Of a stretch of 46,578 nt of DNA, positions 1 to 46,578 are shown one piece after another. The notes beneath the pieces were generated by a model that saw nothing but the letters and a program-made list of their open reading frames with translations, ran no database searches and had not been told where the DNA came from. Source of the DNA: Candidatus Sumerlaeota bacterium (GTDB lineage Bacteria; Sumerlaeota; Sumerlaeia; MWCT01; JAUWMI01). The DNA lies in assembly GCA_030613245.1 (NCBI GenBank), contig JAUWMI010000035.1:1-46578 (forward strand), in the 5' to 3' direction. The stretch's first letter is position 1. Each line of letters begins with the position of its first letter. The translations under genes and the position numbers were made by a program.

Positions 1-1056
1 ATCGGTACAGCGACTCTCAAAGGTCGGGTGTTACGAAAGGGTGAACCCCTGATAGCCCGCATTAGCTTGAGCCAGACTAACCTTTCTAAATATACTGATA
101 CTGACGAGGCTGGCGGCTTTGAGATAAAAAACATGGCACCCGGGCGTTGGAGGGTAAGTATCTCCGTACCGCAGGATTGGAAGAAGAGAATCGAAGAATG
201 GATTGATATCGCGCCACAGAGCGTGACGGAAAGAGTATTCGAATTTCCCGCAGGCCGAATTGTTGGGATGGTTGTTGATGCCAACGAAGCAGCAGTAGCC
301 GGCGCGAAGGTTTCAGCGCGTCGTTCCCGCGTCGCTGATGGTGAAGATGGGTACCAGCCCCGGCCAAGGCCTGTGACCTCCAACGAGGACGGCTCCTTCG
401 CGATCGAGGATCTCTTTCCCGAGTCGTACGGGGTTTCCGCAAGCACAGAAGACCTTGGCATCGCTCTGGTCGAAGATGTCCAGGTGCCTCGCAATGGTGA
501 TTCAGAGCCCGTAACGCTACGGCTTGGCGCAGTGCAGGGAGGTACGCTGGTTTCCGTCGTGCTGAATCTGACCAACGGTGAACCCGTTCCGAAGGCGTGG
601 TGCCGTCTTGCGACATCATCAGGGGTACGATTCGATCAAGGACAGAAGCGCGACGACGAAGGCGTCCTGCGGATCAAGAACATCCCCCCGGGGACTTACA
701 ACGTCCGGGTGAGTTCTTATGGCTTTGAAGTTAAAGAGCACACGGTAGAGATCAAGGCTGGCGAAACAGTGGAGCTCATGGACGTACTCTACGAGGCAGG
801 AGCACTGCGTTGGGCGCTCATGGACAAAGGCGGAGCTCCGCTGGCGTATGTTGACTGTCGCATGGTGCCGAACGATCCCAACTCCATTGAAAAGATCCGC
901 GAGGGGAAAACAGATGCCAACGGTTTATGGATCGTGCGTGGCCTCTACCCTGGAGAATATACGGTAACCTCCACGCTATCTGATGGACGGGGAGTGTCGG
1001 AAGTCGTCCTCATCAAGGAGCACGATTTCACGCATAAAGAGGTTGTTGTGGATTGA
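1..1056 (+). CDS. Carboxypeptidase-regulatory-like repeat protein, 3' part
   Basis: The frame is open from base 1 and the first residues already form a beta-strand (GTATLKGRV), so the true start lies outside the window; the GTG at 28 is only an internal codon. The visible 351 residues hold about four repeats of a carboxypeptidase-regulatory-like or Cna-B-like beta-sandwich. Each has a signature such as GGFEIKNMAPGRW, GSFAIEDLFPESY, GVLRIKNIPPGTY or GLWIVRGLYPGEY. Such domains usually form stalks or adhesion modules in extracellular or periplasmic proteins. No catalytic motif is visible in the part present; an enzymatic or anchoring domain may lie upstream. It converges on the radical SAM gene on the other strand. 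Family assignment is good; the specific role is unknown. Confidence 0.8.
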   Translation: MGTATLKGRVLRKGEPLIARISLSQTNLSKYTDTDEAGGFEIKNMAPGRWRVSISVPQDWKKRIEEWIDIAPQSVTERVFEFPAGRIVGMVVDANEAAVAGAKVSARRSRVADGEDGYQPRPRPVTSNEDGSFAIEDLFPESYGVSASTEDLGIALVEDVQVPRNGDSEPVTLRLGAVQGGTLVSVVLNLTNGEPVPKAWCRLATSSGVRFDQGQKRDDEGVLRIKNIPPGTYNVRVSSYGFEVKEHTVEIKAGETVELMDVLYEAGALRWALMDKGGAPLAYVDCRMVPNDPNSIEKIREGKTDANGLWIVRGLYPGEYTVTSTLSDGRGVSEVVLIKEHDFTHKEVVVD

Positions 1057-1168
1057 AAAAGACTGAGCCCACAGGTTAGATCTGCGTATTTATGATTGAA
1101 GTCTGCGTCAGCAACTCTGACCTTGACGTCTCACATTGCTAAGCAAAGGATAAGATGGTTTCGAGGGA

Positions 1169-2281
1169 TCAATAATGCAGTAGGCCCGGGAGGGAACAAC
1201 GGTTGGTGATGCAATAGGGGGCAAATTTTCCCTGAATCAGGCGCTTACGAAAGTTGGTGTACTTTTCACCGAACCAGATTTCGCGAAACGCCTGTTCGCG
1301 TACATTCCCCATTTTCTCGTCGCTGAAGCAACATGGAAACACGTCGCCCATTGCAGTTATGAAGGCCTGGTCGAAGCCCACTGAGCACCTTTTGGCCGGG
1401 CAGAAGGGTTTGTTTTCGCGGACACAAGTCTCCTCAACCTGCAGTTGTGGCAGAACTACTGCGATATTGCAGGGAACTCGTGAATCGCGAGCGCAGGCCG
1501 TGAGGGCCTCCAGCGCCTGACGGAATTCATCCGGGGTTAACTCCATTTGCGGGCTGATGGGAATCACAGGCTCAAACTCGATGAAATCTGCTTCAACCTC
1601 CTCAGCAAATGCGAACAGTTTATCAATGGTTGTGAGGTTTTCGTGATGGATAACGTGTAACATGATCAGGCGGCATTGAAGTTCAGTCCCGGCTTCCTGG
1701 CGCAGGCGGACGAAGGTCTTCAGATTGGCAGCCAGGGTGTCGAAGCGGTTTACCCCTTGAACAACACGGTATGTCTCTGCATCGCCCGCATTCACGGAGA
1801 CGCGCACCAAATCCCATCGCATATCAATAAGAGCCTTCGAGACCGGCTCTTTCATCAGTGTTCCGTTGGTAATCAGAGATCCCTTCAGGCGACGGCGCTT
1901 GATTTCGCGCATGATCTCAACTGCTTCAGGATGAATCAACGGTTCCCCACCCCCGACTACGTTGACCTCTTCCAGGCCTGGCGGCATGCTGTCAAAGAGG
2001 GCCCTGTAGTCTCCCAGGCGCATTCCCTTTTCGAGGTCTTTCTTTTTCTGGCGCTTCAGCTCCTCAGGGGGGACGTGATGCAGCCAGCACATTGGACAGG
2101 CGTGGTTGCATACATAGCCCATCGGATTGATGCGCAGGAAGTAAGGACCCACCAAGGCTCGCTCATATAACGTGCCGGCCCGGCGGAGCCCGTGAAGTGC
2201 CGCTCCTTTGATGCCACGCTGTCTTACGGCGTTGAGAAGGCGGGCCAGATTTATATATTTGAGGAGATTAATTTTGCTCAT
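1169..2281 (-). CDS. Radical SAM protein with SPASM domain
   Basis: This 370-residue protein has the radical SAM cluster motif CxxxCxxC (CNHACPMC, near residue 58), followed by the SAM-binding strand VVGGGEPLIHPE. A Cys-rich SPASM-type C-terminus follows (CPAKRCSVGF, then DVFPCCF and YCITNRC), which would hold auxiliary 4Fe-4S clusters. Relatives modify peptides, activate sulfatases or act on heme or sugar precursors, and the substrate cannot be read from the sequence. There is no adjacent small precursor peptide that would make it a peptide maturase. It stands alone between convergent and same-strand genes separated by 100-400 bases. No strong Shine-Dalgarno precedes the ATG at 2281, so the start is less certain than the family. 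Confidence 0.9.
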   Translation of the reverse strand: MSKINLLKYINLARLLNAVRQRGIKGAALHGLRRAGTLYERALVGPYFLRINPMGYVCNHACPMCWLHHVPPEELKRQKKKDLEKGMRLGDYRALFDSMPPGLEEVNVVGGGEPLIHPEAVEIMREIKRRRLKGSLITNGTLMKEPVSKALIDMRWDLVRVSVNAGDAETYRVVQGVNRFDTLAANLKTFVRLRQEAGTELQCRLIMLHVIHHENLTTIDKLFAFAEEVEADFIEFEPVIPISPQMELTPDEFRQALEALTACARDSRVPCNIAVVLPQLQVEETCVRENKPFCPAKRCSVGFDQAFITAMGDVFPCCFSDEKMGNVREQAFREIWFGEKYTNFRKRLIQGKFAPYCITNRCSLPGLLHY

Positions 2282-2682
2282 TGTTTGAATTTCGAGGTAT
2301 ATTAACTGCGTAATCTTAACTTAGCAAAATGAGTCGATCGAACATAATTACTTTCTACTTTTACATTATATCTGAAAGGCGCAAGGATTTTTTATTGCCT
2401 TTTGTGCGCTGACTTTGAGTTTGGGCTTTCAATCTACTTCAGCGATGTTTTTCTTTTCCGTTAATGTTTTGATTGCTCCTTTTTCACTTTTTGCATCAGC
2501 CAGAAAGGCAGAGAATTCTTAGTAATCGTCAATCCTTAGAAAGATAGACTACTGGCCGTGCGATGATGTGATTAGGGGCCTCGTAGGAGTCTTTTCTTAA
2601 GGCTGGTGCCATACTAGAAGTATGGCATATGAGCAAAATGCGCAGTCAAAATAAGAGTTTAAAGATCAAGACCTAAGCTCAT
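2282..2682. other. Intergenic region with one perfect hairpin
   Basis: These 401 bases are AT-rich and contain no convincing reading frame. The only clear structure is a 9-bp perfect stem with a 3-nt loop at 2607-2627 (TGCCATACT / AGTATGGCA). It lies downstream of the LolA-like gene on the minus strand but has no adjoining T-run, so it is not a typical intrinsic terminator. It could act in 3'-end stabilisation or be a small repeat unit. Confidence 0.5.
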
Positions 2683-3630
2683 TTATTGTACAGCCGGTTG
2701 TGCCTTGGGCTGTATCCCCTGGCTCCGAAGGCTCTGGATAATATCCTCTGTATCGTCCTTTATTTCGATGCCTGCTGGAGGGGAAAAGGTAAAAAAAGTC
2801 TTTGAAAGATCCGGGTTGAGGCGAACATTCGAAATTGACTGAGTTGATAAGACCTTACCCTGTGCACCCAGAAACTCAACCTTCCGCAAAATGCCATCTT
2901 TCTTGTTGATTGTGAGTCTAAGCAAGCTTATACCCATCATAGGTATGTTGGGTTTGGCGACAAAAACCCACCCAGAGGCATCCTGTCTATCTAATTTGAG
3001 GGTCGCCATATAGCACTGTCCGAAGGGCTTCAATAATGTGCCCGAGCGGGCTATGTCTTCCGCAGAATAACCTGCCTGTTGCAGGCGCTTTAGGTTGTAT
3101 TTATAGATTTTCGGGGTCTCGTGGCGCTTGATCAATTTCTGTATTTCTGCCAGAGGTAATCTATGGTTAGGGTCTATTCGGTTAATCATTTTCTGGCCAG
3201 ATCCCGGTGCGTTCTGCACGTATCTCCAGAGGTTCTTGCCATCCACGACGCAATAGGTGATGCTCCCTATCATATCCAGGAATATATGTTTTGTCTGGGT
3301 TAGCTTGCTAAAAAAGAGATTCGGTCGCCTGAAACATCGTTCATCATAATGCGCTATTTCTCTATTATTTACTATGTTTGAAGCTTGCACCACATATGAA
3401 TATTCGTTTATGCCAGCCAGTTTTTCCTCAATCTGCTGAAGGATTTTTTTAAGTGCTGGATCCTGTACATTCGTCTTGTCGATTAAATCGGGTTTCTTTT
3501 TTGCACTCTTTGCATCCTCTGATGAGCCCTGCGACGAAGACGGTGAACTCAATTCCTCGCCTTTAGAAAAGGAAGCTACCGTGACGATGAAGATGACGAA
3601 TATTGTAATAAATCCCGCCATTTTTTTCAT
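2683..3630 (-). CDS. LolA-like outer-membrane lipoprotein-sorting family protein (exported)
   Basis: The protein begins with a signal peptide (MKKMAGFITIFVIFIVTVASF), then a charged Ser-rich linker, then a domain of about 230 residues. That domain alternates strands around phrases such as INEYSYVVQ, FRRPNLFF, YCVVDGKNLWRYV and LRLTINKKDGILRKVEF. This pattern is typical of LolA/LolB-fold periplasmic proteins (outer-membrane lipoprotein-sorting or DUF1571/DUF2092-like), which bind lipidic ligands. I chose the ATG at 3630 because GGGAGG sits nine bases upstream; a GTG three codons earlier is also open. The gene is flanked by long intergenic stretches and looks monocistronic. Family recognition is by overall pattern, not by a catalytic motif, so the function is tentative. 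Confidence 0.65.
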   Translation of the reverse strand: MKKMAGFITIFVIFIVTVASFSKGEELSSPSSSQGSSEDAKSAKKKPDLIDKTNVQDPALKKILQQIEEKLAGINEYSYVVQASNIVNNREIAHYDERCFRRPNLFFSKLTQTKHIFLDMIGSITYCVVDGKNLWRYVQNAPGSGQKMINRIDPNHRLPLAEIQKLIKRHETPKIYKYNLKRLQQAGYSAEDIARSGTLLKPFGQCYMATLKLDRQDASGWVFVAKPNIPMMGISLLRLTINKKDGILRKVEFLGAQGKVLSTQSISNVRLNPDLSKTFFTFSPPAGIEIKDDTEDIIQSLRSQGIQPKAQPAVQ

Positions 3631-4072
3631 AGAACTCACCCTCCCTTACGCCTATTTTGTGTTATCAAAAGATGGGCAGTCTATTACTCTCATAGTTTAA
3701 TATACTAACTAAAACATTGGCCCTTTCTCAAGCACTAATTGCAATCTTGCACTTAGTGCATTGAATTCTGACCCTCGCGGGAACTTAACCTCTTCTTCAC
3801 ATTCGATTCTTATGTGGAAATAATAGTCAATAAAGTTTGATGTAAATGGATAATTGCCTTGCTTCTTATTTTGACGTAAGAACTCTGGTAACGTTGACTA
3901 ATGTTCTTCTATGGCTCATTAGAAAAGTTGTCTAATAATTACTCTTGTTTACTGCGGTCAAGTCTTTGAAGTTCCTCAGTGTACCGGAGCTCGAGCTCAA
4001 TGAATTGTTTCAGCAGGTGAGCGTGCATCTGGTTGAAAGATATCTTTATATCAGAGAGATGGAATTTATTTA
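3631..4072. other. AT-rich intergenic region
   Basis: This region carries the upstream DNA of the minus-strand LolA-like gene and then a stretch with no supported gene. A short frame from 3945 overlaps the relic described next but shows no recognisable protein features. It may be part of the same decayed gene in another frame. Confidence 0.4.
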
Positions 4073-4357
4073 TTGTATCACCCAGACAAGCAGAAATCTC
4101 TTAACAATCATCTCGTCGTCTTGTTAACGAAACGTCAGAAGGGCACCTTACCTCCAAACCTATCCGCTCTCAGTGAGATAGGTGTGACTCTGCCTACTGA
4201 CCCATTTTCAAAACATGCGCTCAAATACAGATTATCTGGCAATAGCGCGACCCTCTACAGTATTGGCCCTGACCTTATTAGCAACGGAGGGAAACCGGAG
4301 TATGACCCTACGAATGGTACCATCTCCCCCGGCGACATTACCGTTAGTGTACGGTAA
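4073..4357 (+). pseudogene. Relic of a pseudopilin-like/hypothetical protein C-terminus
   Basis: The frame reads GTLPPNLSALSEIGVTLPTD, then DPFSKHALKYRLSG, then ATLYSIGPDLISNGG and finally NGTISPGDI. The order P-x-x-L-x-x-L, DPF-x(4-5)-L-x-YR and LYS-x-GPD-x(4)-GG is the usual C-terminal layout of pseudopilin-like proteins in PVC-type and candidate-phylum bacteria. No prepilin leader (GFTLIE) or hydrophobic N-helix is found upstream in any frame. No ribosome binding site precedes the TTG at 4073, and the preceding frame closes, so this looks like a truncated leftover and not an active gene. Alternatively it is a very short intact protein, which I consider unlikely. Confidence 0.5.
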
Positions 4358-4614
4358 GGTGCAGCCTAAGAAGATCTGTTCAAAAACAATGTCGAGGATT
4401 AAAACCTGCCAAAATGCTGATCTAAAGACAAGTTTGTCAATACTTCCAGCGGAATTGGTTCGAACTTCCCACGCTAAAGCATATCCTTTGAAATTGCCGC
4501 TTCATTTTTCAAGCAGCAAAAGTGTTAAATTTGTTTGACAGTTCAGGCCTTTCAAGTAAAATTCTTAAGGTATGTATCTTATAATAGTTGCTCAGCTCAT
4601 CTGAGTGAGAGATT

Positions 4615-4643
4615 GTAAAGGCAGGTTTGAAACCTGCCCCTAT
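4615..4643. repeat. Palindromic repeat, GTAGGGGC-arm family, copy 1
   Basis: The core GGCAGGTTT-G-AAACCTGCC (4620-4638) is a perfect 9-bp stem around one base. The outer bases match the GTAGGGGC / GCCCCTAC arms of the copies at 21382 and 44085, with two mismatches on the left and one on the right. It lies directly upstream of the Shine-Dalgarno of the GHL10 gene, so its hairpin would sit in that mRNA leader. Confidence 0.7.
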
Positions 4644-4663
4644 CATAAAGAGGAGTGGGAAGA

Positions 4664-6628
4664 ATGGAATATAAAAAATTGTTACTTGTATTTGTTCTGG
4701 TGCTTATGACTACCGTGTGCGCTGTGGCAGAAACGATTATTATAGACAACAAATCAGGTGATTTCGTCACCACTGGAAGCTGGAGCACGGGCTCTTTTGC
4801 AGGCTATCATGTCACAGACTATCATTATGCAATTACAGTCACAGGTTCAGAAACTGCGACTGCTGACTGGTTCCCCACCTTCGAGTCGGCAGGGACGTAC
4901 GAAGTAGCGATCTGGTATGTTCAGGGTACCAACAGACCTACGGACGCACCCTTCACCATTAATCATTCCGGAGGTCCCTCTACAGTATCTGTAGATCAGA
5001 CAACGAATGGTTCGCAGTGGGTTGTTCTTGGCTCGTATAGTTTTCCTGCATCAGGCGGCTCCGTGGTGGTGAGTAACTTATCATCCGATTCCGGAAAGGT
5101 GGTAATCGCTGATGCAGTGCGGTTTGTGCGTACGGGAACTACTTACGGCGACGCATACCAGGGCATGTGGATTTATTCATGGGGTCTCGGATTCTTATCA
5201 GAATCGCAGACCAACGATATGATTTCCGTAGCGCGCACAAATTACCTGAATGCTATCCTTCCCGAGGTGCGCAAAGTAGGCGATGCGTATTACATCAGTG
5301 CAACAGAGCCTTTCGCGTCTAACATTTACGCAGGATATACAGACCCTCTCGCCGACATAATTGCCAAGGCGCACGACACCTCTGGCGGTAAACAATATAT
5401 CGAGGTTCACGCCTGGATAGTTCCCTATCGTGTGTGGAGAGACACACTCGGCACTCCGCCGCTCGACCACGTGCTCAGCGAGCATCCTGAATGGCAAGGC
5501 CAAACCAATACGGGTGCCACGTCGGATGGATCTCAATATATTGATCCCGGTCATCCCGAGGTTTTGGACTACCTGATTGATGTGGTGACTGAAATCGTTC
5601 AGAATTATGATGTTGACGGCATTCATTTTGACTATTTCCGGTATCCGGGGACGCAGTGGGGCTACAATCCAACGGCAATTGCACGTTTTAACGCCCTGTA
5701 TGGAAAGACTGGTCAGCCCGCGACCAACGATCCCGATTTTAGCGACTTCCGCCGTGATCAGATACGTCACTTAGGGCGGAAAGCATATGCAGCGGTTAAG
5801 GCGATTGACTGGGATTGCAAGATGTCTGCAGCAACCATTCAATGGGGTAGTTGTCCCGGGGATTTCACACAAAGTTCTGCCTATGCAAGCATCTTTCAGG
5901 ATTGGGTCGGTTTTATGTCGGAAGGTATTCTGGATATAAACGTGCTGATGAACTATAAACGAGAACATGTTTCCTCGCAGGCATCTGATTATCGCGACTG
6001 GGCTCAGCTGCTGGCTTCCTCTAAGGCGGGACGCCACGCCGTTAATGGGCCGGGCGTTTACCTGAATAGCATTCACAATAGTGTAACACAAATACTGTAT
6101 GGGCTTGATACACCCGGAATGGACGGCACGAATATTTACGTGTATCATCAAACCAATAAAGATGGCGATCCGGCAGATGATTTCTGGTATACCATGCGTG
6201 CAGATTGTTACACACAACGCCGCAGTGTGCCAGTGGCTTCATGGCTTGACACCCCGACATTCGGTATTTTGCGCGGAACTGTGACGGGCGATGGCTCTTC
6301 GCTTGATGGGATTACCGCCACTCTTTCGGATGGAGTAACAGGAACAAGTAACACAGACGGGACAGGCTTCTACGCATTCCTCCAACTCAATCCGGGATCT
6401 AATTACACTGCAACGACATCTACACCGGGTTTTTATGATCAATCGAAAAACTTTGACATTACTGCAGGCACTGTGACAACTCTGGATTTTGCATTGAGCA
6501 GTACTACCCCAACTCCAACACCTACACCCACTGCGTCTCCGACCCCTTCCCCAACCCCCACAGCCACGCCTACTCCGACGCCAACGCCAGTAACAGGCAT
6601 CTCGCACTGGCAAGATTATGGACTTTAA
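4664..6628 (+). CDS. Secreted GHL10-family glycoside hydrolase with golvesin-like domain
   Basis: Domain order: signal peptide (about 1-24); a golvesin C-terminal-like beta-sandwich (about 25-150, starting TIIIDNKSGDF and ending VVIADAVRFVR); a GHL10/YngK-type hydrolase domain (about 160-530); a carboxypeptidase-regulatory-like domain (about 540-615); a Thr-Pro linker; and the tail GISHWQDYGL. The hydrolase domain shows VHAWIVPYR and DGIHFDYFRYPG, the usual active-site strands of this TIM-barrel family. The family is thought to act on glycans, but the substrate is unknown. ATG 4664 is preferred over GTG 4655 because AAAGAGGA lies nine bases before it. The same golvesin-like domain recurs at the C-terminus of the deacetylase at 10166. 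The tail resembles the W-x-L-Y ends of other secreted proteins here. Confidence 0.88.
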   Translation: MEYKKLLLVFVLVLMTTVCAVAETIIIDNKSGDFVTTGSWSTGSFAGYHVTDYHYAITVTGSETATADWFPTFESAGTYEVAIWYVQGTNRPTDAPFTINHSGGPSTVSVDQTTNGSQWVVLGSYSFPASGGSVVVSNLSSDSGKVVIADAVRFVRTGTTYGDAYQGMWIYSWGLGFLSESQTNDMISVARTNYLNAILPEVRKVGDAYYISATEPFASNIYAGYTDPLADIIAKAHDTSGGKQYIEVHAWIVPYRVWRDTLGTPPLDHVLSEHPEWQGQTNTGATSDGSQYIDPGHPEVLDYLIDVVTEIVQNYDVDGIHFDYFRYPGTQWGYNPTAIARFNALYGKTGQPATNDPDFSDFRRDQIRHLGRKAYAAVKAIDWDCKMSAATIQWGSCPGDFTQSSAYASIFQDWVGFMSEGILDINVLMNYKREHVSSQASDYRDWAQLLASSKAGRHAVNGPGVYLNSIHNSVTQILYGLDTPGMDGTNIYVYHQTNKDGDPADDFWYTMRADCYTQRRSVPVASWLDTPTFGILRGTVTGDGSSLDGITATLSDGVTGTSNTDGTGFYAFLQLNPGSNYTATTSTPGFYDQSKNFDITAGTVTTLDFALSSTTPTPTPTPTASPTPSPTPTATPTPTPTPVTGISHWQDYGL

Positions 6629-6891
6629 ACAATTATGACATGTAATAGCGACTAAACCCCTATTCTGATGTGAGCCAACTCTTGAATTTGAAATTATTGT
6701 GGAAGACTCCTCAATAGCAAGGCAAAGAGAAGGCTCTATTGTTTACAGCTAAGCTCTTTCCATCATTTTGATTTGGCGATTTAGACAAGCAGTACGAGGC
6801 TCTTTTGGCGCAAAAAAACGTAACCTGGATAATCAAAAGCAGATTTCTATACTCCTGCGCTGACGTAATTAGGTAAGGTGATATAGCTGAT

Positions 6892-8445
6892 ATGGAAGAG
6901 GCAAATAAACACTCAAGGCACATCTCATTATTGAGTGAACATAAGCGAAAACGATCGCACAACTGGTTTTTGATTGGATGTTTCGTTTTCGCACTTATAA
7001 AAATCGCCTATCTTTTCATCGGCTACAACAAGAACTTGTATGTACAAAGCTATGAAGATCTTGCCCGGTTTTGGTTCAGCTGGAACTTTTACGGACTCAA
7101 ACCTATAGCAATTGATACCTGTTGGCTACCGTTGCATCTGGTTCTCCAGTCCGTTGCTCTGAGTCCTAGAGTGCTCCCCTATTTTTCAGCGAGTTTGTTT
7201 CAGACAGCTGTCAGTATTGCAGGCGGCATCTTTGGGGCATTAATCGCCTATGATATTTGCAATAAGAACTGGAAGGCGGGAGTGGCAGCACTTGTGGCCT
7301 GGCTTGGCTCAGCCAGATTAACGCTTATGGGTATTGGCTTCCTCAGCGAGCCCCTACTTCAACTTGAAATGCTGGCTGCGATCTGGTTTGGATTGAAATT
7401 TGTGCAGGAGGGGAAAAGGAAGTGGTGGTTGTGGTCAATACTCAGCATTTACGCAATGGAACTAACACGTTATGAGGGATGGTTTTTTTCCGCCGCTCTT
7501 TTCTTACTATGGTCCTCAGCAGTCCTTTATTGCAGTTGGAGAAAATGCGGCCATGGATATGCAGGTTTGAAACAGAGCACGCCTGTGCAGATTATTATCT
7601 CCGGAGGTCTCATTGGCGTGCCTCCGTTGGTCTGGTTGCTCATTAATTATTTGGTTAAAGGTGACCCGTTTTTCTTCATTAACGCGTCAAAGGAATATGT
7701 GTTAGTGAACATTCCCTTCCTATTTCAAGACAGAGTCGAGTTCCTAATGGATTTCATAAGAGGGGTTTGGTTCTGCCAGCCATTGGTGATCCTATTTGGC
7801 TTTGCCTCACTGTTATGGCGTGATGTGCGACGCGGTCCAGGGGTCGTACTGATATTTTCCATCTTCATTCTGTATTACTTCAACTTCATCAGCATTATGA
7901 ACGGCTCCACGGCCTTTTCATTTCCCGAGAGATTGTCGTCTAATATCTTTGTTCTCTTCTGTCCTCTCTTTGGATTGTTTTGTGGCCATTTTTCTTGTTC
8001 TTTTGGAAAAGAGGCAAAGATGGTGCTTCCGCCCGTTCTGCTTAGCATGATGTTGATGGGATTCTTTAGCTTTTGGACTGCAGAGCCTGTTCTTGAAAAT
8101 ACGATGGGTAGAGGTCTCGTGGACAGATTGGTTGAACGATTGGATGAGACACCCCAGCATCCCCGTCCGCGCGTCCTGATTGAGACCACGCAAATTGATT
8201 ATTCTATAGTTCTGTTCGCCATTGCCCTTGATAAGGATGATTGGCTCGGCTTCAACCGGCAAACAAACGGCACCCTGGAGGGAGTTCTAGCCGAAAACAA
8301 GTCACTAAGATATCTTGTTCTTAATCACAACAGCAAAAATGTTCGTTGGATTATGCAGAAGAAAGTTTTCAAACTTGTGATTGGCGGATCTGTTTGGGAT
8401 CTTTATGAATACCGACAAAAAACCAGCGTTAAGGATTTCATCTGA
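6892..8445 (+). CDS. Polytopic membrane glycosyltransferase, GT39/ArnT-like
   Basis: This 517-residue protein has about ten hydrophobic segments after a basic N-terminus (HKRKRSHNW), and a soluble C-terminal region of about 120 residues. The first outer loop contains an acidic pair before a hydrophobic stretch (QSYEDLARFWFSW). The middle has ELTRYEGWFF, matching the L-x-R-Y-E-x-W element of dolichyl-phosphate-mannose-mannosyltransferase-like (GT39/PMT or DUF2029-type) enzymes. Such enzymes move a sugar from a polyprenyl-phosphate donor to a lipid, glycan or protein on the outer face of the membrane. It lies between a glycoside hydrolase and an acetyltransferase-like gene, which fits surface-glycan work. 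The donor and acceptor are not readable from sequence. ATG 6892 has only a weak upstream GGTGATA. Confidence 0.72.
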   Translation: MEEANKHSRHISLLSEHKRKRSHNWFLIGCFVFALIKIAYLFIGYNKNLYVQSYEDLARFWFSWNFYGLKPIAIDTCWLPLHLVLQSVALSPRVLPYFSASLFQTAVSIAGGIFGALIAYDICNKNWKAGVAALVAWLGSARLTLMGIGFLSEPLLQLEMLAAIWFGLKFVQEGKRKWWLWSILSIYAMELTRYEGWFFSAALFLLWSSAVLYCSWRKCGHGYAGLKQSTPVQIIISGGLIGVPPLVWLLINYLVKGDPFFFINASKEYVLVNIPFLFQDRVEFLMDFIRGVWFCQPLVILFGFASLLWRDVRRGPGVVLIFSIFILYYFNFISIMNGSTAFSFPERLSSNIFVLFCPLFGLFCGHFSCSFGKEAKMVLPPVLLSMMLMGFFSFWTAEPVLENTMGRGLVDRLVERLDETPQHPRPRVLIETTQIDYSIVLFAIALDKDDWLGFNRQTNGTLEGVLAENKSLRYLVLNHNSKNVRWIMQKKVFKLVIGGSVWDLYEYRQKTSVKDFI

Positions 8446-8683
8446 ATATTTCAGGGCGATTTAGGAGTCTTTGAAAGGCGTTCCTGGCGGGAAGAATGCT
8501 TATGGCAAAGTACGCAGTCCCTTTGCCACTCTATTTGATTTTTACTCAATCTTTGACCTGAGAAATGATAATAGATTCGCATTCCATTGCTCTAAAGCCC
8601 GCTACTCTATCTTCCATGGGCATGTTACCTAATACAATAATAGACAGAATCGGTTTGATGATACCTAAAGAATGGAGCTTTTT

Positions 8684-9913
8684 ATGATTGAAGACAAGGC
8701 AGACACTCGGAAGTTACTCCTCGGCAAGCGCATTGCGTCAATTGATGTATTCAGAGGCTTAACAATTCTCTCCATGATTTTTGTTAATGACGTCGCCGGA
8801 ATTAGTGGTGTTCCCTGGTGGTTGAAGCATTTCCCAGCTGATGCTGATGGAATGACTTTCGTTGATATCGTCTTTCCAGCCTTTCTGTTTATTGTGGGGA
8901 TGGCCATTCCCTTTGCACTTGGCAGGCGCTTTGAAAAAGGTGAGTCGGCTCTCCAGATATCGAGACACATTCTCATCCGCACGTTCGCTCTGCTGGTCAT
9001 CGGTGTGTTTATGGTTAATATTTCTAGTTTCAATGCTGATGCTGCGGTAGTCAGCAAACACCTATGGATATTTCTGATGTTTATGAGCGTCATTCTTGTT
9101 TGGAATCAATATCCGAGAAGTGAAGGAAAGAAGCGGTCTCTGTTCATTGCACTGCGCATGGTGGGTATTGGGGGGCTTGTTGTTATGGCCGTACTTTATC
9201 GCGGTGGAAGCGGTGAAAACGTTATCTGGATGCGGACAAGTTGGTGGGGAATATTAGGCTTGATTGGGTGGGCATATCTAACTTCGTGCGCTGCGTATTT
9301 GTTGTTTCGCAAACAAATTGCCGGAATGATAGGAGTGCTGGCTTTACTTATTGCACTTTACATCGGCAACGAGTCCGGTGCTCTTAAGTTCCTTGATTTC
9401 ATTAACAAATATGTCTGGCTTGCCGGGCATATAGGCGGACATGCTTCACTAACCGTTGCCGGGGTCATTGTTGGCATGCTTTTTCTCGAGCACTCACCTG
9501 CCAGGACTCCTGGAAAACGGATTGCTTGGATGTTGCTATTCGCACTTGGCCTATTCGTCGCCGGTTATCTTCTGCGTCCGCTTTATGGTATTAATAAGGT
9601 CAAAGCTACTCCCTCGTGGTGTTTGTATTGCTCGGCGATCTGTTGTATTTTCTATACTTTCTTGTATTGGTTGATGGATCTGAAGAGCGTAACACGGTGG
9701 TCGAATTTTGCCAAACCTGCTGGAGCCAACCCGCTCTTAGCGTACATTTTGCCGGCTATTGTTTATGCATTGCTCGCAATCTTAGGCATTCAGTTTCTCA
9801 AGACACATCTTAATACAGGATTAGTAGGCATTATACGCTCTTTAGTATTTTCCTTGGCCATAGTTGCACTGGCAGGACTCTTTTACCGCTGGCGCGTGAG
9901 GCTGCGCCTGTAA
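8684..9913 (+). CDS. HGSNAT-like (DUF5009) membrane acetyltransferase, paralogue 1
   Basis: The N-terminus KRIASIDVFRGLTILSM, then a His-containing loop (WWLKHFPADADGMT) and DIVFPAFLFIVGMAIPFAL, are the signature of the heparan-alpha-glucosaminide N-acetyltransferase/DUF5009 family. About ten further membrane segments follow. The human relative passes acetyl groups from cytosolic acetyl-CoA across a membrane to terminal glucosamine through a loop histidine. I infer a similar transmembrane acetylation of amino sugars here. I chose ATG 8684 because GGAG lies six bases upstream; ATG 8672 is open but has no clear binding site. Two more paralogues occur in the window (16378 and 42693). The next gene encodes a polysaccharide deacetylase, the opposite chemistry. 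Confidence 0.85.
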   Translation: MIEDKADTRKLLLGKRIASIDVFRGLTILSMIFVNDVAGISGVPWWLKHFPADADGMTFVDIVFPAFLFIVGMAIPFALGRRFEKGESALQISRHILIRTFALLVIGVFMVNISSFNADAAVVSKHLWIFLMFMSVILVWNQYPRSEGKKRSLFIALRMVGIGGLVVMAVLYRGGSGENVIWMRTSWWGILGLIGWAYLTSCAAYLLFRKQIAGMIGVLALLIALYIGNESGALKFLDFINKYVWLAGHIGGHASLTVAGVIVGMLFLEHSPARTPGKRIAWMLLFALGLFVAGYLLRPLYGINKVKATPSWCLYCSAICCIFYTFLYWLMDLKSVTRWSNFAKPAGANPLLAYILPAIVYALLAILGIQFLKTHLNTGLVGIIRSLVFSLAIVALAGLFYRWRVRLRL

Positions 9914-10165
9914 GCTGTCATAGGGAGTTTCAGGATGATGTTAAATCCGCAAAGGATGCAGTCGGTAATGTGATATTTAGAGAGCGTACCGGGAATTGTG
10001 GTGCACTATATGGGAATTTAAACCCTGAAAAGGCCATTGGCTCTACTGGGCGCTGAACCGGGAGGCAACACGTTAGACTTGTACTTATGATATGAGCTTG
10101 GTTATGAATAGAGTTAAATAATGAGTCTTGCCTGCCCCCAAAATTCTTTTTTAAGGAGCAACCAG

Positions 10166-11341
10166 ATGCAGAAGGTGGTTTTGATTGGAGCTATGTTGCT
10201 GCTTTTAATCCCAAGTTCGGCAATGCTAGGCGCGGAGGTGGATGAAGTAAGAGTACTATTGTTTCATCACATTTGCCCTCTCGGGCTACCAGTAACCCGT
10301 TTCGTGGAATTCATTGATTTCTTGGTGGCTGAAGGCTATCACACAATAACGCCGGACCAGTTGCTGGACTGGGTTGAATACGGGACGGAATTGCCAGCCT
10401 ATCCCGTGCTGTTGACCTTTGATGACAACAAAATTTGCGTATATGATAGTGTTTACCCAATATTGCAGGCACGGGGAATGGTAGGAGTTGACTTTACGCA
10501 TACTAATTATGTTGGGGCGGTAGTCTGTTGCGATTGGAATGAGCTTCAGGAGATGGAGGATGCCGGGGTAATACTCTGCGAGTCACACACTAAATCGCAT
10601 CCTCATCTGCCCGCGTTGAGCGATGCGAATAGCTGGGAGGAGATCAACGGCTCGAAGCAGGTAATTGAGGCAAATCTTAATGATAAAATGTGCTTGTATC
10701 TTGCCTATCCTTACTGTGAATATGGAACAAGGGAGATAAACTACTGCAGTTTGGCTGGCTACCGGGCTGCCTTTAGATGTCACAGTAGGCCAGTGACGCA
10801 TTCATCGCCGGTGTATGAGCTGGGGCGATACCCGATAGTTAATACGGCAACACTCGATGATTTTAAGGGAAGGCTGGGCTATGTGGCACCCGCGCCTCCA
10901 CCTGAGCCCAATGCAATCGTTATTGATAATTTTCATGAAGATTTTTGCACAACCGGCGGATGGTACTTTGGAAAGGCTGAGGAGGTAATATTTTATCGTG
11001 AGAACTACCGCTACAAAGAACCTGGCGATGGAACTGCACGGGCAGAGTGGCAGTTTCAACTTGCTGAATCAGGAGATCATAATATCTATGCCTGGTGGGG
11101 CTGGCATGCTAACAGAGCGAGTAATGCTCCTTTTGTCATACATCACGCAGGGGAAACGGAGGTGGTACGCGTTAACCAGCAAGCGGGAGCAGGCCAGTGG
11201 AATCTGATAGGCAGCTTTCATTTTAATGCGGGCGAAGCGCTGATAGAGCTTGCCAATGATGCCGATGGGAACGTGATTGCTGATGCGGTGGCTATGGCAA
11301 GACAGGTCACGAGGGTCAGTGATTGGCTTCTCTATCGTTAG
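10166..11341 (+). CDS. Secreted polysaccharide deacetylase with golvesin-like domain
   Basis: After a signal peptide (MQKVVLIGAMLLLLIPSSAM) comes a NodB-type (CE4) deacetylase domain, about residues 27-235. It has motif 1 TFDD, motif 2 SHTKSHPHL (metal-binding histidines), the groove strand LAYPYCEYG and a downstream RYPI arginine motif. The catalytic set therefore looks complete. A golvesin C-terminal-like beta-sandwich follows (about 255-385, IVIDNFHEDFCTTGGWY to VIADAVAMAR), the same domain that opens the GHL10 enzyme. The protein ends RVSDWLLYR, one of the W-x-L-Y tails. ATG 10166 is preferred because AAGGAG sits eight bases before it; an earlier ATG at 10121 would bury the signal peptide. 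It likely removes N- or O-acetyl groups from an extracellular polysaccharide. Confidence 0.9.
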   Translation: MQKVVLIGAMLLLLIPSSAMLGAEVDEVRVLLFHHICPLGLPVTRFVEFIDFLVAEGYHTITPDQLLDWVEYGTELPAYPVLLTFDDNKICVYDSVYPILQARGMVGVDFTHTNYVGAVVCCDWNELQEMEDAGVILCESHTKSHPHLPALSDANSWEEINGSKQVIEANLNDKMCLYLAYPYCEYGTREINYCSLAGYRAAFRCHSRPVTHSSPVYELGRYPIVNTATLDDFKGRLGYVAPAPPPEPNAIVIDNFHEDFCTTGGWYFGKAEEVIFYRENYRYKEPGDGTARAEWQFQLAESGDHNIYAWWGWHANRASNAPFVIHHAGETEVVRVNQQAGAGQWNLIGSFHFNAGEALIELANDADGNVIADAVAMARQVTRVSDWLLYR

Positions 11342-11447
11342 GTTGATGTACGATAAAGCGAATATTTAACCGGCATAAGAGGATATGCAATAATGTCAGT
11401 AGAGAGGCGTGGGCTGAAATTACGCTTTGGAGATAGGAGCAGTGGAT

Positions 11448-11777
11448 ATGTTAGTTCTAACAACACCAAATATTGAAGGGAAGAAGATTGTCAGGTATCT
11501 TGGGCTAGTGAGCGGAGAGGCGATCTTGGGGGCAAACATTTTTAAGGACTTTTTCGCCAGCATAAGAGACATTGTTGGAGGAAGATCAGCCGCCTACGAA
11601 AAGGAATTGCGAAAGGCGAAAGAAATTGCTATCAACGAGATGATAGAACAGGCAAAAGCGCTTGGTGGCAATGCAATATTGGCAGTTGACCTGGACTACG
11701 AAACCATAGGCATCGGTCGGGCCGGAAATATGCTCATGGTGAGCGCAAGCGGTACGGCTGTGAAATATCAAGATTAA
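11448..11777 (+). CDS. YbjQ/UPF0145 family protein
   Basis: This small cytosolic protein (109 residues) begins [30 protein letters not shown]. It continues with [22 protein letters not shown] and [19 protein letters not shown], then ends in a SASGTAV strand. This is the full-length layout of the YbjQ/UPF0145 family, which forms pentameric rings and is often labelled heavy-metal-binding, though its function is unproven. ATG 11448 follows AGGAG by eight bases; an in-frame TTG at 11427 lies before that site and is unlikely. It has no operon partner. Confidence 0.88.
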
Positions 11778-11937
11778 CAGGTTGTTGTGTGACTCAAGCT
11801 ATTGGCGCGTTTGTCTGCGGGCACATGGCTCGCTTTGTTCTTCATTGGTTATGATGCTGCAAAACTCCGCTACGCTTTACTGAGCTCGGGGTATGGAATT
11901 TATTCCTTTTTGCCGCTACAGCGTCACGACCCATGCT

Positions 11938-13698
11938 CTATTCTCCGGCTTTTAATCGAACGACCTCAGTATTCAACTCCCGGATGCGCCCGGACATCTT
12001 CTGCACAATACGGAAAGCAAGGGAAGGATCCTCGTTTATCCTGCGGAGGAGAGTTCTTTTGTCTACGGTGAGCACACGCACCTCGCCCAAGGCGCGCACA
12101 GTGGCCGAACGAGCCTCGCGTTCAAAGAGAGCCATCTCGCCAAAGAAATCCCCCTCGCCCAGCACCGCCAGGCGTACTTCTTTGTCATTTTTCTCCTGAA
12201 GTACTTCGACCTGTCCCGTCTGGATTACATACATGCAATCTCCTACCTCTCCCTGGCGGACAATGCTCTCGCCGTCTCTGTACACCTTGCCCAAAGCTCC
12301 TGTTTCCATGGCATTCTCCTTTTGCCGTCTGCTCGCACTGAGAGGTGAGGTTCCAACAGCTGTGTCCCAGAGGAGGCGGACCAGAAAAGAGGGGTGAAGG
12401 GTGCGCAGAAAGACTTCCCGGTATGGAGCGCTCCCTGTAAAGATATCCCACAATACGATGCTCATGCGCCGGCGTCCACCCTCGTTCTGTTGTTCTCTGG
12501 AGACCATGCGCAAAATGCCACGGTTAGCAAGCCGTATCTTCTGGGTCAGGCGAGTGACAGAAAAAATCATCTTTCCGATTTTGTTGTCCGTACCCATACC
12601 CTGGCAGACTGGCCGGTAGTGGCGGCGGAAGTCCTCAGCAGATACGCCCTGGAAGATCGCGGTCTTGGCAGCGGCCTTGGCAGTGCGGTAGGCGGCCCCG
12701 ACTCCGTCCTTATACAATCTGGTAATCCCACAATCGCCAATGAACACAATCCTATCAGCAAAAGGCTGGACAGCACCCTGGACATTTATCCGGGGAGAGC
12801 AATGGCAGAAGTCCCGGGGCACGCGCCAGTTAGGAGGAAAGCACTTCTTTACCTCGGGCGCATCCAGAAAGAACTGCACTAGAGACTTATCTATCTCCCG
12901 GCCCAGGAGGCACACGGTCACATAGTCGCCCTTGGGGATAATGGCAGCGAATTCCAGCCGAGGTATGTTGAGGAGAAATACATGCATGGAGCTACCTAAA
13001 TACCTCTCCACTGTTTCCCGGCCCAGGCAGAACTCACAGATATAGGTTCTCGTGGTCCGGGGAGGTTTGTAGCTCAATCCCAACCCCTCAGCGAGTTTCA
13101 GAGTGGCGGTATTTACTCCCACGGCTGGCACAAGCAGGTCATAGGTCTGGAGCAAGCCGCCCCAGGTCTTTGCCTGTGGCCGGCCGTCCTTGCGGCTGAG
13201 ACTTTCTACCCGTCTCCGTACCAGTTTAGCGCCCTTGCCCACGGCAAGATCTAGCAGATAGTCATCAAAGCTGCGCCACTTCATTCCCTCCATCCCTCGT
13301 GGGCCAGCTCCCCGGTGCACTACTGCAATTCTCTTTTCGCGAAGCGGGGTGTCAATACGGACGTTGCCCTCATCCATGTGCAGGACATACGAATCAATGC
13401 CCCTCTGTACCACTGTGGGAGGTAGGTTGATGCCTTCGGCTGCCAGGGTTTGCACCAGCGACTCGGAAATGACCCCACCACACATGTTGCAGCCGACTGG
13501 ACCAGGCAGGGAAAAGTCCCGCGGCTCATAGATGTCTACCTGGAGGTCTATGCCAACTCTTTGGGCCATATCCAGAAGGAAATAGCTGAAAAAAGAGCCC
13601 GCCGGGCCGCCTCCAATTACTGCTACATGAGAGCCATTGTTTAATTCAAGTTTAGGTGAGTGATCTTCTGGACTTGTATCAAACTCATTCTCAAGCAT
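11938..13698 (-). CDS. FAD-dependent oxidoreductase fused to a cyclic-nucleotide-binding domain
   Basis: The first 450 residues form a geranylgeranyl-reductase-like flavoprotein. It has an FAD dinucleotide motif VAVIGGGPAGS (about 27-37), a Cys pair in VGCNMCGGVIS, a middle CEFCLGRETVERYLG, and the second FAD motif FADRIVFIGDCG. The last 115 residues are a cNMP-binding domain with an intact phosphate-binding cassette (GEGDFFGEMALFEREARSAT) and a C-terminal helix that resembles CRP without a DNA-binding part. The fusion suggests redox activity or localisation gated by cAMP or c-di-nucleotide-like ligands. The frame is continuous across the junction and codon use looks uniform, so it is not an assembly join. 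Start ATG 13698 has no strong binding site. The ABC genes lie upstream on the same strand. Confidence 0.85.
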   Translation of the reverse strand: MLENEFDTSPEDHSPKLELNNGSHVAVIGGGPAGSFFSYFLLDMAQRVGIDLQVDIYEPRDFSLPGPVGCNMCGGVISESLVQTLAAEGINLPPTVVQRGIDSYVLHMDEGNVRIDTPLREKRIAVVHRGAGPRGMEGMKWRSFDDYLLDLAVGKGAKLVRRRVESLSRKDGRPQAKTWGGLLQTYDLLVPAVGVNTATLKLAEGLGLSYKPPRTTRTYICEFCLGRETVERYLGSSMHVFLLNIPRLEFAAIIPKGDYVTVCLLGREIDKSLVQFFLDAPEVKKCFPPNWRVPRDFCHCSPRINVQGAVQPFADRIVFIGDCGITRLYKDGVGAAYRTAKAAAKTAIFQGVSAEDFRRHYRPVCQGMGTDNKIGKMIFSVTRLTQKIRLANRGILRMVSREQQNEGGRRRMSIVLWDIFTGSAPYREVFLRTLHPSFLVRLLWDTAVGTSPLSASRRQKENAMETGALGKVYRDGESIVRQGEVGDCMYVIQTGQVEVLQEKNDKEVRLAVLGEGDFFGEMALFEREARSATVRALGEVRVLTVDKRTLLRRINEDPSLAFRIVQKMSGRIRELNTEVVRLKAGE

Positions 13699-13762
13699 TG
13701 AATTCTCGCCGCCCTAATTTATTTGCCTTGCTTCTGGCATTCATAGGCGCGGGACGCACAGG

Positions 13763-15028
13763 CTATTTATAGCGTAGCCAACGCACCAGTTCTCGCAGCT
13801 TTGGCGTCTTTCCGTACATGAGGATGCCAGTGCGGAAAATCTTCGCCGACGCCCACATGACGACAGGAACTGACACGGCAAGCAGAAAGATAGAGGCGAT
13901 AATTTGAAACAGCGGGAGGTCGGGATGCGCAGCAATCCGCAAGATCATTATCATCGGCGTCATCGGCGGAATAAACGACAGAACGACCGACAGCGTCGCT
14001 TCTGGATGCTGTACAATGTAGAACCACGCGACCATCGGGATGACAAGAAACATCATGATCGGTCCCATGAGGCTTTGCGCTTCCCTTAATGTGTTGCAGA
14101 CTGAGCCGATAGCCGCGAGAATTGAGGAAAAGAGCAGGAAGCCCAGGATATAATAGATGACAAAGTACACCACAATGCCGGCGCTTACGAGGTCGCCCAT
14201 GCCCCGGGAGGCTGCTGCCAGATAGGCAGCGATACCCCAAAGGCTCACGAGGGTTAATCCAATGACAGCTAGCCCTATAATCTTACCCACCATGAGCTGA
14301 AAGGGACTCACTGCAGACAGGAGAATCTCCATGACGCGGGAGTTCTTTTCTTCAATGAGAGTCGTAAGCATTTGCTGGCTTATACCAAACACTCCCATGA
14401 ACATCAGAAATAAGAAGAAAAACGGGGTCATCATCATGGCCATTTCCCCGCGTTTCTTTCCCGTTTTTGAACTTACATCCACTTGCTCCATGGAGACGCT
14501 TCGGCGAAGCTCTGCAATCAATTGTGGCGAAAGGTCGTGCAGTCGGAAACGTGTGTTGGTCACCGCATCATTCAAGAGACGACGTACGGTTGAAAACAGT
14601 AGGAGATCCGCAACTTTTTTCGCATTTGCGTAATAGTACGACTTGTCACCGCCCTTGACCACGTCTTTGGCAATGACGAGGTAAGCATCGAATTTGCCTT
14701 TGCGCACTTCATCCTTCAGTTTATTTATGCGTGCGTCGAGGTCGTGCTCCTCTGCGCTGAGCTGTTTCAGGATAAGCTGCCGCTGGGGGTGTGATGTGTT
14801 GTACTGTTCAAATGCGCGCTCAATCTCTGCGGATAGTTCATTCGATAAGTCCGTGACGGCAATTTTCCTGGCGGGACGCGGCCCCGTTACGCTTTCCCGC
14901 ATGAGACGCCCGGAGAGAAATATGACACCAACCACCAAGACAGGCATTAAGAAGACGCTTATCAAGAACATTTTGGTCTTGACGGTCTCGACATACTCTC
15001 TCTGCGCGACTTTAAGAATCTTTCGCAT
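13763..15028 (-). CDS. ABC-2 type transporter permease, NatB-like
   Basis: The protein has one N-terminal membrane segment (KTKMFLISVFLMPVLVVGVIF) and an extracytoplasmic domain of about 160 residues. Five or six membrane segments then follow (for example MMTPFFFLFLMFMGVFGI and LVSAGIVVYFVIYYILGFLLF). This is the NatB/YhaP-type ABC-2 permease layout. It partners the ATPase encoded immediately upstream; the ATPase stop codon at 15012 lies inside this gene, implying translational coupling. I prefer ATG 15028 (MRKILKVAQREY), the usual N-terminus of the family, over the ATG at 15061, although neither has a strong Shine-Dalgarno. Substrate is unknown; family members export sodium, peptides or drugs. 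Confidence 0.87.
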   Translation of the reverse strand: MRKILKVAQREYVETVKTKMFLISVFLMPVLVVGVIFLSGRLMRESVTGPRPARKIAVTDLSNELSAEIERAFEQYNTSHPQRQLILKQLSAEEHDLDARINKLKDEVRKGKFDAYLVIAKDVVKGGDKSYYYANAKKVADLLLFSTVRRLLNDAVTNTRFRLHDLSPQLIAELRRSVSMEQVDVSSKTGKKRGEMAMMMTPFFFLFLMFMGVFGISQQMLTTLIEEKNSRVMEILLSAVSPFQLMVGKIIGLAVIGLTLVSLWGIAAYLAAASRGMGDLVSAGIVVYFVIYYILGFLLFSSILAAIGSVCNTLREAQSLMGPIMMFLVIPMVAWFYIVQHPEATLSVVLSFIPPMTPMIMILRIAAHPDLPLFQIIASIFLLAVSVPVVMWASAKIFRTGILMYGKTPKLRELVRWLRYK

Positions 15029-15977
15029 TGCTTTGCCCAACCAGATGGATAAAGATTTCATGCAGCGACGGTCGTTTCACCTCGAAGGCGCGCACCCGAA
15101 CCCTACCGACCAGGGTCTGGAGCAATTCCTGGGTATCGGCGTTCTCCGAGAGGGAGATTTCCAGTCTCTTCCCAGTACGTGTGACGCTTTTCACCAAGGG
15201 GAGATCGTTTATGAATCTTGTATCACCTTCCACTTCCGCGGTAACCACATCGGATTTGTAGCTCGACTGTATCTGATCAAGTGTGCCGTCAACGACTTTT
15301 TTGCCCTTGTTAATGAGGAGGATGAAATCGCAGAGTTTTTCGGCCTGTTCCATCACGTGTGTGGAAAAGATAATCGTCTTCCCAGCGTCACGCATACGGA
15401 GCAGGATCCCCTTGAGGAGCTCGAGATTGACGGGATCAAGGCCTGAGAACGGCTCGTCGAGAATCAGAAGCTCAGGATCATTGATCACGGTGACAACGAA
15501 CTGTAGCTTCTGCTGCATGCCCCTGGAGAGATCCTCTACCTTTCTGTCTGTCCACTCCTTCAGGCCCACTGTATCGAGCCATTTTGGTATCCCCCGGGCA
15601 AGCTCGCTCCTTCTCATGCCTTTGATTGAACCAATGTAAGACAGTAAGCTTCGTACCTTCATCTTTCGATACAGTCCGCGCTCCTCGGGCATGTATCCAA
15701 GCTTTTCCCTGGCTTGTTCGACCGAGTTTTTTCCGAGGATCTCGATCCTGCCGCTGTCTGGATAGAGAATGTTCATAATCATTCTGATTGTGGTGGTTTT
15801 TCCTGCACCATTGGGTCCCAGAAAGCCATAGATACTGCCGGTCGGGATTCGCGCGCTCAAGGCGTCCACTGCGCGAAGGTCGCCGAAAGTCTTGCTGACT
15901 TCCTCGAGAACAATAGCATTCATGTTCGCTGATTTTTTCACTTGTTCGGAATTTCCCATATAAACACCATACGGCAC
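15012..15977 (-). CDS. ABC transporter ATP-binding protein, NatA-like
   Basis: All nucleotide-binding motifs are visible: Walker A GPNGAGKTTT, Q-loop region MPEERGLYRKM, signature LSRGMQQKL, Walker B LLILDEPFSGLDP and switch histidine STHVMEQAE. A C-terminal domain of about 90 residues (DVVTAEVEGDTRF onward) matches the DUF4162 regulatory tail of NatA-type ATPases. The start is a GTG at 15977 with GGAGG seven bases upstream; a later ATG (MNAIVLEEV) is the minimal family start. It overlaps and pairs with the NatB-like permease. The EERGLYRK motif is characteristic of the NatA/YhaQ subgroup. Confidence 0.92.
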   Translation of the reverse strand: MPYGVYMGNSEQVKKSANMNAIVLEEVSKTFGDLRAVDALSARIPTGSIYGFLGPNGAGKTTTIRMIMNILYPDSGRIEILGKNSVEQAREKLGYMPEERGLYRKMKVRSLLSYIGSIKGMRRSELARGIPKWLDTVGLKEWTDRKVEDLSRGMQQKLQFVVTVINDPELLILDEPFSGLDPVNLELLKGILLRMRDAGKTIIFSTHVMEQAEKLCDFILLINKGKKVVDGTLDQIQSSYKSDVVTAEVEGDTRFINDLPLVKSVTRTGKRLEISLSENADTQELLQTLVGRVRVRAFEVKRPSLHEIFIHLVGQSNAKDS

Positions 15978-16377
15978 TGTGCCGCCTCCTATTACTTGCT
16001 AATCTACTCGCTCCTGGGCTTCTCTGCAAGGACTTTTTCATCTATTCTATTGTGACGGACTACTAGTCTTACCCCTTGATTTTGAGAGGCCGGTTTCGAT
16101 CCTGTGGACTTTTGTAGAGTTTTGACCAGATCAGGTCTTGATTCTTGAAACTCTAGAGGAGAGATTTTCTATGGCAAGACGAACAGAAGGCGTTCAGACA
16201 ACTAGCGCCATTTTCCATTTCCACATGTTTGCAATTGTTAAAAGCATCTCCATCAAGACATATTGTCATTTTATGACTTGATTCTTTGTGTTTGCCTGCT
16301 GGATATATGTTCAGTTTTTTTGGTAGTTTAATTATACCGGGCGGTTCCGAAGTGAGGTTCAAAAGGGGTAGGTTGCT
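15978..16377. other. Divergent intergenic region
   Basis: This spacer separates the minus-strand ABC operon from the plus-strand acetyltransferase-like gene and should hold promoters for both. I see no confident -35/-10 pair. A loose inverted repeat (AGAGTTT near 16117 and AAACTCT near 16149) could form a weak hairpin. No gene is supported. Confidence 0.4.
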
Positions 16378-17835
16378 ATGAGGGAAAGCGCTACACCGAC
16401 GCCAGCGCACTTTCTTGATTGCACGACGGGCCAAAAGCGTGCGTTTGGGCTCGATGCGCTTCGAGGATTTGCGATTCTTACCATGGCTCTTTCTGGATAC
16501 ATTCCCTGGGGAGTGTTGCCGAGTTGGATGTATCACGCACAATTGCCGCCGCCAGCCCACACGTTTGATCCGACGATACCGGGGATTACGTGGGTAGATC
16601 TTGTGTTTCCTTTCTTTCTATTTGCTATGGGAGCAGCAATCCCGCTCGCCCTTTCCCGCAGGCTCGAAAAAGGCTATTCTTACCGGAAAATTGTACTCTA
16701 TATTCTTGAACGTGGCGCGCTGCTCGCCGCATTTGGAATGTTCTACCAGCACATTCGTCCACACGTGATGAACTCTAGCCCAACTTCAACAACATGGCTC
16801 CTGGCATTGTTGGGATTTGCCGTGCTCTTTCTGATGTTTATCCGTATGCCAAAATCAATGTCACCGATCGTTGGCTGGTCAATTAAAGGGAGTGGCTGGC
16901 TTGGCGCAATTATTTTTATGGCGCTCATACGGTATCCGGATGATAGCGGTTTTTCTCTTTACCGGAGTGACATCATTATTATGGTGCTTGCAAATACTGT
17001 CGTTGCTGGCTCATTCATCTGGCTGATCACGCAAAAGAACATTCTTTGGCGATTGAGTTTCCTTGGTATTCTTCTCGCACTGCGTTTGTCCTCCACAGTG
17101 GAAGGGTGGGGACAATCGTTGTGGGGATATTCACCTCTGCCGTGGCTCTTTAGATTTGAATACTTGAAATACCTGTTTATTGTGGTTCCTGGAACGATTG
17201 TCGGCGATATGATTTTGGCATGGATAAACTCATCATCAGAGGAGCACTTGGGAAAGGAGGGGTGGGGTGCAGGGCGATTGGCCGCCATTTGCTTTGTGAT
17301 GTTTTCACTCACTATATTCCTTCTCATCGGGCTCAAGGCACGCTGGCTCATGGCAACGAATATTGGCGCTTTTGCGATGTGCGGCCTGGGCGTGATGCTT
17401 CTTTCTCATCCGATAAGTCAAACGGAAAAATTGTTGAAAAATCTTTTCCTGTGGGGAGCGTTTTGGCTTGTGCTCGGGCTATTTTTTGAACCCTTCGAAG
17501 GAGGCATCAAAAAAGACCATGCCACCTTTAGCTACTTTTTTGTCACTACAGGACTCGCCATTTTTCTAATGATTGCGTTCACGATTGTCATTGACATCTT
17601 CAACAAAAAACGATGGCTCCAGCTTCTGATTGATAACGGACAAAATCCGATGATTGCTTACGCCGGTATCCAAAACCTCATCCTTCCGCTTCTTGCCTTA
17701 ACCATGCTCGACCAGCTGCTTCAATCTATTACTCCGACACCATGGCTTGGATTCCTGCGCGGTTTGTTCATGACGCTCGTGCTGGCGTTAGCGGTGAGTT
17801 TCTTTGCCAGGCGCAAAATATTCTGGCGAACTTAA
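16378..17835 (+). CDS. HGSNAT-like (DUF5009) membrane acetyltransferase, paralogue 2
   Basis: At 485 residues this is the longest of the three paralogues. It keeps the family start (RAFGLDALRGFAILTMALSG), a His-containing loop (WMYHAQLPPPAHTFDP) and DLVFPFFLFAMGAAIPLAL, followed by about ten membrane helices and a C-terminal NGQNPMIAYAGIQN motif. The role inferred from the human relative is transmembrane acetylation of a glucosamine-like sugar using cytosolic acetyl-CoA. The loop is longer than in the other two copies, which may mark a different acceptor. ATG 16378 follows a GGGGTAGG stretch. No glycan gene is directly adjacent. Confidence 0.83.
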   Translation: MRESATPTPAHFLDCTTGQKRAFGLDALRGFAILTMALSGYIPWGVLPSWMYHAQLPPPAHTFDPTIPGITWVDLVFPFFLFAMGAAIPLALSRRLEKGYSYRKIVLYILERGALLAAFGMFYQHIRPHVMNSSPTSTTWLLALLGFAVLFLMFIRMPKSMSPIVGWSIKGSGWLGAIIFMALIRYPDDSGFSLYRSDIIIMVLANTVVAGSFIWLITQKNILWRLSFLGILLALRLSSTVEGWGQSLWGYSPLPWLFRFEYLKYLFIVVPGTIVGDMILAWINSSSEEHLGKEGWGAGRLAAICFVMFSLTIFLLIGLKARWLMATNIGAFAMCGLGVMLLSHPISQTEKLLKNLFLWGAFWLVLGLFFEPFEGGIKKDHATFSYFFVTTGLAIFLMIAFTIVIDIFNKKRWLQLLIDNGQNPMIAYAGIQNLILPLLALTMLDQLLQSITPTPWLGFLRGLFMTLVLALAVSFFARRKIFWRT

Positions 17836-17917
17836 TCTGAGTCACGTTGGGCGGGAAAAGCGGAAGGGAACGAGTTAGCCGAGGGATTCCGAGCAGAAAT
17901 TAATATTAAATTCTTTC

Positions 17918-17948
17918 TTGCAATAGGAAGGTTAAGTACTAATATAGA
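17918..17948 (+). promoter_or_regulatory. Possible promoter of the pilT-kaiC-cheY operon
   Basis: A T-rich stretch runs into TTGCAA (17918-17923), then 19 bases, then TATAGA (17943-17948). The T-tract, TTGC and TATAGA elements resemble those before the minus-strand genes near 26.2, 27.8 and 29.7 kb, though this spacer is long. It would give a leader of about 165 bases. The rest of the 287-base spacer shows nothing else. Confidence 0.3.
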
Positions 17949-18122
17949 TCAGCTTGATATTTTCTTGATAGGCGATTAGCTCAGACAGATTAAAGGGCTC
18001 TCTAAGTCCTGGAAGCCAATCGCAGATATTAAGAATCTTGACAAGAGCCACAGGAATATAGAAAATATATAAAGAACGATAAGGATTCCTGAATTGCTAT
18101 TCTCATTCGGAGCAAAATACTG

Positions 18123-19217
18123 ATGGAAATCTCCCAGCTGATAGAAGGAGCGGTTAAACTCAACGCTTCGGATATCCATTTGATGGAAAATTATCCACCA
18201 TACTTTCGCATAGACAGCGTCCTTGTTCCAGTAAAGCACCCACCGGTGACTCACGAGGAGATGATGGATATTTTGAAATCTATGGTGCCAGAACGTATAA
18301 AACACAAATTGGAGGAGAAGCGCGGAGTAGATGTTGGGTATCAATATAAAGACGTTGTGCGGTGTCGTGTCATTGTTTTCTTTGAACGACAACGAATAAG
18401 AATTGCCATGCGTTTGATACCATTGCGCGTGCCAACCATTGAGGAACTCGATCTTCCAGCGATATTGAAAAAGATCGCTGATTTTCCGCGGGGGATGATT
18501 GTGTTAACCGGTCCGACTGGTTGCGGTAAATCTACCACACTAGCTGCGATGATTGACTATATAAATGAGACAAAAAAAATCTCCATTACGACCATTGAAG
18601 ATCCAATTGAATTTGTGCATCAGAATAAGAAGGCCATCGTATCACAACGAGAAGTTGGGGATGACATAGGAGATTTTAACAGTGGATTAATTCAGGCGCT
18701 GCGCCAGGATCCGGATGTCATTTTACTGGGTGAGATGCGCGAGGTGGATACCATGCGCACCGCAATAAGAGCTGCTGAGACTGGGCATTTGGTCTTTAGT
18801 ACCTTACATACTACCAACGCCATACAAACAATTGAGAGAATTATTGCCAACTTCCCTGAATCCGAGCAAGATTTAGTGCAGGAACAGTTAGCATCGAATC
18901 TGAAGGCAGTTATTACCCAAAATCTTGTCAGGCGGACTGAAGGCAAAGGGCGAATTGCTGCATTAGAAATACTGGTCGTCCTGGACATGGTGGCAAAACT
19001 AATCAGAGACAACCGATTGGGTGATATTTACGGAATGATGAAAGGCGGACAGGAAGGGATGCAGGTCTTTGACCAGGCATTAGCAAATCTTGTGCGGGAA
19101 AAGAAAATCTCGGAGGAAGAGGGTGTACGGTATGCCAGGGATCCGTATGCATATCGCCGCTTTATAAAAGGAGTCCAATCTTCAAGTGACCGTGGTGGAA
19201 TAATTGCCGGCTTTTAA
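18123..19217 (+). CDS. pilT: PilT-family twitching/retraction ATPase
   Basis: The protein has 364 residues, the usual PilT length. It carries Walker A GPTGCGKSTT (about 130-139), the Asp box TIEDPIEFVH, Walker B DPDVILLGEMREVDT, and the His box AIRAAETGHLVFSTLHT, all in order. PilT-type hexameric ATPases depolymerise type IV pili at the inner-membrane base and drive twitching. PilU is an alternative name that cannot be excluded. No pilin or pilus assembly gene is nearby. Instead the gene overlaps a double KaiC-like ATPase by 14 bases and is followed by a receiver-domain gene, so the three are very likely co-transcribed and co-functional. ATG 18123 has GGAG about ten bases upstream. Confidence 0.93.
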   Translation: MEISQLIEGAVKLNASDIHLMENYPPYFRIDSVLVPVKHPPVTHEEMMDILKSMVPERIKHKLEEKRGVDVGYQYKDVVRCRVIVFFERQRIRIAMRLIPLRVPTIEELDLPAILKKIADFPRGMIVLTGPTGCGKSTTLAAMIDYINETKKISITTIEDPIEFVHQNKKAIVSQREVGDDIGDFNSGLIQALRQDPDVILLGEMREVDTMRTAIRAAETGHLVFSTLHTTNAIQTIERIIANFPESEQDLVQEQLASNLKAVITQNLVRRTEGKGRIAALEILVVLDMVAKLIRDNRLGDIYGMMKGGQEGMQVFDQALANLVREKKISEEEGVRYARDPYAYRRFIKGVQSSSDRGGIIAGF

Positions 19218-20880
19218 GCTCAATCCACACTTACGGGGGTTAGAAACGCAGATGCCGCAAAGAATGAAAACCGGAATATCAGGATTAGACAAAATCCTGG
19301 ACGGAGGTTTTCTTTATCATAACGCGATCTTGCTTAAGGGTCCACCGGGCTCAGGAAAAACTACCCTGGGCATTCAAATCGTCTATAACGGAGTGATACA
19401 TTTCAATGAACCGGGGATCATTGTCCTATTTGAGCAATTCCCCCAGCAGCTCTTTCGTGACATTTCTTCCTACAAGTGGGAGACTGAGAATCTGATAAAG
19501 GAACAAAAGCTCACCATTTTATTTGCCCAGGCAGAGGAAGTAGTTGCAAAAGACCCTGGGTCAGATTCACCACTTCTCTCAAAGATTCACAATATCGCTG
19601 TTGACACATCAGCCAAGCGTATAGTGATTGATAGCATCAGTCATTTTATTAATATCATTAAGCCCAAGATGGATGAAAGGGAACTGCTCTTTAGGTTTAT
19701 TAATTCCTTAAAATCTATCGGCCTGACGCCGATTCTGACTGCGGAGATGGAGAGTAGAGATGAAAAGATTGGGTTTGAAGAATATCTCGCTGATTGCGTT
19801 GTAATGTTGTCCAGTGAGGCAAGCAAGGATAAGACGTTCCCGATGCGTCTGATTGAGGTAAGAAAAACCCGGGGGCATAACCATATCCGAGGTAAACATC
19901 CTTACAGAATTAGTGAACGCGGTGTAGAGATTTTTCCCCATCTTCTTCCCAGGCCCTATGGAAAGGAAGTCAGTAAGGATGTCAGGCTCGAAAAAATATC
20001 CAGTGGCATCGATGGTCTGGATGAACTACTTGGCGGTGGCTACATCTCGGGGACGTCAATGATTGTCGCCGGGATGCCCGGAACCTTTAAGACTACCGTG
20101 GGGGCGCAATTCTTAACAGCAGGCGGGAAATCAGATGAAACAGGATTGCTTATTAGTTTCAATGAAAGCCCGCACTTTCTTACTCGCATCATGAAGGAGA
20201 AAGGGGTTGATCTGGAGTCATACCTTTCAAGCGAAAAAATAAAGATCTGGCACTTTTTCCCCAAAGATTTCTATATGGATGAACTTTTGTATCTACTTGA
20301 GGACGAATTAAAACAGCATGACATAAAGAGAGTTGTTGTTGATGGCATTAATGAGCTGGAAAGAGGCATCGAGGATCCGGCAACGTATAAGGATTTCATT
20401 GCAGCGTTTTTATCTTTATTAGGGCGCAATAACATTACCTCTTTATTCATACAGAAACTAGATCAATTTCCGGGTAATGCGCCGCTTACCAGCATCAGAT
20501 ACGCTTCGATGTTCGACGGGATAATTTTTCTTGGCACCATTGAGATTGAAAGTGCCGTGCATAAAGTTGTCTCTGTACTAAAAATGCGCGGGGGAGATTT
20601 TTCAAGCGACCTGAGAGAAATTTCATGTGGCAAAGACGGCCTCTACGTTCTCGATAAGTTTGTGGGGCTGAGTGGGATTCTGGCTGGCAATCCCCAAGGA
20701 CAATATAAGAAAACCGTAGAGGAAATTTTTCAACCTTTATATTTTGTACGCGACTTTATAGACATATTGGCTAGTTCTGATCTCGAAGAAGAGCAAAAAG
20801 GGCAGATTGTTAATAATCTCAGAACTGAAGTGACTAAATTAGTGGAGAAATTGAAGAAGCATTTCAGTGAGGAAGAATAG
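19204..20880 (+). CDS. KaiC-like protein with two RecA-type ATPase domains
   Basis: Two tandem KaiC domains are clear. The first has TGISGLDKILDGGF, Walker A GPPGSGKTT (about 46-54) and Walker B RIVIDS. The second has SGIDGLDELLGGGYISG, a P-loop AGMPGTFKTTVG (about 288-299) and RVVVDGINELE. Glutamates near the KaiC catalytic position are visible as LFEQFPQQL and FNESPHFL. The last 60 residues are charged and probably form a coiled coil. There is no kaiA or kaiB nearby, so a circadian role is not implied. The reading frame starts inside pilT (TTG 19204, after GGTGGA); an ATG at 19252 just before the conserved domain is an equally plausible start. The role is probably switching or regulating the PilT ATPase, by inference from the operon. 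Confidence 0.9.
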   Translation: MPAFKLNPHLRGLETQMPQRMKTGISGLDKILDGGFLYHNAILLKGPPGSGKTTLGIQIVYNGVIHFNEPGIIVLFEQFPQQLFRDISSYKWETENLIKEQKLTILFAQAEEVVAKDPGSDSPLLSKIHNIAVDTSAKRIVIDSISHFINIIKPKMDERELLFRFINSLKSIGLTPILTAEMESRDEKIGFEEYLADCVVMLSSEASKDKTFPMRLIEVRKTRGHNHIRGKHPYRISERGVEIFPHLLPRPYGKEVSKDVRLEKISSGIDGLDELLGGGYISGTSMIVAGMPGTFKTTVGAQFLTAGGKSDETGLLISFNESPHFLTRIMKEKGVDLESYLSSEKIKIWHFFPKDFYMDELLYLLEDELKQHDIKRVVVDGINELERGIEDPATYKDFIAAFLSLLGRNNITSLFIQKLDQFPGNAPLTSIRYASMFDGIIFLGTIEIESAVHKVVSVLKMRGGDFSSDLREISCGKDGLYVLDKFVGLSGILAGNPQGQYKKTVEEIFQPLYFVRDFIDILASSDLEEEQKGQIVNNLRTEVTKLVEKLKKHFSEEE

Positions 20881-20888
20881 CCACCACA

Positions 20889-21248
20889 ATGCCAAAGAGC
20901 ATTTTAATAGTAGATGATTCGGAAAGTATCCGGACGATTTTGAAACTGACGCTTCAATTCAAGGGATATACAGTCATCGAGGCTGAAGACGGCAAAGAGG
21001 CGTATGAAATTTTGAAACAGACCAATTGCGACTTGGTCATCGCCGATATTGTCATGCCCCATATGTCAGGGGTGGAGCTCCTCAACAAAGTCCGGCATGA
21101 GTTAAAAAAAGAAAATCTCCCCTTCATAATTTGCACCGCTGAAAAAAATGTTAACGAGGAAGAGTTCATTAGAAAAGGTGCTAGCAAATTGCTAATTAAA
21201 CCTGTTTCACCTCGCGTGTTATTAGAAATAGTGGACAGCTTAATTTAA
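20889..21248 (+). CDS. CheY-like single-domain response regulator
   Basis: This is a stand-alone receiver domain of 119 residues with no output domain. It starts ILIVDDSESIRTIL (acidic pocket DD) and has the phosphoacceptor Asp in DLVIADIVMPHMSG. The conserved Thr lies in ICTAEKN and the Lys in LLIKPVSP. It starts eight bases after the kaiC-like stop and completes a three-gene operon with pilT. Phosphorylation by a kinase encoded elsewhere would be the likely input signal to the PilT-KaiC pair. No kinase is encoded nearby except the decayed relic near 31.0 kb. Confidence 0.95.
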   Translation: MPKSILIVDDSESIRTILKLTLQFKGYTVIEAEDGKEAYEILKQTNCDLVIADIVMPHMSGVELLNKVRHELKKENLPFIICTAEKNVNEEEFIRKGASKLLIKPVSPRVLLEIVDSLI

Positions 21249-21333
21249 CGTACATAGTTCAAAAGGTTTGCAGACAAGAAGTATCATGCAATAGGGTTCG
21301 GCCAAACCGTCTTAATGCATAGAGTGCGACGCG

Positions 21334-21354
21334 GGCAGGGATTTTATCCCTGCC
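21334..21354. repeat. Hairpin, possible bidirectional terminator
   Basis: A perfect 9-bp stem GGCAGGGAT / ATCCCTGCC with a TTT loop lies between the convergent ends of the cheY-like gene and the NlpC/P60 protein gene. No T-run follows on either strand, so it may be a dispersed palindrome rather than a terminator. Its GGCAGG stem resembles copy 1 of the GTAGGGGC-arm family at 4615. Confidence 0.5.
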
Positions 21355-21381
21355 TGAACTTTTGTGGCCAACGGATAAGAA

Positions 21382-21409
21382 GTAGGGGCACGCTGCAGCG
21401 TACCCCTAT
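21382..21409. repeat. Palindromic repeat, GTAGGGGC-arm family, copy 2
   Basis: This 28-bp inverted repeat starts GTAGGGGCACGCTG and ends CAGCGTACCCCTAT, with one mismatch (C/A) and one wobble end. Outer arms match the copies at 4615 and 44085, while the core (CGCTGCAGCG) is different but still self-complementary. It sits in the 195-base convergent spacer downstream of the receiver gene. Confidence 0.75.
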
Positions 21410-21443
21410 TTGCTCAGTATTCCGCGGTTCGTTTGATTAAGGT

Positions 21444-24400
21444 CTAAGGAATCGTGAGATAGTCAACGGCAACGCTGTCCAAGTAGATGGTGCCGCCTTG
21501 CGCCGAGCTGAAGTCGAGCATGTCTATGGTCACAATGAATCCATCCTCTGTTGCCGACGGCGAGCTTGGCAGCGTTGGTGTATCGAAGTAGACGTCGTAG
21601 TCAGTACCACCAACTTCCGGCATTGCGCCTGGGCCGGTACCTTGGCTGTTCAGCTCCATCGTCTGCGTCATCTGGCTGTCTTCATTCTGACAACGCAGTC
21701 TGACCTGTGGCATGATGTTCCGCGCCGCGTCACTCGGGCACCTCAGCGTATATGTTGTCCTATAGAGCTTATCCGCCACATATGTCAGCTCATTTGCCGT
21801 GCCACTCGACTGCCACCATCCAAAATTGCTGGAGCTAGCAGTGGTGGACGTAATGGAGAGCGTTTCAGTGCCAGCGCCACCCGACGTCACTGGACCAAAT
21901 CCAACGATTGTCACGAATCCCCAGTTGGCAAAGTCAGTTGAAGAGGTATACGTCTTGACCGCTGTGCCTGCTGCTGGATCTGGGAACCGCTCCACAGTCA
22001 CTGAATCCACATAATGCGTCCCATACTGCCCTGTGTCGAAGTCAAGCATATCAAAGGCAACACCCATGTTGTACGCCAAGATCGGCGCAAAGTAGCAGGA
22101 GTATTCTTGTGTTGTTGGGTCAGTTGGCAGGGAGTTGCTGTACGGCGATGATGCATTCACTACTTGCGTTGCGGACTCGAGCGATTGATCCTGGGTCCAT
22201 CGCATGCGGAACTGCGGATTCGCAGAAGCCGTGGCTTGACTTGAAGATACCAGGAACCTTGCCCGGTAAACGTTATCTGCCACGTAAGCAATCTCCGTTG
22301 GCCCGTTCCAGAGCCCCACGCGGCTCGTTGTATTACTTGCTGAACTGATCCCCAACCGGCCATCACTATAGCTGGACGACGCCCCGGAGAACGTCGAACC
22401 ACTTAACCCCAAGAATCCCCAGCCCTCAACACTTGAATCAAACGTATATTCCCTGACGGGTATAATTGTCGTTGGCGTCGGTGTTGCGGTTGGAGTTGCT
22501 GTCGGAGTCGGCGTGGGGGTCGGTGTGGGCGTTGGCGTAGGGGTAGGTGAGGGTTGACCGAAAAAGTTCAGGATGCTTCCCATCACATTTGAACGGGCAA
22601 AAGCATCATAAATGGTTTCAAACGGAAAGCCGAACATCACGACTTTACCTTCCGCAGAACCGCCACTGAACATCCCTTCATATGTAATACCGGCTATGTT
22701 CGGACCAGAGTCATAGTAAAGGCATGCAGCGCTCCCTCCATGTGTTGAAAGCACATCCGGATAATTTGCGTCATATATACCGTGCGTGCCGTCGTCGAAC
22801 GGGAATGATAGCCCCTGGAAAACCGTGCCCGTAACACCCGTTACATTGTAAGTAAGTGCATTATCGTCCGCGTAACCGGCTTTCAGGTAATTATTGAAGA
22901 ATGGCGTATCGTTGACAGAGCCGTTGGAGTAATCATTTGCGCTGTCAGCCTTTTCGACGAGGTCCCACCCTATTTCTGCACCGGAGACAAACACTTGCCC
23001 GCCGTTTTTTAGATAATCCTGCACGAGGTTCTGCTCCGTCTCACTAAATGTCTCGCTCTCTGTTGATTCCTCCCCGCACATCCACATTACAATGTCATAA
23101 GTGGAAAGGGCAACATCTCCATTCGTGACAGTCTCATTTGTGCAGGAATCATAGCGAGCACTATTTGCAGAAAGGGCATCGGCAAAGTTCTCGATAAGCG
23201 TGTGATTATTCCCGCCGCTCTGGTAAGTTTGTGCATTCCAGCGGTCGTAGCCATCAACGATGAGGATTGAATTTCCGAAGTCTCCCAGCGCAACGCACAG
23301 GACGTCTGAATCGCCACTTGCACCACCTGAATTCACCGCTTGCAGTTTGAATGCGTACCGCGCGGATGCGCTCAGGCCGCTCACAACTGTTGAGCGTGCG
23401 TCGGGACCGAGCGTTGATTCATTTTGTATTTGCGTCCAGCTACCGCTACCCGTTTTCTGGAAAAGGCGGAATCCCTGACTTGCATGACCATCCCAGCGAA
23501 TGGTTACCGCATCAGCGGCTGTCTGTAGCGCCGACTTTATCGTGGGCGGCTCAACCGGGATGTCAAAATAGTTAAACGTTGCACGCATGACCGAGGTGCG
23601 AGCGGATTCAGGATAAATAGTCTCAAAGCCAAAACCCATATTCACAACCGTGCCGAATGATGGACTCGAGCCGTACACACATCCCACGCCCCCTGTGCCG
23701 CCCTGGTAATTCAAACCTGCTGTCCCGCCATTCATTCCCGTGATTACATCGGGAGATTCCACATCGTATGTACCGTGAGTGCTATCATCGAAGTAAAAAT
23801 CCAGCCCATCGAAAATTGAACTGGACGCGCCGGCGACGTGATACGTGTTGGCGTCATCCGCAACATAATCGGCACGTAGGTACTGATTGTAGAAAGGAGT
23901 GTCGTTCAGGCTCCCGTTTTTCCAGGCTGTATAGTTGCCGTATTCATCGAGGTCCCAGCCTATTTCAGCACCAGAGATAAAGAGATGTCCGCCGCCTTTC
24001 AAAAAATTTGTAGCATGCATCTGTTCCGGCCAGGAGAATGTCTCATCAAACCTGGATTCTTCAGCGAGAATCCACACAACTGCATCGTAGTCATCGAGGG
24101 AAATTTGTTCATCAACTACCCCCTCATTGCTGCAAAAATCAAAACCGACACCACAGGCACCGAGTGCCGCACCGACCCGCGTAAGAAATGTATGGTTCGC
24201 ACTGTGCTGTTCTCGGTACCGATCTGCGCCGTCAACAAGAAGGACACGTGGCGAAAACCCATCAAAACGATACGACGCAACCACTGAATCAATCGTCTCG
24301 CCACCTGTATTTACTGATGTCATTTTGAAGAAATACGTGGTATCCGGGAGGAGGCCTGAGACTTCGCATGTCCGCATGGAGGGTATGAGTTCGGCGGTGT

Positions 24401-25193
24401 CGCGGATGAGATCCCAGGTGCTGCCGTTTGTGCTCTGATACAGCCGGAAGCCGGTGTCAGCCTGAGCATCCCAGCGCACCTCGACTCGTTCAACACCTGT
24501 TCTCTTTATGTATGTTATCGTGGGTTCTGGGAAATCATACACCTCGTAGCCGGATGGATTATTATAGCGGATCGGTTGATAGGATGTGTTGCGACTAAGC
24601 GAGCGGTGTACTGTCTTCCACAAGACTCCGCTGCCTGAGGTTGATTCATAAAACATAAGCTGCCCGGAGTTGCTAACATAATAATCGAATACACGAATAT
24701 GAGAACCAGCTCTATTTGTGGCATCGTCCATACGGAGGTCTTCCCAGGCAATGTCGTCGCTGATGCCAGGGAAACTCGCGGTGGCTCTGCGCGGCGATGT
24801 CCAGGTGTTTGATGCAAAACCAGAACAGTCATGCCCGGCAGTGAATTGATCATAGGAAGTACCGTAGCCCGTCCATTTATTTCCTGCACCCCAGCCATTC
24901 GCAATTTTTTCCAGATACTGCGCCGTTGTATCTTCGCCACCCCAGCAATATTTCGGGCCGGTCTTCCAGCCTACGGTTGGGTCGGGACATGTCGCGCCCC
25001 AGTATGTGCTGTAATCAATATTTTCCGGCCCGCAATACCAGTAGAGCGTGGCGTGATCCTCAGCGATAGCAATAATGCGATCGCGCTTTACGTCATGACT
25101 CAACGCACCTAGATACGGTGCAGCGAATGCAATTGCAGCTATTAGCAAAAGCCCTGCTGAAAGTGCGGCCAATTTAAAATAATTTGAATGCAT
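21444..25193 (-). CDS. Large secreted NlpC/P60-like protein with FN3 and doubled GATase-like domains
   Basis: Order of parts: signal peptide; an NlpC/P60-like cysteine peptidase domain (about 35-210) with YCWGG, the nucleophile in GHDCSGFASN and a His in AGSHIRVFDYY; a fibronectin III domain; a class I glutamine-amidotransferase-like (ThuA-like) fold; a second FN3; a second GATase-like copy (about 640-880); a Pro-Thr linker; and two jelly-roll-like repeats to the end at 1249. The two GATase-like copies share the phrases SGAEIGWDL and NDTPFxNxYL and both end FGFxFETIYxxxAR. NlpC/P60 enzymes cleave peptidoglycan peptides. I chose ATG 25193 because GGGGGT precedes it; two upstream in-frame ATGs overlap the previous gene. 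It follows the NHL-like gene by 14 bases, so the two form an operon. The tail DYLTIP lacks the W-x-L-Y end. Confidence 0.82.
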   Translation of the reverse strand: MHSNYFKLAALSAGLLLIAAIAFAAPYLGALSHDVKRDRIIAIAEDHATLYWYCGPENIDYSTYWGATCPDPTVGWKTGPKYCWGGEDTTAQYLEKIANGWGAGNKWTGYGTSYDQFTAGHDCSGFASNTWTSPRRATASFPGISDDIAWEDLRMDDATNRAGSHIRVFDYYVSNSGQLMFYESTSGSGVLWKTVHRSLSRNTSYQPIRYNNPSGYEVYDFPEPTITYIKRTGVERVEVRWDAQADTGFRLYQSTNGSTWDLIRDTAELIPSMRTCEVSGLLPDTTYFFKMTSVNTGGETIDSVVASYRFDGFSPRVLLVDGADRYREQHSANHTFLTRVGAALGACGVGFDFCSNEGVVDEQISLDDYDAVVWILAEESRFDETFSWPEQMHATNFLKGGGHLFISGAEIGWDLDEYGNYTAWKNGSLNDTPFYNQYLRADYVADDANTYHVAGASSSIFDGLDFYFDDSTHGTYDVESPDVITGMNGGTAGLNYQGGTGGVGCVYGSSPSFGTVVNMGFGFETIYPESARTSVMRATFNYFDIPVEPPTIKSALQTAADAVTIRWDGHASQGFRLFQKTGSGSWTQIQNESTLGPDARSTVVSGLSASARYAFKLQAVNSGGASGDSDVLCVALGDFGNSILIVDGYDRWNAQTYQSGGNNHTLIENFADALSANSARYDSCTNETVTNGDVALSTYDIVMWMCGEESTESETFSETEQNLVQDYLKNGGQVFVSGAEIGWDLVEKADSANDYSNGSVNDTPFFNNYLKAGYADDNALTYNVTGVTGTVFQGLSFPFDDGTHGIYDANYPDVLSTHGGSAACLYYDSGPNIAGITYEGMFSGGSAEGKVVMFGFPFETIYDAFARSNVMGSILNFFGQPSPTPTPTPTPTPTPTPTATPTATPTPTTIIPVREYTFDSSVEGWGFLGLSGSTFSGASSSYSDGRLGISSASNTTSRVGLWNGPTEIAYVADNVYRARFLVSSSQATASANPQFRMRWTQDQSLESATQVVNASSPYSNSLPTDPTTQEYSCYFAPILAYNMGVAFDMLDFDTGQYGTHYVDSVTVERFPDPAAGTAVKTYTSSTDFANWGFVTIVGFGPVTSGGAGTETLSITSTTASSSNFGWWQSSGTANELTYVADKLYRTTYTLRCPSDAARNIMPQVRLRCQNEDSQMTQTMELNSQGTGPGAMPEVGGTDYDVYFDTPTLPSSPSATEDGFIVTIDMLDFSSAQGGTIYLDSVAVDYLTIP

Positions 25194-25207
25194 TTTCCAT
25201 ACCCCCA

Positions 25208-26140
25208 TTAAAATTCCCACCGCAGGATTCTAACTTCCTCAGGGGTGGTGAGCATTTGATATACCGAGCCGTCACGGGCCAGCTCGGTCTTTTTATAGAC
25301 GGTGGTAAAATAGTCGTTTGGCAGGTGAAGAACGCCCAGTCGTTTCCCGGATGGTGAATAGCAATGCACCTTCAGCTCTACCTTGTTCCCCTTCAGATGC
25401 TCTACTTCCACGTAAAGATTGGCCTCCGCATTCGTGCCTTTGAACAACACAGCGCCCGGCTCTCCGCCATCGAATCGTACCGGCACACTCACCAGCACTT
25501 TACCATCGGGATCAAGACCGAGAATACGTACCTCGTTTCCCGAGAATCTCTTTATCTTGTAATGAAGCGATGTGGCGGAGGTAGCAGGACTGCTAGACGA
25601 AGGGGTACGCATACGTGGGGCATCGGAGATACGATGGGCTTTCTGATCCAGCCCTCTCACGCACAGGTAGCCAGCCGAATCCTGGAACATGTCCATCCCA
25701 TAACCTTCGACTAACTTGGGCAATGCGCCAGATTTTTCCTCCACGGTGAAACGGCTTTTCACCTTGCCACTTCCATCAATATGCATGATGCGTTTGCCAT
25801 CCTGAACAAAAACGCCGCCGCTACCGTCAGTACAAATGCCCCAGCCGACGACCTTGCTGGCAATCACCTTCGCCTCTCCGTTTGCATCAATGCCCACAAT
25901 CCGGCTATTTACAGTATCGAGAACAAACACATTCCGGCCATCGGTACAAAATGATAGAGGCCCGCATATTTCCTGTTCAGGCTGATTAATAAGACCCATC
26001 TCACCCGGCTTATCTCCCCAGGGCGCAGAAAAGATTAGTTCCGAAGTCTCTGCCGCCACGGGTTTTACCAGAAGGAACGAAAGCGTCAGCGCAGACAACA
26101 TAACCGCATACATGAATAGCTTAATACTTGAACGAGCCAT
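25208..26140 (-). CDS. Secreted beta-propeller (NHL-like) protein
   Basis: A signal peptide (RSSIKLFMYAVMLSALTLSF, cleavage near VAAETSE) is followed by strand repeats of the NHL/SMP-30 type, for example GRNVFVLDTVNSRIVGIDANGEA, then GGVFVQDGKRIMHIDGSGKV and GYLCVRGLDQKAHRI. No enzymatic motif is seen; such propellers bind proteins or sugars in the periplasm. The ATG at 26140 follows GAGGAGGTG and lies just downstream of a good promoter; the longer frame to 26251 runs through that promoter and the previous terminator, so it is not the start. Translation probably continues into the NlpC/P60-like gene 14 bases on. Confidence 0.78.
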   Translation of the reverse strand: MARSSIKLFMYAVMLSALTLSFLLVKPVAAETSELIFSAPWGDKPGEMGLINQPEQEICGPLSFCTDGRNVFVLDTVNSRIVGIDANGEAKVIASKVVGWGICTDGSGGVFVQDGKRIMHIDGSGKVKSRFTVEEKSGALPKLVEGYGMDMFQDSAGYLCVRGLDQKAHRISDAPRMRTPSSSSPATSATSLHYKIKRFSGNEVRILGLDPDGKVLVSVPVRFDGGEPGAVLFKGTNAEANLYVEVEHLKGNKVELKVHCYSPSGKRLGVLHLPNDYFTTVYKKTELARDGSVYQMLTTPEEVRILRWEF

Positions 26141-26170
26141 AATAGCACCTCCTCTTTCAGACATTAATGA

Positions 26171-26199
26171 TCTATAGTTAGGGGATTGCGTATCCGCAA
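26171..26199 (-). promoter_or_regulatory. Promoter of the NHL-like/NlpC operon
   Basis: On the minus strand, a T-tract (the tail of the upstream terminator) runs into TTGCGG (26194-26199). A 17-base spacer and TATAGA (26171-26176) follow. The start codon at 26140 would lie about 25 bases from the transcript start, with the GGAGGTG ribosome site between. The same T-tract-CTTGC layout precedes the genes at 27712 and 29543. Confidence 0.55.
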
Positions 26200-26233
26200 G
26201 AAAAAAATAAGGGAGCCTAATAGTGGCTCCCCT
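26200..26233 (-). terminator. Intrinsic terminator of the beta-helix gene
   Basis: On the minus strand the stem GGGAGCC / GGCTCCC (26211-26217 with 26225-26231, 7-nt loop) is followed by a run of T residues (26201-26210). It lies about 60 bases past the stop codon at 26291 and immediately before the next promoter. Confidence 0.85.
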
Positions 26234-26290
26234 ATATTCTCTCAGTGACAAATCTTTTTGTTCAATCGTGCCGCATCTGCCTATACAGCG

Positions 26291-27712
26291 TTACCAGTAA
26301 AGTGTCCATTCCTGGCCGACAGACAATGGCATCACGCCCATGTAATCGCCGCCGCCGCTTAACGGACTTCCGTTGTACGCTGCTCCGTACGCGGGGTTGT
26401 AGACGTCAAAGTAGGTGGTGCTGAGGAAATTCGACGTCTCCGTGAACTGCGGGTCGGAAGTAATGACACTTGACTCGATCAACGTGCCATCCCCAGTCTT
26501 TTTCGCGCCGAGTGCGTTTGCACCCGCCATAACGAGAGCAGAGTATGCAGCGGTAGCCGTGCTATTCGCAGCGATGTTAAAACCATTATCTCCAGACGCG
26601 ACAATGCAGCCTGTAAAAACCGAGGTGTTTACCATCTCGTCCGGCAGGGTAACCTGATCTTTCGTATCAGGCGAAACCGCGTCAATCGCATTACCGGAAA
26701 TCGTTGTATTCTCAGCTGTTATAACTGTGTCCCACGACGCCGGAGTCACGTGAATCACTTCGAGTCCGACATCTCCGTTGTTTGCTATAATAACGTGATT
26801 CATCGTAACGGTCTTACCGTCCGACTGAATGCTCACACCGTTCAATGTGTTGTCAGCGATGATGCAGTAGGTCAGGTTCACCGCAAACGCACGAGTAAGC
26901 CATATACCTATTCCGTGTCCATAGCCGGTCCCCTGTGCCTTTATAAGGTAGATTGGGCTGTCATGGGTGCCGGTTATATTGAGCGTTCCTCCGTTGTGCT
27001 GGAAATTTAGCCTCTGGGCATAGGAAATAATTGATCCATCGGTTATATTGATAGTTTTTGCGCCACCTCCTGTACAAAGGATATTATCTGCTGTTGCCGC
27101 CGGTGGTCCAGCTGCGTCTACAATAATTGTTCCCGAGATGTTTACAGTCAACCCATCTGAAGCGGTAATAATGTTGAGTCCATTATCGCCGACGCGAGCC
27201 GTGGCTGTTCCTACTGGTGCTGTAAAGCCATCGGTGTTTGCAGGGGCGCCACTGTAGTTTGACGAGATTATGCAGTCGTTAAAAGTGATCACGCTATTTG
27301 CTAATCCATCAACAACGTCAATTAGGTCATCTGAAGCCGTCGATGTCGCTGAGGGAATTAAAATGAGATCATTAAACTCAACCACTGCATCTGCAGGCAG
27401 ATCAAGCGCAAGCCCATCATTACCATCGCCGTCGCTCGATTGTTGCAGCAGAACTGTCGACTTTCCAGACGCGCCGTTTATCGTCAGCTGCACGTCAATC
27501 TGGGGGAGCTGCTCGTCATACGAAGCGTCTAGACAGTTAATGACGTTCGTAGCAGTATTGCCGGCGTTGGTACCGCCAGTCCTAAAGCTAGTAATAGCTG
27601 CCGCAAGGGTGGTAAAATCACCTCCGCTACCGGCGGTGACCGTCTGTGCCCATACAGCAACAACCGGCACAGCAAGAAACAATACAATTAAATATAAACA
27701 TCTTTTTGACAT
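26291..27712 (-). CDS. Secreted right-handed parallel beta-helix protein with W-x-L-Y tail
   Basis: A signal peptide (KRCLYLIVLFLAVPVVAVWA) is followed by a Ser/Asn/Thr-rich region of short strands. Examples are VEFNDLILIPSAT, VITFNDCIISS, VTMNHVIIANNGDVGLEVI and ENTTISGNAID, the coil pattern of pectate-lyase-like beta-helices. No catalytic residues are recognisable; many such proteins are surface adhesins or polysaccharide binders. It ends VGQEWTLYW, one of the W-x-L-Y tails. Binding site AGGAGAAA precedes the ATG at 27712. A promoter-leader block shared with the next gene upstream lies before it, and an intrinsic terminator follows it. Confidence 0.8.
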   Translation of the reverse strand: MSKRCLYLIVLFLAVPVVAVWAQTVTAGSGGDFTTLAAAITSFRTGGTNAGNTATNVINCLDASYDEQLPQIDVQLTINGASGKSTVLLQQSSDGDGNDGLALDLPADAVVEFNDLILIPSATSTASDDLIDVVDGLANSVITFNDCIISSNYSGAPANTDGFTAPVGTATARVGDNGLNIITASDGLTVNISGTIIVDAAGPPAATADNILCTGGGAKTINITDGSIISYAQRLNFQHNGGTLNITGTHDSPIYLIKAQGTGYGHGIGIWLTRAFAVNLTYCIIADNTLNGVSIQSDGKTVTMNHVIIANNGDVGLEVIHVTPASWDTVITAENTTISGNAIDAVSPDTKDQVTLPDEMVNTSVFTGCIVASGDNGFNIAANSTATAAYSALVMAGANALGAKKTGDGTLIESSVITSDPQFTETSNFLSTTYFDVYNPAYGAAYNGSPLSGGGDYMGVMPLSVGQEWTLYW

Positions 27713-27766
27713 TTTCTCCTGTCTCCTTTCTTAAAATTTCATCAAAGCTTGCGATGATTTCTCTTG

Positions 27767-27910
27767 AATCACCCCCTTTTCAATTATTCAATTCAATGAC
27801 CCGTTCCCTACTAGAAATTTCTTGATACCACGACTGTAGAGGTGGATGCAAGAAAAAAGCGCTGTCGCCACAGGAGCCTGATTTCACCTGCCCGGCAAAA
27901 CTTGTGCATA
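27767..27910 (-). promoter_or_regulatory. Duplicated promoter/leader block, copy B
   Basis: Read on the minus strand, this block aligns along its length with 29595-29745. It holds a T-run, a -35-like TTGCAT (27846-27851), an 18-base spacer, TATCAA (27822-27827) and, near its downstream end, a GGGGGTGATT tract about 55 bases before the start codon at 27712. The other 220 bases of this intergenic region hold only the terminator at 28025. Confidence 0.6.
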
Positions 27911-28024
27911 ATCCCCGCGATATATTCAACAGCCGCTATTTTAAGCACATGCAATTTTTACATAATATTTAATCACAATATGCCTGTGGGTGAACTGTAT
28001 TCATTTGACTGATTAATTGGGCAT

Positions 28025-28055
28025 AAAAAAAGCCTCCCCGTAAATGGGGAGGCCT
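28025..28055 (-). terminator. Intrinsic terminator of the FlgD-Ig/propeller gene
   Basis: The perfect 8-bp stem GCCTCCCC / GGGGAGGC (28032-28039 with 28046-28053) has a 6-nt loop. On the minus strand it is followed by seven T residues, 25 bases after the stop codon at 28080. Confidence 0.93.
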
Positions 28056-28079
28056 TAGCAAAACCGTGTTTACTTTCAT

Positions 28080-29543
28080 TTATTCATACAGTATCCAGTT
28101 CCGAGCAGAAACAAGACCAATAAAGAAGGTCTGAGAAGTTGGGGCAAGTACGTCAATCGAAGTTGTTCCTTGCGGACCATATGCCCGGACCTGTTCGTCA
28201 CCACGGTCTGAAATATATAGATTCCCAGCGTAGTCCACGCCGATACCTTGTCCGAATCCGCTGGGATCAAATTCGCTAGGATAGGCAACAACTCGATCTG
28301 TAGAGGTACTCAGGGTTTTCACATTTGTAGCTGACGAGACATTGCCAATTAGATAAATGCCTCTGACCGAACCATCGCCTGCTGATTCTGTAGCACAGGC
28401 CGCATATACATCTCCATCGCGGTCAATAGCGACACCCTCAACATCTAGCGTGCCGGTGGGGAATTGAACATCCCAGCTCGCATTGGCTTCAGTCAGCGAG
28501 CCGGCGGTTGCAGCCTGGACTAGGGAAGCATCCCATCGATAGATGGCCCCTCCTGTTCCATCTGTGTTGTTTCTTCTGGAGGCCCAATACAGGTTCAAAT
28601 TGCTGTCGAATTCGACACCCTTGGAGTAGCGGGCAGTATCAGACAATCCGAGAATGTTGAAAGGCGCAGGACTTGCCGCTATGATGTCATTTGTGACATC
28701 GCATTTCCAGATTTGTGCATTACTGGCGGTGACGTACGCATATTTGTTGGACCCTTCAATGGCTACGACGATGTCTCTGGCGTACAGGAGATCCGCTTGG
28801 GTATTGGTTACATCGGTAAGGGTGGTTGCATTCCATTTTCCCCGCATAATGGATACGACAATAACATCGTCCTGACCAGCAACCCAGACATAGTTGGGGT
28901 CTTCAGGATCGAAGCAGTTACCCCACACGCCCTGATTGTTAGAAGGCGTACCGGGAAAATTCATCCACGTGCTTTGACCATCGCCACCGTCATAGGTGCT
29001 GAGGTCAGGATTAAAAACCACGTGTCCATCGATTCTGGGTGCACTAAAGGAACTCGAGCAAAGGATGTACCCAAAGCTGTCGCGGTCTGGGTCCAGATCA
29101 ATGAGCCATTCCATTCCAGAGAAACCGTCCCAAAGCGTTTGTTTCTCCGTTGCAATTCCAGAAGGTACAAAATTTCCAAGAGAGCTGTTGGAATGGATCT
29201 CCGCCCAACCCGCTGCGTTTGTGGCGTTGACCGTGATTTCCACTCGATAATTTCCGTTCGCCACTGCTGTACCACCGGCGTTGTTGTTGGTTCCATCCCA
29301 TGAAACTGTGTTGCTTCCCAGAGTGGCTGTTCCTGCAAAAGTCGCTGCCACGTTGCTGGGAGTAGCTTCTTCAACAATTTCTATGGTAACAGTTCCACCC
29401 GCTTCATTCACGAAATACGTGATGTCGAGCCCGGCACCGGACGCAACTTGTGTTACGCTGACCGTAATCTGAGAGGCATAGGGAACAGCAAAAACCACTG
29501 CAGTTAAAAGTGAAAACATAACTAATAGAAATACCTTTTTCAT
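28080..29543 (-). CDS. Secreted FlgD-Ig-like plus beta-propeller protein with W-x-L-Y tail
   Basis: A signal peptide (KKVFLLVMFSLLTAVVFA) is followed by a FlgD-Ig-like domain (about 20-115). That domain shows GGTVTIEIVEE, NTVSWDGTNNNAGG and GNYRVEITV, the strands of this fold. The remaining 370 residues are NHL/SMP-30-like blades, for example NYVWVAGQDDVIVV, GVEFDSNLNLYWASRRN, GVAIDRDGDVYAACAT and GIGVDYAGNLYISDRGDE. It ends SARNWILYE, another W-x-L-Y tail. Start ATG 29543 follows GGGAGGG. The role is probably protein or glycan binding outside the cytoplasm; no catalytic motif is seen. A strong terminator follows. Confidence 0.8.
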   Translation of the reverse strand: MKKVFLLVMFSLLTAVVFAVPYASQITVSVTQVASGAGLDITYFVNEAGGTVTIEIVEEATPSNVAATFAGTATLGSNTVSWDGTNNNAGGTAVANGNYRVEITVNATNAAGWAEIHSNSSLGNFVPSGIATEKQTLWDGFSGMEWLIDLDPDRDSFGYILCSSSFSAPRIDGHVVFNPDLSTYDGGDGQSTWMNFPGTPSNNQGVWGNCFDPEDPNYVWVAGQDDVIVVSIMRGKWNATTLTDVTNTQADLLYARDIVVAIEGSNKYAYVTASNAQIWKCDVTNDIIAASPAPFNILGLSDTARYSKGVEFDSNLNLYWASRRNNTDGTGGAIYRWDASLVQAATAGSLTEANASWDVQFPTGTLDVEGVAIDRDGDVYAACATESAGDGSVRGIYLIGNVSSATNVKTLSTSTDRVVAYPSEFDPSGFGQGIGVDYAGNLYISDRGDEQVRAYGPQGTTSIDVLAPTSQTFFIGLVSARNWILYE

Positions 29544-29594
29544 GTCAAACCCTCCCTTTTAAAATTTAAATGAATATTGCAATAACTCCTTTTA

Positions 29595-29745
29595 AATCAC
29601 CTCCTTTCCAATTATTGATTTCAATGATCGACTTCCCTAGCAATATATTTTATTAGCACGACTGCAGAGCTCGATGCAAGAAAAAAATAAAAAAGTGTTG
29701 CTGCCACTGAAGCCTCATTTCTCCTAGCCAGCAAAACCTGTGCAT
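29595..29745 (-). promoter_or_regulatory. Duplicated promoter/leader block, copy A
   Basis: On the minus strand a long T-tract runs into TTGCAT (29674-29679), then 18 bases and TAATAA (29650-29655). Further on, GGAAAGGAGGTGATTT (about 29595-29610) is an almost complete complement of the 16S rRNA 3' end, yet it lies about 52 bases before the start codon, which has its own GGGAGGG site. Upstream in the block, AGTG and CACT flank a 7-nt loop before the T-run, so it also looks terminator-like. Confidence 0.6.
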
Positions 29746-29860
29746 AGTTGAAAACACAGGGGTTATAGTTCCGTATCAACCCTTTTTTACCGAATAAATG
29801 TGTGAATAAATCAGATTTATTTCTGTTCTCTTACATTATCTGGTTCTGACTGAAAGGCCT

Positions 29861-30868
29861 TTAGTCTATTGGGACGTAATATTCTTCTACGCGCCTCTTG
29901 GCCTCTGCGGCCTCTTCTTTCTTGCCCATCTTCTGAAGAATCTTGGCCCTATACGCGTGACATTCTCGTGCTACCCAGGAATCAGGAAACGACCTTGCGG
30001 AACGAGTAAACAGCTCATAAGCCTTTTCAAGAGCGTTCGGGGTTTCCTCACTCATAAGCTGCTCGGCTTCCATGAAATCCTGCTGCCATCTCTTTGCTGT
30101 CTCATTCATTCGCTCAGCCTCTTGAAGTACGCGAAATACAGTCACCTTGCCATGAGAGTACTTCTCCTTAATTGGCAATGGTGGCAATGAGAAAAAATCC
30201 TCAAGGGCTTTTACGTAGGCTTCCGCCTCTTTACGATTGTATTCTTTATCTTTCAGACGTTGTTCTTCCTCAGGATTGCTGAAGAAGGAAGCTTCACAGA
30301 TGGCACCCGGTATACCATAACAATGGCGCAAGACAGCTGTGCCTGCAGTGGGGAAGATTGTGTGATCGGAAGCAAGGCTCACTGGCTTCTTGCCGTCAAA
30401 GAGAGATTTGTTCATTGTGCGCGCCAAGCACTTTCCCAGTTGAACGCTGGCCAGATTCTCCGAAGCATTCGCATGATAATAAATAATAGGGAAATTGACG
30501 TTACGGTCGGCCGTGGCATTGTGGTGGATGGAGATGAAGACGTCGGCTTTGTTGTCTACAGCCAGGAGGGGTCTGTCTTTCAACGGCACCTGTACGTCCT
30601 CCGTGCGTGTCATCAAGACCCGGGCTCCTTTAGCCTCAAGCATATCCTTCAGGAATAAGGCAATTCGCAGGTTAATCCACTCTTCTCGTTCCCCGGTCGG
30701 CCCAACGCGGTAGTTGTCAAATGCAGCGGTACCTCCATGCCCTGGATCTAAACAAATGACCTTTCCCTCCAATGGGCTAATAGACCGAGCTGTTGGCAAA
30801 ATGGCGCACGATAGCATAATCAAAGCACTGAGGGTGAGTGTTGTGATTTTGAAAAACGAATTAACCAT
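29861..30868 (-). CDS. N-acetylmuramoyl-L-alanine amidase (Amidase_3), exported
   Basis: After a hydrophobic N-terminal signal (FFKITTLTLSALIMLSC; the Cys is a weak lipobox candidate) comes an Amidase_3 domain. The zinc ligands are in order: His in LDPGHGG, Glu in GEREEWIN, His in FISIHHNA. The catalytic Glu is in GAICEASFFSN. Such enzymes cut the bond between MurNAc and the stem peptide of peptidoglycan. The last 110 residues (ERMNETAKRWQQDFMEAE and onward) form helical TPR-like repeats. ATG 30868 follows GGAGGTG; the longer frame to 31039 runs through a decayed kinase fragment and is not real. It heads a row of secreted minus-strand proteins. Confidence 0.92.
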   Translation of the reverse strand: MVNSFFKITTLTLSALIMLSCAILPTARSISPLEGKVICLDPGHGGTAAFDNYRVGPTGEREEWINLRIALFLKDMLEAKGARVLMTRTEDVQVPLKDRPLLAVDNKADVFISIHHNATADRNVNFPIIYYHANASENLASVQLGKCLARTMNKSLFDGKKPVSLASDHTIFPTAGTAVLRHCYGIPGAICEASFFSNPEEEQRLKDKEYNRKEAEAYVKALEDFFSLPPLPIKEKYSHGKVTVFRVLQEAERMNETAKRWQQDFMEAEQLMSEETPNALEKAYELFTRSARSFPDSWVARECHAYRAKILQKMGKKEEAAEAKRRVEEYYVPID

Positions 30869-31085
30869 GGGACACCTCCTGTACAAAGAAAATAGGTACA
30901 AAGCAACTGTCCGGCAATTTGACAGTAAAGGTGCTGCCCTTGCCGACCTGGCTTTTAACATCAATTTTCCCCCCATGGGCGTCAACAATAAACTTAACAA
31001 TTCTGAGGTGCCTGTATCCACAAAACATGAGACTATCATATGCTTTTGAAGATGTCCCTATAAACAATCGAACCCCTGCGGACAC
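30861..31085 (-). pseudogene. Histidine kinase C-terminal remnant
   Basis: The segment at 30912-31019 encodes LRIVKFIVDAHGGKIDVKSQ, then VGKGSTFTVKLP, the final part of a HATPase_c domain (G2 box onward). Just upstream, GGATACAGGCACCTC looks like the GTGL box with small insertions, which breaks the frame. Nothing before it encodes the N, G1 or HisKA boxes. The piece is too short to work and overlaps the amidase start by a few bases. Confidence 0.75.
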
Positions 31086-31503
31086 TTTTTACAGTCGGGT
31101 TCAAGATGAATCCCGCACTTACATCCCTCAACACTTCAACCACAACGACTGCACCGGTAGCTGGGATGTTTTGTTCTGTAAATGTTCCGAGCTCTATATA
31201 TGGATACAGAAACGGGCGTAGTTTTTTAGCAGGATCTTATCAGATGGCTTCTGCTATTATTTTTACTTTTAACAAGAATCTGGAATTGCCTATATGTCCA
31301 TGATCACGTATATAAACCATTGGCATATCTTTCTGCATTATGATTATGAGAGTCGTCATTGGTAGTTTAGGGCAACATTTTGGCACCCGCGTAAAGTGGA
31401 AACCAGCCACCATACCAGCGGTTACGACTAAGGGAAAGGAGAAGATTCGCTGAACTAATTGCCTTGACTCGATTAAGAGAATGGGAAGACAATACAGTTT
31501 CAA
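31058..31503 (-). pseudogene. Decayed gene with a Cys-rich C-terminus
   Basis: One minus-strand frame reads DMPMVYIRDHGHIGNSRFLL, KVKIIAEAI, two stop codons (31237-31242), then DPAKKLRPFLYPYIELG and NIPATGAVVVVEVLR. After a frameshift near 31120-31135 it goes on as CKCGIHLEPDCKKCPQGFDC before a stop at 31058. The coherent amino-acid texture on both sides of the lesions suggests one former protein with a metal- or cluster-binding tail (CxC, CxxC, C). I do not recognise the family. Alternatively these are unrelated short frames. Confidence 0.45.
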
Positions 31504-31596
31504 TCCATATAAAAAAACCGATAATATTTGCTGCCAAAATGGAGAAATATTTTCGCATATCTGTTTTTAACAGAGGTTGCTGAGGAGATAGGTTGA

Positions 31597-32736
31597 ATGT
31601 TCGTCAAGCGAATCACATTATTCAAGATGTTCGGCTTCTCGGTCCGCATTGACGCGAGTTGGCTGATCATCGTTGTATTGGTCACGTGGTCTCTGGCCGA
31701 AGGCCTTTTCCCTGTGATGTACGAGAACCTGCCAACGATGACTTATTGGTGGATGGGCATTGCCGGCGCGTTGGGTCTTTTCGCCGCTATAATCTTTCAC
31801 GAGCTCTCGCATTCTCTCGTTGCAAGAAGATATGGATTGCACATGAAAGGGATTACCCTGTTTCTTTTTGGCGGCGTTGCCGAGATGGGCGAGGAACCTC
31901 CAAGCGCCAAGGCTGAATTCATGATGGCCATTGCGGGGCCTATCTCCAGTATGCTGCTCGCTCTGGGGTTCTATGGCATTTACCTTGTTGGCAAGGGAGC
32001 CGGGTGGTCGGTCTCGATCATTGGAGTTGTTGGCTACCTTGCGGTTATCAACGCAATTTTGGTAGCCTTCAATCTCATTCCAGGCTTTCCACTCGACGGG
32101 GGTCGCATGCTGCGGTCGGCTCTATGGTATTGGAAGAATAACCTCCGATGGGCAACCCGCATCGCGTCGAAGATAGGCGAGGGATTTGGCATGGTACTGA
32201 TTCTCCTTGGGATTCTCAAGGTGATACTGGCGGGAAATTTTATCGGGGGAATGTGGTTGTGCCTGATCGGGATGTTCCTTCGGGGTGCTGCGAGACAATC
32301 CTATCAACAAGTCCTTATGCGGCATGCCCTGGAAGGAGATATGGTGCGACGTTTCATGAACACGAATCCTGTGACAGTGTCACCAGCGATTTCCGTGCAG
32401 CAGCTTGTCGAAGATTATGTCTACAAGTACCATCATAAAATGTTCCCCGTTGTGGATGGTGGAAGGCTCATTGGTTGCATTAGCATCCAGCAGGTGAAGG
32501 AGATTCCTCGCGATAGATGGAGTCAGCGGACTGTCGGCGAATTAATAACGGCGTGCTCCAGTGAAAACACAATTCGGCCAGACGATGATGCCATGAAGGT
32601 GCTCTCGATGATGAACCGTACGCGCGCCAGTCGACTCATGGTCGTTGAGGGCGGTCAGTTGGTGGGCATCATTGCGCTAAAGGATATGCTGAGCTTCTTC
32701 TCCCTCAAAGTAGAACTGGAGGACGGTGGGAGATAG
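31597..32736 (+). CDS. Site-2 protease (M50) with tandem CBS domains
   Basis: This 379-residue membrane protein has the zinc motif HELSH within a helix (AAIIFHELSHSLVARRYG, about 68) and the second catalytic motif NLIPGFPLDGGRMLRS. A third conserved loop is LFLFGGVAEM. About six membrane helices form the peptidase. The C-terminal 130 residues hold two CBS motifs (VRRFMNTNPVTVSPAISVQQ and MVVEGGQLVGIIALKDML) that usually bind adenosine nucleotides. The layout matches SpoIVFB/Rip3-type intramembrane proteases that release membrane-bound regulators, probably gated by energy state. Substrate is unknown. ATG 31597 has only GGAGATAGG upstream, which is adequate. Confidence 0.93.
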   Translation: MFVKRITLFKMFGFSVRIDASWLIIVVLVTWSLAEGLFPVMYENLPTMTYWWMGIAGALGLFAAIIFHELSHSLVARRYGLHMKGITLFLFGGVAEMGEEPPSAKAEFMMAIAGPISSMLLALGFYGIYLVGKGAGWSVSIIGVVGYLAVINAILVAFNLIPGFPLDGGRMLRSALWYWKNNLRWATRIASKIGEGFGMVLILLGILKVILAGNFIGGMWLCLIGMFLRGAARQSYQQVLMRHALEGDMVRRFMNTNPVTVSPAISVQQLVEDYVYKYHHKMFPVVDGGRLIGCISIQQVKEIPRDRWSQRTVGELITACSSENTIRPDDDAMKVLSMMNRTRASRLMVVEGGQLVGIIALKDMLSFFSLKVELEDGGR

Positions 32737-32807
32737 GGTTTGCGTTGCCCAATGAAGTATGTGTATGAGTGCCCTGCATTCCGAATTTTTGTGTTTAATT
32801 TTTGTAA

Positions 32808-32851
32808 TAAAAAAGACCCGTGTGAATTAGCCCCACACGGGTGTTGTTTTT
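32808..32851 (+). terminator. Intrinsic terminator after the site-2 protease gene
   Basis: A perfect 9-bp stem ACCCGTGTG / CACACGGGT (32816-32824 with 32834-32842) is followed by GTTGTTTTT. An A-run precedes it, so it may work on both strands. The remaining 240 bases to the adaptor gene at 33096 show no gene. Confidence 0.88.
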
Positions 32852-33095
32852 AGCCAATCAAAATTCTCAAGAATACAAGTTCAATACTTGGGCACCAAGT
32901 TTTGATGTTTTTTCTAATTAGCCGGTGAATTGTGGGCTATTAATTTGTGCTTTTCATCATCTATGAGAAATCTCTTGAATTGCTCTTGCCATTCTGCGTA
33001 AGATTGCGGTTCATCTGGACTAAAGCCTATATTCTTATGCTTATAGCGATTTAAAACATTAAAAGTTCAATACACTGGAGGTTAGAAAGGCAAAG

Positions 33096-34160
33096 ATGAA
33101 AAAGATCCTGATTCCCATTGCTATTTTGTTCTGCTTTTTGTGGGATTTAAATGCACAGGAAGCTCCGCAAGGTGGTATGCCGCCAGCAAAAGTTGTTGTT
33201 GGTGAGGTGTCAATAGGGATGATTGCGCCAGAAGCGGAATTTATAGGAACGGTTTTTTACAATCAGGTTTCGGAAGTTGCTGCTGAAGTGAGTGGCAGGG
33301 TAGAAGTGGTCCATTTGGAAGAAGGTCAGAAAGTTAAGAAGGGCGAGGAGCTGGTTAGAATTGATGCAGATTTGCTCGAAAAAAGTCTAAAGTCAACGCA
33401 AGCTTCCCATGAGCAAGTGCTCGTAGAGGTTGAAAAGGCAAAGGTAGAATTGCGGCGGGCGGAAAAGCTGTACAGGGAAGGAGCCGGTTCCGAACAGGTC
33501 TATGATAATGCACGCTTTCTGGTTAGAGTGCTTGAAAAGCGCGCAAACTCACTGAAGGCCGAGATGGAACGTATTGAAACAGAACTGAAAAAGAAGAGCA
33601 TAAACTCTCCGTTCGATGGTCTGGTAATAGAAAAGAAAACCGAAGTGGGTGAATGGCTTGCGCCTGGCGATGTAGTCGCTACGATTGCCATGATAGAGGT
33701 AGTTGACATAATAGCGGACGTCCCGCAAAGGATATTATCGTTTATAAAACCAGAAATGAAAGTAAGTGCGCTGGTGGGCGGTAAAGCAATTACGGGCAAA
33801 GTGGTTACCATCGTGCCCCGAGGTAATGTCGCCACAAGGACGTTTCCGGTTAAGGTGCGTGTAACAAACAATGAAGGGCTAATAGAAGGAATGGAAGCAA
33901 GGGTCAGTCTTCCCACAGGAGCAAAGCAACAGTGCCTCACAGTGCCTCGTGACGCACTGGCAACACAATTCGGTCAGACCGTTGTGTTTTCGGTACAAAA
34001 TGCCATCGCAAAAATGCACATTGTGAGAGTGTGTGGATATGAAGGAATGCTTGCAGGGATAGAAGGAAACGCACTCCAAGAAGGTATGAAAGTTGTTATT
34101 AAGGGAAATGAACGATTACAAGATGGCCAGCCAGTTGAAATAATGGAAAAAAGTGAATGA
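33096..34160 (+). CDS. RND efflux periplasmic adaptor (membrane fusion protein)
   Basis: A signal peptide (KKILIPIAILFCFLWDLNA) is followed by a lipoyl-like domain (VSEVAAEVSGRVEVVHLEEG). A helical hairpin with LEKSLKSTQASHEQVLVE follows, then the return lipoyl strand (SINSPFDGLVIEKKTEVGEW) and beta-barrel and membrane-proximal domains. This is the standard HlyD/AcrA adaptor layout at a normal length (354 residues). It bridges an inner-membrane RND pump, encoded 60 bases downstream, to an outer-membrane channel. No TolC-like gene is present here. Start ATG 33096 follows AAAGG. Confidence 0.95.
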   Translation: MKKILIPIAILFCFLWDLNAQEAPQGGMPPAKVVVGEVSIGMIAPEAEFIGTVFYNQVSEVAAEVSGRVEVVHLEEGQKVKKGEELVRIDADLLEKSLKSTQASHEQVLVEVEKAKVELRRAEKLYREGAGSEQVYDNARFLVRVLEKRANSLKAEMERIETELKKKSINSPFDGLVIEKKTEVGEWLAPGDVVATIAMIEVVDIIADVPQRILSFIKPEMKVSALVGGKAITGKVVTIVPRGNVATRTFPVKVRVTNNEGLIEGMEARVSLPTGAKQQCLTVPRDALATQFGQTVVFSVQNAIAKMHIVRVCGYEGMLAGIEGNALQEGMKVVIKGNERLQDGQPVEIMEKSE

Positions 34161-34220
34161 CCACCGCCTGGCAAAAGTTCATCTTCAGCATCAGGAAGTT
34201 CTAAGGAGAGTTAAGAAATT

Positions 34221-37200
34221 ATGCGGTTTGTTCAATTTTCCATAAACAAGCCCGTTCCTGTTCTGGTGGGCGTCATTCTGATTGTGCTCTTTGGTCTGAT
34301 CGGGCTGTTCACAATGCCTTATCAACTCAGCCCAGATGTGACTGAACCTGAAATTACCATAACCACCGCCTGGATGGGAGCAACGCCTTATGAAATTGAA
34401 CGCGACATCATTGAAGAGCAGGAAAAGGTTTTAAAGGGGATTCCGGGTCTCATTGAAATGGAGAGCACGGCTTCAAGCGCATTCGGCGAGATAACCTTGC
34501 GTTTTATAATTGGTACAGATGTGGATGACGCACTGTTGCGGGTTTCAAATAAACTCAATGAAGTTGCCTCCTACCCTGAAAATGTAGACAGACCGGTTAT
34601 CAGCGCCACCGGTGCTGCCACTTCTCCCATAATATGGATGGCGCTAAAAACAGAAGAAGACAACCCGCGGCATATAAACACGTATAGGACATTTTTTGAT
34701 AATGAAATTCGCCAATATCTTGAACGTGTGGAAGGTGTTGCAGATTTATTCATTGGTGGCGGCACTGAAAGAGAGATGCACGTAATCGTAAAGCCCGAAA
34801 AACTGGCAGCTTATAATTTAACAGTTGCTGACATTATGAATGCCTTACGTGAAGAGAATGTGAACGTCTCGGCGGGCAATTTGGGCGTAGGTAGACGGGA
34901 CTATCGTATTCGCACAGTTGCAGAATTCAAATCGCCTGAAGAAATTGAACAAGTGGTAATAAAGTCAGATGGGCAACGCAGAATCACCATCGCCGATGTT
35001 GCTGAAGTGCGCTTCGGCTATGAAAAACTCTTTGCGTCTGTCATTCACAACAATAGTGGGGGGATCGGCATTGGCATTAAAAGGGAGCCGGGTGTAAACG
35101 TGCTTGCGCTTACTGATAGTGTGGAAGCCGTGGTCGCATGGCTTAATGAGGCAAAACTTAAACCGGAGGGATTGTATCTCGACTGGATTTATGACGAGCG
35201 ACCATACATTCGAGGGGCGATCAATCTGGTTCAGCGAAATATCCTGATAGGTGGAGCACTTGCTATTGCAGTTTTGCTGATTTTCTTGCAAAGCTTTAGC
35301 GCCACACTGGTGGTCGCAGTCGCTATCCCCATCAGCATTATAGGCACATTTATTTTTATGAATGCCCTGGGACGAAGTTTAAATGTGGTTAGTCTGGCAG
35401 GGATTGCGTTTGCCGTCGGTATGCTTGTTGATAGTGCCGTTGTAGTTCTGGAGAACATAGACAGACATTGCAAAATGGGCAAGTCGGCTTTTAAGGCAGC
35501 CTACGATGGAACAGTTGAGGTCTGGGGTGCAGTGCTTGCCTCTGCATTAACCACTGTTGCGGTATTTCTTCCCGTTGTGTTTATTAAGGAAGAAGCGGGC
35601 CAACTTTTCAGAGATATTGCCATTGCGGTTAGTTGTGCGGTGATTTTGAGTCTCATAATCTCGGTCTCAGTGATTCCGATGTTCTCTAAGCAATTGTTTG
35701 GCGTGCGCCTGGCCAGATGCGACGCGCTCACGGAAAAAAGGGGTTTATTTGTAAACATTGGCAATGCATTGAAAGAATTTATTTTGCACCTGGTGCATCT
35801 TGCTACTCGAAACTGGCTGACAAGGATTGCAACCATTTTGTTACTCACATCCTCTGCGGTTGTAGCGGCATTTGTGCTTCTGCCCAAAATGGAGTATCTT
35901 CCGCAGGGCAATCCTAATTTTGTTTATAATGTCCTCATACCCCCACCGGGTCTTTCCTACCAGGAGCGAGAAGAAATTGGTAAGTCCATTTTTAATCAAC
36001 TACAGCCTCACTTTTTTAAAGACCACGAAGGTTATCCAGGTATAAAGCACATGTTCTACGTTGGCGCCGAACAATTCATGTTTTGTGGTGCAATGAGTAT
36101 TCACGAACAGAGAGCGGGCGAGCTGGTGCCGCTTTTCCAGCGTGCGATAAATAGTATTCCCGGAATGTTTGGTATCAGCCTCCAGGCAGGAATTTTTCAA
36201 ACCCGGCTTGGTAGAGGACGTACTATTGCTGTGGACATCAGCGGAGGCGACTTAAATCAATTGGTTCAGATAGGTGGAGCGATGTTTGGAATTATCGGCA
36301 AGGAAATCGCTAATGCTCAGGTTCGGCCCGTGCCTTCGCTTGAATTACTTTTCCCGGAGGTTAAGATTTTGCCCTCGCGGGAGCGACTGAGAGCGGCAGG
36401 CATGAGTGCAAGAGATCTCGGGGTAGCGATTGATGTGCTCATGGACGGCAGAAAAATCGGTGAGTTCAAACAGGAAGGGGAGAAAAAAATCGATCTTGTC
36501 TTAAAGGCTGAGGAAGAAAATATAGCTACGCCTGAGGACCTTTACCAAAAGCTCATAGCCACACCTCAGGGAAAAATTGTGCCGATTTCATCGCTTGCCA
36601 AATTTGAACGGACAACAGGAATGACCCAAATTCGGCACCTGGAGCGCAATCGCACCATTACCCTTGAGGTATCCCCACCCGAAACAATCACCATTCAGGA
36701 AGCAATGGAAACAATTGAGCAGAAAATCTTGCCTGCTCTAAGGTCGCAAGGAATGCTTAAGGATATTGATATCAGATTGAGCGGTACCGCCGATAAATTA
36801 ATAGAAACGAGAAAGGCGGTTCAGTGGAATTTCTTGCTCGCTGCTGCAATAGCGTATCTTTTAATGGCTGCGCTGTTCGGGAATTTCATTTATCCTCTGA
36901 TTATCATGTTTACTGTACCGCTGGCTGGCGCAGGTGGCTTTATCGGTTTAAAGCTGGTTAACATGTTTATTGCACCACAACCGCTCGATGTATTGACTAT
37001 GCTTGGCTTTGTTATTTTGGTTGGTGTGGTGGTTAATAACGCAATTTTGATTGTTCATCAGGCACTTAATAATATTCGCTTTCATGGAATGGATTACAAA
37101 GAAGCCGTAATGGAATCTGTAAGAGTTAGGCTACGTCCTATTTACATGAGTGCGTTGACCAGCATATTCGGGATGTTGCCGTTGGTGGTTGCACCCGGAC

Positions 37201-37340
37201 CGGGCTCGGAAATGTATCGCGGGCTGGGAAGCGTGGTGCTTGGTGGCATTGCCGTCTCCACAATTTTTACGGTCTTTCTCATTCCTTCTCTGCTCATGTT
37301 TTTCATAAGACTTGAAAAGAGACAGCAGACATCCGGATAA
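34221..37340 (+). CDS. RND efflux transporter permease (HAE/AcrB-like)
   Basis: The 1,039 residues match the full length of the family: two halves, each with a large periplasmic loop, and twelve membrane helices. TM4 reads AVGMLVDSAVVVLENIDRH, so the first of the two AcrB proton-relay aspartates is present and the second is Ser. The second half has FVILVGVVVNNAILIVHQAL. Drug, lipid or metal substrate cannot be decided, although heavy-metal (CusA-type) features are not evident. It is co-transcribed with the adaptor. ATG 34221 follows AAGGAG at about 12 bases. Confidence 0.95.
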   Translation: MRFVQFSINKPVPVLVGVILIVLFGLIGLFTMPYQLSPDVTEPEITITTAWMGATPYEIERDIIEEQEKVLKGIPGLIEMESTASSAFGEITLRFIIGTDVDDALLRVSNKLNEVASYPENVDRPVISATGAATSPIIWMALKTEEDNPRHINTYRTFFDNEIRQYLERVEGVADLFIGGGTEREMHVIVKPEKLAAYNLTVADIMNALREENVNVSAGNLGVGRRDYRIRTVAEFKSPEEIEQVVIKSDGQRRITIADVAEVRFGYEKLFASVIHNNSGGIGIGIKREPGVNVLALTDSVEAVVAWLNEAKLKPEGLYLDWIYDERPYIRGAINLVQRNILIGGALAIAVLLIFLQSFSATLVVAVAIPISIIGTFIFMNALGRSLNVVSLAGIAFAVGMLVDSAVVVLENIDRHCKMGKSAFKAAYDGTVEVWGAVLASALTTVAVFLPVVFIKEEAGQLFRDIAIAVSCAVILSLIISVSVIPMFSKQLFGVRLARCDALTEKRGLFVNIGNALKEFILHLVHLATRNWLTRIATILLLTSSAVVAAFVLLPKMEYLPQGNPNFVYNVLIPPPGLSYQEREEIGKSIFNQLQPHFFKDHEGYPGIKHMFYVGAEQFMFCGAMSIHEQRAGELVPLFQRAINSIPGMFGISLQAGIFQTRLGRGRTIAVDISGGDLNQLVQIGGAMFGIIGKEIANAQVRPVPSLELLFPEVKILPSRERLRAAGMSARDLGVAIDVLMDGRKIGEFKQEGEKKIDLVLKAEEENIATPEDLYQKLIATPQGKIVPISSLAKFERTTGMTQIRHLERNRTITLEVSPPETITIQEAMETIEQKILPALRSQGMLKDIDIRLSGTADKLIETRKAVQWNFLLAAAIAYLLMAALFGNFIYPLIIMFTVPLAGAGGFIGLKLVNMFIAPQPLDVLTMLGFVILVGVVVNNAILIVHQALNNIRFHGMDYKEAVMESVRVRLRPIYMSALTSIFGMLPLVVAPGPGSEMYRGLGSVVLGGIAVSTIFTVFLIPSLLMFFIRLEKRQQTSG

Positions 37341-37436
37341 AGAAGCTGCTCATTTACCAACGCGCTGGCATTTAAAAACCAGGGTTTAAAATACTGAGAA
37401 CCCCAAAATGCGCAAACAGACTGAGAATCTATAGCT

Positions 37437-38600
37437 ATGAATGAACCATTCGGCTCAGTTAGAGATAAATTCGTTATGGAGCGCCAGCATCTCCAGCAAC
37501 TGCTCGATGTTTTGGGCAAGAAGGGGTACCGTGTTCTGGGGCCTACCGTTCGTGACGGTGCTATTGTATATGACGATCTGTCGTCGATTATTCAGCTGCC
37601 CGTTGGGTGGACTGACGAGCAGGATGGCGGTACCTGCCGTCTCAAGAAGCGAAATGACCAAGCGCTCTTTGGCTATGCAGTAGGTCAGCATTCGTGGAAA
37701 AAATTTCTTAGTCCGTCGGTGGTATGCTTATGGCGGGCCAAGCGCAAGGAAAGCGGCTTCCAAGTTATTGCAGGAAGCGATAAACAACCCAGGTTTGCCT
37801 TTCTCGGTGTGCGTTCTTGCGATCTGCACGCTATTGCCATTCAAGATAAGATCTTCATAAATGGACAATACGTTAATTCCACTTATAAATCGCGGCGCGA
37901 AAATGCATTTATCGTGGCGGTCAACTGTGGACAGGCTGGAGGAACGTGTTTTTGTGTGTCTATGAACACCGGGCCAAAGGCAACGTTTGGGTTTGATATT
38001 GCTCTGACTGAAGTCCTAGAGAATAACCGACATTACTTCCTGGTGGAAGTCGGAACAGAACTGGGCGCAGCGATTCTTCGAGAGGTGCCACATGAAGAGG
38101 CACGTGAGGAAGAAAAGGCGACCGCCGAGTGCATTGTGGCGAAAACCGCCGAGCAAATGGGTAGAACTATGGATACCACTAACATTAAGGACTTGCTCTA
38201 TCGTAACTATGAACATCCCCGTTGGGACGACGTCGCAGCTCGCTGTCTGACTTGCGCGAACTGCACGATGGTATGTCCGACCTGTTTTTGCTCGACCGTT
38301 GAAGACGTCACTGACTTGACGGGCAAGCACGCGGAGCGCTGGAGCAAGTGGGACTCGTGTTTCACCATGGATTTCTCGTACATACATGCCGGTAGCGTAC
38401 GTGCTTCACCAAGGGCACGCTATCGCCAATGGATGATGCATAAACTGGCCACCTGGATTGACCAGTTTGGCACCTCAGGCTGTGTTGGTTGTGGACGCTG
38501 TATCACTTGGTGCCCTGTGGCTATTGATATCACCGAAGAAGTCCGCGCCATACAGGAAAGCGAACGACCCAGCGCGGCACCATTTAAGCTAGGGAGGTGA
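37437..38600 (+). CDS. hydB: Group 3b [NiFe] hydrogenase Fe-S subunit (HydB-like)
   Basis: This 387-residue protein matches the beta (electron-transfer) subunit of NAD(P)-linked sulfhydrogenases and anaerobic sulfite reductase subunit A. The N-terminal part has [19 protein letters not shown]. The C-terminus holds two 4Fe-4S cluster motifs, [14 protein letters not shown] and [13 protein letters not shown]. It passes electrons between the catalytic small subunit and the flavin subunit. It opens a six-gene operon ending in the maturation protease, with only short spacings. ATG 37437 has no strong ribosome site. The symbol follows Pyrococcus sulfhydrogenase usage. Confidence 0.92.
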
Positions 38601-38603
38601 ACT

Positions 38604-39065
38604 ATGCATACTCTTGAGCCCTACTTGGCAGGACATCCTTTCCTGCAAGGTCTTGATCCAGATTACATTAAACTCATTGTCGGATGTGCATCTAACATTC
38701 GCTTCAACGCTGGAGAATTTGTCTTCCGAGAGGGTGAAGAAGCGAATCAATTTTATCTGATACGCCACGGTGCTGTAGCTCTGGAAATATTCGCTCCCGG
38801 ACGCGGGCCTATCACCATTCAGACCCTCGGAGAAGGCGAAATTCTAGGCTGGTCGTGGCTCATTCCACCGTACCATTGGCATTTCGACGCTCGAGCCGTT
38901 GAACTCACACGTGCCATTGCCTTAGATGGTAAATGCCTCCGCCAAAAATGCGAAGAAGACCATAGACTCGGCTGTGAATTGCTTAAACGCTTTGCTCATA
39001 TTATGGAGCGTTCGCTTCAGGCAACCAGATTACAACTTCTAGATGTTTACAAAGTGGATGAATAA
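38604..39065 (+). CDS. CRP-fold cNMP-binding-like protein in hydrogenase operon
   Basis: This protein of 153 residues is a single CRP/cNMP-binding beta-roll with a short helix and no helix-turn-helix. The N-terminus ([17 protein letters not shown]) and [20 protein letters not shown] are typical. The phosphate-binding cassette, however, reads [20 protein letters not shown] and then ARA, lacking the usual GE-x-AL...R-x-A. It therefore may not bind a cyclic nucleotide. It lies three bases after the Fe-S subunit and overlaps or abuts the flavin subunit, so it is probably a structural or regulatory partner of the hydrogenase. It has a good GGAGGTG site. Confidence 0.88.
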
Positions 39066-39072
39066 GAGGCAA

Positions 39073-39918
39073 ATGACGGTGAGTGTTTGTCCTCCCAGCC
39101 CAATGGTTACACAACCATATCGCATTGTCAGGGTACGCAAGGAAACCTACGATACCTTCACGCTTGAACTCCAACCGACTAACGGTGCGGCTGTACTTTC
39201 ATTCGCCCCTGGGCAGTTCAATATGCTCTACGTGTTCGGTATAGGCGAAGTGCCGATTTCAATCAGTAGCGATCCAACCCAGCCGAAAAAGCTTATTCAC
39301 ACGACTCGTGCAGTTGGGACAGTGACAAAAGCCATGCGTAAACTGAAGCCGGGAGATGTGCTGGGAGTGCGAGGTCCGTTCGGAAGTCACTGGCCCGTTG
39401 AGGAAGCAATGGGAAAGGACGTCGTGATTGTGGCTGGAGGAATTGGATTAGCACCGCTACGTTCCGCATTGTACCAGATTCTCTCGCAACGGGATAAATA
39501 TGGTAAGGTTGTTCTTCTTTACGGCACTCGCAGCCCTCGGGATATTCTCTACCGGCGCGAACTTGAAAAATGGCGCGCACGCTTTGATCTTGAGGTCCAT
39601 GTCACTGTTGACCGAGTCACGGGCAGTTGGCTCGGCAATGTCGGTGTGGTCACAACACTGATTCCGAAAGCGGCATTTGATCCGCTCAATACGGTCGCGA
39701 TGATCTGCGGTCCCGAAGTGATGATGCGGTATACGGTGTTAGAACTGCACAAACGTGATGTCGAATCAGAGAACATCTTTATTTCAATGGAACGCAACAT
39801 GAAATGTGGTGTCGGCTTTTGTGGACGCTGCCAGTTCGGACCCAACTTTATATGCAAGGATGGTCCCGTGTTTCGCTATGACCGTATCCAGGAATGGTTC
39901 GTAAAGCGAGAGATTTGA
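39073..39918 (+). CDS. hydG: Group 3b [NiFe] hydrogenase FAD/NAD(P)-binding subunit (HydG-like)
   Basis: A ferredoxin-NADP reductase-type fold: flavin-binding strand [20 protein letters not shown], then NAD(P)-binding [20 protein letters not shown], then [10 protein letters not shown]-terminal 2Fe-2S site [19 protein letters not shown] completes it. This is the gamma subunit that exchanges electrons with NAD(P)H. Several in-frame starts exist (39043, 39058, 39073). I chose ATG 39073 because it lies just after the stop of the preceding gene and an AAGAGG, although the spacing is short. The next gene begins two bases after its stop codon. Confidence 0.92.
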
Positions 39919-39919
39919 T

Positions 39920-40699
39920 ATGAAACGGAAGCATAAACCGAAACTTGCCGTTTGGAAATTCGCCTCCTGCGACGGCTGTCAATTGAGTTTGCTGAACTGT
40001 GAGGACGAACTACTCACAGTGGCTGGCGAGGTGGAGATTGCATACTTTCTTGAGGCATCCCGTGCGGTGGTGAAAGGGCCTTATGACCTTTCTCTTGTCG
40101 AGGGTTCCATCACTACTCCACACGATGCAGAGCGCATCCATAAGGTTCGCCGTGCCTCAAAATTTCTCGTGCCGATTGGAGCATGCGCCACGGCTGGTGG
40201 CATTCAAGCCCTGCGAAACTTCACGGACGTGAAAGAGTTCATTTCCACCGTCTATGCCTCGCCGGAATATATTGAGACTCTCAAAAAATCAACGCCCATT
40301 TCTGAGCATGTTTCTGTTGACTTGGAGCTGCAAGGGTGTCCCGTCAACAAACACCAGCTCATTGAGGTCATTAGCGCCTTTCTCCACGGGCGCAAGCCGA
40401 ACACACCACCGCACAGCGTCTGCATCGAATGCAAGCAATGCGGAATTGTCTGTGTGATGGTTGCTCATGGCACACCGTGCCTGGGCCCCGTGACCCAGGC
40501 CGGATGTGGCGCCATTTGCCCTGCGTATAGTCGCGGGTGCTACGGCTGCTTCGGGCCAAAAGAGACGCCGAACACAGCTTCATGGAGCACGTGGTGGAGC
40601 AATCTTGGGATGAAGGAGAAAGACATCGTCCGAGCCTTTCGTGGATTCAATGCTTACGCTGAAGCATTTCGCAAAGAGAGCGAGGCCCACGAAAGGTGA
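39920..40699 (+). CDS. hydD: [NiFe] hydrogenase small subunit (HydD-like, group 3b)
   Basis: The N-terminus [19 protein letters not shown] is the proximal 4Fe-4S motif of the small subunit. Further Cys ligands follow in [21 protein letters not shown] and two clusters near the C-terminus (CKQCGIVC, then [18 protein letters not shown]). At 259 residues the length is typical for group 3b, which lacks a twin-arginine signal and stays in the cytoplasm. It carries electrons away from the active site in the large subunit encoded next. ATG 39920 is only two bases after the flavin subunit stop, implying coupling. Confidence 0.95.
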
Positions 40700-40781
40700 A
40701 CTCCGCAGGAAATACGCAATAGAGATAAAATAAGCCGGACGTTTTTCCTTAAACCATATAAAGAAATAGCTGGGCGTTATA

Positions 40782-42086
40782 ATGAAGAGTGGTAAAGGGC
40801 GAAGCAGAACGATCAAAGTGGACCACCTTGCTCGTGTCGAGGGTGAAGGTGCACTGTATGTGAAGATCAAAGGGAACAATGTTGTGGATGTCAGATTTAA
40901 GATTTTCGAGCCACCGCGTTTTTTCGAGGCATTCTTGCGAGGACGCAATTACAGCGAAGCACCTGACATCACGGCCCGCATTTGCGGCATTTGTCCCGTC
41001 GCCTACCAGATGAGCGCAGTGCATGCGATGGAAGACGCCTTTGGTATCAAGGTGGATGGACCACTCCGTGCGCTGCGACGTCTCGTCTATTGTGGCGAAT
41101 GGATTGAGAGCCACGGGCTGCATGTTTATATGCTCCACGCACCTGACTTTCTTGGCTACGACGATGCGATCCAGATGGCAAAAGACCACCCTGAAATTGT
41201 CCAGCGCGGCCTTCAGTTGAAAAAGGTGGGAAATGAAATTGTCTCATTCCTTGGCGGCAGAGAAATCCATCCTATTAATGTGTGCGTCGGGGGGTTCTAC
41301 AAAGTCCCTACGAAAAAGACACTTGTCCCACTAGCTGAGCGTCTAAAATGGGCAAGGGACGCAGCTCTTGAAGGCGTACGTTGGGTGGCGACGCTTCCTT
41401 TTCCAGAGTTTGAACAAGACTATGAGTTCGTTGCTCTTCGTCACGCTGCAGAATATCCCTTTAACGAAGGGCGGCTTGTTTCGAACAAGGGCTTAGACAT
41501 TTTAATTCGAGACTATGATAAGTGCTTTGTCGAAGAGCACGTGCAGTATACCACTGCGCTGCATGCTGTACTTAAAGACCGAGGGGCATACTTCGTCGGC
41601 CCCCAGGCCCGCTACAACCTCAATTTTGACCGGCTATCTCCATTAGCACAAGAAGCGGCCCGCTCAGCCGGGCTTTCGCCCCTCTGCCGTAATCCTTTTC
41701 AGAGCATCATTATTCGGAGTGTGGAAATCCTCTATGCCTGCGACGAGGCGCTGCGCATTATTGATGAATATGAAATGCCAGATAAGCCGTGTGTAGAAAT
41801 TCAGCCGCGGGCTGCCACCGGCTACGGATGCACTGAAGCGCCCCGTGGCATGCTCTATCATCGCTACCGAGTGGACGAAGATGGCATGATTCTCGATGCA
41901 AAGATTGTCCCTCCCACGTCGCAGAATCAAAAAACCATCGAGAGCGATCTCAGGCAAGTTGTATCGAAATACATCGATATGTCCCACGAAAAACTCACGT
42001 GGCAATGCGAGCAGGCGATACGAAATTATGACCCTTGCATCTCCTGTGCAACGCACTTTTTAAAACTTGAGATCGACAAAGAGTAA
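40782..42086 (+). CDS. hydA: [NiFe] hydrogenase large (catalytic) subunit, group 3b
   Basis: Both nickel-binding motifs are present: L1 [14 protein letters not shown] (about 66-79) and L2 [13 protein letters not shown] (about 417), so all four Cys ligands are there. Nine residues after the L2 histidine (FLKLEIDKE) form the C-terminal extension removed by the maturation protease encoded next. Group 3b enzymes couple H2 with NADP(H) in the cytosol and can reduce sulfur in some organisms. No hyp accessory genes lie in the window. Weak ribosome site; the ATG is the first in the frame after an 82-base spacer. Confidence 0.96.
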
Positions 42087-42100
42087 GGCGGAAAGGGTTA

Positions 42101-42622
42101 ATGCAAGGTTTCAGGGACTCACAGATCCCTGTCAGTGAATTCCCTGTCCTGGTCATCGGGATTGGTAATCACTATCGGAGCGATGACGCTGTCGGGCTAG
42201 TTGTTGCGCAGATGCTTAAGACAATGAATCTTCCTGGCGTGACGGTTATTGAGGGGAGCGGCGAGAGTGTGGCATTGATGGAAGCCTGGAAAGATACTGA
42301 CAGGGTTATCGTTGTTGATGCTGCTTTTTCCGGTGGTGCGCCAGGCACCATTTATCGCTTTGATGCGCGAGTGCAGCAAATTCCAAGAAGTTTGTTCGCA
42401 CATTACTCAACTCACGCCTTAAGCATTGCTGATGCCATTGAACTTGCACGGACATTGAACCAGCTTCCGCCCTGCCTGATTGTTTATGGCATTGAAAGCA
42501 AGTACTTCGAGCCCGGGATCGGTCTTTCTCCAGAAGTTGAGCCAGCAGCGCACGACGTTGTTCATCGTGTAGCGCAGGAGATTCAAACAAAATTACAGAA
42601 GCTGAACGCGGAGCGCCGATAG
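42101..42622 (+). CDS. Hydrogenase maturation protease (HycI/HyaD family)
   Basis: The N-terminus VLVIGIGNHYRSDDAVGLVV is the family motif; the acidic residues here and the Asp in VVDAAFSGG bind nickel in the immature large subunit. A His (AHYSTHALSIADAI) supplies another ligand. It clips the C-terminal extension of hydA after nickel insertion. It lies 14 bases after hydA and has a GGAAAGGG site. It is the last gene of the operon and converges on the third HGSNAT-like gene across a 70-base spacer without a clear terminator. Confidence 0.93.
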   Translation: MQGFRDSQIPVSEFPVLVIGIGNHYRSDDAVGLVVAQMLKTMNLPGVTVIEGSGESVALMEAWKDTDRVIVVDAAFSGGAPGTIYRFDARVQQIPRSLFAHYSTHALSIADAIELARTLNQLPPCLIVYGIESKYFEPGIGLSPEVEPAAHDVVHRVAQEIQTKLQKLNAERR

Positions 42623-42692
42623 ATGCGTGTCCGCGCGTGAAATTGCGTGCATTTTTGCCCTTTTCTTGAAATTGTGCTGGATCACACCCCGC

Positions 42693-43790
42693 TTACACAC
42701 GAAGAAACAATCTTTTTCTGTACATCCAGAAAAGAATGACCCACCAGAAGCAGATATAGCTCATAGTAAACAACCACGACCCAACATTGATACCGGCCAG
42801 ATCGGTCCAGAAATTCAGCATTGCCTTCCACAAAGTAATTTTTTCTCCGCTGGCCGTCTGCGTGTACCATTCTTGCACTGTGTGAACACGCACTATTATT
42901 GAAAAGAAGTAGGCAGTGATGGCGTTCATTACATAGATCACAAAGGGGAATGCCCATTTCCTATAACCTTTAATATCAATGATGGAGAAGAGAGCTCCGA
43001 GAACAAGACAGGCCGTTCCAGCGGAAAACAAAATATAGGAAGCTGTCCACACCGACTTGTTAAAAGGAAGGTCAAGATGCCAGAGAATACCTAAGGCAAT
43101 AAGAATGCCACCTGTGAGAAAAATGGTTTTCAATTTTGCTGCGATGGACGTATTTTTGTCTCGAAAAAGATCGCCGAAAAACGTCCCAATTAAAACCAGG
43201 GCTGCGGTGGGGACCACTGAAACAATCCCTGCCAGATGGTAAGGGCGTAAATGCTGGTTAATATAATAAATCAGGTTTTTGTCCGGCTCGAAAAATCCCG
43301 CCCCTACACCCGGGATGGGAATGAAGCGAATCGCCGCCCAATGCAGTATGAGTAATCCCCCAGCAATGATAGGCCTCCAGCGTCTCGGCAATTCGTAAAT
43401 TATCGCACCCCCCAAATACGCCAATCCAATCAATTGGAGCACATTCAGACCGATGACTATCCGTTTGTTAATGCTGCAATCAATCAATATCCCGAAAAAA
43501 ACAAGCAACAGCATCCTTCTGAAAACTTTTTGGAAATAGGGGAGGAAACCGGAAATCTTTTTGTGAAAAGAAGAGGCTGAATAGGGGATGGCAACACCCA
43601 CTATGAACAGAAACCATGGGAAAATCAGGTCGCAAAAAGTTATCATCTCTCCCCAATGAGCGTGACGAAATTGGCGTGGGAATGCCGCATCGTAGCCCGG
43701 ATTGTTTACCATGAGCATTGCGATGATAGTGAAACCACGAAAGGCATCCAGTGACGTCAAACGTTTTGGTAGGGCTCGCTCTTCTGCCAC
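42693..43790 (-). CDS. HGSNAT-like (DUF5009) membrane acetyltransferase, paralogue 3
   Basis: At 365 residues this is the shortest of the three copies. It starts KRLTSLDAFRGFTIIAMLM, has the His loop QFRHAHWGEMITF and DLIFPWFLFIVGVAIPYS, and about nine further helices. The closest named family is heparan-alpha-glucosaminide N-acetyltransferase/DUF5009. The frame begins at GTG 43790 because an in-frame stop precedes it; AGGAGA lies about 11 bases upstream. A nearer ATG at 43797 is out of frame. No neighbouring glycan gene is present. The role is likely acetylation of an extracytoplasmic sugar. Confidence 0.85.
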   Translation of the reverse strand: MAEERALPKRLTSLDAFRGFTIIAMLMVNNPGYDAAFPRQFRHAHWGEMITFCDLIFPWFLFIVGVAIPYSASSFHKKISGFLPYFQKVFRRMLLLVFFGILIDCSINKRIVIGLNVLQLIGLAYLGGAIIYELPRRWRPIIAGGLLILHWAAIRFIPIPGVGAGFFEPDKNLIYYINQHLRPYHLAGIVSVVPTAALVLIGTFFGDLFRDKNTSIAAKLKTIFLTGGILIALGILWHLDLPFNKSVWTASYILFSAGTACLVLGALFSIIDIKGYRKWAFPFVIYVMNAITAYFFSIIVRVHTVQEWYTQTASGEKITLWKAMLNFWTDLAGINVGSWLFTMSYICFWWVILFWMYRKRLFLRV

Positions 43791-44354
43791 TTGTCATTTT
43801 CTCCTATTCAAGTTTGCAAAAACGACACAACAAGTTATTTTTTTCTGTAGAACATTGCTTACCCGTGAAAAAAAAACCAATTCTTTTGAAACGACTCAAT
43901 TTTTATCATTTCTCGCGTGTTTGCAACTATAACTTTAAAAAGTAGCTCTTCGGAATTTGTAGTGGGCTAGCTGCGAGCACAATTTTGGGTGTCTGAGGCT
44001 GTGCGGCCATGTCTATAAATATTCCGCTATTATAACAGAAACCTGAAATATCGTACAGCCACATTTATTTTTTGGGGCTAGCATGTAGGGGCGTTTAATT
44101 AAACGCCCCTACTACTATCCTGGCATGTGGAGAGGGACGAAACTCCTCGCATTAAAGAAGGGCCCTGCTCAACCTTCTACATGAGATTCCTCAGTGAGAG
44201 GCGCATGGAATGAGCGCGCGATTTATTAGACTTATACTCTAATTTGGTCGAGTTCCCTACAATGATCCTTGACCTCAAGGCTTTCATTCTGATAAGTAAT
44301 GTTGATAGATTTATAAGGTTATGCCGATGTGAAATTGAATAGGAGGTTTCAAAG
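43791..44354. other. Intergenic region with divergent control
   Basis: This 564-base AT-rich spacer separates two divergent genes. It contains palindrome copy 3 (44085-44112) and, just before the plus-strand gene, an AGGAGG site. No reading frame here has protein-like features and no RNA gene was recognised. Confidence 0.5.
44085..44112. repeat. Palindromic repeat, GTAGGGGC-arm family, copy 3
   Basis: A perfect 28-bp palindrome: arms GTAGGGGC and GCCCCTAC around the core GTTTAATTAAAC. It is the cleanest copy of the family in this window and lies in intergenic DNA, away from a stop codon, so it is not obviously a terminator. Confidence 0.85.
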
Positions 44355-44666
44355 ATGACAAAGAAACTTCACTACCCGGGGAATAAAAAGCAGCGTCTTA
44401 TTGTTTGGAGGATACGGCTTGGCGCTCTCTGCCTTGTGGCAATACTCCTGGCTGCATTTGCTGTAGCGGGAGATTATTCACTTGAATATTCCGCGATTAG
44501 CCTCGACGGTGGTCAAAGCCAGGCGACGGATTATGAAGTCATCGGACTATTGAAAGCCGAAGGGCTCGATGGCGAGCCGCAGAGTAGCACCGACTATGCC
44601 GTAGCCACCACTACGGGCCTCAAAGATGAAGGTGCTACGAGAGTAGATGATTGGATGTTATATTAA
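44355..44666 (+). CDS. Small exported protein with W-x-L-Y tail
   Basis: This 103-residue protein has a long basic N-terminus and one hydrophobic segment (LGALCLVAILLAAFAVAG), which is a signal peptide or anchor. The outer part is about 65 residues and holds two related hairpin phrases, QSQATDYEVIG and QSSTDYAVATTTG. It ends RVDDWMLY, the shortest example here of the W-x-L-Y tail, with nothing beyond the Tyr. I do not recognise a named family. A good AGGAGG site precedes ATG 44355. It is followed 40 bases on by the beta-helix gene, so the two may be co-transcribed. Confidence 0.75.
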   Translation: MTKKLHYPGNKKQRLIVWRIRLGALCLVAILLAAFAVAGDYSLEYSAISLDGGQSQATDYEVIGLLKAEGLDGEPQSSTDYAVATTTGLKDEGATRVDDWMLY

Positions 44667-44705
44667 TTCAAGACATACACAAAGCCTATCAGAAAGGAGG
44701 GTATC

Positions 44706-45998
44706 ATGAAGTCGAAAACTGGAGCAATTTTCTGCGTGATTATTCTTTTAGTAGGAGTAGGTGTGGTCTTTGCCGATGACCAGGTTATGTTCAACTACCA
44801 GGGTCGTGTGCGCGTGCAGGGCACAGCATTTGACGGCACGGGTTACTTCAAATTCGCTATTGTGAACAACGCGGGGACAATAACCCTCTGGTCTAACGAC
44901 GGAACAAGCGTTGGCGGCGGGGAACCCACGGCCTCTGTATCTGTACCTGTAACTGACGGGATCTTTAACGTTATGGTCGGCGACCCGGACCTGGGTATGG
45001 AGCCAATCAATCGCAGCATTTTTAATCATCCCAGCCAGATTAAACTCCGCATCTGGTTCAGCGATGGAACACATGGATTTCAGCGTCTTTTGCCTGACCG
45101 ACGCATTGTTAATCCGGAGCTAATGGGGATCATAAGCGGCACGGAAGATTTCACCATCTATGTGAACGACACTACGGGTAATGATGAGAACAACGGTCTG
45201 ACCACCGACACCGCAAAGCTGACAATCCAGGCCGCTGCAGACGTTCTTCCTGAGCGCCTGCGCTGCAACGTTACCATTGACATTGCAGACGGTGTCTATC
45301 GGGAGCAAGTGGATGTTTTTGGCATCACTGTCAAGAAGGGAAAGTATCTTACTTTTTTAGGCGATGAAAGCTGGACTCCCGCTTCTCCCGGTGACCCGTC
45401 AGTGCGAATCACCGGAGCGGACGAGGATATAAGCCCCACAAAAGTCAGAAATTGCGGGATTTGGGTGCAAAGATGTTCAGGGATCATTTTAAAGGGTATT
45501 TTATTTGATTACGCAAATATCTCAGGAGTTAATCTTACCGATGGATCAAGTTACCAAGTTCGTAATTGCAAGGCTGTAAACAACCATGCTGGGTTTACTG
45601 CAGGTTCCAACGCAAGTGCGTCCTTCACCGGTTGTATTGCTGAACATAATGACTCTAATGGATTCCATATTGGCTCACATAGCTGGGCAGGTCTATCGAA
45701 CTGCGTGTCTAAGTATAATGGTTCGATGGGGCTGACGCTAAATACAATGGCCGCTGTGAGTTTTACCAACTCTGGAGAATTCTCCAACAATAGCGATAGT
45801 GGCATTCTTGTGGTTCATAACTCCAAGGCGTGGTTTTCCGGATTTTCCCCTGCCTACAGTGGCCAAATCCGTAACAATGCCAGATATGGCATCCAGATCC
45901 GGTATGATTCCTATACCGAGGATCATACTAGGAACACATTTTCTGGCAACGGACTCGGCATTTTGCTGGTTGATAATGGCGGACATACGTATTTTTGA
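44706..45998 (+). CDS. Secreted right-handed beta-helix protein, tandem paralogue 1
   Basis: A signal peptide (TGAIFCVIILLVGVGVVFA) is followed by an N-terminal beta domain (about 23-150) that opens DDQVMFNYQGRVRVQG and ends GFQRLLPDRRIVNP. Then come NosD/pectate-lyase-like coils, for example NCGIWVQRCSGIILKGILFD and GSSYQVRNCKAVNNHAGFT. No catalytic motif is seen. The N-terminal domain is nearly identical to the next gene, so the pair arose by tandem duplication. The C-terminus (GGHTYF) lacks the W-x-L-Y tail. A strong GGAGGG site precedes ATG 44706. Confidence 0.85.
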   Translation: MKSKTGAIFCVIILLVGVGVVFADDQVMFNYQGRVRVQGTAFDGTGYFKFAIVNNAGTITLWSNDGTSVGGGEPTASVSVPVTDGIFNVMVGDPDLGMEPINRSIFNHPSQIKLRIWFSDGTHGFQRLLPDRRIVNPELMGIISGTEDFTIYVNDTTGNDENNGLTTDTAKLTIQAAADVLPERLRCNVTIDIADGVYREQVDVFGITVKKGKYLTFLGDESWTPASPGDPSVRITGADEDISPTKVRNCGIWVQRCSGIILKGILFDYANISGVNLTDGSSYQVRNCKAVNNHAGFTAGSNASASFTGCIAEHNDSNGFHIGSHSWAGLSNCVSKYNGSMGLTLNTMAAVSFTNSGEFSNNSDSGILVVHNSKAWFSGFSPAYSGQIRNNARYGIQIRYDSYTEDHTRNTFSGNGLGILLVDNGGHTYF

Positions 45999-46077
45999 TG
46001 AATAGCCAGCTCACTCTATTGTGTGATTAAATACGGGATGTCAGTATTAAAAAATGGAACAAAAGAGGGGACTCCAA

Positions 46078-46578
46078 TGAGAGCGCAACTGAACACTATC
46101 GTCGTGGTTTTTATGGTGTTGATGGTAACAAGTACGGTCTTTGCCGATGACCAGGTTATGTTCAACTACCAGGGGCGAGTGCGCGTGCAGGGGACAGCAT
46201 TTGACGGCACAGGTTATTTCAAGTTCGCCATTGTGAACAATCCGGGGACAATAAGTCTCTGGTCCAATGACGGGACAAGCGTTGATGGCGGGCAACCCAC
46301 GGCTTCGGTATCCGTTACAGTAGCTGACGGGATTTTTAATGTAATGGTCGGTGACCCAGATCTGGGTATGGAGCCAATCAATCGCAGCATCTTCAATCAT
46401 CCCAGCAGGATCAAACTCCGAATCTGGTTCAGTGATGGAACACATGGCTTTCAGCGTCTCTTACCTGACCGGCGAATCATCAATCCTCAGCTAATAGGAC
46501 TGGTCAGCGGTACGGAAGATTTTACCATCTATGTGAACGACGCTACGGGTAATGATGAGAACAACGGTCTGACCACTG
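46078..46578 (+). CDS. Secreted beta-helix-type protein, tandem paralogue 2 (3' cut by window)
   Basis: ATG 46078 follows GAGGGG and opens a signal peptide (AQLNTIVVVFMVLMVTSTVFA). The next 145 residues match paralogue 1 almost residue for residue, starting DDQVMFNYQGRVRVQG and including EPINRSIFNHPSRIKLRIWF. The frame is still open at the window end. It probably continues into a beta-helix as in the neighbour, but that part is not visible. Confidence 0.88.

Follow-up and report, generated by a model that had tools for sequence, protein, structure and literature searches.

The window, a stretch of 46,578 nucleotides from contig JAUWMI010000035.1 of a Candidatus Sumerlaeota genome (GCA_030613245.1; 4.29 Mb in 97 contigs, 96% complete), carries a co-directional run of three genes on the forward strand. 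These encode a PilT-family hexameric retraction ATPase (positions 18,123 to 19,217), a two-domain KaiC-like ATPase (CI plus CII) with an extra C-terminal helical hairpin (19,252 to 20,880), and a stand-alone CheY-like receiver (20,889 to 21,248) that starts 8 bases past the kaiC stop. Open reading frames and family scores agree with the gene content given in an earlier sequence-only reading of the locus. The 14-base pilT/kaiC overlap that it also described holds if translation of the longest kaiC-like ORF starts at the TTG at 19,204. The orthologs, however, favor the ATG at 19,252 (MPQRMKTGI...), and residues 1 to 17 counted from the TTG have a pLDDT below 50 in the AlphaFold model, so that a gap of 34 bases is at least as likely. 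On the 3' side of the receiver gene, a terminator-like hairpin (21,332 to 21,356, forward strand) was found by consensus match only; it is one of a pair, one per strand (21,332 to 21,408), lying between the receiver gene and a convergent gene with an fn3 domain, and the hairpins are not enriched over shuffled sequences. Other genes of the window encode a FAD-dependent oxidoreductase-like protein with a cyclic-nucleotide-binding domain at its C terminus (11,938 to 13,698, reverse strand) and two membrane proteins whose annotations may be related (16,378 to 17,835 and 8,672 to 9,913; DUF5009 and a weak match to a NagX-like acetyltransferase).

The operon PilT scored 426 bits against TIGR01420 (cutoff, 319), and its motifs, as read from the sequence, are intact: Walker A (GPTGCGKST), Asp box (TIEDPIEF), Walker B (VILLGEMRE), and His box (ETGHLVFSTLHTTNA). 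It is one of nine PilTs above this cutoff in the genome, which also encodes nine weaker, PilB/GspE-type matches. Genes of T4P/T2SS type occur elsewhere in the genome, including assembly ATPases with PilC/T2SSF, pseudopilins, a GspK-like protein, and PilM; the absence of pilus genes reported earlier is thus true of the locus and not of the genome. Type IV pilus twitching has been inferred in all Sumerlaeota MAGs of one study (PMC8092238). Several of the eight other PilTs that were examined (loci L059 to L066) adjoin genes unusual for a pilus motor, namely those for PriA, uracil-DNA glycosylase, CoaBC/guanylate kinase, and a CNNM transporter. Since these paralogs lie beside housekeeping genes, the operon PilT may not serve a classical retractile pilus. 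Its C-terminal motif, DRGGIIAGF, was considered as a KaiC-docking motif and rejected; related PilTs without a KaiC have similar ends (DRSRIIGGF, DRAGLIGGF, DRGGLVGNF, and DKGAIIA), which makes the motif a feature of the clade.

The KaiC-like protein matched PF06745 twice (294.5 bits), as expected of KaiC/RecA-like domains, and its best sequence matches in the PDB are KaiC. An AlphaFold model built from 12 sequences had a mean pLDDT of 81, and a Foldseek search with this predicted model returned a double-domain KaiC fold, the top 50 hits all being KaiC and the best of them having a probability of 1.00. Using Synechococcus KaiC as the reference for residue numbering and comparison, we found the CI P-loop intact in nearly all orthologs, with E or D at E77 and Q at E78. 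The CII P-loop of the Sumerlaeota proteins reads G[MLV][PSA]G[TA][FY]K[TS], and the Walker B aspartates are retained. The clock residues have changed: the E318 position is N in the window (N, S, T, E, or Q among orthologs), S431 is A (A, V, L, or T), and T432 is S (mostly S, also A, D, or E), so that S431 is lost and the S431/T432 phosphosite pair and the E318 catalytic base of the clock protein are not conserved. Retention of the CI P-loop and Walker B makes nucleotide binding plausible, and the alterations at S431 and T432 make the clock phospho-cycle implausible. The score against the circadian KaiC model TIGR02655, at 244 bits, lies below the equivalog cutoff of 546. The reported lack of KaiB was borne out and extends beyond the locus, PF07689 going undetected in all 13 genomes, the window's included, although the Synechococcus control was positive.

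The receiver matched PF00072 with 91.6 bits. Its acidic pair, phospho-acceptor Asp, T/S, and K are all present and are kept in 13 aligned copies, so the phospho-site is intact. CheA (PF02895) was not detected in 15 of the 18 genomes tested, among them that of the window, and CheF (PF04283) went undetected in all four genomes searched, although the controls from three archaea were positive. With neither protein detected in the window's genome, a CheA-CheY-CheF chemotaxis input is not available, and "CheY" is here the name of a fold and not an assignment to chemotaxis. The receiver must therefore obtain its phosphate elsewhere, most likely from a different histidine kinase. The search for a PATAN domain here was negative.

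To place the trio among relatives, we used the KaiC-like protein to search 40 Sumerlaeota genomes (the window's own and others sharing its order, class, or phylum), took the neighborhoods, and assigned trio membership at each locus by tblastn of the three proteins together with the receiver profile. At all 17 loci where the contig reaches, pilT lies directly upstream of kaiC on the same strand by tblastn; these loci come from 16 Sumerlaeota genomes, including the window's, and from one genome of another phylum (G167). The receiver lies 3' of kaiC in 14 of 16 assessable loci, a count that leaves out three genomes whose contigs end too early (G003, G006, and G009). The two exceptions, G017 and G022, belong to family f8; the receiver has no place beside kaiC in them, and it is thus dispensable there or has moved. 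The pilT-kaiC-cheY order is therefore not unique to this contig, which answers the neighborhood check proposed at the outset. Gaps between kaiC and the receiver gene are tight (about -4 to +37 bases), with identities across loci as low as about 37% for KaiC, 43% for PilT, and 36% for the receiver. The flanks vary from locus to locus (NAD synthase, ComEC, penicillin amidase, GT2, GH116, and aminotransferase); flanking genes are common to close relatives only, and the other multi-locus ORF clusters checked were frames overlapping the trio. No conserved cognate histidine kinase was found near the operon, and no kinase or transcriptional output domain is fixed within it.

Inheritance of the genes follows the same lines. 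In a tree of 95 PilTs, the Sumerlaeota KaiC-linked PilTs form one clade (support, 96/95), a dedicated paralogue whose sister is a group of unlinked paralogs, and no member of this clade occurs among the over-cutoff PilTs of the five KaiC-less genomes examined (G002, G007, G010, G018, and G021). Groupings in the KaiC tree are those of the PilT tree, and both the PilT and the KaiC of G167 fall outside the Sumerlaeota KaiC-linked clades. Outside Sumerlaeota, a wider search of 386 genomes found pilT beside such a KaiC in G167 only, and PilT was nearby at none of 19 other long KaiC-like loci. Recurrence in every assessable relative while the flanks change takes the arrangement far beyond chance. 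It is very likely that the three proteins are functionally linked; the best explanation of the pattern is a functional unit whose genes have long been inherited together, and we infer joint loss of pilT and kaiC in some lineages. For Sumerlaeota, a phylum known almost only from DNA, the fixed trio suggests a previously undescribed form of pilus control.

The KaiC-like protein ends in a conserved tail of about 60 residues (20,701 to 20,877; GQYKK.VEE.FQPLYF.RDF...), with predicted helices at residues 501 to 522 and 529 to 554 and no meaningful match among PDB sequences. A profile of this tail detected the pilT-linked KaiCs, one KaiC from Armatimonadetes (L090), and the Sumerlaeota paralogs L055, L056, and, weakly, L057; it matched none of the remaining KaiC-like proteins tested. 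We considered the tail as a PilT-specific dock and rejected this role, as L055, L056, and L090 carry it without an adjacent PilT; the tail marks a subfamily and nothing more specific.

Several known systems offer comparisons. Like cyanobacterial KaiC, the Sumerlaeota protein has two RecA-like domains of the same fold, but it lacks S431 and a detectable KaiB, has G..GTFKT in place of GATGTGKT in the CII P-loop, and carries its C-terminal tail where cyanobacterial KaiC has the KaiA-binding end. CheY-like receivers have been proposed to act on pilus motors in cyanobacteria (PATAN/CheY-like regulators with PilB1) and in Pseudomonas (PilG/PilH). Passages of published papers name PATAN regulators together with PilB1. 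These systems are not known to have a KaiC partner, whereas the Sumerlaeota operon has no PATAN domain and no CheA was detected. The archaellum is similar to the operon in that a KaiC-family ATPase is encoded with a T4P-superfamily motor ATPase, and ArlH has been reported to bind ArlI and to modulate or stimulate it (PMC8978795). Unlike the operon, with its two-domain KaiC, PilT retraction-type ATPase, in-operon receiver, and undetected CheF and CheA, the archaellum has a single-domain ArlH, an ArlI that is an assembly and rotation ATPase, and a CheY that acts via CheF and then ArlCDE in Euryarchaeota. Archaella with ArlH and ArlI and without CheF occur in Chloroflexota (PMC12488501). Further archaeal KaiC-family ATPases (arCOG01171, 01174, 01175, and others) are predicted T4P regulators from their gene neighborhoods, in a domain reported to lack the PilT family (PMC4858521); these are linked to VirB11/TadC-type systems, whereas the Sumerlaeota operon combines a receiver with a bacterial PilT. 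Neither pili, PilT, nor motility is mentioned in a survey of bacterial KaiC homologs (PMC5520375), and no paper retrieved by an open-access full-text search on KaiC together with PilT describes such an operon in its title and abstract, an absence that is no proof of novelty. In archaea, ArlH-ArlI is a known case of a T4P-type motor controlled by a KaiC-family protein; the literature searched contained no bacterial equivalent with PilT. The operon plausibly resembles the action of ArlH on ArlI in outline, with a ring of the KaiC family placed next to a motor ATPase of the T4P superfamily.

In the reading that we propose, one dedicated PilT is under the control of a KaiC-type ring that acts through its nucleotide state and is gated by the phosphorylated receiver; we assign this reading a probability of roughly 0.5. 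Its observed basis is gene content, conserved order, co-inheritance, the intact receiver and PilT motifs, the loss of S431, and the lack of detectable KaiB, CheA, and CheF in the genome. The trio would form one regulatory module, in which the receiver would be phosphorylated by a non-CheA histidine kinase and, acting as the input, would set the nucleotide state or the docking of the KaiC-like protein. The latter, which its fold suggests is a ring, would contact the dedicated PilT paralog and control it according to nucleotide state, and the output might be signal-switched pilus retraction or a different task performed by this PilT. The flow from receiver to KaiC to PilT is what we infer from this arrangement. 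If the proposal is true, a KaiC-type ATPase, whose known roles so far are those of a clock protein and of the archaellum regulator ArlH, is linked to a bacterial pilus-retraction motor, and the generality of KaiC-ring control over T4P-superfamily ATPases becomes testable; the operon would offer a compact three-gene system for biochemistry.

Three other explanations carry little weight. The sequence-only reading had raised a possible bacterial counterpart of ArlI-ArlH-CheY control. A true homologous counterpart of archaellum ArlI-ArlH-CheY/CheF control is highly improbable: the neighboring genes for a receiver, a KaiC-family ATPase, and a T4P-superfamily ATPase are a superficial parallel, but the motor reached 67 bits against the ArlI model (cutoff, 550) and the KaiC-like protein 62.8 bits against the ArlH model (cutoff, 215), the latter having two domains and not one and top 50 structural matches that are all KaiC. 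No ArlI exceeded the cutoff in four genomes, and CheF and CheA went undetected as described. What survives of that interpretation is the conserved, co-inherited unit; the homology to the archaellum falls, the motor being a true PilT and the KaiC two-domain. Some KaiC systems keep time without KaiA, and a clock-like oscillator driving pilus activity would draw on the KaiC fold and the presence of both domains, yet with the S431 phosphosite lost, the T432 and E318 positions changed, the CII P-loop altered, and KaiB undetected, such a timer is just as improbable. That the genes are chance or hitch-hiking neighbors without a functional link is scarcely credible, as nothing speaks for it beyond the fact that strings of genes can be conserved, and against it stand 17 of 17 loci in two phyla, a PilT clade and a KaiC that are present or absent together, congruent trees, and variable flanks.

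The main rivals keep the module and change its direction or its target, and we regard both as unlikely, if well above those just discussed. Signals might flow in reverse, with PilT as the sensor: retraction or surface contact would alter PilT, and the KaiC ring would read this change and signal via the receiver or another partner. Gene order gives no direction, and the want of a fixed kinase or output domain in the operon suits this scheme, but a receiver that stands alone and has its phospho-site intact, as here, is more usually the endpoint of kinase signaling that acts on a target protein. Alternatively, the PilT paralog might do a non-pilus job, for example in a T2SS-like pseudopilus, the envelope, or a DNA process, under the control of KaiC and the receiver; the number of PilTs in the genome and the non-pilus neighbors of several paralogs speak for this, whereas the retained motifs, the TIGR01420 score, and the T4P-type assembly genes in the genome speak against it.

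Returning to regulation of PilT by a KaiC-type ring, the theme of a KaiC with a pilus motor or phospho-signaling appears, from gene neighborhoods, to be repeated where members of the tail-bearing subfamily lie beside a PilB-type ATPase or a CheA. It is conceivable, and we hold it tentatively at somewhat under even odds, that this tail-marked bacterial subfamily regulates type IV filament motors in general and is gated by phospho-signals, acting on PilT in Sumerlaeota and another phylum and on a PilB-type ATPase at a paralogous locus, with CheA as its input in Armatimonadota. If so, KaiC-ring control of T4P-superfamily motors would span archaea and bacteria.

Outside the pilT operons, the tail-bearing genes have neighborhoods of their own. 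The weak-tail KaiC-like paralog L057 (G012:C110, 2,798 to 6,501) lies directly 3' of a gene for a PilB-type ATPase (MshEN, T2SSE, and a double zinc ribbon), with a hybrid histidine kinase-receiver-Hpt protein encoded on its other side. In Armatimonadetes SKYB128 (L090, 5,932 to 10,262), the tail-bearing KaiC, 38% identical to that of the window, is directly followed by a CheA-type kinase with Hpt, dimerization, HATPase, and two CheW domains. At L055 (G029:C104, 4,806 to 10,171), a tail-bearing KaiC paralog is followed by a 1,185-residue protein with HSP70 and Ser/Thr protein kinase domains.
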